A DNA stretch of 64,000 bases from positions 124,001-188,000 of the forward strand of contig PCBK01000029.1 of the NCBI GenBank assembly GCA_002731275.1, read 5' to 3'. The stretch's first letter is position 1. The number at the start of each line of letters is the position of its first letter. Made by a program: the position numbers and the translations under genes. The notes beneath the pieces were generated by a model, which saw only the letters and a program-made list of their open reading frames with translations, made no database searches and was not told where the DNA came from. Origin of the DNA: Deltaproteobacteria bacterium (lineage in GTDB: Bacteria; Myxococcota_C; UBA6777). Shown piece by piece: positions 1 through 64,000 of this stretch.

Positions 1-1
1 G

Positions 2-955
2 CATTACGAGAGGCGGATCAATGAATTGACCCAAACCACCGAGCTGCGAAACCAGGCTGTGCTCAGTGGACACGAACAGCGCGAAAAAGAACTCGAAGAA
101 CAGCTCAAACAGCTGCGCGAACAACACGACCAAAAAGTCCGCGCGCTACGTACACAACTCGACGAAGAGACCAGCGCGCTCAAGGCCCGCCTCGAAGAGC
201 AAGCCAACTCCTTTAAGGCCCAGTTTGAAGAGAAAACAGGTGCATTGCGTGCCAAACTCGAAGAACAATCTTCCTTTGTCGGTAACGCACGCGATGTCCT
301 CCAGCAGATGGAAGAAGAGAACCAAACCCTCAAAGGGCGAGTCGCCGATTTGGAAGCTCTGCGTCGACATGAGCGCAACGAAATTGAGCGCGTTCACCGC
401 GAAAAGGAGGAGCGTATTCGACAGCTTGAAGGACACATTCATGAGCTTGAACGCGCTGCCCAAGAGAGAGTCGAAGCGGAGAAGTATATCCAGGCGCAGA
501 TTGCCGAACAACAATCACAACGTGAGACCGCACAGCGCGCCCTCGAAAACGCGATGCGCTTGCTGCAAAGTGGTATGGGAGGTGGGAACTTTCAGGCCCC
601 ACCAACCGGTGGAGCCCCCTCATATGCACCACCTCCAGCTCAATCACCAAGCGGTAACTCTCCCACGCCGACCAATAATTATACACCTTCATATTCGACA
701 CCTTCCCCCCATTCGGCGATGCCACCGTCCACAGCTCCCCGCTCTGCGCCGCCGTCTTCGATCCCACCATCTTCACTCCCACCGTCTTCTGCGCCGCCTT
801 CTTCGGATCCTCGGAGTGGACCTCCTTCATCTCTGCTCGGTGGATTTGGCGATCGTCCGTCATCCACACCTGCACAGCAAGGTGAACAAGGCGATGACGG
901 CAAGAAGAAGCTCCCTGATATGGATATCCTCTCCAAGTTGGACCTGGATTTCTAG
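2..955 (+). CDS. Coiled-coil protein with Pro/Ser-rich tail, 5' end outside the window
   Basis: The frame is open to the left edge, so the gene begins outside the window; an in-frame TTG at 26 is probably not the start. The visible 317 residues split in two. Residues 1 to about 190 are a long, highly charged Glu/Gln/Lys/Arg helix with heptad-like spacing, which predicts a coiled coil. From about 200 the protein turns into a Gly/Pro/Ser-rich disordered tail with repeated PPSS units, ending in an acidic and lysine-rich stretch. There is no signal peptide or membrane segment in the visible part. Myxobacterial polarity proteins such as FrzS have a domain plus coiled-coil layout of this type, but the missing N-terminus prevents assignment. 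The gene ends 55 bases before oppA. Confidence 0.7.
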   Translation, partial: HYERRINELTQTTELRNQAVLSGHEQREKELEEQLKQLREQHDQKVRALRTQLDEETSALKARLEEQANSFKAQFEEKTGALRAKLEEQSSFVGNARDVLQQMEEENQTLKGRVADLEALRRHERNEIERVHREKEERIRQLEGHIHELERAAQERVEAEKYIQAQIAEQQSQRETAQRALENAMRLLQSGMGGGNFQAPPTGGAPSYAPPPAQSPSGNSPTPTNNYTPSYSTPSPHSAMPPSTAPRSAPPSSIPPSSLPPSSAPPSSDPRSGPPSSLLGGFGDRPSSTPAQQGEQGDDGKKKLPDMDILSKLDLDF

Positions 956-1010
956 GTGTCGTCCCGACACCAACCTCCCATGTGTTGCCTGTTGACCCAA
1001 GGAAAACCGT

Positions 1011-2840
1011 ATGTCCCCAACCCATGTTGTTTTGCGATGTAAATGGTGTTTGCTCCTGCTCGCTTGTTTTCTGCTTATGTCTGTTTCTGGATGCAAACGC
1101 ATCAAAAAGGAGTACATCGGCAAACGTGTTCTTCGCGTGATCGTTCGTGCTGATGTCGGCGGGATGGACCCGATCTTTCTCGACTCACAGTACGACTCCG
1201 CGACCAGCGCGCAAGTGATCGAACCCCTCCTCGAATATGACTATCTGAAACGCCCACTTTCGCTCCGACCGCTCTTGTTGCAAAAGATGCCAGACGTCTC
1301 CAACAAAGGCCTTACGTACACCTTCCAACTCAAGAAGGGGATCTACTTTCACGACGATCCCTGTTTTCCCAAGGGAAAAGGACGTGAGTTGGTCGCCAAA
1401 GATGTCTTCTACTCCTTCAAACGGATGGCGAACCGAGCTGTCAGGCCGAGAGGGTGGTGGGTCTTCTCCAAACGAATCGTCGGCTTCGACAAGTACCGCA
1501 GTGAGCAATATGAGCGCGTCTCCAAAAAGAAGCTTCCTTTTGATATAGACGCGCCTGTCGAAGGCTTTAAGCTGCTCGATCGTTATCGTTTTCAGATCAA
1601 GCTGGTGAAGCCTTTCCCCCAACTCCTGTTTTTGCTGGCGTTCCAAAAGACCGGAATTGTCCCACGTGAAGCCGTTGAATATTACGGAAAGCAGGGGCGC
1701 GGCTCTTTCTCTCAACACCCCGTTGGGACTGGACCCTACACGTTGAAAGAGTGGCGCAAAGGTCTGCGCTTGGTCTTTCGCCGCAACCCCAAGTACAAAC
1801 ATTCGTTTTATCCCCCTGCAAAGAGCGCGAACGCCAAGGACAAACAAGAAGGTCGCCATCTCGACGCAGGGAAGCCGTTGCCTATGTCCGATATCCTCGA
1901 AGTCAACATCTTCCAGATGGACCAACCTGCGTGGTTGAAGTTCCGCGTTGGCGATCTCGACTACGTCCAGGTTGCGGCGGAGTATTGGCCTGGCGTGTTC
2001 AATGTAAGTGGTCCGAAAAAAGGCCAGCTACGCGACCACATCAAGAAGGAAGGTCTGCGCGCTTATCCCGTCCCTCTGCTCGACTTTATCTATCACGGAT
2101 TCAACTTCAAAGATCCGATCGTCGGGGGATATGGTAAACGCGCACGTTACCTGCGTCTGGCGATGGCACATGCCCTCGACCTGTACGAGCGCAACAGACG
2201 CTTTTACAACAGTAAAAACGTCGTCTACCAGGGCGTCATCCCGCCCGGACTCAGTGGCTACGGTGGACCTCGCCCCAAGCCCGACCTGAAGAAGGCGCGT
2301 GAGTATCTTGTCAAGGCCGGATACCCCGAAGGGAAAGGGTTGCCTCCGCTGACGGTGTCGACGAGCTCTTCGTCAAACGCGAAGGAGCAATCTGAGCTGT
2401 TTATCCGTCAAATGGCCCGTATCGGTGTCCGCGTCCGCTTCGAGTTTATGACCTTTCCACAGCTTTCGCGCAAGCTGCGCTCTGCCCAAACGCAGATCTT
2501 TTCGCTCGCGTGGGGCTCTGATTATCCCGACGCTGAAAACAACCTCGCGTTGTTTTGGGGACCCAACAGCGCGCCAGGGTCCAACTCCTGGAATTACAAC
2601 AACCCCGTCTACAACAAACTGTACGAAAAAGCCCGTGTGATGATGCCTTCACCGCAGCGGGCGAAGTTGTACCGCAGGATGAACCAGATCTTGATCGACG
2701 ACGCTGTCGTCCTTGGCTCGATGGCTCGGACAAGATCGTATCTTGCAAATAAACGATTGAAGAATCTCAAACCCAACGAAACGATGTCGACATTTTGGAA
2801 GTATCTACGTGTGCCGAAGTTTCGTTCAAAACGTCGTTAA
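1011..2840 (+). CDS. oppA: Oligopeptide ABC transporter substrate-binding lipoprotein (OppA/DppA family)
   Basis: This is the extracytoplasmic peptide-binding component (SBP_bac_5 family, cluster C) of an ABC importer. The 609-residue product starts with a lipoprotein signal: hydrophobic core at residues 13-25 and lipobox SVSGC with the acylated Cys at 28. The mature part shows family features: an early segment on a GGMDP-type motif, a YTFQLKKGIYFHDD motif, a VGTGPYTLKEW motif and a late WGSDYPD segment. An AAGGA ribosome site lies 8 to 9 bases before the ATG. It is first in a complete importer cluster with oppB, oppC, oppD and oppF. Substrate specificity (di- or oligopeptide, or another solute such as nickel) cannot be read from sequence alone; the M20, POT and protease genes elsewhere in the window make peptides likely. 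Confidence 0.93.
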   Translation: MSPTHVVLRCKWCLLLLACFLLMSVSGCKRIKKEYIGKRVLRVIVRADVGGMDPIFLDSQYDSATSAQVIEPLLEYDYLKRPLSLRPLLLQKMPDVSNKGLTYTFQLKKGIYFHDDPCFPKGKGRELVAKDVFYSFKRMANRAVRPRGWWVFSKRIVGFDKYRSEQYERVSKKKLPFDIDAPVEGFKLLDRYRFQIKLVKPFPQLLFLLAFQKTGIVPREAVEYYGKQGRGSFSQHPVGTGPYTLKEWRKGLRLVFRRNPKYKHSFYPPAKSANAKDKQEGRHLDAGKPLPMSDILEVNIFQMDQPAWLKFRVGDLDYVQVAAEYWPGVFNVSGPKKGQLRDHIKKEGLRAYPVPLLDFIYHGFNFKDPIVGGYGKRARYLRLAMAHALDLYERNRRFYNSKNVVYQGVIPPGLSGYGGPRPKPDLKKAREYLVKAGYPEGKGLPPLTVSTSSSSNAKEQSELFIRQMARIGVRVRFEFMTFPQLSRKLRSAQTQIFSLAWGSDYPDAENNLALFWGPNSAPGSNSWNYNNPVYNKLYEKARVMMPSPQRAKLYRRMNQILIDDAVVLGSMARTRSYLANKRLKNLKPNETMSTFWKYLRVPKFRSKRR

Positions 2841-2863
2841 TCGGCATATCAAAGGAGATATAG

Positions 2864-2917
2864 ATGCAACACGTCACGATTTTGTTGGTGATGTCTTGTG
2901 AGGGAGTGAGCGTCTAA
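2864..2917 (+). CDS. 17-residue leader ORF coupled to oppB
   Basis: A short frame of 17 codons plus stop lies between oppA and oppB. It has its own strong ribosome site (AAAGGAG at 2851-2857, 6 bases before the ATG), and its TAA overlaps the oppB ATG by one base (TAATG). oppB itself has a weaker site inside the small frame (GAGGGAG at 2900-2906). The encoded peptide has no notable composition. The likely role is delivery of ribosomes to oppB by stop-start coupling, or a leader that tunes permease expression relative to the abundant binding protein. This is inference from layout only; the peptide may have no function of its own. Confidence 0.45.
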   Translation: MQHVTILLVMSCEGVSV

Positions 2918-3852
2918 TGTGGAGTTACGCAATCAAACGCACACTGTCCTTCATTCCGGTGTACTTGGTGGTGGTCTCGTTTATCACGTTCATCGCTTGG
3001 GAGCATATGGATGTCGTGGACGCCTGGTTGCCGAAGAACGCAACCCCGACTGCGCGCGCCGAGAAGATGAAAGAACTCGGTCTGACAGGGAATGTGTTGG
3101 CCCGCAATTATCGAAAGGCGATCCGCTCGATTCAGTTTGACTTTGGCAACTCACTGGCACACCGTCAGCCTGTGAGTGAGATCTTGATTCAGCGCAGCTG
3201 GGTGTCGGTCTTTTTGACGCTGCCTGCGTTGATTTTGTCGACGATCTTTGCCGTGATCATAGGTCTCTTATCGGCCGTTTTCCGGGGGCGTCCATTTGAC
3301 CGCTTCTTGATCGTCATGGCGACGTTGGGGATGTCCGTCAGCTTTCTGGTGTACATCATCGTGCTACAATTTTTGTTGGCGTTTAAGCTGCAATGGTTCC
3401 ACATATACGGCTTTGACGACAACGTCCTGAAGAGTGTGCAGTACCTGATTTTGCCGATCATGATCCAGGTGTTGGTGAGTATGGGATACAACACGCGCTT
3501 TTACCGCGCGGTGATGGTCGAAGAGAGCACACAAAACTACATCGTAACAGCCTACGCAAAGGGCGTGTCGAGATTTCATGTGATCTTTGTGCACATGTTG
3601 AGAAATGCGATGATTCCGATCATTACGCGCTTCTTCATCTCCCTGCCGTTTGTGTTTATGGGTTCGTTTTTGTTGGAGGTCTTTTTCGGTGTCCCGGGGC
3701 TGGGGAGTATCTTGTTGACGTCTTTGACAGGAAAGACCGATCCTCCGCTGATTATCGGCGCGACGACGATCCTCTGTACGCTCTATCTGCTTTTGAATGT
3801 GATCACGGATATTATGTATGCCGTGTTTGATCCACGTGTGAGGTTGAACTAA
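2917..3852 (+). CDS. oppB: Oligopeptide ABC transporter permease (OppB/DppB family)
   Basis: Inner-membrane permease, 311 residues, the usual length for OppB/DppB. An N-terminal membrane helix (about residues 8-28) is followed by a periplasmic segment containing the typical LGL...YRKAIRSIQFDFGNS motif. Five more helices follow. The cytoplasmic coupling motif for the ATPases lies near residues 205-235: a Glu-Ala-Ala-like segment reading YAKGVSRFHVIFVHMLRNA, followed by the family's P(I/V)IT sequence. The start overlaps the stop of the small leader frame, and the TAA at the end overlaps the oppC ATG (TAATG), so the permeases are translationally coupled. It pairs with OppC to form the channel. 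Confidence 0.93.
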   Translation: MWSYAIKRTLSFIPVYLVVVSFITFIAWEHMDVVDAWLPKNATPTARAEKMKELGLTGNVLARNYRKAIRSIQFDFGNSLAHRQPVSEILIQRSWVSVFLTLPALILSTIFAVIIGLLSAVFRGRPFDRFLIVMATLGMSVSFLVYIIVLQFLLAFKLQWFHIYGFDDNVLKSVQYLILPIMIQVLVSMGYNTRFYRAVMVEESTQNYIVTAYAKGVSRFHVIFVHMLRNAMIPIITRFFISLPFVFMGSFLLEVFFGVPGLGSILLTSLTGKTDPPLIIGATTILCTLYLLLNVITDIMYAVFDPRVRLN

Positions 3853-4760
3853 TGGCTGGTATGACGAGTCGTATGCGGGAATCCCGCGCATTTCGCAAGT
3901 TTACGAGAGATCGTATGGCCTTGTTCAGTCTATTTGTGATTGGATTGTACTCGGTGGTGTTTATCGGGACGATCGTGTTTAACGTCTCTGTGGAGCACGT
4001 CAACACGTTGAAACCGGAGCAGCGTGTCTGGCTGCAAAAATTTAACGAAGACACAGGGACGATGTACGCGGCACCTTCTGGTAAGTACTGGTTGGGCACG
4101 GACCGTCTCGGGCGTGATATCTTCAAGCGTGTGCTTGTGAGCATCCACGTCGCGTTTAAGATCGGTCTTGTGACAGCGTTCTTTGCGTGTCTGATCGGTC
4201 TGGTGATGGGAGGATTGGCGGGCTTCTTCGGGGGCTGGGTCGATCTTGTGATCACGTGGATATATTCGGTGTTTGCGTCGATCCCCTACATTTTGTTGGT
4301 GTTGTTGATCTCAGCGATGTTTCGCAAGTCCGAAGGATTGCTTGGGGTGTATGTGGCGTTTGGGGCGACCTTTTGGATCGGTCCGTGTCGTGTCGTGCGG
4401 GGAGAGATCCTCAAACTCAAAGAGTTGGAGTACGTCCAGGCTGCACGTGCGATTGGGCTGGATCGTTTGACGATCCTGTTTAAGCACGTCTTGCCCAACA
4501 CGCTCCACCTTGTGTTTGTGTACTTTTCGCTCGTATTTATCGGCGCGATTAAGTCCGAGGTCATCCTGACATTCCTCGGTTTGGGTGTCAAAGATATGCC
4601 CAGCTGGGGGTTGATGATCAAGTCCGCAAGTCATGAGATCATTGCAGGGTTTTGGTGGCAGATGATCGGCGCGTCACTCGCGCTGTTTGTCCTCGTCTAT
4701 GCGTTCAACATCTTTACGGACGCACTTCAGGACGCGCTCGATCCCAAACATACGCAGTGA
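3852..4760 (+). CDS. oppC: Oligopeptide ABC transporter permease (OppC/DppC family)
   Basis: Second permease of the importer, 302 residues. It has the OppC_N-type N-terminus (RESRAFRKFTRDRMALFSLFV), then a periplasmic loop ending in HxLGTDRLGRDIFKRV-like sequence (here YWLGTDRLGRDIFKR), which is diagnostic of the DppC/OppC family. Five further helices follow. The coupling helix is the segment EYVQAARAIGLDRLTILFKHVLPN at about residues 195-218, and the family motif LTFLGLGV...PSWGLMI follows near 240-260. The start overlaps the oppB stop by one base. The 61-base gap before oppD carries GTGAGAG ahead of its ATG. Confidence 0.94.
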   Translation: MAGMTSRMRESRAFRKFTRDRMALFSLFVIGLYSVVFIGTIVFNVSVEHVNTLKPEQRVWLQKFNEDTGTMYAAPSGKYWLGTDRLGRDIFKRVLVSIHVAFKIGLVTAFFACLIGLVMGGLAGFFGGWVDLVITWIYSVFASIPYILLVLLISAMFRKSEGLLGVYVAFGATFWIGPCRVVRGEILKLKELEYVQAARAIGLDRLTILFKHVLPNTLHLVFVYFSLVFIGAIKSEVILTFLGLGVKDMPSWGLMIKSASHEIIAGFWWQMIGASLALFVLVYAFNIFTDALQDALDPKHTQ

Positions 4761-4821
4761 GTCTTCATCCACAACATCATCTTTGTGGCATCCACAAGCC
4801 CTAAACCTGAAGTGAGAGCCC

Positions 4822-5808
4822 ATGGCACTGCTAGAAGTTAAACAAATGGTTACACAGTTTCGGACGGATCGCGGTCTCGCCCGCGCTGTTCGGAACGTCT
4901 CCTTCTCCATCAAAGCAGGTGAGACTGTTGGACTCGTCGGTGAGTCCGGCTGCGGAAAGAGCGTGACCGCGCGCTCCCTGATGCGCCTCATCCCCGATCC
5001 TCCCGGCGAAATTTCCGAAGGAGAGATCCTCTTTGATGGAAAAGATGTCCTCAAACTCTCCACCCGAGAGTTACGCAAGTTGCGAGGCAACAAGATCAGT
5101 ATGATCTTCCAAGATCCGATGACCTCGCTCAATCCCGTTATACGCATTGGTACACAGCTCGAAGAGGTGCTCAAACTCCACCGTCCCGAGCTTTCCAAAA
5201 AAGAGCGCTACCAGATCTGTCTCGACATGATGAAGCGCGTGAAGATCCCTTCGCCTGCACAGCGACTTCGCGAATATCCCCACCAACTCAGTGGTGGGAT
5301 GAAGCAACGTGTCATGATCGCGATGGCGCTCAGCTGTCGTCCCTCTCTTCTGATCGCCGATGAGCCGACGACGGCTCTCGACGTGACGGTCCAGGCACAG
5401 ATCCTTGAGCTGATGCAGGAGCTTAAACGGGATATTGGCACAGCGATCCTGCTGATTACACACGATCTTGGCGTTGTGGCCGAGACTTGTGACCGCGTGC
5501 TCGTGATGTATCTCGGGCAGATTGTCGAATCTGGGACTGTTCAAGAGATCTTCTCCAATCCCAAACATCCCTATACACAAGGACTCTTAAGCTCCATTCC
5601 CAAACTCCGACAAGAGCGCCTGCATAAAAAACTCGACACGATCGAAGGGATCGTCCCTTCCTTGTTTGAGATCCCACAGGGATGCAGTTTCCAGGCGCGA
5701 TGTCCCTTTGTCACCGATGATTGTCGCAAAGGGGATATCCCACTTAAAGAGCGCGGAGAAGGACGTAGCGTCCGATGTCTCTATCCACAAGGTGAAGACA
5801 AATCCTGA
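4822..5808 (+). CDS. oppD: Oligopeptide ABC transporter ATPase (OppD/DppD family)
   Basis: Cytoplasmic ATPase subunit of the peptide importer, 328 residues. All ABC motifs are present: Walker A GESGCGKS at residues 40-47, Q-loop in IFQDPMTSLNP, signature LSGGMKQR near 155, Walker B LLIADEPT near 175 and switch His in LLITHD. The C-terminal 70 residues form the oligopeptide-transporter domain, with the conserved cysteine arrangement (CSFQARCPF...DDC...RCLYP) that holds a [4Fe-4S] cluster in DppD/DppF-type ATPases. It is expected to pair with OppF as a heterodimer under the OppBC channel. The gene follows oppC on the same strand. Confidence 0.95.
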   Translation: MALLEVKQMVTQFRTDRGLARAVRNVSFSIKAGETVGLVGESGCGKSVTARSLMRLIPDPPGEISEGEILFDGKDVLKLSTRELRKLRGNKISMIFQDPMTSLNPVIRIGTQLEEVLKLHRPELSKKERYQICLDMMKRVKIPSPAQRLREYPHQLSGGMKQRVMIAMALSCRPSLLIADEPTTALDVTVQAQILELMQELKRDIGTAILLITHDLGVVAETCDRVLVMYLGQIVESGTVQEIFSNPKHPYTQGLLSSIPKLRQERLHKKLDTIEGIVPSLFEIPQGCSFQARCPFVTDDCRKGDIPLKERGEGRSVRCLYPQGEDKS

Positions 5809-5885
5809 ACATTCCCGGACACAACGTGAAGAAGGAGCTTTCCCTTCTCATGAGCTGATGTGTCCAATACAAAAAAGAGAATCCG

Positions 5886-7292
5886 ATGGCCCTTTTGGAA
5901 ATTCGAAATTTGGTCAAAAAGTTCCCTGTCCGTCGTGGGTTTTTCAACCGGGTGGTAGGACATGTGCACGCTGTCAATGATGTGAGCTTTACCGTTGAAG
6001 CCGGTCAAAAGGTCGGACTTGTTGGTGAATCAGGGTGTGGTAAGTCGACCCTTGGCAAGACGCTCGCGCGGCTGTGGGAGCCAACCTCCGGTAGCATTCG
6101 CTACAAAAACGTGGAGATCTCGAAGTTCTCCGACGCCGCGATGTTGCCGTATCGCAAAGAGATCCAATTTATCTTTCAGGATCCATATGGCAGTCTTAAC
6201 CCAAAGATGACGGTCTTTTCGACGTTGATCGAGCCCTACAAAGTCCACAATCTGGTCTCCAACTCACGCGAAGAGCAGCGCAAGCTGATCGCCGATCTTT
6301 TGGAAACAGTCGGCCTTCCGGCCGACTCGATCGATAAGTATCCTCATGAGTTCAGTGGTGGGCAGCGTCAACGTATTGGGATCGCCCGCGCGATCGCGAC
6401 ACAGCCCGAGCTGATCATCGCTGACGAACCTGTCTCTGCGCTCGATGTGTCTGTCCAGGCGCAGATCGTCAACTTGCTCGACAAGCTTCGTGACGATCAG
6501 GAGGTCGCCTTCCTGTTTATCTCCCACGATCTCAAGGTCGTCCACCACTTTTGTGAAGAGATTATCGTCATGTATCTCGGCCACATCGTCGAGATCTTGT
6601 CTTCAGAGGCGCTCTATGAGGATGCCTCCCACCCTTACACCAAGGCGCTCTTGAGCGCGATCCCTGTCGACGATCCGTTTAACAGGGTCGAGCGCCAATT
6701 GCTCGAAGGGGATGTTCCCAGTCCTATCGAGTTGCCGACAGGTTGTCCTTTTCACACACGCTGCCCACTCGCTGTGCAGGAGTGTCGTGAGCATAAACCT
6801 TCTCTACGTACGATCTCATCGGGGCACCACGTCGCTTGTCACTTTGTGGAAGGCGAGCAGGCCACGAAGATCGATATTGGCGCATATGATGATGAGAAGG
6901 TCCACAAGAAGGCCCACAAAGAGCTCTCCCTTGCTGTGGAGGCCGATGCCGAGGAGAAGGCACTTCAGGTCGAGATTGTCGAGGAGAGTGGACGTGCGAT
7001 GGGCTGGGGGATCGCCGCGTTGTTTCACGTGATCCTGAGCCCCTACTTGTTGCAGTCCTTTCCGGCGCTTGGGTGGCTCTTGTACCCGATGTTACTCTTT
7101 CCTGTGATGGCGATCTGGAAGGGCCTCCTTACACACGATCTGGTCAAGGCTCGAAACACTGGTGAAGACTGGCTCCCACAGGCGAATTGGTCGATGGGGA
7201 TCGGTTGGGCCTGTTTGATCAGCTGGACGTCTGAAATGATGGGCCTTGGGCATCTTTGGTCTTTGCTCGGCCACCTCTTCGGGGCGCTCTAG
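5886..7292 (+). CDS. oppF: Oligopeptide ABC transporter ATPase (OppF/DppF family) with membrane-spanning C-terminal extension
   Basis: Second ATPase subunit of the importer. Residues 1 to about 325 are a standard OppF/DppF: Walker A GESGCGKS near 44-51, FIFQDPYGSLNPKM, signature FSGGQRQRIGIARA, Walker B LIIADEPVSALD, switch LFISHD, and the C-terminal GCPFHTRCPL...C...C cysteine set. At 468 residues it is about 130 to 150 longer than the family norm. The extra part is a charged linker (about 330-375, rich in Glu, Lys and Ala) followed by about 90 residues with two to three hydrophobic segments (around WGIAALFHVILSPYLL, WLLYPMLLFPVMAIW and a terminal stretch). The frame is continuous, with no sign of a lost stop. 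The extension may anchor the ATPase to the membrane or be a fused membrane protein. Confidence 0.92.
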   Translation: MALLEIRNLVKKFPVRRGFFNRVVGHVHAVNDVSFTVEAGQKVGLVGESGCGKSTLGKTLARLWEPTSGSIRYKNVEISKFSDAAMLPYRKEIQFIFQDPYGSLNPKMTVFSTLIEPYKVHNLVSNSREEQRKLIADLLETVGLPADSIDKYPHEFSGGQRQRIGIARAIATQPELIIADEPVSALDVSVQAQIVNLLDKLRDDQEVAFLFISHDLKVVHHFCEEIIVMYLGHIVEILSSEALYEDASHPYTKALLSAIPVDDPFNRVERQLLEGDVPSPIELPTGCPFHTRCPLAVQECREHKPSLRTISSGHHVACHFVEGEQATKIDIGAYDDEKVHKKAHKELSLAVEADAEEKALQVEIVEESGRAMGWGIAALFHVILSPYLLQSFPALGWLLYPMLLFPVMAIWKGLLTHDLVKARNTGEDWLPQANWSMGIGWACLISWTSEMMGLGHLWSLLGHLFGAL

Positions 7293-7429
7293 CGCGACCT
7301 CCCTCCACGCTCCCCGCGGCGACATCGCTTACTCATCTTCTGCCTCCTTTCTCGCTTGCTTTTCTTCCCCTTTTTTCCCATCATGCTCTCTCTTTTGAAG
7401 ACCATTTGTGTTTGGACTGATGTCGAGGA

Positions 7430-8245
7430 GTGATGATGAGAGACGTGCGTTTTTTTACCATCCCATTGTTGTGGTTTTGTGTGTTGACCTTGGTGTGTGT
7501 GTGGATTCTCGTATTGGGCCAGCACGAATGGACAGCACAAAGACCTGCGACCTGTTTACCCCATCATTGTTTTTGTGAGCATGTGCGCGCTGGAAATATT
7601 CGCCAACCAGCGAATACATGGTCCAATATGGGATTTGTCTTGGTGGGTCTATTGATCTTTGGTGTGGTCGCACGAGATCGGGATGAGGAGACGCTCTCAC
7701 CGCCTTCCAATCCGATCAACAATCACCGGTCTATCGCTTATGTATATGCAGTGACAGTCATATTGATGGGGTTGATGAGCCTCTACTTTCATGCCTCGTT
7801 GACCTTTTGGGGGCAATGGTTTGATGTGCAGTCGATCTACTTGCTCGGCTGCTTTATGTTGCTTTACAATCTCAAGCGCTTGATGGGATGGGGAGTTGGA
7901 CTCTTTTTGACAGGATTTGTCGGTGCCAACGCACTTTTAGGATATGTACAGTATGCACACCCTGCGGTCCGCAGACATATGGTAGGTGTCGTCGTGTTGC
8001 TTGCGTTGGTGTTGGAGTTTGTGTACCGCAAGCAGGGGACGTCGAAGATCAAGTTGTCTTGGTTAGGGGCTGCGGCGGGGTGTATCGCGATGGCGTTTTT
8101 TGTGTGGATATTGGATATCAAGAAGATCTGGTGTTGGCCACACAGCCTGATCCAAGGACACGCGATTTGGCATCTTCTTGCAGCGTGTATGACCGGTTGT
8201 TTGTTCTTGTATTATCGTTCGGAGCGGGAAGAGGTCGAAAGCTGA
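7430..8245 (+). CDS. Ceramidase-like (CREST superfamily) integral membrane protein
   Basis: A 271-residue protein with about seven membrane helices. It carries the spaced polar residues of the alkaline ceramidase/CREST hydrolase superfamily: CFCE followed by QPANTWSN near residues 45-65, SLYFHASLTFWGQWFD near 122-138 (conserved Ser, His and Asp), a D...WCWPHS segment near 230 and QGHAIWHLL near 240, which would supply the last two His of the metal site. In this superfamily these residues bind zinc and hydrolyse amide bonds in lipids. The substrate here is not readable; it could be ceramide or another lipid. The gene converges on the next gene with only 7 bases between the two stops. The ATG at 7433 is an alternative start two codons inside the frame. 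Confidence 0.72.
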   Translation: MMMRDVRFFTIPLLWFCVLTLVCVWILVLGQHEWTAQRPATCLPHHCFCEHVRAGNIRQPANTWSNMGFVLVGLLIFGVVARDRDEETLSPPSNPINNHRSIAYVYAVTVILMGLMSLYFHASLTFWGQWFDVQSIYLLGCFMLLYNLKRLMGWGVGLFLTGFVGANALLGYVQYAHPAVRRHMVGVVVLLALVLEFVYRKQGTSKIKLSWLGAAAGCIAMAFFVWILDIKKIWCWPHSLIQGHAIWHLLAACMTGCLFLYYRSEREEVES

Positions 8246-8252
8246 GAGAGGG

Positions 8253-9110
8253 TCACTCCTCGTCTTTTTTCTTTTTACGAGGTCGGTCTGGCCATGAGAG
8301 TGTGGAGATGTAGGAGGGGGTAGGGCGTACTTCTCGCCACTCACCGGATGACTGGAAAGAAGAGTATTCATCGAGCTCGATGGAGGAGTGGTTGGTGTGC
8401 ACTTGTGGGTGCGCTTCGTAGGACTCTGAGCGTTTTTGTGCGTCTTTGAGGTGAGCTTGAAGGCGAGCAGAGGGGAGCTGTGTCGATGACGTCGCTGGGT
8501 GCTCTCCTGAGGGCGTTTCTTTTGTGTTGGCAGGCTTTTTCGCAATTGGGATCGCCGAAGGGGTGTGTCTGGGAGGGCGTCTGTACGCAGGTAGACGATC
8601 TGAGCTCTCAGCTGCGGCTCGCTCTCGTTGTGTGGGCAAGGGAGAGTGGTGCGCTTCTGGTGGGATTGTCGCAGGGAGATCTTGTTGCGTTGGTGGGCCT
8701 TGCTCGTCTTCTTGTAGGAACAAATCATCGGCAGCGAGAGAGTGGTCTGGAGCCCAGGATTCTTTTTGTTGAGGGACAGGGGGCTGGAATGGATAGATGT
8801 GTGTGTGGGTCGGGATCTGTGTGTCCAGTAGAGGCCACTTGTAAGGAGCAAGTGTGTATCTTTGTCCCTTCTGACTGGAGCGAACACGCTGGAAGAGCTC
8901 GATGGCATTGATCTTGAGCAGTGTGGTGATGTGCTCGTAAAGTGTGTCAATATCCACACTTGTCAGATGCATGAGATGTTCCAGGTTGGTTGTACCATCG
9001 ATCAAGACAAACACACGAAGGGCTTCTTGGTTGACGTATTGTTCGAGCGTTTGTAGTGAACATACCTTTGTATGTTTGGGCACGACCACTTTGGGATCGA
9101 CCTTATCCAT
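8253..9110 (-). CDS. Protein with N-terminal winged-helix-like segment and disordered tail
   Basis: A 285-residue protein with a clear ribosome site (AAGAGG 7 bases before the ATG). Residues 20 to about 80 look like a small helical or winged-helix domain: a segment on LRVFVLIDGTTNLEHLMHLTSVDIDTLYEHITTLL, in the IDG...ia...g....v...l..L..~ pattern found in regulatory proteins with DUF4388-like ends. From about 100 onward it is rich in Pro, Gln, Ser and His and probably disordered. There is no membrane helix or signal peptide. The gene converges with the ceramidase-like gene and shows a pair of direct repeats upstream (9138-9179). Function is unknown; a regulatory or adaptor role is inference. 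Confidence 0.6.
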   Translation of the reverse strand: MDKVDPKVVVPKHTKVCSLQTLEQYVNQEALRVFVLIDGTTNLEHLMHLTSVDIDTLYEHITTLLKINAIELFQRVRSSQKGQRYTLAPYKWPLLDTQIPTHTHIYPFQPPVPQQKESWAPDHSLAADDLFLQEDEQGPPTQQDLPATIPPEAHHSPLPTQRERAAAESSDRLPAYRRPPRHTPSAIPIAKKPANTKETPSGEHPATSSTQLPSARLQAHLKDAQKRSESYEAHPQVHTNHSSIELDEYSSFQSSGEWREVRPTPSYISTLSWPDRPRKKKKDEE

Positions 9111-9137
9111 TGAATGCCTCTTGTGAGTGTTGTTGCC

Positions 9138-9179
9138 GGAATATTGTTGTTGATGTCTTCTTATGATGGAATATTGTTG
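9138..9179. repeat. Paired direct repeat upstream of the 8253-9110 gene
   Basis: The 12-mer GGAATATTGTTG occurs at 9138-9149 and again at 9168-9179, exactly 30 bases apart (about three helical turns). It lies 28-69 bases upstream of the start at 9110. Such spacing places both copies on the same DNA face, as expected for a regulator that binds as a pair. No regulator is identified. Confidence 0.4.
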
Positions 9180-9362
9180 ACTTTCCTAAACACCAAACTA
9201 TCACTCATGTTGCGAAAATCTTCATCCAATAGATGATAACGGTTGGTATGTGAAAAGCAACAGTCTTTTTTTTGAAGATTTGCAAAATATATCCATTGAT
9301 ACCAAAGGATAGGATGAGTATTTGGGGGGTGGGGATTCGGAGCGTTGGGATCTTTTTTGGGA

Positions 9363-9411
9363 GGGGGGGGGGCTTTGAGGTTACGCTTCTTCGTAGGAGG
9401 AGAGGGGGGGG
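9363..9411. repeat. G10 and G8 homopolymer tracts at the gcvP 3' end
   Basis: There are ten consecutive G at 9363-9372, just after the gcvP stop, and eight G at 9404-9411 inside the last codons of gcvP (read as C8 on the coding strand). Flanking DNA from 9319 onward is also rich in G runs (GGGGGG, GGGG, GGG), giving a guanine-rich strand that could fold into a quadruplex or slip during replication. Confidence 0.7.
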
Positions 9412-12260
9412 CAGGTACACATCAAATTGCGGTCACCATACGCATCGTCGACACGGCCGACAGCAGGCCAGAACTTATGTTGCTTCAGCCAGGACGCAGG
9501 GAACGCGGCTTGTTCTCGGGTGTATGGGTGTGGCCACTCTGTGGAGACGACGTCATCCATGGTGTGAGGAGCATTTTTGAGTGGGTTGTCGTCTTTGTCG
9601 ATCTTGCCATCGATGACCGCTTGGATTTCTTGGCGTATGGAGATCATGGCGTCACAGAATCGATCCAGCTCGGCTTTGGACTCGCTCTCTGTCGGTTCGA
9701 TCATCAGGGTTCCAGGGACAGGCCATGACATTGTAGGTGCGTGGAATCCATAATCCATAAGTCGTTTCGCGATGTCTGCGACTTCGATGCCTGCGCTGTG
9801 TTTGAAGGGGCGCATGTCGAGGATGAATTCGTGCGCGACGAGTCCTTCGTTGCCTGTGTAGAGCAGGTTGAAGTGGTCTTTGAGCTTGTTGGCCATATAG
9901 TTGGCGTTGAGGATCGCGACCTGTGAGGCTTGTTTGAGGCCCTCTGCACCCATCAACGCGATGTAGACCCAGGAGACAGGGAGGATGCTGGGGCTACCAT
10001 AAGGTGCTGCCGAGATGGGGCCGTGTGCGGTCTCGCCGCCCAATCCAGTGACGGGGTGACCTGGGAGGTAGGGGGCGAGCTTGTCATTTACCGCGATCGG
10101 ACCCATACCAGGACCACCGCCACCGTGGGGGATACAGAAGGTCTTGTGTAGGTTGAGGTGACAGACATCTGCGCCAATGTCACCAGGGCGACAGAGGCCG
10201 ACCTGTGCGTTCATGTTGGCACCGTCCATGTAGACGAGTCCACCGCGTTCGTGGATGATCTCACACACGCGCTTCACGGCATCTTCGAAGACGCCATGTG
10301 TGGAGGGGTAGGTGATCATGAGCGCGCCGAGATTGTCGACGTGTTGATCGGCTTTTTTCTCCAGATCGGCGACGTCGATGTCGCCGCGTTCGTTACATGA
10401 GACTGTGACGACCTTCATCCCTGCCATGACCGCGCTCGCGGGGTTGGTCCCGTGTGCTGAGACTGGGATCAGGCAGATGTTGCGATGTGCGCTGTCGTTG
10501 GCGAGGTGATATTGTCTGATGGACAACAGACCTGCATATTCACCTTGTGAGCCAGCGTTGGGCTGAAGAGATGCGGCTGTGAAGCCTGTGATCTCGGCGA
10601 GCCAGCTCTCAAGTGTCTCGAAGAGTTGACTGTATCCTTTGCTCTGCTCTGCGGGGACAAAGGGGTGCAGCAGCGCAAACTCCGGCCAAGTCACAGGTAA
10701 CATCTCGGACGTCGCGTTGAGCTTCATTGTGCAGGAACCCAGTGGGATCATCGATGTGTTGAGCGAGAGGTCTCGGCTCTGTAGGCGGGTGAGGTAGCGC
10801 AACATCTCGTGCTCGGCTTGATAGCTATGGAAGACGGGGTGGTCGAGATATTCACTCTCTCTTGTAAACGCACCAAAGTCTGTACTGCTCTCTGCTTCGA
10901 GCGATGCAATGCTGAATGGGAGCGTGTCTGCATCGTTGAAGACGTCGAGCAGGTCTTCGATGTCTTGTTGGGTCACGGTCTCGTCGAGGGAGATGCCGAT
11001 GCCTCCACCTTCGAATGCGCGCAGGTTGATTTGCTTTTGTAGCGCTGCCGCCATCGCTTTTTGCGTCGCGCCTTCGTCGAGGTTGAGCTTCAATGTGTCA
11101 AAGAATGTGCCTTCTGCGACGGGGATGCCGAGCTTGCTAAGGCCGAGTGCGAGGAGCTTTGTTTTGCCGTGGACTGCGCTTGCGATCGCGCGAAGTCCGT
11201 CTGGGCCGTGGTAGACCGCGTACATGCTCGCCATGATCGCGAGCAGCGCTTGGGCCGTACAGATGTTACTCGTCGCGCGGTCGCGGCGGATGTGCTGCTC
11301 GCGGGTTTGCAACGTCAGGCGATATCCCATGCGGCCTTTTCTGTCTTTGGAGACGCCGATGAGGCGACCGGGCATTTGGCGTTTGAACTTGTCTTTTACG
11401 GACATGTACGCTGCGTGAGGACCACCAAAGCCCATGGGGATACCGAAGCGTTGTGTCGAACCGATCGCGATATCCGCACCAAATTCACCAGGAGCTTTTA
11501 ACACTGTCAGCGCGAGCAGATCGGCAGAGAAGATCCCCAACGCGCCTGCTTTGTGTGTGCGCTCCATGACCTCTGTGTAGTCGTGGACGAGTCCTTCTGT
11601 GTTGGGGTACTGTACGAGCACGCCGAACAGATTGAGGGAGGAAAAATCGAACGTCTGTGGATCGCCGACGTGGACGTTGATCCCGATGGGTTCGGCTCTT
11701 GTCTGTACAACCGCGAGGGTCTGTGGGTGGCAGTCTTCGGCGATGAAGAAGTCTTTCTTCTTTTGTCGGGCGACGTTGTAAGCGAGAGACATCGCTTCTG
11801 CAGCGGCGGTCGCTTCGTCGAGGAGTGAGGCGTTGGACAGTGGCAAGCCCGTGAGATCGCTTGTCATGGTCTGGAAGTTGAGCAGCGCTTCCATACGACC
11901 TTGCGAGATCTCTGCTTGGTAGGGTGTGTACTGTGTGTACCAGCCTGGATTTTCGAGGATGTTGCGCTGAATGACAGGTGGTGTGATGCAGCCGTAGTAA
12001 CCCATCCCTATATATGAACGATAGACTTTGTTTTGGTTGGCCATTTGGCGAAGCTCTTGTAGGAGCTCGTGCTCACCACGTGGGCCACCCAGCGCCAGGT
12101 CTTGCTCCATACGGATGCTCTTGGGGATGACTTTATCAGCCAACGCGTCGAGGCTATCCAACCCCAAACTTTTGAGCATATCTTCCACTTCTTGTGGGCT
12201 CGGGGCGATATGGCGGTGCAAAAAAGTATCCTGGGGGGCAAACAAAGATCGATTGGACAT
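9381..12260 (-). CDS. gcvP: Glycine dehydrogenase (decarboxylating), P-protein of the glycine cleavage system
   Basis: Pyridoxal-phosphate enzyme that decarboxylates glycine and passes the aminomethyl group to the lipoyl H-protein. The start is set at the ATG at 12260, because AGGAGA lies 5 bases upstream and the product begins with the family-typical [15 protein letters not shown]. This gives 959 residues, the normal single-chain length. The pyridoxal-phosphate lysine is in [18 protein letters not shown] (Lys about 706). Other conserved segments are [26 protein letters not shown] near residue 85 and [18 protein letters not shown] in the second half. No gcvT, gcvH or lpd is nearby, so the rest of the complex is encoded elsewhere. 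A C8 tract sits in the last codons. An in-frame extension to 12368 has no ribosome site and is not used here. Confidence 0.97.
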
Positions 12261-12622
12261 ATTGTTCTCCTCATGGCCTTCAACAGGTGATATTTGAAGG
12301 CACTTTTCTGACAAAAACACTCGGGATGATCTACTCATCCATGACGTTCGTTCGTCGTTGTACTGCATTCTGTGCTGGAATGAAAGCCCTGTCGCGCTTC
12401 TCTTTCTTTTTGGATTGGAATTCCTATCTTGTATCGATAGAGCTTCATTTGTCTGGACACGAGCTTGCGTTTGTCGCCAAAGCGTGGAAAAGTGTAAAGA
12501 AGATATGCCCGTGCCTGTTTCTTTTGTTGGTGATGATGACGAGACACATTTCTTCTTTGGTGGGTCATCATTGTGTATCCATTGTCTGCTTGTTTCTCTT
12601 TGTCGCGATAGGAAGAATTGTC
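12261..12622. other. Divergent intergenic region between gcvP and the MopE-repeat lipoprotein
   Basis: About 360 bases separate two divergent starts, so promoters for both genes should lie here. I see the gcvP ribosome site (12266-12271) and that of the lipoprotein (AGGAAG near 12610-12615). I looked for a glycine riboswitch upstream of gcvP and saw no paired aptamer-like conserved elements. No RNA gene is recognisable. Confidence 0.5.
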
Positions 12623-14479
12623 ATGCATACCTCAACATCCCCTCAACATCCTCCGTTTTTTGTTGGACAACTTTTGCGGCGAACACGATGGAGCCTCTAT
12701 CTGGGTGTATTCTCCTTGATGACGCTCTGGAGCGGATGTGGTGAGGTGACTGTCACACAAGTCAGCGGCTGTGAGGATTGTCCCGAACGTTGTATCCGTT
12801 CGACGGAAGGTAGCTCAGGCTCGTGTGTCGATTGTATCGAAGACAAACACTGCCAATCCAACGGCAGCTTGACCCGAAAGTGTCTCGACAACGCTTGTGT
12901 GTGCGGTTCAAACAAGGATTGTCCTGCTGGACTCGTCTGTGGCAGCCCTGACAAAGGAAAGGGTGGCTGTGTGGAGTGCCTGACAAATAACGACTGTGGG
13001 AATGAGGACTTTCCTGTCTGCTCCTACAACGAATGTGTGGCATGTGCGCCAAAAGCCAAGCGTGTCTGTGAGCCAGAAGGCAGTACAGCGTGTGCGAAAG
13101 GAGAGCAGATCTGCCAAAACACAGGAACATGGGGAGAATGTCAGGGGTATACGTTGTGCAAAAGTGGCGAGAAGTGTGTGAACGAGCAATGTGTTCCTGA
13201 CTGCCCTGAGCCTCCACCTTGCACCGAGGTTGGAAAAATCTGCTCCTCCAATATCGATGATCTTCCCGGTGAATACAAAGAATGCACGAAGAGCGCAAAG
13301 GGTTGTTTTGAGCTCAGCGACATCAAACAGTGTGGGGCCAGAGAGTTTTGCGACAAGGGCAGCTGTATCCCATTCACCTGCCCCAAGGCTGAATGTCAAC
13401 TCGACGAGACGCAATGTGCCAACAAAGACGAGTACCGCGCATGTATCAAAGATAAGAATGGTTGTCTAAAGTGGAGCGACAAACAAAAGTGCAAAGAGGA
13501 CGAGACATGTCGAGACTCGCTCAATCGTTGTTCGCTCTGTGAGCCTGGTGAAAAAGAGGTCTGTTATGGAGGCCCCGAGAACACCAAAGGGGTCGGTATT
13601 TGTCGAGCCGGAGAACATGTCTGCGCAGATGATGGGACGAAGTGGGGAGACTGTGTTGGGGTCGTGCTGCCTGTCATCGAGACATGCAACGGTTTGGATG
13701 ATGATTGTAACGGAAAGATCGATGACAATCTGACTCCCAAGCCCTGCGCAAATCAGGTCGGACAGTGTAAAGGAACAGTCGCTCGATGCGGTGGGACAAA
13801 GGGTTGGCTCTCTTGCGAAGAGGCTGATTACCGCAAGACATTCAGTGAGTTTGAGGTCAAAGAGACCTTGTGTGATGGGATCGATAACGACTGTGATGGT
13901 CAGGTGGACAACGGTCTGACACCACAAAAATGTAATCGTAACGTCGGTGTGTGTGTGGGGGCTGTGAAAACGTGTGATGGGCAGAACGGGTGGAAAGCCT
14001 GTACAGACGCAAATTACAAACAAGTCAGCGCGCTGTACGAGAGCGATGAGACTTTGTGTGATGGGAAAGATAACGACTGCGATGGTCTCGTCGATGAACT
14101 GTACCCCAAAAAAGGCACGACCTGTTACGCAGGTGTCGGATCTTGTCGCAAGTCCGGTCGTTATGTCTGTAGTGCTTCGCAAAAAGCCATCGAATGTACT
14201 GCCAAGGCGGGCTCTCCTACAACCGAATCGTGCAATGGACGTGATGATGATTGTGATGGTCGTGTTGACGATAACGCTCCATGTCCTCGCGGTACTGCTT
14301 GCTCTTCTGGCTCTTGTCGTACCTGTTCACAGCCTTCTTCGAAGTGCTCCAACTTCGATCTGTTTTGTACCTCCACCGCCCCCTCTATCAGCTGCAAGTG
14401 TGGCTTTACCTCCTACTGCTATCAAAAGAGCAGCAGCATCTTCTGTAGTGGTTGTTGTGCATGGCGTCGGTGCCATTAA
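12623..14479 (+). CDS. Secreted lipoprotein with MopE-type metal-binding repeats
   Basis: The start is placed at the ATG at 12623 (AGGAAG about 7 bases upstream), giving 618 residues with a hydrophobic segment and lipobox TLWSGC near residue 37. The mature protein is cysteine-rich. Residues about 40-290 carry irregular CxxxxDC and C...GxC modules (for example CTTNNDC-like and CxEGSTAC units). From about 340 there are four copies of the aspartate-rich motif C(N/D)GxDxDC(N/D)Gx(I/V)D, each followed by a Cys-rich spacer; this is the MopE-like putative metal-binding motif common in myxobacterial surface proteins. It ends without an anchor, in a short Cys/Ser-rich tail. It is probably outer-membrane-attached and calcium- or copper-binding; the ligand is inference. 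Related repeats occur in three other genes of the window. Confidence 0.85.
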   Translation: MHTSTSPQHPPFFVGQLLRRTRWSLYLGVFSLMTLWSGCGEVTVTQVSGCEDCPERCIRSTEGSSGSCVDCIEDKHCQSNGSLTRKCLDNACVCGSNKDCPAGLVCGSPDKGKGGCVECLTNNDCGNEDFPVCSYNECVACAPKAKRVCEPEGSTACAKGEQICQNTGTWGECQGYTLCKSGEKCVNEQCVPDCPEPPPCTEVGKICSSNIDDLPGEYKECTKSAKGCFELSDIKQCGAREFCDKGSCIPFTCPKAECQLDETQCANKDEYRACIKDKNGCLKWSDKQKCKEDETCRDSLNRCSLCEPGEKEVCYGGPENTKGVGICRAGEHVCADDGTKWGDCVGVVLPVIETCNGLDDDCNGKIDDNLTPKPCANQVGQCKGTVARCGGTKGWLSCEEADYRKTFSEFEVKETLCDGIDNDCDGQVDNGLTPQKCNRNVGVCVGAVKTCDGQNGWKACTDANYKQVSALYESDETLCDGKDNDCDGLVDELYPKKGTTCYAGVGSCRKSGRYVCSASQKAIECTAKAGSPTTESCNGRDDDCDGRVDDNAPCPRGTACSSGSCRTCSQPSSKCSNFDLFCTSTAPSISCKCGFTSYCYQKSSSIFCSGCCAWRRCH

Positions 14480-14649
14480 GCCGCAAAGTTTCTCTCTTGT
14501 TCCTGATTCCAAGTCCCTCCTGTATCCCTGTTGTGTTCGGGGAGAGCTACCCTTCTTCTTGCTCTAAAAGTCCAGTTGATGATATGATGTCGCGAGGTCC
14601 GTTGGTGTATGCGTCAAAGCATTTTCGAAGTGACTGTGAGGAGTGATTT

Positions 14650-16632
14650 GTGGCCGGACAGGACGTCACCAAACATCAGCAAACAAAGCATGCAGGCAAG
14701 GCACAAGAGGCGGAGGTGCGAAAGCGTCCACAGGAAACTGTTTTAGAGGCGCCTCATATCAAACCTATTGAGCATTACCTTCGCTCTTGGGAGGCCGATG
14801 AAGATGAATTGCCTCTTGAGTACGAGCACGACGATCACACCTCGCCGTTGATCAAGTCCGTTCGCGAATTTCGACATGAACAGACGATGGCGATGGGGGA
14901 AGATGGGCGCTGGTTACTCGCAGCCCTCACTGATGAGACAGAACCTGCACAGATACAAAAGAAGGACACGCTCCCAAAAACGGAGAGGATCGTACAGAGA
15001 CTGCTCTCCGATTCTCACGCACCTGAAGAGGTCGATGCCTTGTTGGCGCAGGCGGTTGAACAGCTCGCACTGCAACGCCAAAGCAAGGAGCAATGGTCAA
15101 CGTCCCTGTCCAAGAAACACCACATCCCCAAAAGACAACCTGTAAAGTCGCTTCATACAAGTAGTGAACGACTTCATGTCGGAGAGACAGGCGGCTCGCT
15201 AGATGCCTGGCAAATTCGCGAACTCACTTTGCCAGAAGTTCCCAAGATCAAAAAACAAACACAAGCTCCTGGACCGTGGACTGTTGAGACAGCCCACTCC
15301 AGACCGAGGCTGCCAAGTGTCCACGCTCCAGAAACACAAAACCATGAGCACTCCACATCTTCATACTCCCCTACATCCGGGCGCTCTGTGAATGTGTATC
15401 CCAATGGAACGAAGCAGGCACCGAAAAAATGGCGTCGTTTCCAAAGGGCGCTCTCTTTGGAGAATCGCTGTGCAGTGCTTTCACACACGTCCTCTCTCGA
15501 TGCGGTAGACAAAGAGGTCGCACCAGCTCGGATCTCTCGCGAGGGGATCGGTCCGACAGATGTGCGTCGCAGCAGTCTTCGGCCGATAGGACAGTCGGTC
15601 GCGATGCAGTGGTTGGTGTGGAATCCCTCTAAGCGACTCTCTCCATTGTCCGCGCCTGTGTCGCTCAAAGGTCGGTTCGAACGCCTTTCGGATGATGATT
15701 CGTTGGTGCCTACAATGGGCGCAACTGCCACGGAGGGGTGGGATGATCAGGCTGATTGGTCCAATGACGGTCTCCTCGTTGAGAGACCGGCCAAAGTCGC
15801 GTCGCAAGATCAGCTCCCACTGGAGTCATCCTTCTTACATGCTTCGTTTGTCGAGGAGCCTTTGTCCTCTGTGAAAAGTTCATCTGTATCACCTCAGAAG
15901 GAGCATGACGCAGGAGCCAAGCTCTCTGTACAGACGATGTCGGCGTCCTATACTCCTCCTTCATTGACCCTTGAGTACGATTCTTTTGATGTCAAAGATA
16001 TCCCTGGAGAGGAGAAGGCGATGTGGCCTGCTCACGATCTTGGTGCTGACGTCCCACATACGCCTACACTTGGTTATGAGACCTTCCACCAGCCTACGCA
16101 GCCTTCCCTGGAGAGTGATGAAGAGGGAACGGTTGAGCGTCTGCTGACGCTCGCGGAGCAGTTGTCTGAAGAGACCGATGTTGAGGACGTCGTTGTCGAG
16201 GAAGAGGCGCTCAAAAGAGGAGGCGGGGAAAAAGTCGTCGCGTCCTCTGTTGGCGTTAGGCATGACGAAGTGTCCGATATCTATTTTCATTTGGGGATCT
16301 TTTTGGAGCGGGCCGATCGTCTGTTGAAGCACGGAAACGCCACGTTTTTGCATGTCTTTCAGGATTTTGTGGAGACATTTGTCGAAGATCGCTCGCACAT
16401 TTTACAGGAGTATGGATTGGCTGCGCGTCCTGATGCGGCGTATGAGTGGGGCGCACTCGACGAGGACGCTGTACGGGTGATCGAATATATCCTGCTCGCG
16501 ATGGCGTCTTTTTTGCGAAAGGATCGTGAGCAGGCGTCGTTATTACTGACACAAGGTCTACAGGCCTGCCCTACAGCGTCACGTCTGGCAGAGGGGATTG
16601 CGTTGTTGCAGCGGAGGATAGAAGAGTCTTGA
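14650..16632 (+). CDS. Large disordered protein with helical C-terminal domain, first gene of a ParA/Roadblock operon
   Basis: Starts at a GTG with GAGGAG 5 bases upstream; 660 residues. Residues about 35-100 contain a small acidic conserved-looking block (IEHYLRSWEADEDELPLEYE). Residues 100 to about 520 are low-complexity, rich in Ser, Pro, Glu, Gln and His. The last 125 residues are helical, with TPR-like spacing (FHLGIFLERADRLLKHG, EWGALDEDAVRVIEYILLAMASFLRKDREQASLLL). There is no signal peptide or membrane helix, so it is probably cytoplasmic. Its stop overlaps the TTG start of the ParA-like ATPase by 4 bases, and four coupled genes follow. A scaffold or landmark role in a polarity or positioning apparatus is inference from the partners. 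I do not recognise a named family. Confidence 0.65.
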   Translation: MAGQDVTKHQQTKHAGKAQEAEVRKRPQETVLEAPHIKPIEHYLRSWEADEDELPLEYEHDDHTSPLIKSVREFRHEQTMAMGEDGRWLLAALTDETEPAQIQKKDTLPKTERIVQRLLSDSHAPEEVDALLAQAVEQLALQRQSKEQWSTSLSKKHHIPKRQPVKSLHTSSERLHVGETGGSLDAWQIRELTLPEVPKIKKQTQAPGPWTVETAHSRPRLPSVHAPETQNHEHSTSSYSPTSGRSVNVYPNGTKQAPKKWRRFQRALSLENRCAVLSHTSSLDAVDKEVAPARISREGIGPTDVRRSSLRPIGQSVAMQWLVWNPSKRLSPLSAPVSLKGRFERLSDDDSLVPTMGATATEGWDDQADWSNDGLLVERPAKVASQDQLPLESSFLHASFVEEPLSSVKSSSVSPQKEHDAGAKLSVQTMSASYTPPSLTLEYDSFDVKDIPGEEKAMWPAHDLGADVPHTPTLGYETFHQPTQPSLESDEEGTVERLLTLAEQLSEETDVEDVVVEEEALKRGGGEKVVASSVGVRHDEVSDIYFHLGIFLERADRLLKHGNATFLHVFQDFVETFVEDRSHILQEYGLAARPDAAYEWGALDEDAVRVIEYILLAMASFLRKDREQASLLLTQGLQACPTASRLAEGIALLQRRIEES

Positions 16633-17441
16633 AGGTAATCGTTTTGACTGGCGCAAAAGGCGGTGTTGGGAAGACGACACTTGCGCTCAATATGGCGTAT
16701 GCATTTGCCCGGCAGGGGAAGCGCACATTGCTCCTTGATACTGATATGCAGGGTGGGATCGCGCTGTCGTTGAGTCGTGGTCTCTCACAGCGAGGGGGAT
16801 GGTTTGAATACGCCACACAGGAGGTCAACGCGCAATCACTGATCGTGTCGACGAATCAGTCTCTTTTGCATATCTTGCCCCACGGCCAAGTTGTCTTCTC
16901 CGAGCTTGTTGCCTTTGAGAGAGCGATGCAGTCCGGTCATGCGCTACAGCGTCTACGCGATGAGCTTGGTGATCTGTACGATCTTTGCATCGTGGATCTG
17001 CAAACCGGATTGGACTTGCGGGCTGCAGGGATGATCGATAAGGCCGACTTTCTGATCGCGCCGCTCGCTGCAGAGCCGCTCTCGGCGCGTGTCGTGCCAC
17101 ACGTTTTATCGTTTGTTTCGCAATGCCAGAAGGCTGGCGCGCCCTCTCTCTTTTTGGGTTTTGTGTTGACGATGTGGCAGGCCGCTGATGCCCAATCCAC
17201 GAAGGTCGTGCAGGAGATCCGTACGCGGTTTCCCGAGTCGTTTTTGTTTTACACGATCATCTCCCATGATGAAGCCTTTGTCGACGCCAACGAACTCGGA
17301 ATGCCTGTTGGTATGTTGCGCACCCCCCCTCCCGCTGTTGCGATGTTGTTTGAGCAGCTCTGTGTGGAAGTTGAACGCCGTATGCAGATGACTACTGAGG
17401 AACCGAATCATGAGCCGCGATATCTTGTGGATCGAAGCTGA
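16629..17441 (+). CDS. MinD/ParA-family ATPase
   Basis: A 270-residue P-loop ATPase of the SIMIBI class. It has the deviant Walker A with both signature lysines (AKGGVGKTT; Lys10 and Lys15), Walker A' LLLDTDMQGG near residues 34-43 and a VDLQTGLD switch near 123. These are the features of ParA/MinD proteins that dimerise on ATP and position DNA, proteins or polar complexes. It has no N-terminal DNA-binding domain and no ParB gene beside it, so chromosome or plasmid partition is unlikely; positioning of a protein assembly is more plausible. The start is TTG, overlapping the stop of the previous gene by 4 bases; an AUG alternative would lose the P-loop. It overlaps the next gene by 32 bases. 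Confidence 0.85.
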   Translation: MKVIVLTGAKGGVGKTTLALNMAYAFARQGKRTLLLDTDMQGGIALSLSRGLSQRGGWFEYATQEVNAQSLIVSTNQSLLHILPHGQVVFSELVAFERAMQSGHALQRLRDELGDLYDLCIVDLQTGLDLRAAGMIDKADFLIAPLAAEPLSARVVPHVLSFVSQCQKAGAPSLFLGFVLTMWQAADAQSTKVVQEIRTRFPESFLFYTIISHDEAFVDANELGMPVGMLRTPPPAVAMLFEQLCVEVERRMQMTTEEPNHEPRYLVDRS

Positions 17442-18405
17442 CGATCTTAAAGACCTCTTCTCACAGGTTGAGGCAACCCCCCATTCTGAACGAGTTGACG
17501 CGCCTACCGCGACCTACGATGACTTTGTCTTGCTTCCCCAAGAAGAGCTTCAGGCACAGTTACGCACACATCTCTCTCCCCCACGGCCACCCACTGTCGA
17601 AACATCACCCCCCCACAAAGAGCCCTTGTTACAGGAGAGATTTGAGAGCCCATTTAAACAACGTCGTCCTGCCCAACCTGAAGAGGGCGTTGGTGAGGCT
17701 CACAGCGCATTCGTAAAGAAAGACGCAGAGGAGCGTTCCTCTGCGTCTTTTCATTCTCTACACGCTGCGCTCTCGCGACCTCTGTCACATTCTCGATGGA
17801 AGGCTGCGCCGGCTGAAGTTGCGTTGTCTCTGTCCAAAGAGTTGGAGCTCGCGATTGGTTTTGATGTCCAGGACGATATTGAGTGGTCGCTCCCCCCGAC
17901 AGAAGATCACGAAGTCGCGACAGAGGAGCTCCCTGAGCCTGAGACGATGCCGATCTTTACGGGGAATACGGATCGGGAGGGCGTGAACGCCTTGCCATTG
18001 CCTTCGAGTCTTCGGACGGGGGATCTACAAGAGCGTTTGGACGCATTCTTGACTTGGTTGATGCCGTCGACCGGGAGCTATATGGCGTATATTGCCGATG
18101 GTGAGGGACTTCCCCTCGCGAGTGTCTTTGCGACGGATGAATACTTGGCGCTTGGGAGTCTGTTACCTCCACAAATCCTCTTCCCACTGAAGATGTTTTT
18201 CCCCGAACAGTACCAGGAGTCCGTACTCCTTCATCAGCTCTCTTTTCAGCTCAACGAGGAGTATTTTTTGCAGCTCTTTTGGATGACGACATCACTCGGT
18301 CCAATGACGTTGGGGTTGGTGTTACCGGAGGCGTTAAGTGGTGCACAGCTCCACACGTTGTACGTGATCTTGATGACGATTCTCAAAGAAACGAAGGGAC
18401 AATGA
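17410..18405 (+). CDS. Roadblock/LC7-like protein with long disordered N-terminus
   Basis: A 331-residue protein. Residues 1 to about 195 are low-complexity and acidic. From about 200 the sequence DLQERLDAFLTWLMPSTGSYMAYIADGEGLPLAS has the Roadblock/LC7 layout: a helix, then a strand carrying the '(A/V)xxxDGxxLA' turn, then a long helix and two strands (LFWMTTSLGPMTLGLVLP). Roadblock proteins act as GTPase regulators or scaffolds (MglB is the best-known bacterial example). No Ras-like GTPase is in the operon; the ParA-like ATPase takes its place. The start overlaps the ATPase stop by 32 bases and the gene ends one base before the next start. A strong terminator-like hairpin lies inside the coding region at 17719-17751, at about residues 104-114. 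Confidence 0.65.
   Translation: MSRDILWIEADDLKDLFSQVEATPHSERVDAPTATYDDFVLLPQEELQAQLRTHLSPPRPPTVETSPPHKEPLLQERFESPFKQRRPAQPEEGVGEAHSAFVKKDAEERSSASFHSLHAALSRPLSHSRWKAAPAEVALSLSKELELAIGFDVQDDIEWSLPPTEDHEVATEELPEPETMPIFTGNTDREGVNALPLPSSLRTGDLQERLDAFLTWLMPSTGSYMAYIADGEGLPLASVFATDEYLALGSLLPPQILFPLKMFFPEQYQESVLLHQLSFQLNEEYFLQLFWMTTSLGPMTLGLVLPEALSGAQLHTLYVILMTILKETKGQ
17719..17751 (+). terminator. Terminator-like hairpin inside a coding region
   Basis: A 14-base-pair perfect stem (17719-17732 with 17737-17750), a 4-base loop GCGT and a run of T at 17748-17751 form a textbook intrinsic-terminator shape. It lies inside the Roadblock-like gene, in the disordered N-terminal part. Because both arms carry AAAG/CTTT ends it could work on either strand. 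The role as an attenuator is inference. Confidence 0.5.
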
Positions 18406-18406
18406 T

Positions 18407-19000
18407 GTGATGTCTTCACTCGATCTGGCGCTCGCGATCCAGGGGATACCTTCTCTACGTGGTGTGTTTGTGACTGCGTTGCCTGAATGCCTCCTGTTTG
18501 ATGCCTTGCTCTCCGAAGAACACCAAGACACGAAGTCCGTCGAAGAGGTCGCGATGTTATTTGGTGAATTGCTACAAACCAACCAACGTACACTCCAGTT
18601 ACTCGGCGCGCAGCAGCCACATGCGCAGCTGCTCGTTGAACACCAAGAGATGCTGTTTTGTATTCGCCCGTTGCCCTTCCAGTTTGCGCTTGGGATCATC
18701 TATGAGCCGGACGTTCCGCTCGGTTTGGTCCGTGTGTTTGCCAGTCAGATCGCAGGGCATATCACGAGTCAGCTGGAAGACATCGCGCGCCAAGCTGGTT
18801 CACGTGGAGGTGTTCTTCTTGACTATGCGCTTGGTCATCTTCCCGAACCGTCAACGGTTGTACGTCGCCTCTCTCTCCGGACAGGTATCCCCATGGACAC
18901 CCTCCATCAGCCCGCGCTTCTCAGCGAAAAGGAGACCGAGCTCCTTGAGGGGGCTGTGTGTGATATTCTTGGTGTCGAACATATCGAGCTAGCGTCATGA
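18407..19000 (+). CDS. Roadblock/LC7-like small protein
   Basis: A 197-residue protein (a start at the ATG at 18410 is equally possible; the GTG at 18407 has better ribosome-site spacing to AAGGGA). Residues about 10-120 fit a Roadblock fold: IPSLRGVFVTALPECLLFDALL as first helix-strand-turn, a helix on VEEVAMLFGELLQTNQRTLQLLG, and two strands on LLVEHQEMLFCIRPL and FALGIIYEPDVPLGLVRV, the last being the typical 'hhhhv.....~.g..r' strand-to-helix step. The canonical DG turn is replaced by PE. A second small helical region follows (to residue 197). It overlaps the following gene by 4 bases (ATGA). Its neighbours suggest that it partners with the preceding Roadblock-like protein. Confidence 0.55.
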   Translation: MMSSLDLALAIQGIPSLRGVFVTALPECLLFDALLSEEHQDTKSVEEVAMLFGELLQTNQRTLQLLGAQQPHAQLLVEHQEMLFCIRPLPFQFALGIIYEPDVPLGLVRVFASQIAGHITSQLEDIARQAGSRGGVLLDYALGHLPEPSTVVRRLSLRTGIPMDTLHQPALLSEKETELLEGAVCDILGVEHIELAS

Positions 19001-20250
19001 TGAAGTACGAACTCCACTATATCCCTCAACATGAGCTGACATTTTTGTCGGATGTGCCGATCGTATATCACAGCCACCATTACACGTTGTTTTTGGAGCA
19101 TGTGCTCGAAGACGCGCTTGGTTGGGAGGTCTCTTTCCAGGAGCGTTTTTTGGCTGCGCGTGAGGTCGCGTCTGTGTTGTTGTCTGGCATGGCGGAAAAG
19201 AGGGGGCTGACAAGCGTAGAGAGTCGGCAGTTATTGTCCGAGCAGCTCTTTGCAGTGATGGGATTGGGGCTGCTCAAGTTGCCGTCAGGTCGTCATGATA
19301 TGGCCTCATCGAGTCCTTCATCATTTCAGGGTGTTGGTTGGCTCGACAAGTACAGCGCCGCGCTCAAGCGTCACCATCCTATGGATGCGCTCTCACTTGG
19401 TTACGCGGCGGCGGCGACGGAGGTGATGTTCGATTTCCCTCGTGAATCTGTGCTCGGACAGGAGAGCGCGTGTGTCGCGATGGGAGCGAGGGAGTGTGCC
19501 TTTACATTCCATCCTGGGACACCTGCTGTGCGGATGAGGCACATCGGAAAACGAGAGTGCGAGCGTGTGGTGAAGCCCTCTTTTTCAAGCATTCGCGAGC
19601 GGGATGTTGCGCGATTTGCGGAGCGGATCAATCGCCGTTTTGAGAAGATTATGCCTGACGGACGGGGCTTACTCTCACGTTTTGATTTGCTGTTATCCCG
19701 GCAGATGGCGACCTACCTGAGCCGTATCACGTATCGCACCCTGGACCTTCTCTCCGATCGTCCCGAAGCACAAAAAACACTGCGTTCTTTACTGCGAGAA
19801 GCTGGCGTGATCGGAGCGATGCACTTGTTTGGTCATCTCATGGAGTCCAAGGCATGGCAAGAGTGGTTTGAGGGTTTTGGAGGCGCTCCTGAGGAGGTCA
19901 TCCTGAGCGGCTGTTCGATTGGTCGCGCGTTGGGCTATGGTCATTGGTGTATTCATGACTTTGAACCTTACAGCCATCTGATTTTGCGCACACCAAGCTC
20001 GTATGAGAGCAATTATCACGTGCTGCGTCGAGAGGTCGCGAGAGAAGGGCAGTGCTTCTTTTTTCAGGGCGCTGCACAAGCGATCGCACAGCTCGCTCAC
20101 GAAGTCCATTGGCAATCCGCGCACGACTTCTCTATGGAGTACGACCGCATCTCGGCGCTCCCCCACCGCTGGTCTGCAGAGGAGACAAAGTGCATCTCTT
20201 GTGGGGATGATTTTTGTGAGGTCGTCGTCCAACGTGTGCCTCACCCCTAA
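18997..20250 (+). CDS. Protein with two V4R-like (4-vinyl reductase) domains
   Basis: A 417-residue protein whose ATG overlaps the preceding stop (ATGA). It appears to contain two copies of a ligand-sensing domain of the V4R type. The first ends near residue 170 with SACVAMGARECAFTFHPG; the second ends at the C-terminus with ETKCISCGDDFCEVVVQRV, which keeps the C-xx-C...G(D/N)xxC pattern typical of the V4R metal or ligand site. The helix-rich linker between them is about 150 residues long and contains FFQGAAQAIAQLAHEVHW near 365. V4R domains are small-molecule-binding modules in regulators. No DNA-binding domain, kinase or membrane helix is visible. It closes the five-gene operon. The ligand is unknown. 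Confidence 0.6.
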   Translation: MMKYELHYIPQHELTFLSDVPIVYHSHHYTLFLEHVLEDALGWEVSFQERFLAAREVASVLLSGMAEKRGLTSVESRQLLSEQLFAVMGLGLLKLPSGRHDMASSSPSSFQGVGWLDKYSAALKRHHPMDALSLGYAAAATEVMFDFPRESVLGQESACVAMGARECAFTFHPGTPAVRMRHIGKRECERVVKPSFSSIRERDVARFAERINRRFEKIMPDGRGLLSRFDLLLSRQMATYLSRITYRTLDLLSDRPEAQKTLRSLLREAGVIGAMHLFGHLMESKAWQEWFEGFGGAPEEVILSGCSIGRALGYGHWCIHDFEPYSHLILRTPSSYESNYHVLRREVAREGQCFFFQGAAQAIAQLAHEVHWQSAHDFSMEYDRISALPHRWSAEETKCISCGDDFCEVVVQRVPHP

Positions 20251-20280
20251 CTTGTCACATAAATTTTTCTCGGAAACCTC

Positions 20281-20309
20281 TGGTCAATTTTGCCGATATT
20301 GAATATAGT
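20281..20309 (+). promoter_or_regulatory. Candidate promoter for the vWA/MopE surface protein gene
   Basis: TGGTCA (20281-20286) and TATAGT (20304-20309) are separated by 17 bases, in an AT-rich gap after the preceding operon and about 50 bases before the ATG at 20361. The match is 4 of 6 and 5 of 6 to a sigma-70 promoter. Confidence 0.4.
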
Positions 20310-20360
20310 AAGCATCTGAAAGTGCAGCTATCTTTTTTGTCATTTGGGAGGTTGAAGGTG

Positions 20361-22667
20361 ATGAAACAAGTCCCCTACGGACGTTATGTATGGAGCGTCC
20401 TTATTGTGTGTATCGGGTTCTTTGGTGCGATCCAAACAGCAGAAGCTGTTTGCGCGACGCCCGATGTTTTGATCGTGTTGGACCGCTCTTGCAGTATGGG
20501 AGGGGGAAAGTGGAACAGCGCTGTCGCAGCAATCAAGACCATCACCAACCAATACAAAGGCAAGCTGCGCTTTGGACTCGCGACGTTTAACTCGGGTGCC
20601 AGCGTTAACTACGGTATCAACAACTGCATCGCCGACGGCGTGACGACACAGTGTGTGCCAAAACTCCAGAACAAACTCAATGCACTCGGAGCGTCAGGTG
20701 GAACCAACCTTGTCGCCGCGATGAACACCGCGACAACACACCTCAAGTCGATCAAGAACGCAGACAATGTCAAAGCCCGTAAACGCAGCGTCATGTTTAT
20801 CACGGACGGTCAGGCTTCTTGTGCCAACTCACAAGTCAGCTCGTTGTTTAGTCAGGTCGGCGCCAAAACCTTCGTCATCGGCTTCGGTAGTGGCGTCGAT
20901 GCAAATTGCCTGAACAACATGGCTGCGGCTGGTAAAACTGCGCTCTCAGCCTCCCGTAAATATTACCAAGCCGACAACAGCAGCGATCTCAACAAGGCGA
21001 TGAAGGCCATCGCCGACGCAAGCTCCGCTGAAGTTTGTAACAACCTCGACGATGACTGTGATGGTCAAGTTGACGAAGGTCTCAAGAAAGCCTGCTCCTC
21101 CAAGTGTGGACCCGGACAACAAGTATGTAGCGCTGGTAAGTGGGGAGCCTGCTCCGCAACCAACCCCATCGCCGAGACTTGTAACAACAAAGATGACGAC
21201 TGCGATGGTCAAGTTGACGAAGGTCTCAAGAAAGCCTGCTACTCCGGCGCTGGTTGTACCAAAAATGGCAACAGCTACACCTGTAAAGGGATCTGTAAGG
21301 CCGGTACATCAACGTGTTCAAAGGGACAGTGGGGCGCATGTCAAGGCACCGTCAAACCCGGTACGGAGACCTGTAACGGTAAAGATGATGACTGTAACGG
21401 TTCCGTCGACGAAGGTCTTCGTAAAGACTGCTCCAACCAATGTGGGAAGGGTGAAGACCTCTGCACCAACGGAAAATGGACGGGTTGTAACGCACCCCAA
21501 CCGACCGCTGAGACATGTGATGGGAAGGACAACGACTGTAACGGCCAAATTGACGATGGTCAGGAGCAAAACTGTCGCAGCAAGTGTGGAAGTGGTAAAA
21601 AACTCTGTCGCTTTGGTCAATGGACTGCATGTCTCGCCCCTCAACCTCAACCAGAGGTCTGTGATGGAAAAGACAACGACTGTGACGGACAAATCGATAA
21701 TCAGGCATCTTGTCCTGGCACATTCGTTTGTCAGTCTGGAAAATGTCTGCCTGCCTGTAACAACGGCGAGTGCGCAAAAGGACTCAAGTGTGTCAACGGC
21801 TTCTGTGAAGGTGATGCTTGCGCAACTGTGAACTGTCCTGCCGGAAAATCATGTGTCGCCGGTCGCTGCTTCTCGCCTTGTGAGCTGATCAAATGTGACA
21901 AAGATTACACCTGTGACAGTGGCAAATGTGTGAAGCAAGACTGTTACATCAAGGGCTGTCCTAACGGCGAAATCTGTGAGTACGGTGTCTGTACTGCTGA
22001 CCCATGTGCCAACAAAAATTGCCCCAGTGGCGAATTCTGTCGTGCCGGTTTCTGCGTTGGCTCCTGTACAAACGTCAAATGTGCAACCGGAGAATCTTGT
22101 AAAGATGGTAAGTGTGTTGCAGATCCTACAAAAACCGGTGATTGTGCAAATGTCACCTGTGCCCATGATGAGCAATGTGTCAGCGGAAAGTGTGTTGCTG
22201 GTCCCTGTAAAGGTGTCACATGTCCCAAAGGTCGCGCCTGTGTAGACGGAAAATGTGAACACGACCCATGCCTCAATGTGACATGCCCCACTGGTGAATT
22301 CTGTGACAATGGTCAATGTGTTGGTAACCCACCACCCAAACCTGACGGTAGCAGCGCTGATGGAGTCACCAACCCCGATGGTGGGACAACCAATCCTGAC
22401 GGCAGTACGACCAGCCCTGACGGTAACACCACGACCAACCCCGATGGAAGCACCACAACCAACCCTGATGGTAACGGTACGACCAACCCTGATGTCCTGA
22501 CTTATGAGGCGAACAACACTGGGAATGAGGGTTCAACGACCAACACTCCAAGACGCCAGGACCCAGGCGGATGTGCTTGTGCTGTGAACAACAGAGCACC
22601 TGTTGAAGTCCTCTTCTTCAGCATCTTCTTCCTCTTCTTCTTTGGTCTCCTCCGACGCCGCCGATAA
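20361..22667 (+). CDS. Surface protein: vWA domain, MopE repeats, Cys modules and MYXO-CTERM-like tail
   Basis: Start at the ATG at 20361 (an upstream frame opens at 20322 but has no better ribosome site). A signal peptide covers about residues 1-30 and ends near AEAVC. Residues about 32-220 form a von Willebrand A domain with MIDAS elements: DRSCSMGG (DxSxS), GTNLVAAM and FITDG. Next come five MopE-type repeats (CNNLDDDCDGQVDE and relatives) with Cys-rich spacers, then six or more 'C...CP.Ge.C..G.C' modules, then a stretch of NPDG repeats. The end is Cys-containing, followed by a hydrophobic helix and RRRR, as in MYXO-CTERM sorting signals. The protein is probably on the outer surface and acts in adhesion. 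Two 37-base exact repeats lie in the MopE region. Confidence 0.88.
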   Translation: MKQVPYGRYVWSVLIVCIGFFGAIQTAEAVCATPDVLIVLDRSCSMGGGKWNSAVAAIKTITNQYKGKLRFGLATFNSGASVNYGINNCIADGVTTQCVPKLQNKLNALGASGGTNLVAAMNTATTHLKSIKNADNVKARKRSVMFITDGQASCANSQVSSLFSQVGAKTFVIGFGSGVDANCLNNMAAAGKTALSASRKYYQADNSSDLNKAMKAIADASSAEVCNNLDDDCDGQVDEGLKKACSSKCGPGQQVCSAGKWGACSATNPIAETCNNKDDDCDGQVDEGLKKACYSGAGCTKNGNSYTCKGICKAGTSTCSKGQWGACQGTVKPGTETCNGKDDDCNGSVDEGLRKDCSNQCGKGEDLCTNGKWTGCNAPQPTAETCDGKDNDCNGQIDDGQEQNCRSKCGSGKKLCRFGQWTACLAPQPQPEVCDGKDNDCDGQIDNQASCPGTFVCQSGKCLPACNNGECAKGLKCVNGFCEGDACATVNCPAGKSCVAGRCFSPCELIKCDKDYTCDSGKCVKQDCYIKGCPNGEICEYGVCTADPCANKNCPSGEFCRAGFCVGSCTNVKCATGESCKDGKCVADPTKTGDCANVTCAHDEQCVSGKCVAGPCKGVTCPKGRACVDGKCEHDPCLNVTCPTGEFCDNGQCVGNPPPKPDGSSADGVTNPDGGTTNPDGSTTSPDGNTTTNPDGSTTTNPDGNGTTNPDVLTYEANNTGNEGSTTNTPRRQDPGGCACAVNNRAPVEVLFFSIFFLFFFGLLRRRR
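21060..21240 (+). repeat. Exact 37-base direct repeat within the vWA/MopE gene
   Basis: The segment beginning GATGGTCAAGTTGACGAAGG is identical at 21060-21096 and 21204-21240, with 107 bases between. It encodes the aspartate-rich metal motif and the start of the following spacer, and is the least diverged of several related copies, so it is probably a recent duplication or gene conversion. Confidence 0.8.
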
Positions 22668-22734
22668 ACGACTCTCTTCCCTCTCTTTGCTCCCCTATAC
22701 AAAAATGCCTCTCCAAGTAAGTGAATCGTCTCTC

Positions 22735-23772
22735 CTACGCTTTGCCAATCCTTCCTCCGTGTAAAAGCGTCTCTTTGATCAGAGGTTCCCACGCGTAGCG
22801 AATATTCTGGCAGTACAACACGCTGTCCAATTCGGCGTTCTCGGGACCAAAGGGGGTGCCTTCCTGGAAAAATTGTGCGTACAAGCCGATGGGTTCGATG
22901 AACGTGTAATGCCAGCGATCCCGATTGATACGTAGGATATAAACGAATGGGTTGTCCTTTTCGTAGCCAAAAGCGTCTGTGTGGTCGATGACAAGTCGAT
23001 CAAGTTGTGCTCTGCTAGAGAAGATACTCGACGAGGGAGGTTGGTGTGTGCCTGACTTCGTATCGATGAGCGCCACGAGATCGAGCTGACGACTTGGGAC
23101 GTCAACGCCTACGAGAAGATGGCGACCGTGGCGGATAAAGTGGATCGGTCCTGTCGCGAAGTCGTGGAAGCGATATTCTGTGATTGTGTTGCCAATACGC
23201 GTGAATATATCGCTGTTTGTCGCGCTCTGGATAAACTCATACCCGATCTTTTGCTCATTTGCCTTGTTGCGGAATTGTACGACCGCACGACAGCTGATGT
23301 TGCAGAAGTTTTGGCCGAGCAATTCGGGAAGACCCTGTGGGCGCATGCTGACGATTGAAGAGAGTGTGACGCTCACAATTCCGTAGCCATCGATGATGAC
23401 AGGCTCAAAGACTGGAGAGAGTTGTGTCTGTAAAAGGTCTGGATCGACGCGGTAGTTGAGGCACAGACACTCGCGCCAATTGGTCGTCATACTGAAGGGG
23501 AGCGTGGGAGCTTGTTGTTCGGGGGAGAGCACATCTCGTATTTCGTGGAGTGTGTGATAAAAGCACTCCACACCTTTGAGCGTGCAGCGCCATCCACCTC
23601 TATGGTGTCTTGTGAGGAGCCCCTGTTGTTGGAGGTCTTGTGCGTGTTGTTCGGCTTGTTTGTGGGTGAGAGGGCAGAGCATGGCCATCATCTGCGAAGA
23701 GATCCCTACCTGTGTCATGGCGCATGTGAGCACGGCAAGAGGTGGACCTGTAAGCGTTGAAAGGGTGCCCAT
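22735..23772 (-). CDS. DUF2071 protein with N-terminal winged-helix-like domain
   Basis: A 345-residue protein; AAAGGAG 7 bases before the ATG supports the start. Residues about 1-95 look like a winged helix (CPLTHKQAEQHAQDLQQQGLLTRHHRGGWRCTLKGVE, with a helix and turn suited to nucleic-acid binding). From about 98 the sequence NWRECLCLNYRVDPDLLQTQL and the following IDGYGIVSVTL fit the DUF2071 family (acetoacetate-decarboxylase-like fold). Usual DUF2071 proteins lack this N-terminal domain, so this is a fusion. It faces the vWA gene tail-to-tail with 67 bases between the stops. Confidence 0.75.
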   Translation of the reverse strand: MGTLSTLTGPPLAVLTCAMTQVGISSQMMAMLCPLTHKQAEQHAQDLQQQGLLTRHHRGGWRCTLKGVECFYHTLHEIRDVLSPEQQAPTLPFSMTTNWRECLCLNYRVDPDLLQTQLSPVFEPVIIDGYGIVSVTLSSIVSMRPQGLPELLGQNFCNISCRAVVQFRNKANEQKIGYEFIQSATNSDIFTRIGNTITEYRFHDFATGPIHFIRHGRHLLVGVDVPSRQLDLVALIDTKSGTHQPPSSSIFSSRAQLDRLVIDHTDAFGYEKDNPFVYILRINRDRWHYTFIEPIGLYAQFFQEGTPFGPENAELDSVLYCQNIRYAWEPLIKETLLHGGRIGKA

Positions 23773-23825
23773 GTCTTAGCTCCTTTGGCGGGAGGGGACG
23801 ATGTTTGGGAGCGTTTGCTGCGGAC

Positions 23826-24440
23826 TCAGGTGGTTTGTGCGTACTGTTTTTCTGAGAGTGTACGTTTTCGCTCGCGGTAAAACAAGATCCCTGGGATGAG
23901 CAAACCAAAGAACCACATGATTCCGAGGATGGCATAGCCATATGTGGGCCATATGCCGACGAGAGCGGCGGTGAGGAAAAAGATCGCTGTGTTGAGGAAG
24001 AAGCGGGTGTTGATCAAGGAGATGATCGCGAAAGAGACCGCGCTGATAATGGCCTGGTGGGCTGGAATGACTTTGAGCGCGAGGTCGAGCGGGAGTGTCA
24101 TCAGATCGAGCATCAAGATCCCGAAGCTCGCGAGGACGTAAGTGATACCATTTCCCCAGATGTGCTTTTCGACGTACGTCATCGTCCCGCCCATTTGGCG
24201 ACGAGACCACAAATTGATGAGCAGCTTGATGCCCAAATAAAGCGACCAGATCGTAATGTAAGGCCAGGGGGAGAAGTTCTTTTGCAGGATGAAATACTGC
24301 GTCAAAAACAACGCGATCACGTTGAGGATCGCGACGGCGATCATGACAACCCCCCACTGCTGAAGGATGGTATCGTCATGGACCTTACCGACGATCTGAC
24401 GGATCAGTTGAAGAGCTTCTTGGGCGTCTTCCTTTTGCAT
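23826..24440 (-). CDS. Multi-pass inner-membrane protein
   Basis: A 204-residue protein with six hydrophobic segments (about residues 28-48, 60-78, 97-120, 128-150, 152-172, 175-193). A short cytoplasmic N-terminus with acidic helices (QKEDAQEALQLIRQIVGKV) precedes the first segment. It has no recognisable catalytic motif and I do not know the family. The ribosome site is a GGAG about 9 bases before the ATG. It is preceded on the same strand by the single-pass protein gene at 24519. Confidence 0.7.
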   Translation of the reverse strand: MQKEDAQEALQLIRQIVGKVHDDTILQQWGVVMIAVAILNVIALFLTQYFILQKNFSPWPYITIWSLYLGIKLLINLWSRRQMGGTMTYVEKHIWGNGITYVLASFGILMLDLMTLPLDLALKVIPAHQAIISAVSFAIISLINTRFFLNTAIFFLTAALVGIWPTYGYAILGIMWFFGLLIPGILFYRERKRTLSEKQYAQTT

Positions 24441-24518
24441 GATGGCATACTCCGAGGGCGAGAGGTCAAAGCTGTTATTGTGATGTTATGTCATACGAAT
24501 GGGGCGGAGGCAAAGAAG

Positions 24519-25217
24519 TTACTCTTGGAGGAAATCTTTTGAGAGCTTGCTCTCTTCGTAGGGGCGGCGTTTGGCGTAGAAGAAGCAGCGTTGGTGGAAC
24601 CACAGCTTGCGCGTGAAAAACCAGAATTTGTAGTTGATGAGCACGTCAACTGCGAGGATCACGCTGTTATCGGGGGTGCTCGTCCTGGGAGTCTCACCGG
24701 AGACGATGGCTTTCCCATCTTTGGCGACGATTCCTTTGAGGCGATTGGTCATACTGCCCTTGCCGGTGCCTTTTCCTGCGATGTCCTGGATGGTTGTCCC
24801 TGGAGGCAGCGCGTCTGTTGTGCTGCAGCCAGCCGTCGCGGTTGGACGTTCTCGGCGGGCGCTCTTGTATCCTCGAAGAGAGGGTTGTTGTGTGTAATCT
24901 TGGAGCGCTTTGTACGTGTCTTTTGGCAAGATCGCGATGGAGAGCTTGACCTGTTGTTCGTCGATTTTCTCCGAGGCGAGGACGCTTGAGACTCTTTGTT
25001 TGACTGCTGTCTGTGTGAGCCGTGCGTACTGCGTTGTGTCGATGACTTTATGTGTGAGCGCATCGGAGAGTCGGGCTTTTACCATCATCAACTGGATGTT
25101 GAGATAGATGTAGGAGAGGCCCAACCCGATCGCCGCGAGAAAGAGAAGCCAAAACCATTTCTTTCTCGAACGCGCACGTATTGGGGAGATGGGGATATGT
25201 GAGCGTGAGGTATGCAT
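24519..25217 (-). CDS. Single-pass membrane-anchored protein of unknown function
   Basis: The start is set at the ATG at 25217, preceded by GAGGTG at a 6 to 7-base distance; the longer frame upstream has no such site. The product has 232 residues. A basic N-terminus (RARSRKK) precedes one membrane helix at about residues 20-42, so the rest is expected outside the cytoplasm. Residues 60-110 are helical (ALTHKVIDTTQYARLTQTAVKQRVSSVL), then comes a Gly/Lys/Thr-rich stretch and a terminal region rich in aromatic residues (INYKFWFFTRKLWFHQRCFFYAKRR). No known domain is recognised. It follows the PAP2 gene on the same strand with 178 bases between. Confidence 0.6.
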   Translation of the reverse strand: MHTSRSHIPISPIRARSRKKWFWLLFLAAIGLGLSYIYLNIQLMMVKARLSDALTHKVIDTTQYARLTQTAVKQRVSSVLASEKIDEQQVKLSIAILPKDTYKALQDYTQQPSLRGYKSARRERPTATAGCSTTDALPPGTTIQDIAGKGTGKGSMTNRLKGIVAKDGKAIVSGETPRTSTPDNSVILAVDVLINYKFWFFTRKLWFHQRCFFYAKRRPYEESKLSKDFLQE

Positions 25218-25395
25218 TGAAAACACCTCAATATGTATTCGCAGCCGGATGCCCGAGTATGTTCGGCACTCCAGGCTATTTGGGATGTACGAAGGGCACC
25301 ATGCCATAAAGGACGGCATAGTGCTTGTGCTTCTTCACTTTGTAAAGGGGTTCTACCTTACTTTTATGGAAAAGTCGAGCATGCCTATGAAGACA

Positions 25396-26304
25396 TTACT
25401 CTTTGGACGCGATTTCGTTGGAAGGAGATTCTGTTTGTGCCCATTTTAATTGCAAAAAGAGCCAGGGCGCGAGGAAGGCTGCGCCAAAACTCGCGAAGGC
25501 ATAGCGCAGAAAGCGCCAAAACGTACCTTGTGGAAAGAGCCCTTTGAGCGCAAGCAGCAACAACGCCACGGGCACCACCGCGAAAAACCGCATCAGCCTT
25601 TGACGTGTTGTCCCGTTGCTTGAGAAGCGTAAGAACCGCCGCTCCAAAATGATACCCACCAAAAAACCCAGCAAACCCGCACAAGGAGGCACATGATGTC
25701 TATCCGGTGACAGCAAGAAGAAACCGACGGAGAACACAGTCGCGATGATGAGCTGGTTGGTAAAATGAGTGCGTGTGAGCAGTGGCGTGATTTTGGGTTC
25801 GAGGAGCACAAAGAGCACAACCCCCAATATCCCAAGGGACCATCCCACGATAACGTCTTGTGGATAGTGTACGCCCAGGTAAATCCTCGAAAAGCCAATC
25901 GAGAAGATCAAAAAGACCGCGAGTACACGTACCCAGGTCTTGTTCCACAGCGCAAAGACGTGGCCCCAAAGCGTCGCTGAGCCTTGTGCGTGTCCACTTG
26001 GAAACGAGAGCCCCGATGCTTTGTACAGCTGTCGGACCTGATCTGCGGCCGGGCGAGGGAAGTGGAAGAGCACCTTGAGGAAGGAGTTGAGTCCCAGCGA
26101 GAAGAAAATAAGGACGCCGATACGACGGCCTTTTTGTGCATCGATACACCAGTAGAAGAGCGGCAACAGCAAGATGTATCCCAGCTCACTACCGAACGCT
26201 GTGATCGCCAGAAAGACCTGATCGAGGATCGGATGGTGGATGCTCTGTACCCATCGTATGACACTCAGTCCCCAAGGGACGAGAGATTGTAACAACGCTT
26301 CCAT
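25396..26304 (-). CDS. PAP2-superfamily membrane phosphatase
   Basis: A 302-residue membrane enzyme of the type-2 phosphatidic acid phosphatase family, which removes phosphate from lipids such as phosphatidate or undecaprenyl diphosphate. The three signature motifs are present: K......RP (KVLFHFPRP near residue 85), PSGH (SFPSGHAQGS near 110) and SR....H...D (SRIYLGVHYPQDV near 153). About nine hydrophobic segments are visible; the active site would face the periplasm. AAGGAG lies 6 bases before the ATG. The last 100 residues, with several more helices, extend beyond the minimal family domain. Confidence 0.88.
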   Translation of the reverse strand: MEALLQSLVPWGLSVIRWVQSIHHPILDQVFLAITAFGSELGYILLLPLFYWCIDAQKGRRIGVLIFFSLGLNSFLKVLFHFPRPAADQVRQLYKASGLSFPSGHAQGSATLWGHVFALWNKTWVRVLAVFLIFSIGFSRIYLGVHYPQDVIVGWSLGILGVVLFVLLEPKITPLLTRTHFTNQLIIATVFSVGFFLLSPDRHHVPPCAGLLGFLVGIILERRFLRFSSNGTTRQRLMRFFAVVPVALLLLALKGLFPQGTFWRFLRYAFASFGAAFLAPWLFLQLKWAQTESPSNEIASKE

Positions 26305-26313
26305 CGTGACTCC

Positions 26314-27615
26314 TTAGCGTGTCTTTTTCCACTGTTGGGTGCTTGCGTCCCAACGGGGTTTATGGCGCTGGATGCGAGCTTGAATGTGGGTCCAGGTCGC
26401 GTTGTTTTTGAGCGTCAAGTAGATCGGCTGTTTCGTCCCGCTGTGTTTGACGTGTTGGAAGATATGCTTCATCGCGCGCAAGGTCTGACCCCGCAACAGC
26501 GCTCTGTGGTACACTTCAAATTGTGGGAACTTCACGCCTCGTTTTACGATCAAGGTGGTCTTCACTTTCTTGGGCTTTTTGGGGACTTTGATCGACTTGC
26601 CCTTTTTGTGTCCCCACAGGCGGATACCTCCTGATTTGCCAAACACATTTTGTGAAGGTGCTGAGAACAATGTCTTCCATCTTTTGGAGGAGACCAACGC
26701 TGAGAGCGCTTGTGGGGGCGACATCTTTGGGCTGAACGCATTTTTTCGCAGTGTACAGTGTTTGGTGCAATATTGGATGTAGTCGAGTGTATTGCGTGTG
26801 GCGTTCTCTGGTGTGTATCCCTGAACGAGCAAGAAGGGAACACCTCCTTTTACGGCCATCGGGAAGTAAGGCCATGCGCTTCTCTGTTTGCCTGGCAGGT
26901 GGACATCTGGAGTCCCGATCAGCAGGGGGCTGATGGGTTTTTTGTTGGGGCCGACAAACAACATCTGCATCAACAGCAACACACGCTGTTCATCGAGATC
27001 GTAGCGGTGACGGCAGTACATATTGGTCTTTGTGAGTTGGTAGTATGCACGAAAGAGGGCGAGGATCTGCTGCTTGCCTTTTTTGTGAAGTTTGTTGGCG
27101 ATCTTGACTTGCGTCGTGGGGTTGAATGTCCACGCGTCGATCTTGGAAGCGTTATGGAGCCACTTCAGGTCGGCAAAAGCAGCCCCTCTCGCTGACGCAC
27201 GAAGTTCGTCAAAGGAGACCTTTCCTTTGCGATTGCAACGAACAAAGCGACGCATGGTGAGCTGCTGTTGTGCGTTGAAAGACAGCAGCAGACCGTGATC
27301 TTTTCGAATATAGTAGAGTTTATGCTGAAAGCGCTGTGTCCGCCAGGAGAAGTCGGAGAGGCTTCCATAACGGGCTTTGCGGATGAGGACTTCGACTTTA
27401 CCGCGTGTCATTCCTTTGGCGAGCTGGGCGAGTTTAGCGTGACGCACTTTGTTGAGTTTGAGTCCTGCGCCTTTGATCTTGGACTCCCAGGCGAGCTGTT
27501 GTCTTTGGGCCTTGGTCAGTTTTTTGGTGACCTTCTTCTTGTTTGTGCGTTTCTGGCACCCTGTTAGCGCGGCCAAACACAAGCTCAGGCTTACGAAAAG
27601 AATCAGCTTTTTCAT
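26314..27615 (-). CDS. Lipoprotein with a BamE/SmpA-like segment
   Basis: A 433-residue protein from the ATG at 27615 (a TTG one codon upstream is possible). It has a lipoprotein signal with lipobox AALTGC near residue 20. The mature part is very basic and rich in Lys. Residues about 60-120 resemble BamE/SmpA-OmlA proteins: ...AKGMTRGKVEVLIRKARYG followed by aromatic strands and LLLSFNAQQQLTMRRF, as in the 'GMT..eV..llG' pattern. The rest (residues 130-433) matches nothing I know. A role in the outer-membrane assembly machinery is only suggested by the segment. It lies between PAP2 and the FmdB-like gene on the same strand. Confidence 0.65.
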   Translation of the reverse strand: MKKLILFVSLSLCLAALTGCQKRTNKKKVTKKLTKAQRQQLAWESKIKGAGLKLNKVRHAKLAQLAKGMTRGKVEVLIRKARYGSLSDFSWRTQRFQHKLYYIRKDHGLLLSFNAQQQLTMRRFVRCNRKGKVSFDELRASARGAAFADLKWLHNASKIDAWTFNPTTQVKIANKLHKKGKQQILALFRAYYQLTKTNMYCRHRYDLDEQRVLLLMQMLFVGPNKKPISPLLIGTPDVHLPGKQRSAWPYFPMAVKGGVPFLLVQGYTPENATRNTLDYIQYCTKHCTLRKNAFSPKMSPPQALSALVSSKRWKTLFSAPSQNVFGKSGGIRLWGHKKGKSIKVPKKPKKVKTTLIVKRGVKFPQFEVYHRALLRGQTLRAMKHIFQHVKHSGTKQPIYLTLKNNATWTHIQARIQRHKPRWDASTQQWKKTR

Positions 27616-27756
27616 CAATTAGGGCCTTTCGTTTCTACTATCTGTATTGAGTCGATTTTGATTGCCGTGTGTACTCTACATCGATTTGCGATCGCGTTGT
27701 AGTCCTTTTTTGTATCCACGAGAGATGGAAAGGGAGGCTGTGTTGATGAGGAGAGG

Positions 27757-28050
27757 TCAGCGTTGGAGTTTTTTGGGACCACCACTTCCCGCTGTACGTT
27801 CGTATGTCCCATCGCCTGTCTTTTCGTACCGTGTAAAGCCCTTCGCGGCGATGTTTTTATCGCTCAGAAGTGCACGATGTTGGGCCTCGCCGTGTTTGAG
27901 GACGAGGGCAGGAGGGGTGATGATTTTGCGCACAGGTTCGCCGGTCTCTGGGTGTTGTTCGAGCGCGGGGTCGCTGATCTTTTGCATGTATTCAAAAGTC
28001 TCCCCGGCGTGTTCGCCATCACCGAGGATCTCATATAGATAGATAGGCAT
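27757..28050 (-). CDS. FmdB-like small regulatory protein lacking all zinc cysteines
   Basis: Start at the ATG at 28050 (AGGAG 8 bases upstream), 97 residues. The N-terminus MPIYLYEI, the SDPALE segment and the (V/E)P(V)RKII step match the FmdB/zinc-ribbon family, whose usual sequence is MPxYEYxCxxCGxxFE...SDPxLxxCPxCGxxVxKxI. The C-terminal GFTRY...GDGTYERTAG also fits the family. All four cysteine positions are replaced (the first pair by LGD/HAG-type residues, the second by QHPETG), and the protein has no cysteine. It therefore cannot form the usual zinc ribbon. Function is unknown; FmdB itself is a putative regulator of amidase or formamidase genes. Confidence 0.7.
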   Translation of the reverse strand: MPIYLYEILGDGEHAGETFEYMQKISDPALEQHPETGEPVRKIITPPALVLKHGEAQHRALLSDKNIAAKGFTRYEKTGDGTYERTAGSGGPKKLQR

Positions 28051-28187
28051 CGTGTGACTCCTGTTGTGGTCTCTTTCAAAAGGGAGTGGTGTCCCAAAAG
28101 GTTGATGGAGAGGGTCTCTGTACCGGAAAAAAGGTAAGACGTAATGGACAGTTGTCAATGTAGGTGAGCGGCTACGAAGCTGAGGCC

Positions 28188-30014
28188 TTATGCTTTTTTG
28201 TCGACGGCTTTGAGCACGCGGTCGTAGATGAACATCCCGATAATCGACGCGAGGCCGATCAGTCCGATACGGATCCAGATCGCGTCTGGTCGGTAGAGTT
28301 CAAACAACATCTGTTGTGTTTCAAGTGCGGTCATGTTGAGCTTGGCCGCGAGTGTTGGGACCACTTCCGATTTGGGGAGGACGGTGATGGCTTCTTTGCT
28401 CATACCAATCGTCGTCTCCAAGAATTGTTTGGCGAGATTGACTTTATCACCATGCTCTTCGTAGAGGCTACCGGCGATGATTGAACCTGAGATCCAGCCA
28501 ATCGCGACGGGGATGTTGGCGTATCCCATGTAGAGCCCTTCTTGTCCCTTGGGGGAGAGTGTCGCGAGATATTCCATCTTTTTGGGACTTGAGAGCATCT
28601 CCCCGATCGAGAAGACGGTGATACCTGCCAGACACAGCCAACCAAAGGTCGCCGTTCCTGCGAGGACAGAGCCTGCCGTTGCGATCGCCATACCCACCAT
28701 GATCGAGGTCAGTGGCTTCATGTAGGAGGAGATGTACGCGAAGAAGATCATCGTAAAGACGATCAAGCCAGGGTTGATGTTGAGCATCCATTCGGGGTTG
28801 ACCTGCGCGCCGTTTTTGGCCATCTCGATCAAGATAGGTGAGTAGGCCAAAAAGTTCTCTCGCAAGAAGAAGAAAGTGCCTAACGTAGCAGGAATAAATG
28901 CGACCCACGCGAGCACCTTCGCGGGGACGCGATAGAGGTCAAACGCGATGGCGCTGACGAGCAGACCGAGGAAGGGGGCGGTGAGCAGCGCGATGCCTTG
29001 ATTGAGACGAAGCAAGGGGACGTAGAAGGCCGCTGTCAGTGCGATCGCTACGACGATGTATGCGGGGTATCCGACCTCTTCTGCGGGGCGGTGGTCAGGC
29101 CGCATCGCGAGCAGGACACCGACCGCGCAGATCCCACCAAAGATCAACGCAAGCGCAGCCGCGAGGAACGTCGGAAAGGCTGGTGTTGAGAAGGATTGAC
29201 CGACAGTCGCGATGATGCCCGACGAGTTGACCCAGTCATCGATGTAGTTGGGCAGCAAGTCAAAGACTTGGTTAAACATGACCCAAAAGCCGGAGAAGAC
29301 AATACAGAAGAAGAAGATTCTTGGACGAAAGAGACCGAGCACGGAGGTGACAAAGACCTTCAACGGGCTCGACATGTCCTCTGTGACTTCAAAATCTTCG
29401 GAGGGGTCTTTGTAAAATGGAAGCCACAAAAAGTTGATCGCGACGATCACTGCACATGCGTAGAACACGTACTCCCAACTCATTAACCGCAACAAACCTG
29501 CGAGCACTGGACCGAGGAACCCGCCGACGTTGACGAGTTGGTAGAAGACCCCCCAACCAACAGAGGCGTTGGAGTCCTTCAGGGTCGCTGCGAGTGTTCC
29601 CTGGACACCGGGCTTAAAGATCGCTGTCCCTGTCGCGAGGAACATACAGCCTGCGAAAAACCCCCAGAAGCTGAGGAATTTCGCCATCATAATGTATCCG
29701 ATGATCTTTAACACGATGGCAAACGCGATCGTCTTTTTGTGCCCGTAACGGTCGGCGTATCCACCTGTGAACATCGGTAGGACACTCTGGAGACCCGCCC
29801 ACCACGCAAAGATCTGACCTTTCTCTACGTGGGTAAATTGTGGACCACCGGCTTCTCTTGGGAGAACCATGTAGATGGCGATGACTGCGCGGACACCGTA
29901 ATAGGCGAGTCGTTCAAACATCTCCATGATGTTGACGATCCAGTAACGAGTATCGAGTCCCTGAAGCTGTTGAAAGAGGCCTGCTTGGTTTGTGGATGAG
30001 TTTGACTGACTCAT
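28188..30014 (-). CDS. POT/PTR-family proton-dependent peptide transporter
   Basis: Start at the ATG at 30014 with AAGGGAG 5 bases upstream, 608 residues. The N-terminal EMFERLAYYGVRAVIAIYM carries the ExxER motif of proton-coupled oligopeptide transporters, and about 12-14 membrane helices follow. YADRYGHKKTI near 90 is the conserved loop 2-3 motif of the major facilitator superfamily. It imports di- and tripeptides into the cytoplasm with protons. Length is somewhat above the usual 490-520 for bacterial members because of extra helices in the centre and a 40-residue stretch near the end. Together with the Opp system and the M20 amidohydrolase it fits peptide scavenging. Confidence 0.85.
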   Translation of the reverse strand: MSQSNSSTNQAGLFQQLQGLDTRYWIVNIMEMFERLAYYGVRAVIAIYMVLPREAGGPQFTHVEKGQIFAWWAGLQSVLPMFTGGYADRYGHKKTIAFAIVLKIIGYIMMAKFLSFWGFFAGCMFLATGTAIFKPGVQGTLAATLKDSNASVGWGVFYQLVNVGGFLGPVLAGLLRLMSWEYVFYACAVIVAINFLWLPFYKDPSEDFEVTEDMSSPLKVFVTSVLGLFRPRIFFFCIVFSGFWVMFNQVFDLLPNYIDDWVNSSGIIATVGQSFSTPAFPTFLAAALALIFGGICAVGVLLAMRPDHRPAEEVGYPAYIVVAIALTAAFYVPLLRLNQGIALLTAPFLGLLVSAIAFDLYRVPAKVLAWVAFIPATLGTFFFLRENFLAYSPILIEMAKNGAQVNPEWMLNINPGLIVFTMIFFAYISSYMKPLTSIMVGMAIATAGSVLAGTATFGWLCLAGITVFSIGEMLSSPKKMEYLATLSPKGQEGLYMGYANIPVAIGWISGSIIAGSLYEEHGDKVNLAKQFLETTIGMSKEAITVLPKSEVVPTLAAKLNMTALETQQMLFELYRPDAIWIRIGLIGLASIIGMFIYDRVLKAVDKKA

Positions 30015-30139
30015 AAAACTCCCTTTACTTCGACTTAAAAGATAGATTGTCTTGTGAATCGATAGGTTCAACGTTGTACAGAAGGATGGGATGTTACGCG
30101 CCAACGATGGGTGGGGTCAAGCAGATATTCTTTTTGGTG

Positions 30140-31321
30140 TCAAATGTGTTGTCTACAGAGGTCTTGAAGGAATTCTTCGGCTTCTTGGTAACGAGGGTAA
30201 AGACGTTCCTCTCGTCGAAAGGCGGGCGTGTGGGCGACTCGCCTCCCGTTGACGACGGTCACCCCGTGCTTTTTGTGCAGCAACTCGTGGTACATGACAA
30301 AGTCAAAAACAAATTCAGGGACGTTGGGTGTGTCGAGTGTCATAGAGAGCATCAACGTATCATCGCTGAATTGATAGTGACCAAACTTGCGCGTTGTAGG
30401 GGCTTTATTCCATCGCAGTAGGGGAGCTTTTAGCTCATTGGCAAAGTACGTCTCATTGACGCGCTGAAAGCTCTCTTGCAGGTCGTGATGGTGTCCCTTC
30501 ATGTGGCTCTCTGGTGGAGGAACAAACGAGGCGAGCGCAAACAAGACATCACTGAATGACTCTTGTTCTGTGAAGGAGGCGATAACCTCCTGTCTCGACT
30601 TGGTGCGTCGTTGGAGTGACGCGCCGAGGAGCGCACGCCAGACGTCGTCTTCGGCGTAGAGGAAGCCTTGGTTGCATTTAAACGTCACGACATCTTTGCG
30701 TTGTCGCATACGCCACAGAGAGTCCATGTGCGTGAGATACAGTTTGATCTGTCGTCCTTCCAGGTAGCCGGTCTCTTCGAGGATGTGTTGTGCGCGCAAG
30801 AGCGCGTTGAGGTGGGCTTGTAGGTGTTCATCCTCTGCGAGCAAACGCATCCAACTGTACACCTGCCTTGAAGGCTTTTCGAGCATGGCAGGGACGCTGT
30901 TTTGGCGCGCACAGATCGTTTCGACTTGCTGGATATGGCGCTGAAGATCTGTGAGGATGCGTTGTCTTGAGGATTCGGAAGACATTAGGCTGTCGGCTTT
31001 ACGCCACATCCAATCTGCGAGCTGTTGTCCTTGCTTGACGAGGTTTTTGATCCGTACAGGTTGCTGTGGTGTTTCTTCTGTGGCGTCACGCAGAGGGAGG
31101 TTGTTGAGATCAAGCGCGCGCAAGAAGTTGTATGCGTTTCGCGAGGGCGTGGGGAGATCGTTGGGAGAGCAATGATGGGCTGTACAGATCGTTTCAACTT
31201 GCGTGAGGAGTGTGCGGACATTTTCTTGGAAGGGTGCAATCTCTTCAGATGTGAGCCCATGTTGGAGCATTGTACGGATGTGTTTGAGGGCGCGGACAAG
31301 CCCTTTGATTCGGACACTCAT
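30140..31321 (-). CDS. SprT-like zinc metalloprotease domain protein
   Basis: A 393-residue protein (ATG at 31321; a TTG one codon upstream is possible). The C-terminal third is a SprT-like metalloprotease: RVNETYFANELKAPLLRWNKAP (domain start), VMYHELLHKKHG (HExxH with catalytic Glu near residue 340) and HTPAFRREERLYP, which supplies the third His. The N-terminal 250 residues are helical, with a repeated motif 'VETIC..(H/Q)..', and contain several short similar blocks (residues 1-60 and 100-160). SprT-like proteins cut DNA-bound proteins or act as chaperone-like proteases; the target here is unknown. No zinc-finger follows the protease domain. Confidence 0.8.
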   Translation of the reverse strand: MSVRIKGLVRALKHIRTMLQHGLTSEEIAPFQENVRTLLTQVETICTAHHCSPNDLPTPSRNAYNFLRALDLNNLPLRDATEETPQQPVRIKNLVKQGQQLADWMWRKADSLMSSESSRQRILTDLQRHIQQVETICARQNSVPAMLEKPSRQVYSWMRLLAEDEHLQAHLNALLRAQHILEETGYLEGRQIKLYLTHMDSLWRMRQRKDVVTFKCNQGFLYAEDDVWRALLGASLQRRTKSRQEVIASFTEQESFSDVLFALASFVPPPESHMKGHHHDLQESFQRVNETYFANELKAPLLRWNKAPTTRKFGHYQFSDDTLMLSMTLDTPNVPEFVFDFVMYHELLHKKHGVTVVNGRRVAHTPAFRREERLYPRYQEAEEFLQDLCRQHI

Positions 31322-31348
31322 CAATTCTTTTGACCTTTGTTTGGGAGA

Positions 31349-32407
31349 TCAGCGTAAAACACAACGACGTAACCGTGCGATGCATGAGTAAGACCCTGGA
31401 CCTGCTGGGCATACATCACAGTCCGAAGCGCCTGAACAACGGTGGAGACTTCCTTTGGAGCATGTCAACTTACCATTTGCACATAGGCTACTGCCCGTAT
31501 AGCAATTGCTATCGGTGTATACGTAACATTTTTGGCCGGAGAGATCTTCATCGACACGCCCATCGCAGTCGTTATCTTTGTTGTCGCAGGTCTCTTTTGT
31601 TGGGGTGTTGATGGGGTTGCAGTTGATCGCACCCTGAAAGCACGTTGTTTTACCCGCTTTGCACTCTCCCTTTTGTGTGCTTGTGCAGCTTTTCCCCGCG
31701 CCTGGCTTGCCTTCATCGATGCGTCCATCACAGTTGTTGTCCTTGCCATCACATGTCTCTGTTGCAGGTCGCACGCTGCCGATACACTTGCCCCATTTCT
31801 CCGCGACACAGGTCTGTACACCATCCTTACATGTGCCTTTTGATCGGGTATTTGCGGGACCATCATAGCAGGGACGTGTCACGCCAGTCCGACACAAGGG
31901 TTGCTCTGTAGGGGAGGCTTTGTCTGTAGGCGCTTCTGTTGGTGGAGGCTCTGGTGGTCTCTCTGGAGGTGTGGCTTGTTCTGTGTGTCGCTCTTGCGCA
32001 TCAGGGAGCTGCTCTGTCGATGCGTCTTGCTCTTGTGATATCGACTCCTCTGGAAGGAGCGTTGGTTCAGTGTGTGGCTCTGTGGCTGGGGATTCGCTGA
32101 GGGGGCGGCATGCGTAATCGACACAGCGTTGATCGAGCGCGCAGTCTTTTGAACCCAAGCACTCCACGCACTTTCCAACGACGCAATGTGGTGTGGGGAC
32201 AGTACATTCGAAGTCGATTCCACACAATTGGGGGACACAACTCGTCTGGAACGCAAGACACAACATCACCACAAACACAAAGAGCCCGAAGATGAAAGGT
32301 CTCCATCGCGTATGTCGTGTGGTGGTTGGAGGATGTGTCTTCACAGAGCTTCTCTTTGCTGGTGTTGTGTCTGGACTGCCTTCTCGACAAAAAGGTACAT
32401 CGTTCAT
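31349..32407 (-). CDS. Secreted protein with MopE-type repeats and Glu/Pro/Thr linker
   Basis: A 352-residue protein. After about 30 residues comes a hydrophobic segment with lipobox-like FQTSC near residue 58, which suggests an outer-membrane lipoprotein; the N-terminal basic part is unusually long. The first mature segment has a C...C...VGKCVECLGSKDC module like that of the gene at 12623. A Glu/Pro/Thr/Gln-rich linker follows (residues about 110-190), then two MopE motifs (CDGKDNNCDGRIDE and CDNKDNDCDGRVDE) with GKSCTSTQKGECKAGK-type spacers, then a Cys-rich end. No clear Shine-Dalgarno precedes the ATG at 32407. It is divergent from the next gene, with about 200 bases between. Confidence 0.8.
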   Translation of the reverse strand: MNDVPFCREGSPDTTPAKRSSVKTHPPTTTRHTRWRPFIFGLFVFVVMLCLAFQTSCVPQLCGIDFECTVPTPHCVVGKCVECLGSKDCALDQRCVDYACRPLSESPATEPHTEPTLLPEESISQEQDASTEQLPDAQERHTEQATPPERPPEPPPTEAPTDKASPTEQPLCRTGVTRPCYDGPANTRSKGTCKDGVQTCVAEKWGKCIGSVRPATETCDGKDNNCDGRIDEGKPGAGKSCTSTQKGECKAGKTTCFQGAINCNPINTPTKETCDNKDNDCDGRVDEDLSGQKCYVYTDSNCYTGSSLCANGKLTCSKGSLHRCSGASDCDVCPAGPGSYSCIARLRRCVLR

Positions 32408-32608
32408 CTATGAAGGTCAATAGAACGAAGGAGGAGGCTATGTCTTGTGAAGAGGGTGAGGGGAAATGGGGCACGTGTCTGATTTCTCTCATCTGGAAAA
32501 AATTTGAAAAAAATCCCCCAAAACATGTGGAGCGGAGATCTAACCAAGCAGATGACGATGACACTGGTCGTGAACAAGGCCAGTCCCAGAAAAAGAAGAA
32601 AGGAAAAG

Positions 32609-33418
32609 ATGATGAAAAAGAGCATGTGTTTGTTTGTGATGGTGTTGGCGATGGTGTCAGGGATGGGGTATGCACACGCGCAGCTTCGTTTGGCGCTTGT
32701 GGAGAGGGTGGATGAAATAGGGACCAACAAGCAAGGTGATACAATCTATCGTATCGATGGGTTTTTTGCGGGCTCTCCTGACTTTTTCTGGAGTCAGCCT
32801 GGGGAGCTCGATGCACCCAAGAAGGGTTTCTTGGTGGTGTATTGTCGTGGCAACAATGGAGACTGTGTGAGGGGGATAGAGTTGATGAAGAAGGATCGGG
32901 ATGCTGGCCATTGCAGCTTGATGTTTAGCGCGTCATCTATACGCTTGCGCACTTTTTGTAAGGATATTGGCGGCGAAGATGAAGTGACATTCTGCAAAAC
33001 ACCGATGATGAGAAGTGTCTCTATCCATCATCCATTTTGTCGCACATTGGTCTCTTTTGCGAAGAAAAACTTTTTCTACAACCCACCTAAGAACACGGAG
33101 TCGATCGGTTACAACGCCTCCGCAAACAAGATGCCTTATGTCCAACATAGAAAACCTATCGATGTGATTGGAAAGAGCGAGCCAAAGCCGACTTTTGTAC
33201 CTGCGAAAGAAGAGACCAGCGCAAGAGGTTTCACTCGTCAACCTCCGAAGAAGGGCGTGGGTACACACACGCAAGCTGTGACACAGAATGAAGCGTTTCC
33301 ACCACAAGCGGGCTTCACATGTTCGGCTGTTGGTGGGCCTAGTTCGTCGACACCCTGGTTCTCTATGTTTGCTTTGTGTGTGGGGTTGATGTGTGCGGGG
33401 GGGCGTCGTAACCGATGA
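32609..33418 (+). CDS. Exported protein with MYXO-CTERM-like C-terminus
   Basis: Start at the ATG at 32609 with AAGGA 5 bases upstream, 269 residues; a longer frame from 32504 is rejected because it puts a basic leader before the signal peptide. The signal peptide covers residues 1 to about 26 (cut near YAHAQ). The mature part contains about seven cysteines and no family that I recognise. The last 30 residues are FTCSAVGG, then a hydrophobic helix (WFSMFALCVGLMCAGG) and RRNR, which has the Cys + helix + Arg layout of MYXO-CTERM signals. It is therefore probably processed and attached at the cell surface. Confidence 0.68.
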   Translation: MMKKSMCLFVMVLAMVSGMGYAHAQLRLALVERVDEIGTNKQGDTIYRIDGFFAGSPDFFWSQPGELDAPKKGFLVVYCRGNNGDCVRGIELMKKDRDAGHCSLMFSASSIRLRTFCKDIGGEDEVTFCKTPMMRSVSIHHPFCRTLVSFAKKNFFYNPPKNTESIGYNASANKMPYVQHRKPIDVIGKSEPKPTFVPAKEETSARGFTRQPPKKGVGTHTQAVTQNEAFPPQAGFTCSAVGGPSSSTPWFSMFALCVGLMCAGGRRNR

Positions 33419-33508
33419 GGTTCATAGGGTTGATGTGCGTGGGGGGACGGTAAGCGGTGAGGGGTGCGTGGGAGTAGGAATTGTTGAAAGGTTGGAGGTC
33501 TCGGGGCG

Positions 33509-33549
33509 TTGACTGTTGTGGGAAATTATCTATCCTTCTGAGGATAGAT
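33509..33549 (+). promoter_or_regulatory. Candidate promoter with overlapping inverted repeat upstream of a histidine kinase gene
   Basis: TTGACT (33509-33514) and TATCCT (33531-33536) are 16 bases apart. The perfect inverted repeat ATCTATCCT-TCTG-AGGATAGAT (33528-33549) overlaps the -10 element. The kinase gene starts about 20 bases further on. The repeat could be an operator or an RNA hairpin at the 5' end of the message. Confidence 0.5.
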
Positions 33550-33571
33550 TCTTATTCACAAGGCGAGGTTG

Positions 33572-34969
33572 ATGAAAATGGGTGTCCGGCGAAACCCTTC
33601 CAAGGTCAATAGACTTGATTCAGATGTGCATACTTTACTTCCAGGTGAGGTGTTGGTGAATGTGTTCCTACCACGCGATACAACGGGGTGGGATAGTGAA
33701 GACTTTCGTCAGGCACGCCTGATCTTAATGACTTGTGTTTTTGCGACAACTGCGACGCTTGTGTTGATGGCGCTGCGTTTCTTAATGCAGATCTTTCCAG
33801 TCGGAGGTGTCTCAATCTACCTGATGTGTTGCGTGCTCAACGTTTTGTTTGTTGTGTTGGTTCGGGTTGGAGGAGATCTTTTTCGTATCAGTTCTTTGTT
33901 TGTGTTTGCGTCTGTTGCGTTTTTTTGGTTGATAACTTTGTTTGATGGGGGGATTTTCTCGCCGCTCGTTTCTGGTTTATTTTTGGTTGTGATGGTCAGC
34001 TTTTTGATTGGACGCTATTCTATCCTTGGGTGGTTGACAGTTGGCCTTTGTTCCTTGTCGATCATGTCGTTGTGGTGGATGCATTTTGTGGGGAGCTTTC
34101 CCCCACACCCTCGTGGGAGTAACTTCGTGACGATCTGTGCGATGACGATCGTGAGTGTCTTCTTCTTTTGTGGTTTTGTGATGGATTTTGTGGAGCGACA
34201 GCGTCGGGCTTTTTATCACTTTGCGGGGGACGTTCTTGGAGACCTTGTGTTGGCGAGGGAAGAGGCTGAACAAGCGAATCGTTCCAAGTCCAGCTTTTTG
34301 GCGAGTATCAGCCATGAGTTGCGTACACCACTTAGCTCGATTATCGGTTACTCCGAGATCTTACAAGAAGATATTGTAGATGAGGAGGATGAGTCTCTTG
34401 ATGGATTGCGTCGTATTCATCGCTCAGCCGAACATTTGCTTGACGTGATCAACGACTTGCTCGACATCTCAAAAATTGAAGCCGGCAAGCTCGACCTCTC
34501 TATCGGGACATTTGAGCTCCATACACTGCTTGAAGAGGCCATTTTGTTGAGCGAGCCGCTCGCGCAAAAGGGTGGAAATACGTTGCTGTTGGTCACAGAT
34601 GTCACCAAAAAGACGATGCTCGCCGATCAATTGAGAGTACGTCAGATCTTATTGAACTTGCTCTCCAACGCCTGTAAATTTACGGAAAACGGAACGATTA
34701 CGCTAAGGCTTGAAGAGATCGAAGGGATGTTTCTCTTTCATGTCCACGATACGGGGTGCGGGATCTCCGAGGAACAACAGGAAAAACTCTTTCAGCCTTT
34801 TCGCCAAGCGCACGAGAATATCGTCATTCAGCATGGTGGGACTGGACTGGGGCTGTATATTTGCATGCAACTTTGCGAGCTGATGCATGGTAGCATCACC
34901 TTGCAAAGTGAAGTGGGCAAAGGCTCTACATTCACCTGTTCACTTCCCCAGCAAGTCGAACTTGGATAG
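33572..34969 (+). CDS. Membrane sensor histidine kinase, no receiver domain
   Basis: A 465-residue kinase from the ATG at 33572. Residues about 55-210 have six membrane segments and no extended periplasmic domain, so the stimulus is sensed in or at the membrane. The HisKA segment is near 240-305 with the phosphorylated His at about 248 in ISHELRTPLSS. The ATP-binding domain has the N box LLSNACKFTENG, G1 DTGCGIS and G2 GGTGLGLYI. No response-regulator gene is adjacent, so it is an orphan kinase and its partner must be elsewhere. The 5' region has a promoter and inverted repeat (33509-33549). Confidence 0.93.
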   Translation: MKMGVRRNPSKVNRLDSDVHTLLPGEVLVNVFLPRDTTGWDSEDFRQARLILMTCVFATTATLVLMALRFLMQIFPVGGVSIYLMCCVLNVLFVVLVRVGGDLFRISSLFVFASVAFFWLITLFDGGIFSPLVSGLFLVVMVSFLIGRYSILGWLTVGLCSLSIMSLWWMHFVGSFPPHPRGSNFVTICAMTIVSVFFFCGFVMDFVERQRRAFYHFAGDVLGDLVLAREEAEQANRSKSSFLASISHELRTPLSSIIGYSEILQEDIVDEEDESLDGLRRIHRSAEHLLDVINDLLDISKIEAGKLDLSIGTFELHTLLEEAILLSEPLAQKGGNTLLLVTDVTKKTMLADQLRVRQILLNLLSNACKFTENGTITLRLEEIEGMFLFHVHDTGCGISEEQQEKLFQPFRQAHENIVIQHGGTGLGLYICMQLCELMHGSITLQSEVGKGSTFTCSLPQQVELG

Positions 34970-35188
34970 CGCTGAGCCGAGGCACAGTCGATCGACAATG
35001 GGTGCTTGGTTAAGTGGGGGGATGGGATTCTTTTGAGGAAGAGAGGGGCTCATATGAGGTTACGTTCCCCTTTTAGCTCCTCCTCTTGCATTTTTTCCAC
35101 AACACCACCAACTTTGTGAGATACTCTTTCATCAACACACATGATATAGTGTCTGTTTTCTTTCCACCCCACCCCAAAGGAGGATCTC

Positions 35189-36379
35189 TTGGTTTCATGG
35201 CGACTGCCCGAAGAAGAACGAAACGAACTCATCTCATTCCGACGCGAATTACACCAGCACCCCGAACTCTCATGGCAAGAATTTGAGACCTCAAGGCGCG
35301 TCTTTGAGCGTCTCGAAGCGCTCGGTCTCACACCCCGCCGCATGGCCAAGACTGGTGTGGTCGCTGAGGTCGGAAGTCAGGAAGGTCCTGTCGTCGCTCT
35401 CCGCGCCGATCTCGACGCGCTGCCCATTCAAGAGGCGACAGATCTCCCCTTTGCATCCGAACACCAGGGTGTGATGCACGCTTGTGGACACGACGCTCAC
35501 ACCGCCTGTTTGATGGTTGTCGCGAAGAGACTTGTCGCCAACCCTCCTTCTTATGGACGTGTCCGTCTGATCTTTCAGCCCGCCGAAGAGGACACGGATG
35601 GTGCTGACATGATGATCCGTGAAGGTGTCCTCGCCGATCCCGAACCCATCGCGATCTATGGCGCACACGTCTGGTCCCAAATGCCCTCTGGCTATGTTGG
35701 TGTCAACGCCGGACCCACAATGGGTTCTGTCGATCATCTGGAGATTGAGATCACTGGACGTGGCGGACACGGCGCTGTCCCTCATACCGCGATCGATCCT
35801 ATCGTCGCAGGTGCCAACCTCGTAATGTCCCTCCAAACACTCGTCAGCCGCCGTATCGATCCGATGCACTCTGTCGTCGTCTCCATCGGCCAATTTGAGG
35901 CTGGTACAGCCTTTAACGTGATCCCCGAAACGGCGAAACTTACAGGGACTGTGCGTACCCTTGAACGGGAAGCCTGGGAGCAGATCCCCGCCCTCCTTGA
36001 GACCATCGTACACCAGGCTGTCGCGGCACACGGCTGCGAAGCAAAGCTTACCCTCACGCGCTCCTTGCGTCCTCTGATCAATCACGAACGAGAGACCGAA
36101 GTCGTCCGCAAGGTCGCGCAAGCGTATCTGCCCGATGAGCGCATCCTCCCCACAAAAATGCTCGCAGGTGAGGACTTCTCGGCCTTTCTCGAACAAATCC
36201 CAGGCTGCTTCTTCTTTGTCGGCTCGGCTTTTGAAAAGAGCGAGGCCGACGCTATGAAAGCCGCACCCCACCACAATCCCCGCTTCATGCTCGATGAAGA
36301 GTCCTTCGATTTGGTCGTCCGTATCCTCGAAGATAGCGCTCGATATGAACTCAATGAGGCTCACAAAGCGGTCTTGTAG
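35189..36379 (+). CDS. M20-family amidohydrolase (N-acyl-amino-acid or hippurate hydrolase-like)
   Basis: A 396-residue metal-dependent amidohydrolase. The start is a TTG: AAAGGAGG ends 5 bases before it, which is stronger support than any later ATG. The metal-binding motif HACGHDAHT is near residues 95-103, and the second metal-ligand region is FQPAEEDTDGADMMI near 130-145 (catalytic Glu-Glu). The dimerisation segment GRGGHGAVPHTAIDPI near 190-205 and the late MLAGEDFS near 330 are also standard for the peptidase M20D group (N-acyl-L-amino-acid, aminobenzoyl-glutamate or indole-acetyl-amino-acid hydrolases). It is cytoplasmic and removes acyl groups from amino acids or short peptides. Its 3' end overlaps the convergent PabB-PabC gene by 19 bases. 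Confidence 0.93.
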   Translation: MVSWRLPEEERNELISFRRELHQHPELSWQEFETSRRVFERLEALGLTPRRMAKTGVVAEVGSQEGPVVALRADLDALPIQEATDLPFASEHQGVMHACGHDAHTACLMVVAKRLVANPPSYGRVRLIFQPAEEDTDGADMMIREGVLADPEPIAIYGAHVWSQMPSGYVGVNAGPTMGSVDHLEIEITGRGGHGAVPHTAIDPIVAGANLVMSLQTLVSRRIDPMHSVVVSIGQFEAGTAFNVIPETAKLTGTVRTLEREAWEQIPALLETIVHQAVAAHGCEAKLTLTRSLRPLINHERETEVVRKVAQAYLPDERILPTKMLAGEDFSAFLEQIPGCFFFVGSAFEKSEADAMKAAPHHNPRFMLDEESFDLVVRILEDSARYELNEAHKAVL

Positions 36380-38139
36380 AGTGTCGCCTTCCACAACCCA
36401 CGAACACCATTCATCAAGTAGATCTCAGCTCCGTCACAAAGCTCATCTTTGCGGATAACGCGCTCTTGTAGTGTGCCCTTGTCCAGTAAGTACGCTCGAT
36501 ATGTCCCTGGAAGCAGACCCGATGAGACTGGCGGTGTCCAGAGCTGACCGTCTTGTGCGATCGCGATGTTGGCGATCGTCGTCTCCGTCACCTCGCCACG
36601 TTCATTGTAGAGAAGGACGTCGTCTGCCTTTGGGTGTCTGTGCCGGGCCTGTTGGTAGAGATCTCGTTGTGTCGTCTTGTGATACAAGAACGTCTCGTCA
36701 CTGTGGAGCGGTTGTGTGTCGAGAGCGATACGTCGTGGATGTTGTTGGGGGGAGGGCAAAGGGGTCGATTCGATGTGGAAGGAACCATCTTGTGCCACGA
36801 GTAGACGGAGTTTATGAGGGTTTTGTGAGAATGTTTGAGGTAGGGCTTTGAGTTGGGCTGTCAGGGCGCTCAATGGGAGCGGATACGAAAAGTATGTCGC
36901 CGATTGTTGTAGGCGTTCAAGGTGAAAATGCAGACGTGGATAGCCTTCTCCTGACGTCCACAGAAGCGTCTCCAAGAGAGAGAAGGTGCGTGGTGTTTGG
37001 ATCAGCACACGGGTCTTGGTCTGACACTCTTCAAACTCCGCATGATCCTGGGAATCCCATACGATCCCACCTCCTACACCGTACTCCGCTTGTTTGTTCG
37101 TCTTGTCGACGCTGACAGTGCGGATCGCCACGTTGAATTGGGCCTGTTTGTCAGGCGCAAGCATCCCAATCGCGCCAGTGTAGATTCCACGGGGAGAAGG
37201 TTCGAGGTCTTTGATCAGCTCCATCGTGCGGATCTTTGGTGCACCTGTGATCGAGGCCGCAGGGAACAGCGCGCGAAAGATCTCGTGCAAAGAGGCCTGC
37301 GTTTTGGCCTCGACGAGGCTCGTCATCTGCCACAGTGTCGCGTACTTCTTGATGTCGAAGAGCCTCGTCGCGTGAACACTCCCTCTCTCGGCGATACGTG
37401 TGAGATCGTTGCGCACCATGTCGACGATCATGGTGTTCTCCGCGCGATTCTTTTCGGAGTGATGAAGCCAATCGGCGTGGGCTCGATCATCTTCCAATGT
37501 TGTTCCCCGTTGGACCGTACCCTTCATTGGTTCACTGTGGATGGTCTCACCATCACGCACGAAGAACATCTCAGGTGATGCGCTGCACAGCGCCCATTCT
37601 TTGGTGTGGATGAATGCGCCGTAATGTTCGTGTCCTTGCGATTGGATCATCCTGGCGAACAGGTGCCAGGGATCTTCGTGCAGGGTGCTTCTCATCCTGA
37701 ATGTGTAATTGACCTGATATGTATCACCTGCCTGGATGTGTGCTTTGACCTTTTGGATCGCGTGGTCATAGTGTTCCCTTGAGATCGAAGGCGTCCATGT
37801 TGTTGAAGGTGTTGAGGGCGCAGGCCACTTGGGCAGGCAAGGTGTGGGAGGAGGGTAGAGACCAAACCACGCGAGAGGCAGGTGGGTGGATGGGTGGACG
37901 GCGAAGGCTTCGTCGAAAGCCTTCGCCGCTTCATAGGTGACAAACCCGGCGGCATGATAGCCTTCGTTTTCGACGAGGTGTTCGACGTCGTGAAGGAGCG
38001 TATGAAGGTTTTGTGGTGTGTGGGCCTGTTTGATGGCGATGGGCGCTTGAAAGTGAAGCCAATGTTGTCGCTTGGGGTCGTAGAGGAGGGATTCATTTTC
38101 GCGGATGGTGAGGGACACAGGTTGAAGGTGTGTGGTCAA
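36361..38139 (-). CDS. pabBC: Aminodeoxychorismate synthase component I fused to 4-amino-4-deoxychorismate lyase-like domain
   Basis: A bifunctional folate-pathway enzyme. The N-terminal part (to about residue 385) is the PabB/chorismate-binding domain: IQAGDTYQVNYTFR, ASPEMFFV, PMKGTVQRG (with the Lys that forms the chorismate adduct), RNDL and FPAASITGAPKIRTMELI. The C-terminal part (about 390-592) is PabC-like, a class-IV aminotransferase fold, with VLLYNERGEVTETTIANIAI and SGLLPGTYRAYLL. It converts chorismate to aminodeoxychorismate and then to p-aminobenzoate plus pyruvate. I place the start at TTG 38139, preceded by GGAG at 6 bases; the longer GTG start at 38160 would overlap a hairpin. 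The stop overlaps the convergent M20 gene by 19 bases. Confidence 0.9.
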   Translation of the reverse strand: MTTHLQPVSLTIRENESLLYDPKRQHWLHFQAPIAIKQAHTPQNLHTLLHDVEHLVENEGYHAAGFVTYEAAKAFDEAFAVHPSTHLPLAWFGLYPPPTPCLPKWPAPSTPSTTWTPSISREHYDHAIQKVKAHIQAGDTYQVNYTFRMRSTLHEDPWHLFARMIQSQGHEHYGAFIHTKEWALCSASPEMFFVRDGETIHSEPMKGTVQRGTTLEDDRAHADWLHHSEKNRAENTMIVDMVRNDLTRIAERGSVHATRLFDIKKYATLWQMTSLVEAKTQASLHEIFRALFPAASITGAPKIRTMELIKDLEPSPRGIYTGAIGMLAPDKQAQFNVAIRTVSVDKTNKQAEYGVGGGIVWDSQDHAEFEECQTKTRVLIQTPRTFSLLETLLWTSGEGYPRLHFHLERLQQSATYFSYPLPLSALTAQLKALPQTFSQNPHKLRLLVAQDGSFHIESTPLPSPQQHPRRIALDTQPLHSDETFLYHKTTQRDLYQQARHRHPKADDVLLYNERGEVTETTIANIAIAQDGQLWTPPVSSGLLPGTYRAYLLDKGTLQERVIRKDELCDGAEIYLMNGVRGLWKATLYKTAL

Positions 38140-38159
38140 GATGAACTCCAAAAGGGACA

Positions 38160-38183
38160 CCCACCCAAGGTGATATGGGTGGG
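38160..38183 (-). promoter_or_regulatory. Hairpin between the S9 peptidase and pabBC genes
   Basis: CCCACCCA and TGGGTGGG form an 8-base-pair stem with an 8-base loop, in the 82-base gap between the S9 peptidase stop and the TTG start of pabBC. A short T run (TTTT) follows about 8 bases later on the minus strand. It may be a weak terminator or an attenuator, and it argues against translation from GTG 38160. Confidence 0.4.
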
Positions 38184-38221
38184 AGGGTCATTCGATCTGG
38201 CCACACGTTGGTCAGGTGGCC

Positions 38222-41128
38222 TCAGTGTTGTTTGCTACCATGAAGGTCTTTCCACCACAATCCCTGTTTTTTGAGATAGCGGTCAAACCACGCGATGATC
38301 GTGCGCGTCCAGATCAGGCGTTTTTTGTATCGCAAGACCCAGTGGTCGGCTTTTTTGACGACGACCAGCTCGACTGGACGCTTCAACAGACGCAGCGCTG
38401 CATACATCTGGTAACTTTCGTGCGGAGGGACGTTTGTGTCAACAGAACCGTGCAACAAAAGCAGAGGCGTTTTGACTTTATCAGCCGCGTACAAGGGGCT
38501 CTGGTTGACGTAGAATTCGGGATGACTCCAGGGATAGAGATTGGCGGCTGAGACGGAGTTGTAGAGGAAGCCCCAGAATCCACCTCCCCAATAACTCGTG
38601 ATGTTGCTGATCCCGGCGTGGCTAATCGCGGCGGCGAAGATGTTGGTCCGTGTGGTCAGATACATCGTCATAAAGCCACCGTAACTCGCGCCGATACAGC
38701 CGACTCTCTTGGCATCTGCAAAGCTGTGAGCTTTGAGGAAGCGCTTGGTGCCTTCGATGATCTCATCGGCGACACGTGTCCCCCACTCTCCAACGTGGAA
38801 GGAGGCGAAGCCCTGGCCAAAGCCGATCGCGCCGCTTGGTTGGAGGATGTACACGAGGTAATTGTGTGCGGCCCATAGCTGCGCGGGGTAGCGACCATCA
38901 AAGCTGCGCGTGGTTGGGTATGTCCCGCCATAGTAATAGACGATCACGGGATATTTTTTGCGTGGATCAAAGCCCGGTGGATAGTAGACCCGTCCGTCGA
39001 TTTGGCGACCGCTCTTGAGCCTGAAGGACCAGGGTTTGACCTTGGCGAGCTGCATACGACCAAGCCATTTGGCGTTAGGCGCATAGAGCATCTGTGGTTT
39101 GGGGTCGTGCAGCGCGAGTGTGAACAAGCGACCGGGGTGATCGATGCCGCTGCCGATGTAAGTAATCCGAGTGCTGTTGCTCGCGAAGCTGACGCGCAGA
39201 GCTTGATCGACACCGGTCTCGATCTGTGTGTACGTTCCAGTCTTCATGTCATAACGGAAGATGCGGTAGTATGTGCGATCGAGGACGTTTAAGTAGATCT
39301 GTCCATCGATCGGATGCCAGTACGCGCTCCTAATGGTCGGCGAGAAGTCACGACTGATCGCTTTGACCTCTTTGCGTTTGAGGTCGTAGATATAAGCTTG
39401 TGTGTCGTAGGCGTTTGGGATCACCTTGGCGGGCAGTGACTTGGCACGTCCGATTGAACCGAACAACGTCGCCGCGCCGAGCAGGAGCAGCTTGTCGCCT
39501 TTGGGCGAATACATCGCGCCATTGAGCCAACGCAGACCGGAGAGGATTTTCTTCAACTTGAACGTCTGAAGATCCAACTCATAGAGGTCATTGGTACGGA
39601 AGGGACGTTTACTATGATCGGGGCGTGAGCGAACAAAGAGGATCTTTTTCCCGTCTCGTCGCAAGGAGGGGCCGGAGGTGGTCCACTCTCCAGAGGTCAG
39701 ACGTGTTTGCGTCTTTCCGTCGGCGCTCAGAGCATAGAGGTGGCTACGGTTGCGATACCAGGGCCAGCGATCTTCCATCCCACGAAGGCGTTTGACGCCA
39801 GCTTTGCCCGATTTGGTGAGTTTGATCTTGATCGATGCTGCGTAGAGGATAAATCGGCTATCAGGCGACCATGTGTAGTATTGGAGTTTGTGGATCCCTT
39901 TGCGCAGCAACGTGACTTTATGGGTGGCTCTGTCCACACGCCAGATCGAAGCTGTTTTGCCTGCGCGAGTTGTAAAGGTGTAGGACGTACTATCAGGTGA
40001 CCAGCGGAACCCACGGATGAGTGAGCGCGGTTGGGAGGAGTGGAGAATGTGCCCATCTTTGAGGCGACGAACTTCGTGCCAGTAGTCACTCTTGCCATTG
40101 GTCTTTGTGCGCTTGTACCAGACGATCGCTTCGCGTCCATCAGGGGAGATGGAGCTGCCTGCGAGTTTGGTGCGGTTGAGCAAGAAGGTCGTCGAGTGAC
40201 GCTCCTTACGCGTCAAGTGAAGCTGAGGTTTCGAGGAGGTCTTGCCTTTGAGGGACGCTTTGAGATCCCATGAGTGGAGACATTTGGACGTGTACATCGT
40301 CTTGATCACGATGTGATGAATCCCTGGAACCAGTGTCAGCTTCGCACGGAGTGTGCCGCGTTTGGGGGCGGCTTTGTGTGTAGGTTGTTGTTTTTTGAGC
40401 AGCTTACTCTGTGCGCGAAGTGTACGGGCCTGTTCGAGCAGGACCTTGTTTTGTTGCTTGAGCAGCTCTGTGAGCTGAAGGAGAAGCGCTTGTTGTCCTT
40501 TGGCTGCTGGTCGGCTTGTCGGTGCTGCAAAGGTTTTGGTGGCCTTCTTGGTGTTGGAAGCCTTCTTGTGTTGATGGCTTTTTTTGCCTTTGGGCGCCTT
40601 TGTACAACCCCACTTGGTCGCGACTGCCTTTCCATCGATGAAGACACGAAGTCTTTGATGGGAGCGAAGCTTGAGTGAGAGTTTTGTGTACTGGTCAACG
40701 GTGATGTAGGTCGAGAGGTAGGCGATCTGTGGCTGGTCACCGTCGATCTTGAAGGTGGCCTTGCCTTTGCGCCATGTCAGCGTTTTGTAGGGGAGCCATG
40801 TGTGGGAGGTGCCAGCTTTTGGGTGGAGGCTGGAGACGTCGGTGTGTGGGAAGGCGAACCATTTGCGCAGCTTGACACCACCTTCTTTGTCTTTATGGAA
40901 GATAGGCATGGGACTGGACGCAGGGCCGAGGCGAAACCACTCATCGAGGGTTTTGTTGAAGCGCGCGACTTTCTTTTTTTTCTTCTTTTTCTTTTTGGCT
41001 GCGCGTTTCTTCTGTGGTGCTGGTTTTTTGGCGCTTGCTGTGTTGGTGTGTGTCATCACAAAGCACAAAAGTAGCGATGAGAGCGCCAACGGGAGCCATG
41101 TGTGGGTGTGTTTTCGTTGAGCGTACAT
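38222..41128 (-). CDS. S9-family prolyl-oligopeptidase-like serine peptidase
   Basis: Start at the ATG at 41128 (AAGGAG 9 bases upstream), 968 residues with a signal peptide of about 34 residues (ends near ASAKKP), so it is exported. A Lys-rich linker follows, then a segment with a coiled-coil-like Leu/Gln run (about residues 200-235), a beta-propeller with WSPDS repeats (about 370-690) and an alpha/beta-hydrolase catalytic domain. Nucleophile: GASYGG near Ser 812. Asp in LLHGSVDTNVPP near 897. His in KKADHWVL near 927. It resembles dipeptidyl-peptidase or prolyl-oligopeptidase members and would cut peptides in the periplasm or outside the cell, which matches the peptide-import genes. Confidence 0.9.
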   Translation of the reverse strand: MYAQRKHTHTWLPLALSSLLLCFVMTHTNTASAKKPAPQKKRAAKKKKKKKKKVARFNKTLDEWFRLGPASSPMPIFHKDKEGGVKLRKWFAFPHTDVSSLHPKAGTSHTWLPYKTLTWRKGKATFKIDGDQPQIAYLSTYITVDQYTKLSLKLRSHQRLRVFIDGKAVATKWGCTKAPKGKKSHQHKKASNTKKATKTFAAPTSRPAAKGQQALLLQLTELLKQQNKVLLEQARTLRAQSKLLKKQQPTHKAAPKRGTLRAKLTLVPGIHHIVIKTMYTSKCLHSWDLKASLKGKTSSKPQLHLTRKERHSTTFLLNRTKLAGSSISPDGREAIVWYKRTKTNGKSDYWHEVRRLKDGHILHSSQPRSLIRGFRWSPDSTSYTFTTRAGKTASIWRVDRATHKVTLLRKGIHKLQYYTWSPDSRFILYAASIKIKLTKSGKAGVKRLRGMEDRWPWYRNRSHLYALSADGKTQTRLTSGEWTTSGPSLRRDGKKILFVRSRPDHSKRPFRTNDLYELDLQTFKLKKILSGLRWLNGAMYSPKGDKLLLLGAATLFGSIGRAKSLPAKVIPNAYDTQAYIYDLKRKEVKAISRDFSPTIRSAYWHPIDGQIYLNVLDRTYYRIFRYDMKTGTYTQIETGVDQALRVSFASNSTRITYIGSGIDHPGRLFTLALHDPKPQMLYAPNAKWLGRMQLAKVKPWSFRLKSGRQIDGRVYYPPGFDPRKKYPVIVYYYGGTYPTTRSFDGRYPAQLWAAHNYLVYILQPSGAIGFGQGFASFHVGEWGTRVADEIIEGTKRFLKAHSFADAKRVGCIGASYGGFMTMYLTTRTNIFAAAISHAGISNITSYWGGGFWGFLYNSVSAANLYPWSHPEFYVNQSPLYAADKVKTPLLLLHGSVDTNVPPHESYQMYAALRLLKRPVELVVVKKADHWVLRYKKRLIWTRTIIAWFDRYLKKQGLWWKDLHGSKQH

Positions 41129-41225
41129 GAGCGAAACTCCTTTTTTCGATGTACGTACCGACGGGAACTTCGATGTGTGTGGGTGTATGGACCGTCGTGT
41201 GGAGTCTGGAGTGTGGTGGAGTGAG

Positions 41226-41256
41226 CGCATCAGGGGATGATGCGTTTGGTTTTTTT
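41226..41256 (+). terminator. Terminator-like hairpin between the S9 peptidase and FTR-like genes
   Basis: CGCATCA (41226-41232), a 5-base loop and TGATGCG (41238-41244) form a perfect 7-base-pair stem. It is followed on the plus strand by TTTGGTTTTTTT. Since both flanking genes are on the minus strand, a plus-strand terminator here would block antisense transcription from the S9 gene side. On the minus strand the stem lacks a T run. Weak evidence for function. Confidence 0.35.
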
Positions 41257-41259
41257 GGA

Positions 41260-41685
41260 TTAAGAAGGTCGTTCGAGACGTTCTTTTTCGCGCTCTTCGG
41301 CTTTGTGTTTGGATTCGCGACCCTTATCAGGAGTGGGATCTTTGACGACACCGTAGGTTGCGAGACCTTCGTGACCTTCTGGGAGATATTCGGTGATCGG
41401 CATACCTTCTTCGTTTACGAAGAGCAGGCAGTGACAATATTTGTAGACTTTCATGTCTTCACAGGCGCAGACCCAGGTGCGGTGTTTGATCTCTTCTTGT
41501 TTGTCGGGGTAGAAGCGACACGGGCACAATGGGCGACCGATCTCATCGATGTTGGCTGCGAGGCCTTTCACGACGCTCTCGGTGACACCATCTACAGGGT
41601 GAAAGGATGTACCTGTTTTCTCTGCGTATTTCTCGGAAAACTTCCACATCTTCTTGAGTGACTTCTCGCTGGGTTCTTGGGACAT
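41260..41685 (-). CDS. Ferredoxin-thioredoxin reductase catalytic-chain-like iron-sulfur protein
   Basis: A 141-residue protein with AAGGAGG 7 bases before its ATG. Six cysteines lie at residues 54, 56, 73, 75, 84 and 86, arranged CPC-x16-CAC-x8-CHC. Ferredoxin-thioredoxin reductase catalytic chains (FtrB) have CPC-x16-CPC-x8-CHC, so the spacing is exact, with Ala for the middle Pro. In that family four of the Cys bind a [4Fe-4S] cluster and two form the redox disulfide. It also has the following LLFVNEEGMPITEY. The C-terminal 45 residues are highly charged and absent from plant-type enzymes. No variable chain (FtrA), thioredoxin or ferredoxin gene is adjacent. A thiol-redox role is likely. 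Confidence 0.82.
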   Translation of the reverse strand: MSQEPSEKSLKKMWKFSEKYAEKTGTSFHPVDGVTESVVKGLAANIDEIGRPLCPCRFYPDKQEEIKHRTWVCACEDMKVYKYCHCLLFVNEEGMPITEYLPEGHEGLATYGVVKDPTPDKGRESKHKAEEREKERLERPS

Positions 41686-41846
41686 CTATGTACCTCCTTC
41701 TTTTGCTGTGTGTAGAGACAGGTGTTCCGGACGGGTGCTGATAACAGCAGCTCGCGATGCAAAACATAACACCTCTACGGGGTCGCGTCTATGCCCAATG
41801 GATTCGATGTGTGTTTTGTTGGAGGGTGTATCAAAACACACATCTT

Positions 41847-41888
41847 TCGAATCTGTTGACAAAGCTCCATCATCCAAACTAGATTCGA
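41847..41888 (+). promoter_or_regulatory. Promoter flanked by 8-base inverted repeat
   Basis: TTGACA (41856-41861), matching the -35 consensus exactly, and TAGATT (41880-41885) lie 18 bases apart. The inverted repeat TCGAATCT (41847-41854) / AGATTCGA (41881-41888) brackets them, with one arm just upstream of -35 and the other over -10, as for a dimeric repressor. The downstream gene begins at 41947. No regulator is known. Confidence 0.5.
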
Positions 41889-41946
41889 GTGCACTGCAAT
41901 TGCTCAGGTTGTTCTTGAGCATTCGGACACGATGGGAGGAGTCTCT

Positions 41947-43209
41947 GTGAAGGATTGGCGACAAAGTTACGACATACGCGAAGAGCCTTTTGATTTGGTT
42001 GAGTTTGTCCCTTCGGATGGGGTGGATTTGACAAGAGAGGAGAGGGAGAGTCACCTGCCTGGTGACTTCATGATCGACACTATCCACGATGGTACGTGTA
42101 TCCCCAAGATCTTCATGGATGCGATACAAGGGACTTCCCATGCCCACAAAAGGGGACTTCGTAAATTTGACCAGAGCTACACGCTTGAGAGAGATTGGGG
42201 CGCGGATCTCGTCGCTCACCATCTCGCCTCAGAGCTTAATAAGACGGGCGTACAGTGTTTTGGTCATCATCGTGTGACCGTCGCGCGGATCTTGATGGAC
42301 TTTGGTCGCTTCCCTGGTAACACGCCCCCCAAGGCCGAACACTTGCACCGCTTTGCGATCAACTATCCCTTCTCGCATCTGCTCGGCTATGAACACAAAA
42401 AGGTCTTGCTCGAAGATTACTACGATAAGATCTCTGCGCAATACGAACGTGTGATCACACAGCGGCGCTTTAAGATCGCGATCCACACCTATGACACCTA
42501 CAACGAAGCTGGAACACAGCGTCCTTTGATGAGCATCATCACGCGCCCCATCGGGTACCAGACAAAGTCCGCGATGCCTGTGGACTTCTTTGATCCAATG
42601 TATCCTGCAGTGTTGAGCGAATATACAGCGGATCGACGTCTGACGTATCGCCTCTCCTTGATGCTCGAAAAAGAGGGCGTGCCGATCGCACACAACTATC
42701 CGTACTGCCTGCCTGATGGGAGCATTGAAGTGCGTTCACAGGTCTGGTTCTTTTTCGACTATCTCAAGCGTTGTTTTGAGCAAGAATACCCCGAAACCAT
42801 CGAGAACATATCCTATAAAAAGGTTTGGCGTATGGTGCTCGATACCAACTTGCGCTCCACCGAGAGCGAGAACTTACGTAGCTATCTGCATATGTTCCGC
42901 CGGGCACCACGGGGAGAGGAGAAGTCCTTTGAGGACGCAGCGGAGGCGTACCGAGATATTCGCCGGTTTATGGACCGAGATGACTCCCGCCTCGTGAAGG
43001 AGTATCGTCGCTCTGTGCAACGACCCAGCTCACTTGGGATCGAGGTGCGAAAAGACTATGTGTGGGAGTTTGCTGACAAAGCCTGTCGTTACCCCATTGC
43101 TCCCAAAGAAGAAAATGCCCACAAGGTCGCGCGACTTTTGGCCAAAGGGATCGCGATCTATCTCGAAAATGACCGGCTCACCTATCCCTCCGAATTCGTC
43201 GAAATCTGA
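41947..43209 (+). CDS. N-formylglutamate amidohydrolase-like protein (tentative)
   Basis: Start at GTG 41947, with GGGAGGAG 5 bases upstream; an upstream ATG at 41932 overlaps that ribosome site. The 420-residue product has no signal peptide. A segment with DFGRFPG near 115 and RFKIAIHTYDTYNEAG near 175-190 resembles the N-formylglutamate amidohydrolase (HutG-like) family, which has R...D.NR and an acidic 'D.HS' metal motif, here in IHTYDTY. The match is by eye and partial, so other metal-hydrolase families are possible. An upstream promoter with inverted repeat suggests regulated expression. Middle and C-terminal parts (about 230-420) are not recognised. Confidence 0.5.
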   Translation: MKDWRQSYDIREEPFDLVEFVPSDGVDLTREERESHLPGDFMIDTIHDGTCIPKIFMDAIQGTSHAHKRGLRKFDQSYTLERDWGADLVAHHLASELNKTGVQCFGHHRVTVARILMDFGRFPGNTPPKAEHLHRFAINYPFSHLLGYEHKKVLLEDYYDKISAQYERVITQRRFKIAIHTYDTYNEAGTQRPLMSIITRPIGYQTKSAMPVDFFDPMYPAVLSEYTADRRLTYRLSLMLEKEGVPIAHNYPYCLPDGSIEVRSQVWFFFDYLKRCFEQEYPETIENISYKKVWRMVLDTNLRSTESENLRSYLHMFRRAPRGEEKSFEDAAEAYRDIRRFMDRDDSRLVKEYRRSVQRPSSLGIEVRKDYVWEFADKACRYPIAPKEENAHKVARLLAKGIAIYLENDRLTYPSEFVEI

Positions 43210-43348
43210 GCCGAACACACCCTCCGTCGACTGCTTTTGTCTTCTGCCTCGTCGTCAACTCCTCCCAATATCCCATGTGTAGACAATGAACGCCCTTCTT
43301 GTGTCTCTTGGGTCTCCATGTTACAGTATTTTGCATTGGAGAGACTAA

Positions 43349-45082
43349 ATGGTAATACGTTTTGCGTGGTTGGTGTGTTTGTTGTTGTGCTGGTCGGGTT
43401 GTGTGGTCGAAGAGGGACCCCACTCTGGCGTTGTGCGTTCAGCGATCATCAACGGGCAGAAGGACTTATCATACCCGGCAGTGGGGGCGCTCGCACAGAA
43501 ACAAGCATATCCCTTCTGTACTGCGACGTTGGTCGCGCCAACATGGGCATTAACGGCCGCGCACTGTGTGGACGCTGTGCTCAAGTATGAGGGACAAGGG
43601 CAGACCATTTACTTTCGCATGGATCGTCCCACTGGTACAGGTGGCTTTACGAGTTTGTATGTACCGATAAAGCGAAAAATTCGTCATCCCTCCTATCTTC
43701 AAAATCCGATCCCTGGCGTGGATATCGCGCTCCTTGAGTTGGGGCAGACTGTGACGGGGGTGACACCTGTGAAGATAAATGCCTCAGCTCCAATGGACGC
43801 AAGTTGGGTGGGAAAGATCGTGTTGAAGATGGGGTATGGTCTGATCCAGACGCGCCCACAGGCTGTGTTGACCAATCATAAGTATTCGACGAGTATACCG
43901 ATCTATCAGGTCGGCGCGGACTTCTTTGTACATTTTGACCAACAGACCGCGAAGAGCGCCTGTCATGGCGACTCAGGCGGACCTGCGTTGATGTTGTTAG
44001 ACGGCGCCTGGACGATTCTCGGCGTCACCTCCGTTGCGTTCCAGGCGACAAAGAATCCCAACAACAACCCACCGACGTTTTGTGATGGTGGTGCGATCGA
44101 TTGTCGCGTTGATGTCCATTACAATGGATTTCTTGCACAGTATCTAGGCACACCAAGTTGCACCTCTGGTCAACAGCGAGCTTGCTACGATGGTCCCGCA
44201 AATACGCGCGCAAAAGGAGCGTGTAAGGATGGGACACAGGTATGCAGTGGCGGCAGTTGGGGAGCGTGTGTTGGCGCTGTGAAGCCTGCAACAGAGCGAT
44301 GTGATAGTCTTGATAATGATTGTGATGGTCAGACGGATGAGGGCTGTCAGTGTACAGATGGCCAACAACGCTCTTGCTACACTGGCCCCGCAGGGACACA
44401 AGGACAAGGTGCTTGTCGAGCCGGAACACAGACTTGCACGAGCGGACAATGGGGTGTGTGTACTGGCGAAGTGAAGCCTTCGAGTGAGACGTGTGGTGAC
44501 CAAGTGGACAACGATTGTAACGGTCAAGTCGACGACCTGTGTTGTGTCGAAGGCACCACAGATCCTTGCTACACAGGCCCTCAGGCTTCCTGGAACAAAG
44601 GCACCTGTAAGTCTGGTGTGCGTACATGCACACAAGGAAAGTGGGGCGCTTGTGTTGGTGATGTGACGCCAAGGCCCGGCGATATCTGTGGTGATCAATT
44701 GGACAATGACTGTGACGGTACCATCGATGAAGGCTGCGCTGCGACCTCTTGTGCTGCGGGCACGCAGCGACAGTGCTTTGACGGACCGGGAGAGGCGATC
44801 GCGCACGCTCCTTGTCAGGCTGGCACACAACAATGTCTCGATGGTCAGTGGGGAGAATGTCGGGGACAACTTCTCCCTCAAAATGAACTCTGTAGTGATG
44901 GGATCGATAACGATTGCGATGGCACCATCGACAACTGTGGACAGAAAACAGGTGTTGTTGGCGGTTGGCACGTACGAGGATTTGGTTGTAGTGTCCAATC
45001 GGACGTCCCTCCACCTTCAGTAGGGCTCCTGTTCTTGCTCTGGAGTCTGCTGCTGTCTTTTCGACGTAAACATTCTTTTTGA
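43349..45082 (+). CDS. Trypsin-like serine protease with MopE repeats and MYXO-CTERM-like tail
   Basis: A 577-residue secreted protease. The signal ends in a lipobox-like CWSGC near residue 18. The protease domain (about 30-270) has an IINGQ start (activation cleavage before Ile), TAAHC (catalytic His), DIALLEL (Asp) and CHGDSGGP (Ser). Then come four MopE-type motifs (CDSLDNDCDGQTDE and three relatives built on C-G-D-Q-x-D-N-D-C), each followed by QRxCY/FxGP modules. The end is GFGCSVQSD, hydrophobic LLFLLWSLLLSF and RRK. Both a lipobox and a C-terminal anchor are thus present, which is unusual. GGAGAG precedes the ATG by 7 bases. Probable role: cell-surface digestion of proteins. Confidence 0.9.
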   Translation: MVIRFAWLVCLLLCWSGCVVEEGPHSGVVRSAIINGQKDLSYPAVGALAQKQAYPFCTATLVAPTWALTAAHCVDAVLKYEGQGQTIYFRMDRPTGTGGFTSLYVPIKRKIRHPSYLQNPIPGVDIALLELGQTVTGVTPVKINASAPMDASWVGKIVLKMGYGLIQTRPQAVLTNHKYSTSIPIYQVGADFFVHFDQQTAKSACHGDSGGPALMLLDGAWTILGVTSVAFQATKNPNNNPPTFCDGGAIDCRVDVHYNGFLAQYLGTPSCTSGQQRACYDGPANTRAKGACKDGTQVCSGGSWGACVGAVKPATERCDSLDNDCDGQTDEGCQCTDGQQRSCYTGPAGTQGQGACRAGTQTCTSGQWGVCTGEVKPSSETCGDQVDNDCNGQVDDLCCVEGTTDPCYTGPQASWNKGTCKSGVRTCTQGKWGACVGDVTPRPGDICGDQLDNDCDGTIDEGCAATSCAAGTQRQCFDGPGEAIAHAPCQAGTQQCLDGQWGECRGQLLPQNELCSDGIDNDCDGTIDNCGQKTGVVGGWHVRGFGCSVQSDVPPPSVGLLFLLWSLLLSFRRKHSF

Positions 45083-45150
45083 TTGGACGAGCAATTATGC
45101 TACAAAGGCCCAATGTGTTGATGTAGTTCTTTCTTTTTGATGGGATATAG

Positions 45151-46890
45151 ATGAGCGAACAATTGACTCCCTGGCATCGGTATTTGTTTGTGTTCTTGTG
45201 TGTGTGGATGTGTGTGGGAGAGAGTTCCTATGTACATGCACAATCAGCAGAGCCTACGGCTTTTCATCTTCAGCAGCTTCGCCCAAATGGCGATCCTTCA
45301 GGGCTCTTTCAGTCGCTGAGTGGGAAGGCGCTCGGTCAGTGGAGGCTGTCTTTTCAATTGACCCTCCACTACACCTACGAGCCTCTTGTCCTCGAATACA
45401 ACGATGAGCTGGCGATCAGTGTGATGGAGCACATGGTCGGTGCGGATCTCGCGATCGGTGTGGGGCTCTTGCCGTGGCTGGATGTGATGTTGTTTGCGCC
45501 TGTCACGATCTACCAATTGGGGACGTTGGTCAAGCACTCCAGTTTGGGGACGGCGTCTGGCCGCGACATGTCTGGATTTCATGCACAAGACATCCGTCTA
45601 CAGCTCAAGTTGCAGCTCCTCAACGAGAAGTCACACTTCGTGAATCTCGCGCTGGCACCGTATATTGCATTCCCGACAGGGGATGACAGGACGATGAACG
45701 GAGAGGGGGGGATCTCTGCCGGTGGGATGCTGTCTTTAAGCGTTCCGTTGCCGATTCCAAATGTCGACGTTCGCCTGTTTGGGAACATTGGGTTTCGCTA
45801 CCAGCCAGATACAACATTGTTTGATGTGACGATTGGATCGGATATCCCGTACAGCTTTGGTGCGTCTTTTGGAGTATCGCCTAAATACGTATCCTTAATC
45901 GCCGAGTACAGTGGGATTATTGGCGTCGCAGGGAAAGTCGAGAGTTCGAATTCACCTGCGAGTTTACTCGCAGGCGTGCGCATCTTTCCGACTGGAAAAC
46001 CGGAGTTTGCGATCAATATGGGTGCGGCTGTTGGTGTGATTGGTGGTTTTGGTAGCGCGCCCATTCGTATCTTTGCTGGCGTGACGATCGCGCCAGAGCT
46101 TGCCAAAGGAAGCTCCGCAGCTCCGAAAGATACCGATGGCGATGGTATCCCTGACAGTGAAGACCAATGCCCTGATCAAGCTGGTGCAAAAGCACTGCAA
46201 GGTTGTCCAGCAGCGGACTCCGATGGTGATGGTGTGCCTGACAAGGAAGATCAATGCCCGAAAGTACGCGGCGAAGTGATGAATCGTGGGTGTCCTATGC
46301 AAGACACCGACAAAGACGGTATACCCGATAATAAAGATAATTGCCCTCGTACACCAGGTGTCGCTGAAAACGCAGGCTGCCCTGCACAAACAGGGAGCAC
46401 AACACAACCTCCCGCTCCAGGTGGGACGCCCCCCAAAGTTGGCGATCGAAATCCGAACGACTGGGATGGTGACAAGATCCCCAACCGCAGAGATCGATGC
46501 CCCTATCTCACAGGAAGTCGTCGTCGGAGAGGGTGCCCTTACCGTAAATATGTGACGCTCAGCTTGCGCAAGCGTCGGATCTATATGAGAAAAGCCGTGA
46601 GGTTTTACCGCGGCACACGTATGACGAGACGCACAAGGCGTATCCTGCGCCAGCTCGCAGAGCTTATGCGCAACCGGCCGACACTGGCGATTCGTGTAGA
46701 TGCGACGACGTATTCACGTAGTCGACGTAAATGGGTTGCGCGATTGTCTCGTCGACGTGCACGAGCGATTCGTAAGTTTCTTATGAAGGAAGGGGTGGCG
46801 ATCGATCGGATACAGTTCCGTGGATATCGGGCTCGACGTCGGAGGCGTGGGACCAAAACGATCTTCCGTTTCCGGGTGATCAAGAAATAA
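45151..46890 (+). CDS. Outer-membrane protein with thrombospondin type 3 repeats and Arg-rich OmpA-like domain
   Basis: A 579-residue protein with a signal peptide (about residues 1-31, ending near VHAQS). Residues about 35-320 are strand-rich and probably form an outer-membrane beta-barrel. Next are four thrombospondin type 3 calcium-binding repeats (DTDGDGIPDSEDQCPDQAG, DSDGDGVPDKEDQCP, DTDKDGIPDNKDNCP, DWDGDKIPNRRDRCP), then a C-terminal OmpA-like segment (about 465-579). The latter follows the OmpA pattern (repeated strands, LSRRRARAIRKFLMKEGVAIDRIQFRGYRAR), but is remarkably arginine-rich. The peptidoglycan-binding Asp and Arg are only partly preserved. OmpA-like domains usually anchor the outer membrane to peptidoglycan. 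Confidence 0.85.
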   Translation: MSEQLTPWHRYLFVFLCVWMCVGESSYVHAQSAEPTAFHLQQLRPNGDPSGLFQSLSGKALGQWRLSFQLTLHYTYEPLVLEYNDELAISVMEHMVGADLAIGVGLLPWLDVMLFAPVTIYQLGTLVKHSSLGTASGRDMSGFHAQDIRLQLKLQLLNEKSHFVNLALAPYIAFPTGDDRTMNGEGGISAGGMLSLSVPLPIPNVDVRLFGNIGFRYQPDTTLFDVTIGSDIPYSFGASFGVSPKYVSLIAEYSGIIGVAGKVESSNSPASLLAGVRIFPTGKPEFAINMGAAVGVIGGFGSAPIRIFAGVTIAPELAKGSSAAPKDTDGDGIPDSEDQCPDQAGAKALQGCPAADSDGDGVPDKEDQCPKVRGEVMNRGCPMQDTDKDGIPDNKDNCPRTPGVAENAGCPAQTGSTTQPPAPGGTPPKVGDRNPNDWDGDKIPNRRDRCPYLTGSRRRRGCPYRKYVTLSLRKRRIYMRKAVRFYRGTRMTRRTRRILRQLAELMRNRPTLAIRVDATTYSRSRRKWVARLSRRRARAIRKFLMKEGVAIDRIQFRGYRARRRRRGTKTIFRFRVIKK

Positions 46891-46983
46891 GCAGGTTGGC
46901 ATTTTTGCGCTTTTTCTGTACACTGTTGTTCGACTACGATCGTATATGTTCTTCTCAACACAAGTATTTTCGGGATCTGGTTT

Positions 46984-48138
46984 ATGCGAACATTTACAAC
47001 ATACAAAATCTGGGTTGGTTGTTTCGTCCTCTTCTTTGCGCTTCTTTTTGCGGAGGCCTGCACCAAGCCCAAAGCCCAACGGTGTCAATTTACCAACGAA
47101 TGCCCCCGGCAGTACGTCTGTGTTCCCGATCTCTCCATTTGCATCCCTGTCTCGCTACCTGATGCGGCGGTGATCATCATCGAGCCTGATGATAACGTTG
47201 GTCCAGAACCTGCGCCTGTTGATCGCTCTGTGACACCGCCTCCTGACAAGCCTACCTGCCAAAATACTTGTACTCAGAATCAATCCAAGTGCACAGCCTC
47301 TGGGTGGATCTCCTATTGTGTCCGCGATCCTCAAACGGGATGTTGGGCCTGGTCTCCAGCCAAAGAGTGTCCAGCCAACTCGACGTGTGCCAACAACGCC
47401 TGTGAATCGAGCAGCGGTTGCAAGGATGCCTGTCTTGAGAATGAACGGCGATGTGTCTCAGGTAAGCAGCAATCGTGCAAAAGACAGCAAGACGGATGCA
47501 CTGCTTGGGGAGAGCTGCTCTCTTGTCCCAGCGGACAGACATGTGTTGGAGATAAATGCCAAATCAGCTGCCAGAATGCCTGTACACAAGGGCAGAAAAA
47601 GTGCACAGGTTCAGACATTGTTCTGTGTAACAAAGGAAGCAATGGCTGTACTTCGTGGGTGAAAATCCAGCAGTGCAAAAGTGACGAGACTTGCAAGACA
47701 GGTACGTCAGGTCCGGCTTGTGAGAAAAACAACACGACGCCGACGAGCGATTGTGGGATGACGCAAGAAGAGAAAGACGTCCTTGTGCTCGTCAACCAAG
47801 AGCGCGCGAAGGTTGGCGCGTCTGCCCTGAAGTGCAACGAAAAGCTGCTTCAAGCTTCGCGCTCATGGTCTAAAGAACAGTGTCGTCAGAGACGTATCAG
47901 TCACGACAACATGTCATCACGTGTGCGTGCTACGGGATTGAGTTACACCGCTGCTGGAGAAAATGTCGCTGCAGGACAACGTAGCGCTGCTGCTGTGATG
48001 AATGGATGGATGAACTCTCCAGGACACCGTGCAAATATCCTGAGTACCACGTATACACATATCGGTATCGGTTTGGAGAGCGGTTGTTCTGACCAATACC
48101 GTTACTATTGGACACAGATCTTTGTGAGGATGCGTTAA
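46984..48138 (+). CDS. CAP/SCP-domain lipoprotein with Cys-rich modules
   Basis: A 384-residue protein with a lipoprotein signal (lipobox FAEAC near residue 26). A Pro-rich stretch is followed by four cysteine-rich modules (about residues 90-255; C...C...C..G....C...GC..W patterns), then a C-terminal CAP (SCP/TAPS) domain from about 258: VLVNQERAKVGASALKCNEKLLQASRSWSKEQC, ISHDNM, GENVAAG and SPGHRANIL. CAP domains occur in secreted proteins of bacteria and eukaryotes and bind metal or ligands; biochemical function is seldom known. The gene is on the plus strand directly after the OmpA-like gene, with 93 bases between. Confidence 0.87.
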   Translation: MRTFTTYKIWVGCFVLFFALLFAEACTKPKAQRCQFTNECPRQYVCVPDLSICIPVSLPDAAVIIIEPDDNVGPEPAPVDRSVTPPPDKPTCQNTCTQNQSKCTASGWISYCVRDPQTGCWAWSPAKECPANSTCANNACESSSGCKDACLENERRCVSGKQQSCKRQQDGCTAWGELLSCPSGQTCVGDKCQISCQNACTQGQKKCTGSDIVLCNKGSNGCTSWVKIQQCKSDETCKTGTSGPACEKNNTTPTSDCGMTQEEKDVLVLVNQERAKVGASALKCNEKLLQASRSWSKEQCRQRRISHDNMSSRVRATGLSYTAAGENVAAGQRSAAAVMNGWMNSPGHRANILSTTYTHIGIGLESGCSDQYRYYWTQIFVRMR

Positions 48139-48199
48139 GACAAGTCAAGGTGTGTGGGGGAAAGTGTTGAAGAGGGGAGAGGAAAGGTGTTTGGGGGAT

Positions 48200-48943
48200 T
48201 TAGCCTGCTTCTGAGAAGAGCGCTTCATCGAACTCGATGTTGTGGTAGACCTTTTGGACATCATCGTCATCTTCGAGTTTGTCGATCAACTTCATCACAG
48301 TCTGGAAGTTTTTGGCGTCGGTCTTTTTGTTTGTGGTTGGGATCCGCTGAAGACCGGATTCTGTGGGCTCAATGTCCATGTCACTGAGCGCTTTTTGAAC
48401 ATTCCCAAAGTCTTCCATCTCTGTCGTGATGGTCACGATGCCATCTTCAAACTCGACATCTTCGGCACCTGCGTCGATCATCTCAAGCATGAACTCTTCT
48501 TCGTCGAGTCCTTCTGCGTTGAGTGTGAAGACACCTTTGCGATCAAAGATGAATTGCAAACAACCATCTTTTCCGAGGCTACCGTTGAATTTGTTGAAGT
48601 AGGAGCGCACATTGGCGACCGTTCGCATGTTGTTGTCTGTTGTGGCTTCGACGAAGATCGCGATCCCATCAGGGCCGTAACCTTCAAAGGTGACTTCTAC
48701 ATAATCCGCGTCGTCATCACCCGATGCTTTTTTGATCGCACGCTCGATATTGTCCTTGGGCATGTTCGCGCCCTTGGCGTTCTGAAGCGCAAGTCGCAGG
48801 CGTGGATTGGAGTCAGCATCAGGCCCACCTGTTTTGACAGCGACGACGATCTCTTTGATCAGCTTGGTAAAGATCTTTCCGCGCTTCGCATCTTGTGCGC
48901 CTTTTCTGTGTTGAATGTTCTTCCACTTACTATGTCCAGCCAT
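48200..48943 (-). CDS. yebC: YebC/PmpR-family regulator
   Basis: A 247-residue protein of normal family length, starting MAGHSKWKNIQHRKGAQDAKR, which is diagnostic. Further family motifs are GGPDADSNPRLRLALQNAKGANMPKDNI and YEGYGP-type sequence (TFEGYGPDGIAIFVEATTDN). YebC proteins act as transcriptional regulators and, in some bacteria, help ribosomes through proline-rich stretches; elongation factor P is present elsewhere in the window. GAGG lies 8 bases before the ATG. The gene converges with the CAP gene, with 61 bases between the stops. Confidence 0.96.
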   Translation of the reverse strand: MAGHSKWKNIQHRKGAQDAKRGKIFTKLIKEIVVAVKTGGPDADSNPRLRLALQNAKGANMPKDNIERAIKKASGDDDADYVEVTFEGYGPDGIAIFVEATTDNNMRTVANVRSYFNKFNGSLGKDGCLQFIFDRKGVFTLNAEGLDEEEFMLEMIDAGAEDVEFEDGIVTITTEMEDFGNVQKALSDMDIEPTESGLQRIPTTNKKTDAKNFQTVMKLIDKLEDDDDVQKVYHNIEFDEALFSEAG

Positions 48944-49347
48944 ATTTCAACCTCGTCTTTCAAGTCACTCCCTAAAGGCTTCTTTTAAGCCGATCTGAAG
49001 GGACCTGTCTATGTCCCTCTCTGTATTCTTTTGTGGAGAGAGGGGAGTCTTTTTTTGTACTTAACGAAAGGGCGAAGGGGCCGGGTTTATCCAGTCATCT
49101 CTGCACAGAGCAGCCCAAACGCACGCTTCAGACGAAGTCAATATACACGATCTCCAATTCATTTCGCAACAGCGAAGTCAAACAAAACATGCCTTTGACG
49201 CTCATCCTACGGTCGTTTTCTCCATACAAAGAGGCATCAAAAGGTGTAGGTCACTACGAACAACTCGACAAAAAGTTCACTACAATGTCAAATTGTCTGG
49301 AAAGGAGGGGGTGTGTTGAGAGAGAACAAGAAGGGGTAGAGCGGCAA
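48944..49347. other. Intergenic region between yebC and the esterase-like lipoprotein gene
   Basis: About 400 bases. It contains the yebC leader (ribosome site near 48952-48955) and a plus-strand terminator-like hairpin (49015-49056). A frame of 168 codons on the plus strand from 49033 has no ribosome site and runs antisense into the esterase gene, so it is not called. I see nothing else convincing here. Confidence 0.4.
49015..49056 (+). terminator. Terminator-like hairpin upstream of yebC (orphan orientation)
   Basis: CCCTCTCT (49015-49022) and AGAGAGGG (49037-49044) form an 8-base-pair stem with a 14-base loop, followed by seven T (49050-49056) after a 5-base gap. On the plus strand this has an intrinsic-terminator shape, but no plus-strand gene ends nearby; it would stop antisense readthrough toward the esterase gene. 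Confidence 0.4.
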
Positions 49348-51387
49348 TTATTGGGCGACGGGGATGGTGTATTGTGTCTCTTCTGGTTGGCGGATGCGTC
49401 CCTTGAATTTTTTCTCGACCTCGTCGACCACCTCAAAGAAGGCTTTTTCCATCGCCGGACCGTTATTGTTAATCCCCTTGCCATCGACGTAGAACGTACC
49501 TTTATGGCAGTATTCAAACTTCGTGCGTTTGAAGGATGATTTCCCTTCAACGGGGAGCCACTGTTCACACGCGCCGTGGACGGCGACGAGGATGAATTTG
49601 GCGGCCTTTCCGTTCTTCATGTCGGGCATCAACAAGGAGAAGATCTGTCCCATATCGGGACCAGACATACCGTAGCCGTGGCCAAAGTAGACGACAGGGT
49701 AGCGCTTGTCTGGATATTGGTGGAACCCTGGAGGGACGACGACGGTGTACATGTGCTTGCGTCCGAGCGCTTTGGAGTCGTAGGTGTAGTGTTTGGCGAC
49801 GCCTTCTCCTGCGGAGGTGTCGAGTTCTTCTTCTTCGAGGTCGGGGTTGGGCATGTGGTGTGTCACAAAACCAAAGAAAGCCTGCACACGCCAAATGATC
49901 TTGGCGCCGTGTACGTGGTCTCCATCTCCATCTGCGATTTGTTTGGGGGTCGCTTTGGGATCGCCATATTGGACATAGACGTGCTGTCCTTTGGTAGACC
50001 AATCGATGTCCTGATAGTTGAAGTTCTCTGAGCCTTTTGGCATGAGTGAGATAAATTTCTCGAACATTTGTACGCGGTTGGGATTGTCATAGCGATTTTT
50101 GAGCGCTGCGTACCAGTGCAAGGCCCCAACATGGAAGTTGAAGAGGTCGCGGATACCGCCATCGATGTAAATATTCACACGATCGAGCTGCTCTCGTTTG
50201 ATTGTCTTGGTGATTTTGAATGGGTCTCGACTGTAGATGTATTCGAGTCCAGAGGTCATGGTCCACTTGCCATCACCTTCGCCTTTGTCCTTTGTGCCTG
50301 CGACGCCATCGATACCATTGTCATTAAATGGTTCTTTGTCATCGTACTCCATGTTACCTTCAGTACCCTTGGGATTTTTGATGGGATCGTAGTTATCTCC
50401 GTTGGGATCTTCGCCACCTGCGCCTGTTTGGCCTTCTGCGACACAACCACCTTTCCCATCTTCTCTATCGTCTTTACATCCATCGATGCCGACATCTTCG
50501 AATGGTTCGTGTGGTGTTGCGATGACAGGTTCGCCGTAGTCGCGTTTTCCGTTGCCATTGATGTCGACGGCGAGGATGATCTGTGCGGGCCAAGTGTGTC
50601 CTGCGGGTTTGTCTGGGTAGTACTTTCCGCTTCTTTCGGTGTTTCCGTCACAAAATGTGATCAGGTCGTACTTGCCTTCAGGGTTGTACTTCCAGTGTTT
50701 GATACCTTTGAAGCGCAGGGGGGTTTTGCAGACATTGGATTGTTTGTGGTAGTCCATGGGAAAGTCTGGCAAGGGCCAGTAAGTGCTCTTTGGGTTCTCA
50801 AAGCCTGGGTTACCAAAGGCGAGGATCAGATCTTGGAGCACACGTAGGATGGCTGTGCGGTTCCAGTTGCCGCCGGCGTCGTCATAATGCCACTCGTTGA
50901 AGTGGGAGGTGAACTCAAAGGGCCAGCGTCCCTTGAGGTCTGAAGACACACAGTACGAAGAGGCTTTGTTAAGGTCACCCGCTTTGGCTGCTGCTTCGAG
51001 CTTTTCGATGTCACAAAAGCCGCTGAGCATCGAACGATAGATATAATCGAGGAGGTAGGTCAAGTTATTGGGAGCACCCAAAGAACCGATGAAGTCAAAC
51101 TTATCGGGGTTATTCATCCCGATGTATGACGCCATCCCGCCGCCCATGGAGACACCGGCGATCACGCGGTGAGTCCACTTGCGTTTGATCGTGAGCTTGT
51201 TGCTCTCGGTTTCTTTGATGGTGCCGCCGTCTTTGGTGCCACCGTCGGGATTGTTGTTGTTTCCATTTGAACAGCCTGGGCCTGTGAAGGCAAAGACGAA
51301 GAGAATGGTGAGCAACCCCATTCCACTCACAACAGACCACAGATTGCGCGCAGAGCGTGCTGTTTCAGATGTCGAGCGATATTCCAT
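49348..51387 (-). CDS. Esterase-like lipoprotein with circularly permuted alpha/beta-hydrolase fold
   Basis: Start at the ATG at 51387, 679 residues with lipobox TGPGC (Cys 39). It reads as an esterase-D-like hydrolase in permuted order. The nucleophile elbow GVSMGG (Ser 80) comes straight after the signal and a short Asn/Gly/Asp-rich linker. The likely catalytic Asp is in YIDGGIRDLFNFH near 410, and the His in DGDHVHG near 492. The part that normally opens the domain, YTVVVPPGFHQYPDKRYPVVYFGHGYG (oxyanion region near 570), comes at the end and finishes with FFEVVDEVEKKFKGR, which in usual enzymes directly precedes the nucleophile strand. Calcium-loop-like inserts (DINGNGKRDYGEP, EPFNDNGID) lie in the middle. 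The frame is unbroken. Confidence 0.75.
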   Translation of the reverse strand: MEYRSTSETARSARNLWSVVSGMGLLTILFVFAFTGPGCSNGNNNNPDGGTKDGGTIKETESNKLTIKRKWTHRVIAGVSMGGGMASYIGMNNPDKFDFIGSLGAPNNLTYLLDYIYRSMLSGFCDIEKLEAAAKAGDLNKASSYCVSSDLKGRWPFEFTSHFNEWHYDDAGGNWNRTAILRVLQDLILAFGNPGFENPKSTYWPLPDFPMDYHKQSNVCKTPLRFKGIKHWKYNPEGKYDLITFCDGNTERSGKYYPDKPAGHTWPAQIILAVDINGNGKRDYGEPVIATPHEPFEDVGIDGCKDDREDGKGGCVAEGQTGAGGEDPNGDNYDPIKNPKGTEGNMEYDDKEPFNDNGIDGVAGTKDKGEGDGKWTMTSGLEYIYSRDPFKITKTIKREQLDRVNIYIDGGIRDLFNFHVGALHWYAALKNRYDNPNRVQMFEKFISLMPKGSENFNYQDIDWSTKGQHVYVQYGDPKATPKQIADGDGDHVHGAKIIWRVQAFFGFVTHHMPNPDLEEEELDTSAGEGVAKHYTYDSKALGRKHMYTVVVPPGFHQYPDKRYPVVYFGHGYGMSGPDMGQIFSLLMPDMKNGKAAKFILVAVHGACEQWLPVEGKSSFKRTKFEYCHKGTFYVDGKGINNNGPAMEKAFFEVVDEVEKKFKGRIRQPEETQYTIPVAQ

Positions 51388-51586
51388 CAGACAATACCTT
51401 TCAAATATACAAATCTTAAGCATTGGGGGGACTGTGGGGATCTTCGATGCCACCTGAGGTAGCTACGACGTGGCGATCTGCGGGGGGAGGAGCGTTGAGG
51501 TACTGTGTGTACGCATGTTCGCTTGTAGGGTCGCCCTATCCATCCACGCTGAGGGGATGATGTGAAGATCATGTCCAAAATCTTGA

Positions 51587-52525
51587 TCAATATACTCTCT
51601 TTGGGGACAAAAATCTACACACAGGCGCATGGTGGGAGGCGGGGGGAGGGAGAATGGAGCCTACAGGCGGCCTTTGACAGTTCGACATTGACAGATCAGA
51701 CAGCCATTTTTTTTCGACGAGGCCATGTTTGCAATAGAGCAAACACACAGGCCCACATACGCACTTTGGCGCACCTTTGACCATCTTGCACATCCGACCT
51801 TTTGGGCAAAGCATTTGTTTACAAGTGCGTCGTTTGGATCTTGGAGGGGGAGGCGCGAAGCGATGGTTGGGGATGGGGATACATTTTCCAGGCGTTTTAC
51901 ATCCACCGACGTTTCGCCATGTTCGTTTTGTACCTCTTGGGCATGGCATCATTCTGTAATCGGGGCATCTGAGAGGTCTCCTCATCGTTTTCCGTCGCTT
52001 ACATTTGCCTTTGTGGACGACGCGGACATGCTTACAGGCTGCGCGGCATTTGTTCGAATAGGTTTTGCCATCTGCACCACAAACAGGCGCGTAAATCGTC
52101 GGACAGATACACGGCTTCTTGCGGAGTTTCGGCTTGCGTTTCCATCTCTTGCGAAGTGTCTTGAGCTTACTGCATTTACCTTTGTAAAGGACACCTACTC
52201 GCTTGCAACGAGCTGCACAATTGTTCGGGTAGGTCTTGCCATCTGTGCCACACACGGGGGCAAAGATCATGGGGCAAATGCAGTTCTTTTTTCCGCGTTT
52301 TTTGGGGACACATGGGCCTGGCGATGGACAGCCTCTTACGTTACCCCATACACGCTTCATCCCTTTGGGGCAGCGAAGTCTTTTGAAGGTTGGACATGGT
52401 CTTGTTGGCTTAAGATTGTTGACAAGGAGGGAGGGTTTGATGGTCGGCTTTTTTTTGGAGCTTGCATATGTGCTCGGTGCAAACACGAACAAGGTGACTG
52501 AAAGGAACAACACAAAGATACGCAT
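51587..52525 (-). CDS. Exported protein with two Kazal-type inhibitor domains
   Basis: Start at the ATG at 52525 (GGAGA about 7 to 8 bases upstream), 312 residues. A signal peptide is visible (residues about 1-21, ending near STYASS). Two Kazal domains follow (C-x-C..I.APVCG(T/A)DGKTY.N.C.A.C), at about residues 100-140 and 150-190; the sequence has the classic VCGTDGKTYPNNC. Each side has a CP....CP(R/K)GTKR.W.NV.GC..PG.C module, repeated twice. The end is another Cys-rich segment. Kazal domains inhibit serine proteases; here they could protect the cell from its own secreted proteases (the trypsin-like one at 43349 is a candidate) or block prey proteases. This is inference. Confidence 0.85.
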   Translation of the reverse strand: MRIFVLFLSVTLFVFAPSTYASSKKKPTIKPSLLVNNLKPTRPCPTFKRLRCPKGMKRVWGNVRGCPSPGPCVPKKRGKKNCICPMIFAPVCGTDGKTYPNNCAARCKRVGVLYKGKCSKLKTLRKRWKRKPKLRKKPCICPTIYAPVCGADGKTYSNKCRAACKHVRVVHKGKCKRRKTMRRPLRCPDYRMMPCPRGTKRTWRNVGGCKTPGKCIPIPNHRFAPPPPRSKRRTCKQMLCPKGRMCKMVKGAPKCVCGPVCLLYCKHGLVEKKWLSDLSMSNCQRPPVGSILPPPASHHAPVCRFLSPKRVY

Positions 52526-52736
52526 AGAGGATTCTCCATTGTACGGGTCCGAGCAAAGGCACCTCTCCTTGAGACAAACCACTTTGTCCCTGTGCTTTTG
52601 CCTTTTCGTATATGCACGTTGCCTCCTGATAAAAGATTTATATGGGGAGGACACCGCACACGTTGCGATTGATGGAAGTACGATTGTAACAGAGTGTTTG
52701 CAGAAACCAAATGTGTCTTTTGCTTTTTTGTGTTCG

Positions 52737-54011
52737 CTAGGATGTGTGTTGTGTGTCTTGTGTGTCTTGTGTGGGGTGGAGTTTGGATGAGAACGTTTGG
52801 AGGCTGTCGAGGAGCTGAAGGAGGAGAGCAGAGGGGCCTTCTTGTGAAGAGGACATCCAGCGGATATCGCGGATTGGCATCTGTTGCAGCGCTGCAGAGG
52901 CTTTTTCGATGGAGAGACTGGCGATCTCTGCGTCTCGGACGGCTTGTGGTTTTTGGCTCTCTAGTTCGAGTTGTTGTTGTTGTTGTGTGTGCATGATTTC
53001 GTATTCGTCTCGGCGACGTTGCAGTTCTTTCTTCAACGCGAGATCTTTGCGCTCTTCTTGTGCGACGGTGATCGCTGTTTGGACCGCTTCCTCTTGTAAG
53101 GCTTCTTCTTTTCTTCTCGCGAGGGAGGCGAGCTTCATTTTGTGTTGGCGCTCTTCTTGGAGCGTTTTGAGGGCCGCTTCTTGCTCGATGCGGCGTTGTT
53201 GCAACTCCAACTGTTCCGTAAACAAGCGGGACTTCTCTTGCTCCTTGTCGAGCGCCATCTGTGCGAGCTCGACTTCTTGTTTTCGCTCTGTCTCAGAGCG
53301 TTGAAGGTGAAGCTGTCGCTGTTGTTCGAGGCGTAGTTCTTCGATCTCTTTGGAAGCTTGCAGTTTGATCTGTTCGGCTTCGATACGGCTTTGCTCGATG
53401 TACGGAGATTGTAATTGGTGAAAGAGTTCTTTTTGTGTGACATGTATGTCGGTAATTTCGGTCGATTCGATGAGTATTCCCCAAGATGATGTGGTCTCAT
53501 CGAGGTATTGCTGGATGCTCTGGCTGAGTAGTTTGGGCTCCGAGAGGATTTGTCGCAGTGGGTACTCTGCTGCGGCGGTCCGCGCGAGCGCCTCGACACT
53601 TCTCCTGAATGCGTGATGTTGAGGGCGACTCAGCGCATGGTGAGCTTCTGGACGTTGGCCATCTTCTTGGGTCCGATTGGCGATCCCGAGCTTGGAGAAC
53701 GCCTGGAAAGGGTGTCCTTCTTTGGGGGAGATGGACCACAAGAGGAAGCCGTGAACACGGATCTGCTGTTTATCTTGTGTGTGGATCTCTGTCTCGAAGG
53801 TCACTCGCTGCATGGTGCTTGTAAAGCGCGCGATGCTCTCACCTGGCCACAGCCATACCTGAATGCCAATCCCTGCCTGCACAGGTTTGCCATCGCGAAG
53901 CCTGATAAGCCATTGGTTCGGTTCGGCCGTTTGGTAGCGACTCTGCCACCAAAAGACCGCAAAAGCGAGTAAAAGAAAGAGCGCAATCAAAGTGATGAGT
54001 GTCCATTGCAT
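52737..54011 (-). CDS. SPFH/band 7-like membrane protein with long coiled coil
   Basis: A 424-residue protein with an N-terminal membrane helix (about residues 4-22), then a band-7/SPFH-like domain (about 30-195; VHGFLLWSISPKEGHPF..., LRQILSE, WGILIESTEITDI), then a very long coiled coil (about 195-370; Glu, Gln, Arg and Lys-rich). Such flotillin-like proteins build membrane scaffolds. The C-terminal 50 residues are Ser/Gln-rich. The 5' end overlaps the 3' end of the AmpG-like permease gene by 25 bases, on the same strand, so the two are probably co-transcribed. Confidence 0.8.
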   Translation of the reverse strand: MQWTLITLIALFLLLAFAVFWWQSRYQTAEPNQWLIRLRDGKPVQAGIGIQVWLWPGESIARFTSTMQRVTFETEIHTQDKQQIRVHGFLLWSISPKEGHPFQAFSKLGIANRTQEDGQRPEAHHALSRPQHHAFRRSVEALARTAAAEYPLRQILSEPKLLSQSIQQYLDETTSSWGILIESTEITDIHVTQKELFHQLQSPYIEQSRIEAEQIKLQASKEIEELRLEQQRQLHLQRSETERKQEVELAQMALDKEQEKSRLFTEQLELQQRRIEQEAALKTLQEERQHKMKLASLARRKEEALQEEAVQTAITVAQEERKDLALKKELQRRRDEYEIMHTQQQQQLELESQKPQAVRDAEIASLSIEKASAALQQMPIRDIRWMSSSQEGPSALLLQLLDSLQTFSSKLHPTQDTQDTQHTS

Positions 54012-55267
54012 GGTCTTCTCTCCTGTGATGATGGTGTTGAGTGAGTCAGAGTGTCGGGGTGTTGTGTCACGCGGTCAGCGGTCCCCCGAAGAAAGTAAGC
54101 TGATGCGATCACGCCGGTGATGCAAAGACCTGTCGCGAGGAGGAAGTGATGGGCGTATCCAAGTGAGGCTGCGGAGAAACCACTCACCGCTGCTGCCGAA
54201 CCTGTCGCGATCACAACGATGCTCGCTTGTAGTGTGTAGTCTGTCGCTGCCTGATCTGGATGACAACGATCCATCATCGCCGTGAAGAGCGCGACTGTCG
54301 CCATCCCACCAGCAAAGTGTTCGACGCTACAGACCGTGTACAAGAGCCAAGTCGAGGAGGAGAGTGTGAGCAGTATGTACGCACCGACACTTGCGGCTTG
54401 AAACAATCCAAAGGCGATCAGAGAGCGCTTTCTTCCTAAGAGGTGAACACCCCAGCCGCCGACAAGTGCACCCAGCAAACCCGCTGTAAAACCAGCCGTA
54501 CCGAGTAACCAGCCAATATCTTTTAGGTCCAATCCCTGACTTGACAGAAAAGGGCGGAGCATCCCTGTCGCAAACGCGTCACCGCCTTTGTAGAGGAACA
54601 ACACGAGCAGCCAGACGAGCATCCCTGGGCGCTTGATGAATGCATACAATCCCGCAAAGTACGACGTCTCTTTTGCCTCATCCCAAGTCTTCGTAGCCTC
54701 GGGCTCTTGTGTCCAAATGATCGGCAACGTCGCGATGAGCAAAAGCAACGCGATCCCCATAAAGGTGACCCGCCACCCCATGTAGTGAAAGACGAGCAAG
54801 AGCGGTCCACCACCGAGGATCATACCAACCCTGTACCCTGCGACCTGAAGACCATTTCCGAGCCCTCGCTCTTCATGGGAGAGCAACGTGACAGCGAGAC
54901 CATCCGTCGCGATATCTTGTGTGGCTGCGAGCGCGTTGGCTAACAAAAATCCACCACACACGATCCATAGACCTTCGTGGATATCCAAAAAGGATAACAA
55001 GAACATCATGAACGCTGTCATCGATTGTAACGGGATGATCCATCTTCGATACTTCCCCCATTTGGTGGTTTTGCTGTTGTCGATCAGCGGCGCCCACAAG
55101 AACTTACACGCCCAGGGGAGCGCAAGAAGGGATGTTAGCCCGATCAACTGCAGGGAGATCCCTTCTTTGTGCATCAAGACCGGAAGTGCCTGTGTAAAGA
55201 ACCCAAAAGGCAACCCCTGGCTGAGGTACAAACTCGTTAAGACGATGAATTTTGTTGATGTTTTCAT
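53987..55267 (-). CDS. AmpG-like major-facilitator permease
   Basis: A 426-residue membrane transporter with about 12 helices. The N-terminus LYLSQGLPFGFFTQALPVLMHKEGISLQLIGL and ALPWACKFLWAPLID are typical of AmpG/PAT-type permeases (muropeptide or acetyl-CoA-like transporters). Other features are ATQDIATDGLAVTLL near 115-130 and GGWGVHLLGRKR near 270. AmpG imports anhydro-muropeptides released from the cell wall; here the substrate is inferred from the family only. The 3' end overlaps the SPFH gene by 25 bases. A TetR regulator lies upstream on the same strand, about 105 bases away. Confidence 0.82.
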   Translation of the reverse strand: MKTSTKFIVLTSLYLSQGLPFGFFTQALPVLMHKEGISLQLIGLTSLLALPWACKFLWAPLIDNSKTTKWGKYRRWIIPLQSMTAFMMFLLSFLDIHEGLWIVCGGFLLANALAATQDIATDGLAVTLLSHEERGLGNGLQVAGYRVGMILGGGPLLLVFHYMGWRVTFMGIALLLLIATLPIIWTQEPEATKTWDEAKETSYFAGLYAFIKRPGMLVWLLVLFLYKGGDAFATGMLRPFLSSQGLDLKDIGWLLGTAGFTAGLLGALVGGWGVHLLGRKRSLIAFGLFQAASVGAYILLTLSSSTWLLYTVCSVEHFAGGMATVALFTAMMDRCHPDQAATDYTLQASIVVIATGSAAAVSGFSAASLGYAHHFLLATGLCITGVIASAYFLRGTADRVTQHPDTLTHSTPSSQERRPCNGHSSL

Positions 55268-55371
55268 TGCTTGTGCTCCTCATCCTTGCGAAGACGCACG
55301 GATGCCGTGACGACTTCTGCCGTGATTTCGCGCCTTATGGAGGTTGTGTTGTTAGCAGCGTAGAGAGGCTT

Positions 55372-56004
55372 CTACGTGGATGATTCCTTCCCCTCACGCA
55401 GGGGTTGCTGCTCGATCAATCCGACGATCATCTGTTTAAGTGTTGGAGAGGCGTACCCTTGAGGTGTCAGCCCTGGGACAGCCATCGCGAGTGTATATGA
55501 GCCTTCAATCGATGCGAGCAGAACAGATGCGAGCGCCTCAATGTTGGTAATCTGACGCCCTTCATCTGCGAGGACTTCTGTAAGACGAAGCTTGATTTGT
55601 TCGAGTGTATCTCGCATAAACCGCATAAACGTCTCGCGAACCTCAGGCTGTCTGATGGCTTCAGCGCCGATCGAGACCCAACACGCAACGGCTTTTGGGT
55701 CGGCTCCAGGACCCAAGCCTACATACGCGTCGATGAACGCGAATAATCTCGCACGAGGAGCATCTTCGCTCTCTTCAATCTGTTGGATGTATCGCGTGTG
55801 TAAGCGCTGGCCCAGATCTTCGACCAGTGACACCAAAATCTCCTGCTTGTTTCCAAAGTAGTGGTGCACAAGCCCCGGATTGATCGAAGCCGCTTGTGCG
55901 ATGGACTTGATCGATGCACGCTCATAACCCTTCTCTGCCATCACATCTTGCAATGCCAGGATGATCTGTGCTCTTCGCTCTTCTCCTTTTGATGCTCGAC
56001 CCAT
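55372..56004 (-). CDS. TetR-family transcriptional regulator
   Basis: Start taken as the second ATG at 56004 (an AAAGGAA site lies 6 bases upstream; the first ATG at 56010 is too close). 210 residues. The N-terminal helix-turn-helix covers about residues 10-55: ILALQDVMAEKGYERASIKSIAQAASINPGLVHHYFGNKQEIL, the TetR hallmark. The C-terminal helical domain (about 60-210) includes AVACWVSIGAEAIRQPEVRETF and fits a TetR_C_6-like ligand domain, as in BetI-type repressors. Two similar 20-base palindromes (56026-56045 and 56094-56113) upstream probably serve as its operators and imply autoregulation, possibly also control of the AmpG-like gene. Confidence 0.93.
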   Translation of the reverse strand: MGRASKGEERRAQIILALQDVMAEKGYERASIKSIAQAASINPGLVHHYFGNKQEILVSLVEDLGQRLHTRYIQQIEESEDAPRARLFAFIDAYVGLGPGADPKAVACWVSIGAEAIRQPEVRETFMRFMRDTLEQIKLRLTEVLADEGRQITNIEALASVLLASIEGSYTLAMAVPGLTPQGYASPTLKQMIVGLIEQQPLREGKESST

Positions 56005-56025
56005 ACTCATTTCCTTTATGATGAA

Positions 56026-56045
56026 AATTGGTCACATGACCAATT
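56026..56045. promoter_or_regulatory. TetR operator candidate 1
   Basis: AATTGGTCA-CA-TGACCAATT, two 9-base arms around a 2-base centre, lies 21 bases upstream of the regulator's ATG at 56004. The arms share the ATTGGT half-site with the second palindrome. Confidence 0.65.
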
Positions 56046-56093
56046 AACATAGAGATGCAAGAAAGCTTGTTGTTTGACAGTATATGAATTGTT

Positions 56094-56113
56094 TATTGGT
56101 TGGTCAACCAATA
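56094..56113. promoter_or_regulatory. TetR operator candidate 2
   Basis: TATTGGTTG-GT-CAACCAATA, again two 9-base arms around a 2-base centre, is 68 bases from the first palindrome (centre to centre). The ATTGGT half-site is common to both, so the same dimeric regulator is likely to bind both. Confidence 0.65.
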
Positions 56114-56227
56114 AAATAAAAAATGGAGATATATTGAGAGATGAATGCTCATTCATCTAGGGAAAAGCTTACGATGCTCGTTATGTGGGTGGGGAGTTTT
56201 TGGGGTGTGGTGTCTACACAGGTGGGA

Positions 56228-57268
56228 TTATTGTTTATCTGGTTCTGTGGGAAGCGTATGAATATAGCTACGATGGTTTTGTTTCGGTGGGGCTGGGAAT
56301 TCTTCGGGTAGTTCGGCCTCGGGAGGGAGTGGTGGGAGAGGTTCTGCGTCTTCTGGTGCGGTTCGGATATGGATGATTTCTTCGGCCATTGCGATCGCTT
56401 GTGGGTGAAAGTGTGCGTGCTCGTGCAGGAGCTCTTCGAGATCGTGTGTGGTGAGAAAGGGGAGGGCGCGCAGGATCACGGGGATAGGTGTGTATGGGTT
56501 TTTGCAGAGGGCGAGTTTGATGTTGTAGCGGGAAAACCAGCGTTGGTGTTCGGAGACCTCTTCGAGGATGTCGGCTTGGTTGGGGCGTCTTGTGGTGATA
56601 AACAGCGCCTCTTTCTCTGTGATGCGTGGATTGAGCAGAAGGTTGCGGATCACGGAACGATCGGGGTCAAGGAGCAATTTTTCGAGCAGATAGATGTTGT
56701 GTTTTCGTGCGAGTGATTTGCGTTCACCGAGGGTCAGCCCCGAGAGCTGGTGGTGTCCTGGAGGAGGGACATCTGTATTTCCACGAACGGGGTTAAAGCT
56801 CAGAAACAGACGTTGCACACCTGGATAGTCTCTCTCACGGGCTTCCTGGTAAAGTGTGCGTGTTTGTTCGTATGAGAGTTGGTGTTTTGCGTTTTTTTGG
56901 TCTTGTACAGCGACGAGGAGGGGGGCGTTGGACGTATGGCTTGCGCTGTGTTCGACGATCAGTTGAAGGAGCTCGACCTGTACACCTGTTTCAAGTTGGC
57001 AAAGAAGTTCCCCAACGATCTCTCTCTTCATCCCACGTTCGGGTAGATGTGAGATGCGTTTTTTGAGGGTTCGAAACAGCGTCAGAGCGCGTTCACGTTC
57101 TTGTTGGAGAGTGTCGTCTTCTTCGTGGATTTCTTCAGTGATGTCGGCGTTTGTCGGTTCCTCTGGTGTGGTGTGTTCTTCGGTGTTGGGTTCGGGGATG
57201 TCCGTAGGGGTTGTGCTTTGGGGGGTTGGGGGGTCGTTTTCTTTGTGCGGTGGGGTGTGGTTTGTCAT
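56228..57268 (-). CDS. Helical repeat protein with acidic Pro/Thr-rich N-terminus
   Basis: A 346-residue protein. The first 55 residues are Pro/Thr/Glu-rich and disordered. From about 65 it is helical, with HEAT-like or leucine-rich-variant units of about 35 residues (LEKLLLDPDRSVIRNLLLNPRITEKEALFI and ILEEVSEHQRWFSRYNIKLALCKNPYTPIPVILRALPFL), as in bacterial proteins that act as scaffolds. The last 45 residues are Pro-rich. No membrane helix. It follows the MJ0042 zinc-finger gene on the minus strand with 12 bases between, and has no Shine-Dalgarno of its own, so it is probably translated by coupling. Confidence 0.7.
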   Translation of the reverse strand: MTNHTPPHKENDPPTPQSTTPTDIPEPNTEEHTTPEEPTNADITEEIHEEDDTLQQERERALTLFRTLKKRISHLPERGMKREIVGELLCQLETGVQVELLQLIVEHSASHTSNAPLLVAVQDQKNAKHQLSYEQTRTLYQEARERDYPGVQRLFLSFNPVRGNTDVPPPGHHQLSGLTLGERKSLARKHNIYLLEKLLLDPDRSVIRNLLLNPRITEKEALFITTRRPNQADILEEVSEHQRWFSRYNIKLALCKNPYTPIPVILRALPFLTTHDLEELLHEHAHFHPQAIAMAEEIIHIRTAPEDAEPLPPLPPEAELPEEFPAPPKQNHRSYIHTLPTEPDKQ

Positions 57269-57280
57269 GTGTTGAAGATA

Positions 57281-58549
57281 CTAGAGGCTTGCGGTTTTCG
57301 TTTGTTTAGGGGCGATGGGTTGGAGTTCGATGCGTTGAATGGGAGAGTTGAGCATGTAGATGATGTGAAATTCACGTTGCTCACCGCTCTCGATCCAGCG
57401 CCGATAAGATTGTTTGCTCTGGAAGAGACGGTACAATCGTTTGACGTGTCCTTTGTTTTTGACCCGGCTCAGCTGAAGCGTTGTAAAGAGCGCGCAACAG
57501 CGTGTGCGTTTGATGAGCGTTTTGGGTCGAGCTTCAAGTGTTTTGAGCTGGAGATCTGGCTCTTTGTGTCTTGTTTTGTCTGTGTTTTTGAGCTTCCCCC
57601 TGATGACGAGAAGTCTCTTGCGTTTGTTTTTTGTGGGGATGGTGTGGAGATGCACATCGCGCAGGGCCCATGGACCGTCTGTTGCAAGGAAGACACGTTT
57701 GACGGCAGTGACGGAGAGATTGGATAAGGAGAAAGAGCCTCTGCTGAGTGAGCTCCATAGCCAAACCGAGAACATAAACATCAAGAGCAGCATCACACTT
57801 CTCACGCCGATTGGACCGGCTGTGTAGAGAAGTTGTCGACGTTGTTGTTTTTTGTCCGTGAGGAACAGCTCGATGCGTGGGGCGGTACCAAACTCCGCAG
57901 GGGAGCTTGGTTGGTATTGGCTGCTTGGTGCGGATGTGGCAGGGATGCTTGTCGCTGCGGTTGGTTGGACGGCAGGGGATGGCTCGCTCTCTTCAAAGTC
58001 GAAGGCGAGATCTTCGTCGATGACACCTGTTTGTTGGTAAGAAGAAGGTGAGGATGTTTTGTGTTGGGCGGAGTGTGGGGCTGGGTCGACATTGGCAGAG
58101 GGACCTGATTGTGTCTCCATGACGTCGAGCGCGAGAGAGAGGGCGGAGGGGCCATCTGAGTCCGCAGGGATAGGCATGTTTGCGCCGGGGCCTTGCGCGA
58201 CGAAGGGGCTTCCTTGTTGGAGTTGGAAAGGATCGTCGGAGAGGGCTGCACTTTGGACGCCGTTCTCTGTGAATTTGGGGACATCAAACCAGCTGTCTCG
58301 TCCTGGATCGACTCCTTTGCTTGTGGGGGCTTTTGTGGTGGGGGATGGGGCTTCGAGAGGGGTGGTCCCAAACCAGCTATCTTTAGGAGAGCTTGGTCCT
58401 TTCCTTGGAGCAGCTGGCGTTTGGGGAGCTTCTGGGGTGACCCAGAATGTGGACGCACACTTCGAACATTTGACGAGTGTGCCTTGCGGTGGGATTTTGT
58501 CATCTGGAACGCGAAAACGGGTTTCGCATTCTTCGCATCGGACGATCAT
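57281..58549 (-). CDS. MJ0042-type zinc-finger membrane protein
   Basis: A 422-residue protein. It begins MIVRCEECETRFRV and has C-x2-C (residues 5 and 8) and C-x2-C (28 and 31) spaced as in the MJ0042/zinc_ribbon_4 finger. A long disordered linker rich in Pro, Ser and Thr (about 40-240) follows, then one membrane helix (about residues 250-272; VMLLLMFMFSVWLW), then a C-terminal domain (about 300-422) like the DUF3426 periplasmic segment that usually follows this finger. Proteins of this build are common in deltaproteobacteria, mostly without known function. The next downstream gene begins 12 bases after its stop. Confidence 0.85.
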   Translation of the reverse strand: MIVRCEECETRFRVPDDKIPPQGTLVKCSKCASTFWVTPEAPQTPAAPRKGPSSPKDSWFGTTPLEAPSPTTKAPTSKGVDPGRDSWFDVPKFTENGVQSAALSDDPFQLQQGSPFVAQGPGANMPIPADSDGPSALSLALDVMETQSGPSANVDPAPHSAQHKTSSPSSYQQTGVIDEDLAFDFEESEPSPAVQPTAATSIPATSAPSSQYQPSSPAEFGTAPRIELFLTDKKQQRRQLLYTAGPIGVRSVMLLLMFMFSVWLWSSLSRGSFSLSNLSVTAVKRVFLATDGPWALRDVHLHTIPTKNKRKRLLVIRGKLKNTDKTRHKEPDLQLKTLEARPKTLIKRTRCCALFTTLQLSRVKNKGHVKRLYRLFQSKQSYRRWIESGEQREFHIIYMLNSPIQRIELQPIAPKQTKTASL

Positions 58550-58620
58550 GAGGGTTTGTCATCCTTGTATGTGAAAAGAGCGGCGAGCTGCTCTTTCGCT
58601 CCGTACGCTGCGTATCGAAG

Positions 58621-61600
58621 CTAGAGAGACCGCAAGTTTTGGATCTTTTCTTGAACACCACGGTAGTCGGCGTCGATTTGGCTGACCTCTTCAAAGCACT
58701 GAAGCGCTTGTTCGGCCATGTTGCCAAGCTCATACGCGCTACCTGATTCGAAGAGCAAGTCTACACGCTCAGCAGGCCTGAGATTTGGGTGTTCGAGCGC
58801 AAGTTGATAGCTTTGGATGGCTTCATCGATGCGTCCTTGTGCGATTTGACAGTGCCCGATCATCTTCAAGCTATCGATCTCGCGATAGCGTCCACGACGA
58901 CACAGCTCAAATGCCTCGACAGCCTGTGAGAAGAGACCCATCTCTCGGTAAGCGATACCGAGCTCAAAGTGCGTTTCACCTTCTTCTTCGCCGACCTGCT
59001 CCTGGACAGCCTTTGTAAACTCATTGATCGCTTCGACAGCACGGGCTCTGGAGCGAGAGCTTCCAGGTGTCGTTGTGCCGAGCGCAGAGTCCAGATCGAA
59101 TTCGATGGCTTCTGCACGTTGTTGTTCGCGTGCTTTGTTTTGTCGTTCGATGCCGATGAGGGCTTTGTCATGTCCCTCTCGCGCTTCTTTGTTTTCGGGA
59201 TCTTGCTCAAGAACTTGTTGGTAGAGTTCGAGGGCGTACTCGTACTCTTCTTGTTCCATGTAGAGGATCGCTTCTTCGAGTTCTTCGGCATATTGGGAGA
59301 ATTCGTCGAACTCTTCGATGATCAGATCGCCAGCATCTTCGACAAGCTCTTCTCCATCATCAAAGCCATCGAGGAGTCCATCGACATCGTCGAGTTCGAA
59401 GGACTCTTGGGTCGCTTGGTCGGAGAAGCTCGGGACGCCTTCAGCGGGTGTTGGGTCTGTGGCGAGAGGTTCCTCTATGCTGTCGATCGCCTCCATAGAT
59501 GAAGTCGTTGTGTCTTGTGGAATCTCTTCAGAGAAGCTCGGAACACCTTCAGCAGGCGTGGCGTCGCCATCCAGCATGGGTTCTTCATCCAACATCGGCT
59601 CTTCGACGGGCTGCGACGGTGGAGGAGGTGTAAAGGACAGCGGTGGTGGTGCTTCCTCTTGGACTTCTTCCTGTGCAGTGGCCGGCGTCGGTGGCGCTGG
59701 GATGGAGAAAGGCGCTGGGGGGGGTGGGGTTGGAGGTGCGGCGTCAACTCCACCGTTCTCTTCTTCATCACCTTCTTTGGCACGGATAAGCGCTTCGAGC
59801 CGTGCGGCAGCAGCTTCCATATCGGAGACACCTTCGTCTCCCCAACCTGCGCCAGAACCTCCGGGGGTTTGTGGCTGCTCGACTTCAATCGGTTCGCTCA
59901 AAAAGCTCTCAAAGTTGCCCGTAGCCTGGTGGATATCTTCGTCTTCGATCTCCTGTTTGTCGCGGCTGCTGAGAAATTGGGCGAACGGGTCGTCCCCTTT
60001 TTCCTCTTCGGGGGGGGCAAAAGCGGGGGGGGTGTAAGGCGTCGAAGCTGCTGGTGGTTCTGGGACCGGGAAGCTCTCCGCAGGAGTGGGATCGGAGACT
60101 GGAGGAACAAAAGCTTCTCGGATGTCTGTTGTTTCGGACGCGTCGTCGTAGACTTGCGCGGGAGGTGCAGCGGGGATGGCTTCGAGACTCTCATGTGAGA
60201 GCATATCGATATCCTCGATCTCTTCGACTTCCTCTACGACTTCACTGACGCCCATCATCTCCACTTGGGAGGAGGGTTGGTAGGTGGTGTCATCATCATC
60301 ATCGAAGTCGTGGTATTCGATCTCTTGCACTTCGCTTGCGGGAGCGGGGGTCGCGATATTTTGAAGGCTGACGTGCAGTTGATAAGCTTCTTCTTGTAGC
60401 TCTGCGGAGAGCTCTTCAAATTCGAGAATGGCTTCTACGCATTCGAGTCCTTCAGGGGTTTTACCTAACTCTCTCGCGAGTTGGAGGAGTTGGCTGGCGG
60501 CCTGCTCATGCTCATCCTGTTGGCGCAGTAAATCGATTTGCAATTTTCTCGCGCGGTAGTGGTTGGGCTCTTGTGGCAGGACATTGTCGAGTGTTTCTTG
60601 GACTTTGTGAAGCAAGCCATATTTGAGATAGACTTCGGCTTCTGCGACAAGCTCATCGATCTCCGACGTGCTCTGTGGTGCAGAGAGTGGTGCTTCTGTC
60701 GTGTTGTCCTCGAAATCGCTGACCTCTTCAACCTCGAAGTTATCGACTTCTTCGACTTCTTCGACGTCAAAATTGCTGACCTCTTCGACGGCGACAGCCT
60801 CCATCTCCTCGACACTTTCGGGGGGCAGTGTTTGCAAACCTTGGTGTGCGACTGCGTCGTTTGGATCGTATTCGAGGATTTGTTGGTAGACTTCGCGTGC
60901 TTTGTCTGTTGCATTGTTGCTGGTGTAGACTTTCGCGAGCTCGTGCAAGACAGAGAGGATCTTTTTGTGTTGGCCGAGTTTGATGAACGCTTCAGCGAGA
61001 AGTTCAAGTGTGTCGGGATCCTGGCGATCGATCTTGAAAGCCTGTTGCAGCTTGGCGACGGCCTTCATGGTGTCGTCTTCGTGCAGATAAAGCTCCGCGA
61101 GGTTTTTCAAGATGTCCAGGTTTTCGGGGTCGACAAACAACAATCTCTCAGCGACCTTGATGTAGTCGCTCCAACGTTGTTCGCCTTTGAGTTGAGAGAG
61201 CGCATCGAGAAACTCATCGATCGCCTCTTCTTGCGAAGAGGTTGAAAGATAGAGCTCTGCGAGTTTGACACGGATAGGGATGTTGGTTGGTTCGAGCTGG
61301 ACCATCTCTCGAAAGACAGCGATACACTTGCTTGTGAGCTGCCTTGATTCGTAGGCTTGTGCGAGCTCTTGGTATTGATTGAGAGCATCACTGCGTCGGT
61401 CCAATGCGCCATACACTTCAGCGAGTCGATGTTGTAGATCGAGGCGCTCGGGGACGAGTTTGCTGACTTTTTTGTAGACAGCCAGTGATTTTTGAAAAAA
61501 GGACCGCTCGAAGTAAGTTTCAGCGACCTTTACGTATGCTTCGACAGCTTGTGGGAGCTGGTCCGATTTTGCGTAAAGGTCACCGAGCTTGTGCAACAAG

Positions 61601-61722
61601 CGCATATCCGTAGGATCTTTCTTCAGTGCGCTTTGCACTTCCTCGATAGCACGCTGGAGTTGACCTTTTCCCAGGATCCCGCGAACGCGACCGAATATCG
61701 AAGAACTAGGCTTCTTTGGCAC
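58621..61722 (-). CDS. Large TPR protein with acidic linkers
   Basis: A 1033-residue protein from a GTG start with AGGAG 7 bases upstream. The N-terminal 300 residues hold about seven tetratricopeptide repeats (for example ...LLHKLGDLYAKSDQLPQAVEAYVKVAE...). Residues about 300-345 are acidic repeats of VEEV(S/D)(N/D)FE, then more helical repeats to about 450, then a long Pro/Glu/Asp-rich disordered region (about 480-800). The C-terminal 180 residues again contain TPRs (GIAYREMGLFSQAVEAFELC, AQGRIDEAIQSYQLAL). It has no signal peptide or membrane helix. It probably serves as a scaffold for protein assembly; its place after pilQ, the Roadblock gene and efp hints at a link with pilus or motility, which is inference. 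Confidence 0.82.
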   Translation of the reverse strand: MPKKPSSSIFGRVRGILGKGQLQRAIEEVQSALKKDPTDMRLLHKLGDLYAKSDQLPQAVEAYVKVAETYFERSFFQKSLAVYKKVSKLVPERLDLQHRLAEVYGALDRRSDALNQYQELAQAYESRQLTSKCIAVFREMVQLEPTNIPIRVKLAELYLSTSSQEEAIDEFLDALSQLKGEQRWSDYIKVAERLLFVDPENLDILKNLAELYLHEDDTMKAVAKLQQAFKIDRQDPDTLELLAEAFIKLGQHKKILSVLHELAKVYTSNNATDKAREVYQQILEYDPNDAVAHQGLQTLPPESVEEMEAVAVEEVSNFDVEEVEEVDNFEVEEVSDFEDNTTEAPLSAPQSTSEIDELVAEAEVYLKYGLLHKVQETLDNVLPQEPNHYRARKLQIDLLRQQDEHEQAASQLLQLARELGKTPEGLECVEAILEFEELSAELQEEAYQLHVSLQNIATPAPASEVQEIEYHDFDDDDDTTYQPSSQVEMMGVSEVVEEVEEIEDIDMLSHESLEAIPAAPPAQVYDDASETTDIREAFVPPVSDPTPAESFPVPEPPAASTPYTPPAFAPPEEEKGDDPFAQFLSSRDKQEIEDEDIHQATGNFESFLSEPIEVEQPQTPGGSGAGWGDEGVSDMEAAAARLEALIRAKEGDEEENGGVDAAPPTPPPPAPFSIPAPPTPATAQEEVQEEAPPPLSFTPPPPSQPVEEPMLDEEPMLDGDATPAEGVPSFSEEIPQDTTTSSMEAIDSIEEPLATDPTPAEGVPSFSDQATQESFELDDVDGLLDGFDDGEELVEDAGDLIIEEFDEFSQYAEELEEAILYMEQEEYEYALELYQQVLEQDPENKEAREGHDKALIGIERQNKAREQQRAEAIEFDLDSALGTTTPGSSRSRARAVEAINEFTKAVQEQVGEEEGETHFELGIAYREMGLFSQAVEAFELCRRGRYREIDSLKMIGHCQIAQGRIDEAIQSYQLALEHPNLRPAERVDLLFESGSAYELGNMAEQALQCFEEVSQIDADYRGVQEKIQNLRSL

Positions 61723-61803
61723 TCTCCATCTCCTGATTTTCCGTGTCGTAGGTCGAAGACCTGCCGTGTTGGCAGGGAGATCCTACACTTGTTTGGGTGT
61801 CCG

Positions 61804-62367
61804 TTACTCTTTGACTCGTTCTACATAATCGCCAGTGCGTGTGTCGATGCGAATTTTTTCGCCCTCTTCGACAAACAGTGGAACCTGTACAACTGCGCCA
61901 GTTTCGATCGTTGCAGGCTTTGTTGAGCCGCTCACAGTGTCACCACGAACACCTGGATCGGTTTGGGTGATGACAAAATTGAGGAAGGTGGGCAATTCAA
62001 TGTCGATCGCGCTACCTTTGTAGAAGAGGACTTCGACGTCGATATTTTCTTTGAGAAAGTTGGTCGCATCGCCGAGGTTTTCGGCGGGGATCATGATGGA
62101 CTCATAAGTGGTCAGGTTCATGAAGTTGTAATCTTCGCCGTCGCTGTACATGTACTGCATTGCGTTTTTTTCGAGGTCGGGTTTTCCGACTTTCTCGCCG
62201 CTCTTAAAGGTCTTCTCCAGCACGTTGCCTGTGACCAGGTTTTTGAGCTTTGTACGGACAAAAGCGTTGCCTTTTCCGGGTTTCACGTGTTGGAAGTAGA
62301 CGATGTTGTAGGGATCGCCATCGACTTCTATTTTCAATCCTCTGCGGAATTGGTTCGTCGAGTACAT
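61804..62367 (-). CDS. efp: Elongation factor P
   Basis: A 187-residue translation factor of usual length. The start is at the ATG at 62367; the product opens MYSTNQFRRGLKIEVDG, and AGGAG lies 10 bases upstream. The exposed loop HVKPGKGNAF contains the Lys that is modified in many EF-P. Other motifs are VLEKTFKSGEKV, YMYSDGEDYNFM and the C-terminal oligonucleotide-binding-fold motif GDTVSGSTKPATIETGAVVQVPLF. EF-P eases ribosome stalling at consecutive prolines, which are abundant in proteins of this window. No modification enzyme is seen nearby. Confidence 0.97.
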   Translation of the reverse strand: MYSTNQFRRGLKIEVDGDPYNIVYFQHVKPGKGNAFVRTKLKNLVTGNVLEKTFKSGEKVGKPDLEKNAMQYMYSDGEDYNFMNLTTYESIMIPAENLGDATNFLKENIDVEVLFYKGSAIDIELPTFLNFVITQTDPGVRGDTVSGSTKPATIETGAVVQVPLFVEEGEKIRIDTRTGDYVERVKE

Positions 62368-62492
62368 AAATAGGATTCTCCTCAAATCAAAATATAGCGC
62401 CAATCACAATCAGCGCGATGCACATGCGCCCTCCGAGGATGGACAAGGGAGGGACATTTATTCTCGTTTGAATGGGTCGGGTAGGGGGTGCC

Positions 62493-62864
62493 TTAGGAGA
62501 AGAGATCTTGCTCTAATCCCGCAGCTGTTGAGCGTAGGTAGTACTTACCTTTTCCTGTGTTTCCGTCCGATGTCAGGCTTAACAAAAGAAAGTATTCATC
62601 CGTCAAAAAGCGGAAGATCGCGATTTGATCCTCTGAATGGATGACAAACTCTGTGGGTTCGCCAAACTGTGTTTGGGATGATATCTGGCGGAGTTGGTGG
62701 AAAAGGCCCGTGTTTTCAATGCCAAAGGTGATGGGATCGAAGTTGCTGTGGGCGTTGGGTGCTTTGTAAGAGTCGATCGGGATCCCGTCGGACCCCATCA
62801 GTACACACGCGACACCACCTTCAATTCGTTCGACAAGGTGCTTCAACTTCTCTTGAAATCCCAT
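62493..62864 (-). CDS. Roadblock/LC7-family protein
   Basis: A 123-residue single-domain protein in the size range of MglB. The sequence LVERIEGGVACVLMGSDGIPIDSYK near residues 10-35 is a Roadblock signature (helix, strand, DG turn, helix), and two further strands lie on EFVIHSEDQIAIFRFL and EYFLLLSL. Roadblock proteins regulate Ras-like GTPases (MglB for MglA in gliding and pilus polarity) or form scaffolds. It lies between a pilQ-linked lipoprotein gene and efp. No small GTPase lies in the window, so the partner is elsewhere or different. Confidence 0.8.
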   Translation of the reverse strand: MGFQEKLKHLVERIEGGVACVLMGSDGIPIDSYKAPNAHSNFDPITFGIENTGLFHQLRQISSQTQFGEPTEFVIHSEDQIAIFRFLTDEYFLLLSLTSDGNTGKGKYYLRSTAAGLEQDLFS

Positions 62865-63067
62865 GATATTCTACTACCTCACTTTCGCATGGTCCCCAAA
62901 GCAGCTTTTGGGGAGTTCACGTGGATTGGGCGATGGGAGGATCACAATGTTACGTGAATCTCTTCATTCATGCTTAACGCAAAGTCAACGAAAAGTCAAC
63001 TCTTCGGCAGCAAAGCTCGGGAGGGGAGAATGTGTCGGGAGATCAAGAGAAGGGGAGGGGGGGATGC

Positions 63068-63859
63068 TCAGGGATCTTCGGTGGTGGTTTGTTCGAGACA
63101 AGCGTTGTCCTGTCCTACACAAGAGGTGGAAGCACCACTTGACGCACAGTTCGCGTTGGTCCCTTTTGAGTTGTCGAGACAACCATTACACACGAGGATA
63201 GGGTATTTGATGATGGGTGTGGAGAGCTTTGCACCTGTTCCTGAAAGACCAAAGAATTGAATGTTGGCCGTGACAGTAAAGTAGGGAAAGACCTGTGAGC
63301 CTGCAGTGATTTTCAACTCAGGCGCTGTTGTCCAGAGAGAAGCTGTCTCCACAGCGACAACAGGCAAGTTTTTGATGTCGACACTGTTGACAGTTGTCGT
63401 GGCTGACTGGCCTGCATTCGCTGTTGTCGAGTCAAATCCACCAACGACAGAGGGCTCAACTCGTGCGTAAAACTCTTGCACACGTGCGTTGTCTTCGGTT
63501 GAGTAGAGCGCGTCTGTTTCAGGAATCCCGAAGGTCTTTGGGTATGTGTACCATACCTTCATCTCGTTGATCTCGATGTAGTTTGTCTCTGGGACGAAGG
63601 TGTTGGGGTTACCTGAGACGGCCAACCAGTTGGAGAGGCTGACTGTCAAAGAATACTCTCGTCGGACGCTTACGTCGATTTTACCACCAGCGATGCTGCT
63701 ACCATCACAGTCTTTCAATCCACTGACTTGCAGGGAGTAAGAAGTGGGGAGACAAGCAATCATCGCCCATCCTGTGAGCAAGAGCCCAAGGAGTAACGCG
63801 TGAAACGGCATGCGATTGCGTTTGGATGTTTGTCGAATCAAAGAAGTTTGCTTTTTCAT
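63068..63859 (-). CDS. Lipoprotein translationally coupled to pilQ
   Basis: A 263-residue lipoprotein with a lipobox-like WAMIAC near residue 36 and a basic N-terminus. The ATG overlaps the pilQ TGA by two bases (ATGA), so it is translationally coupled to pilQ. The mature part is strand-rich and contains several 'T-Y-P-K-x-F' aromatic segments and a late VCNGCLDNSKG and CVGQDNACLE (four or more Cys). I recognise no family, but its position suggests a type IV pilus or secretin accessory lipoprotein (pilotin or pilus-related). Confidence 0.7.
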   Translation of the reverse strand: MKKQTSLIRQTSKRNRMPFHALLLGLLLTGWAMIACLPTSYSLQVSGLKDCDGSSIAGGKIDVSVRREYSLTVSLSNWLAVSGNPNTFVPETNYIEINEMKVWYTYPKTFGIPETDALYSTEDNARVQEFYARVEPSVVGGFDSTTANAGQSATTTVNSVDIKNLPVVAVETASLWTTAPELKITAGSQVFPYFTVTANIQFFGLSGTGAKLSTPIIKYPILVCNGCLDNSKGTNANCASSGASTSCVGQDNACLEQTTTEDP

Positions 63860-64000
63860 TGTCGTCTCCCTCCGAGCGTTTGTGCACGGTTGATGATACG
63901 TGGTGTGACGAAGATGAGAAGTTCTGCGCGGTTGTCATTACGAGTATAGTTCTGGAACAACGCACCAAGCAAGGGGATATGAGAGAAAAATGGTACTTGG
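63856..64000 (-). CDS. pilQ: Type IV pilus secretin PilQ, C-terminal fragment
   Basis: Only the last 48 codons are present; the gene runs out of the window at the right edge. The translated end reads VPFFSHIPLLGALF followed by RAELLIFVTPRI, which is the characteristic C-terminal signature of secretins (PilQ/PulD), especially LLIFVTPRII. This is the outer-membrane pore of the type IV pilus. PilQ rather than a type II or III secretin is preferred from the sequence and from the Roadblock gene nearby, but other secretins share the motif. Confidence 0.85.
   Translation of the reverse strand, partial: QVPFFSHIPLLGALFQNYTRNDNRAELLIFVTPRIINRAQTLGGRRQ

Follow-up and report, generated by a model that had tools for sequence, protein, structure and literature searches.

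Between positions 14,650 and 20,250 of a 64,000-nucleotide stretch of a Deltaproteobacteria bacterium genome (the window; positions 124,001 to 188,000 of contig PCBK01000029.1, assembly GCA_002731275.1), five open reading frames follow one another on the plus strand, to which all coordinates below refer. The first, g1 (14650..16632, GTG start, 660 aa), encodes a largely low-complexity protein that carries a conserved motif near its N-terminus and is TPR-like at its C-terminus; g2 (16629..17441, TTG start, 270 aa) a ParA/Soj-type ATPase; g3 (17410..18405, ATG start) a protein in which a disordered linker joins a conserved N-terminal motif to a C-terminal Roadblock domain; g4 (18407..19000, GTG start, 197 aa) an MglB-like Roadblock protein extended by a C-terminal helical domain; and g5 (18997..20250, ATG start, 417 aa) a tandem V4R protein of sensor type. 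Successive genes meet, in order, with a 4-base overlap, a 32-base overlap, a 1-base gap and a 4-base overlap, and on re-called ORFs both the coordinates and these junctions agreed exactly with those listed in an earlier, sequence-only reading of the DNA. The overlaps suggest that g1 to g5 may be translationally coupled, and promoter and terminator scans of the operon gave signal no better than shuffled sequence. For g4, an ATG at 18410 is as plausible a start as the GTG at 18407. Since single-sequence Pfam and NCBIfam scans returned zero matches for g1, g3 and g4, alignments and structural models were required for these three proteins.

By family membership, g2 is a Soj-type ParA ATPase: it matches AAA_31 (3.4e-23) and CbiA (4.6e-15) in Pfam, its family profile recovers ParA (3e-40) and Soj (1e-37) from the PDB, and its best NCBIfam match, below threshold, is BcsQ. 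The ParA/Soj signature is present, with a deviant Walker A of the form KGGxGK[T], the Walker A' aspartate and the Walker B aspartate, and the Walker A motif KGGVGKTT (16656..16679) contains K10 and K15, the two signature lysines by which a MinD/ParA ATPase had already been recognised here. All catalytic residues are kept in 17 of 18 aligned copies. One copy (C108) has arginine for the Walker A lysine; in another (C66) g2 is frameshifted and contains a (CT)7.5 tract, which may reflect phase variation, an assembly error or a pseudogene. Soj binds DNA through arginines R189 and R218 in B. subtilis numbering (PMC3778016), and an alignment to T. thermophilus Soj served to place the corresponding positions in g2. 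The R218 position is basic in none of the 18 copies and the R189 position is arginine in only seven of them (alanine in the window copy), making nucleoid-based positioning of the ParA type doubtful. No member of the ParB family appeared when the five operon proteins were scanned with Pfam and NCBIfam, and the C-terminal tail of g2, inspected by eye for a MinD-type amphipathic helix, is short and acidic, ending in LVD, LFA or LLV across copies. We discarded a possible role in phage defence, PADLOC having given only weak ATPase-fold matches.

The two genes downstream, g3 and g4, had been credited with Roadblock features, and profile and/or predicted structure confirm each as a Roadblock protein. 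For g4, the best six matches of the family profile in the PDB are all MglB (top 1.7e-4), the same profile finds the genome's own MglB at 1.7e-7, and the AF2 model (pLDDT 88.4) aligns with LAMTOR and MglB over residues 1-129 at a VIA Z of about 13; Pfam Robl_LC7 was matched by neither single-sequence nor alignment scans of g4. The remainder of g4 is modelled as a conserved C-terminal helical domain (residues 133-188; 18803..18970), for which the alignment scan offered no convincing Pfam family. For g3 the assignment comes from the fold. Residues 199-331 (18004..18402) give an AF2 model with pLDDT 83.9 and the topology alpha-beta2-alpha-beta3-alpha, of which the best Foldseek matches are MglB (2.3e-4) and which VIA aligns with the MglB structure 6hjm_A at Z 12.1 (118 aligned, rmsd 3.1); the g3 profile matches the genome's own MglB weakly (5e-4), and a whole-g3 profile run against the PDB returned low-complexity matches only, with no Roadblock match. 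At its other end g3 begins with the motif MSRDILWIEADDLKDLFSQV (17410..17469), the coding sequence of which shares 32 bases with the 3' end of g2; the motif follows the pattern S-x-x-W/Y-x-x-D/E...L..L and is kept across paralogues and Myxococcota copies.

The last gene, g5, is recognisably a tandem V4R protein, as its two V4R-like ends had indicated. In the window copy, Pfam V4R (PF02830) matches two stretches (8.3e-7, 29.4 bits, just below the curated cut-off of 31), 15 of 20 family members match it (best 1.1e-10), and the only PDB match of a family sequence is the V4R protein MJ1460 (E 0.14). The two ends read C159...G163...C167 and C399...G403...C407, and each belongs to a motif resembling a V4R metal site: E156-x2-C159-x7-C167 (19462..19497), invariant in all 20 aligned copies together with H25, H27, H28 and W115, and E396-x2-C399-x7-C407 (20182..20217), the cysteines of which occur in nine of the 20. 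The sensor domain of DmpR holds zinc through Cys151, Glu172, Cys177 and Cys185 (PMC7264223); a fourth conserved cysteine for a zinc-type site was not seen among the aligned g5 copies. With V4R/XylR_N sensors such as DmpR, PoxR and MopR, g5 shares the zinc-site-like E..C-x7-C residues and a conserved tryptophan, but it has two V4R units and neither an AAA+ nor a DNA-binding domain, and its output would instead pass through neighbouring proteins. Solo relatives of g5 have PAS-HisKA-REC, Hpt/HATPase and MCP-CheB-CheR genes as neighbours, which makes sensory input the most likely role of g5 in the operon. The description 'ligand-gated', applied to the operon in the sequence-only reading, thus finds indirect support in this company and in the E-x2-C-x7-C metal-site pattern, which g5 retains in common with ligand-sensing V4R domains.

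At the opposite end of the operon, g1 had been called disordered and scaffold-like. Its low complexity bears this out in part, but mere disorder does not describe it: residues 46-59 form a conserved motif, SWEADEDELPLEYE (14785..14826), which recurs in g1 of two other copies as SWEADESELPLEYE (C66) and SWQASELELPMEYD (G002), and its TPR-like C-terminus is common to the TPR proteins found at the same position elsewhere. The window g1 itself drew no match in the single-sequence Pfam scan; its same-position homologues include a protein joining DUF4388 to TPR (L114), and at C108 g1 is a Ser/Thr kinase followed by a REC-Hpt-REC gene. The g1 protein is a modular TPR scaffold, in place of which one copy (L006) has a receiver-like–Ser/Thr-kinase–TPR protein.

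The adjacency of these genes extends well beyond the window. A survey of other genomes found complete g2-g3-g4-g5 runs at 21 loci in at least 18 genomes, mostly myxobacteria-like, with three complete copies in the source genome and another on a 13.2-Mb single-contig chromosome. Chance is excluded, because 21 loci from 18 genomes share this gene order and the proteins elsewhere are only about 30-40% identical to those of the window. Both findings that would have told against the sequence-only reading, mistaken Roadblock or V4R calls and genes never adjacent in other genomes, were looked for and came out in its favour, and its interpretation is partly supported. Among 377 genomes of one phylum, g4 directly adjoins g5 in 14 of 14 cases, a linkage so close that a direct g4-g5 complex can be predicted, and each of the 11 g4 loci on sufficiently long contigs has g2 and g3 as well. 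Pairwise distances, uncorrected for shared species history, correlate at 0.88 for g2-g3 and 0.92 for g4-g5, against 0.66-0.81 across modules, and on the same uncorrected distances none of 2000 permutations attained the correlation seen for the tested pairs. Two reduced loci (L028 and L037) consist of TPR-g4-g5 or of g4-g5 alone, with g2 and g3 absent. Together, the higher within-pair correlations and the reduced loci fit a cluster of two joined sub-modules, g2 with g3 and g4 with g5. Since g4-g5 occurs at the reduced loci in the absence of ParA, the ATPase would be the output of one version of the system and not an obligatory partner of g4.

ParA/MinD ATPases are cell-positioning machines, and Roadblock proteins regulate small GTPases, or act as platforms for them, from bacteria to human mTORC1 signalling. 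A description of the combination of ParA ATPase, Roadblock and V4R was not found in the literature searched, and the operon looks like an undescribed signalling switch. The best reading, in which our confidence falls a little short of even, is that of a dedicated signal-transduction operon built around a ligand-gated ParA switch. Under such a scheme g5 would be the input, binding a hydrophobic or aromatic ligand or responding to a metal-linked cue, and g4, its obligatory neighbour, would read the state of g5. As the dedicated partner of g2, g3 would combine with g4 into a platform setting the state of the ATPase, either ATP-bound dimer or hydrolysed monomer, and the output may be the positioning of g1, a scaffold or perhaps the cargo, whose place or partners g2 would control. 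Adjacency by itself is no proof that Roadblock proteins act on a ParA. Actinobacterial conservons (CvnA-B-C-D) likewise unite in one operon the genes for a switch NTPase, an input protein and a Roadblock protein of the MglB type; their sensor is histidine-kinase-like and is accompanied by a DUF-containing protein and a Ras-like GTPase (PMC13343842), and in Pfam and NCBIfam scans the conservon families (sensor kinase, DUF742, Ras-like GTPase) were absent from g1 to g5. A tentative proposal, which we consider possible and somewhat doubtful, is that here for the first time a Roadblock-regulated switch has a ParA-type ATPase in place of a Ras/Rag/Arf-like GTPase and is gated by a V4R ligand sensor. 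If true, the P-loop NTPases regulated by Roadblock proteins would include the MinD/ParA class as well as small GTPases. The operon offers a concrete test case of whether Roadblock control reaches ParA-type ATPases, and it provides a genetically testable bacterial system for the pairing of V4R with Roadblock, which is elsewhere a topic for TRAPP and the Asgard relatives of TRAPP.

One of the closest known systems is found in the same broad bacterial group. The MglA/MglB system of Myxococcus and Thermus also has an MglB-type Roadblock protein and would lead one to expect a P-loop NTPase partner, but the operon offers a ParA-type ATPase where that system has a Ras-like GTPase, and adds a second, different Roadblock protein and a linked V4R sensor. 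Replacement of the GTPase by ParA, as the sequence-only reading proposed, is unproven, and an ordinary mglBA pair is present in the genome as well: PF00025 matches in the source genome are confined to C16 and C23, of which C23 is canonical mglBA in a separate operon. Across genomes the PF00025 search mostly matched large translation-factor-like frames, and when it was redone with an MglA protein query, MglA proved to be encoded elsewhere in 16 of the 18 genomes searched. Both Roadblock proteins might then act on ordinary MglA, the operon tuning MglA/MglB polarity by a V4R signal with ParA and the TPR protein as a separate output, an account made attractive by this wide presence of MglA and by the fact that, in profile or fold, MglB is the Roadblock protein to which g3 and g4 come closest. 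We nevertheless regard it as rather unlikely, for the clusters showed no GTPase gene, g3 goes together with g2 and is missing where g2 is missing, and MglA went undetected in G062 (TPR-g4-g5) and G065 (full cluster), both of them draft MAGs.

Alternatively, g2 could be a positioning or assembly ATPase of the FlhG, BcsQ or PomZ kind that serves a sensory or envelope complex, with g3, g4 and g5 as the cargo adaptor and receptor of the complex that it positions and no regulation of a switch at all. ParA/MinD proteins commonly position sensory and envelope assemblies, and BcsQ as the nearest NCBIfam model, chemotaxis and histidine kinase genes beside g5 relatives and a scaffold-like g1 of TPR or low-complexity type would all suit such a role; g2 itself, Soj-type with a deviant Walker A and all catalytic residues, resembles the ATPases of ParABS, PomXYZ, McdAB, FlhG and BcsQ. 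The operon departs from those systems in its Roadblock and V4R partners, in having no ParB-like partner and in not keeping the Soj DNA-binding arginines, and since the known roles of Roadblock proteins are chiefly those of NTPase regulator or platform, two of them in one operon serving as mere cargo would be unusual, so we consider this account unlikely. Highly improbable is a prokaryotic TRAPP-like membrane tether, with V4R (Bet3-like) and Roadblock/longin-like layers and an ATPase in the place of Rab. Homology does link V4R to Bet3 (PMC2253512), Asgard archaea possess Roadblock and longin proteins along with TRAPPC3-like ones (PMC10933270), and the operon, like these sets, places a V4R/Bet3 fold and the Roadblock/longin superfamily near a P-loop NTPase. 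But that NTPase is of the SIMIBI class, the folds of g3 and g4 match best to Roadblock (MglB, LAMTOR) and not to longin, the cluster has no linked membrane or vesicle gene, nothing points to membrane tethering, and V4R sensor domains are frequent in ordinary signalling. At sites where the V4R cluster was not found, the source genome also encodes two paralogous Roadblock proteins (C36 and C100) and another ParA (C69).

The operon comprises five plus-strand genes: g1, a putative scaffold with a TPR-like C-terminus (14650-16632); g2, a ParA/Soj ATPase (16629-17441); g3 and g4, Roadblock proteins (17410-18405 and 18407-19000); and g5, a tandem V4R protein (18997-20250). ORF calls returned these positions as proposed by the sequence-only reading, with exactly the claimed junctions (g1 and g2 overlap by 4 bases and g2 and g3 by 32, g3 and g4 lie 1 base apart, and g4 and g5 overlap by 4), and a ribosome-site-like GAGGAG lies upstream of g1. 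Adjacency in other genomes, on which that reading also depended, is borne out: the complete g2-g3-g4-g5 cluster occurs at 21 loci in 18 genomes, namely the 18 loci of the residue and distance analyses, a copy with a frameshifted g2 on contig C66, and loci L142 and L143. The window's own draft genome (10.75 Mb) carries it on three contigs, C34 (the 232 kb host contig), C66 and C108. One locus (L124) lies on a contig of 13,235,919 bases, so metagenome assembly cannot account for the gene order. The closest relatives possessing the operon genes were submitted as MAGs under the name 'Myxococcota bacterium', the window's own phylum being represented by five genomes in the searched collection.

The cluster appears to be built of two modules, g2+g3 and g4+g5, as seen in distance-matrix correlations, which are highest for these pairs (0.88 and 0.92, respectively), and in the joint absence of g2 and g3. 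Both are missing from L028 (TPR-g4-g5, in a MAG labelled Methyloprofundus) and L037 (g4-g5, in a Thermoanaerobaculia MAG), and at L030:9250-9400 g4 is directly preceded by the tail of g1 and a few opening codons of a ParA gene (MKVLAVVSQKGGV then stop), a junction that may be either the scar of a g2 and g3 deletion or a contig misassembly. A search of genome contigs placed g4 immediately upstream of g5 at 16 of 16 loci. A survey of 377 genomes from the phylum to which G069 belongs gave a g5-family match in 38 and g4 in 13, with g5 immediately adjacent at all 14 g4 loci; 11 of these include g2 and g3, and the remaining three are cut by contig ends. In contrast to g2-g5, g1 is modular: the motif SWEADEDELPLEYE is common to g1 of the window, C66 and genome G002, and the TPR-like C-terminus of the window protein recurs in other copies, while elsewhere g1 has TPR at both ends or DUF4388+TPR (L114). 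On C108 an N-terminus judged by eye to be receiver-like precedes a protein kinase domain recognised by Pfam and a TPR-like tail; in this copy (L006:4481-11401) the kinase is of Ser/Thr type and a receiver-Hpt-receiver gene follows g5.

The ATPase call for g2 holds, with KGGVGKTT present, Pfam matches to AAA_31 (3.4e-23) and CbiA (4.6e-15), and matches of the family profile to ParA (3e-40) and Soj (1e-37) structures in the PDB. All 18 copies share the signature lysine and the aspartates of Walker A' and Walker B, and 17 retain the Walker A lysine, which is arginine in C108. Located by alignment to T. thermophilus Soj, the position of R218 (B. subtilis Soj numbering; PMC3778016) is basic in none of the 18 and that of R189 is arginine in seven and alanine in the window; because these DNA-binding positions are non-basic there, classical nucleoid surfing by the window protein is doubtful. 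In the C66 paralogue the reading frame shifts at a (CT)7.5 repeat within the coding region (L005:6029-6043), through phase variation, decay or assembly error.

Both Roadblock assignments stand. Although g4 alone has no Pfam match, a profile built from 16 sequences places MglB structures at the top (E 1.7e-4) and matches the genome's own MglB at 1.7e-7. Its AlphaFold model (pLDDT 88.4) has strands and helices in Roadblock order, with Z scores of about 13 for residues 1-129 against LAMTOR, archaeal Roadblock and MglB, and residues 133-188 form an additional conserved helical domain. In g3 a conserved N-terminal motif and a variable low-complexity linker precede a C-terminal domain; sequence support is weak, so its assignment as a Roadblock protein rests on structure: for the domain modelled alone (pLDDT 83.9), the top match is MglB (Foldseek 2.3e-4, with Z 12.1 across 118 residues).

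The V4R call for g5 is likewise sound: both C...G..C ends are present, Pfam V4R matches twice (8.3e-7, slightly below the curated cut-off), and 15 of 20 relatives match V4R (best 1.1e-10). All 20 copies compared have H25, H27, H28, W115, E156, C159 and C167, and the second V4R retains its cysteines in only nine. MopR likewise has E-x2-C. The V4R sensor DmpR binds zinc through Cys151, Glu172, Cys177 and Cys185, with the strictly conserved Trp128 situated between zinc and phenol (PMC7264223), and shares its C-x7-C spacing with g5. Tandem V4R genes lacking g4 occur at L116, L117, L118, L119, L127, L128, L131 and L133, several adjoining PAS-histidine kinase-receiver, MCP-CheB-CheR or class V aminotransferase (cysteine-desulfurase-like) genes; the neighbours are PAS-HisKA-HATPase-receiver proteins at L116 and L118, an Hpt/HATPase PAS protein at L131 and MCP-CheB-CheR genes at L128. 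Such company makes g5 the probable input of the operon. A fourth g5 paralogue in the window's genome, near the end of contig C131 (L007:11949-13241), is preceded by a short-chain dehydrogenase-like gene, and g2-g4 were not found beside it on the stretch read. At L129:7023-9127 and L130:7681-9055 the two halves of the tandem V4R are separate neighbouring genes, which suggests either a fusion at the origin of g5 or a later split.

The composition and conservation of the operon are established; for the direction and nature of coupling we infer, tentatively and with slightly less than even confidence, that sensor g5 would act on Roadblock g4, g4 on Roadblock g3 and ATPase g2, and these on scaffold g1. 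The window's cluster contains no Ras-like GTPase. A canonical mglB-mglA pair lies on contig C23 of the same genome, and a search of 18 genomes detected MglA in 16 (two drafts, G062 and G065, gave marginal matches only), so g3 and g4 may regulate MglA. A full-text search of open-licence literature returned no paper that brings V4R and Roadblock together with ParA in a single system; already known are the V4R-Bet3 relation (PMC2253512) and, in Asgard archaea, Roadblock and TRAPPC3-like proteins (PMC10933270).

A gene of about 100 residues, absent after g5 in the window, follows it in many solo contexts and many Myxococcota clusters (L114:10647-10958, L115:1516-1812, L039:11235-11558, L116:10097-10483, L028:2652-2981 and L037:11221-11502); it has the pattern C..x-L-x-W ... 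TGR-x-Q/E-I/L-R, and the two scanned had no Pfam match. The products of both plus-strand genes flanking the operon (12194-14479 and 20322-22667) are rich in cysteine and contain CDGxDNDCDG-type motifs in repeats, and the N-terminus of the second also resembles a von Willebrand A protein.
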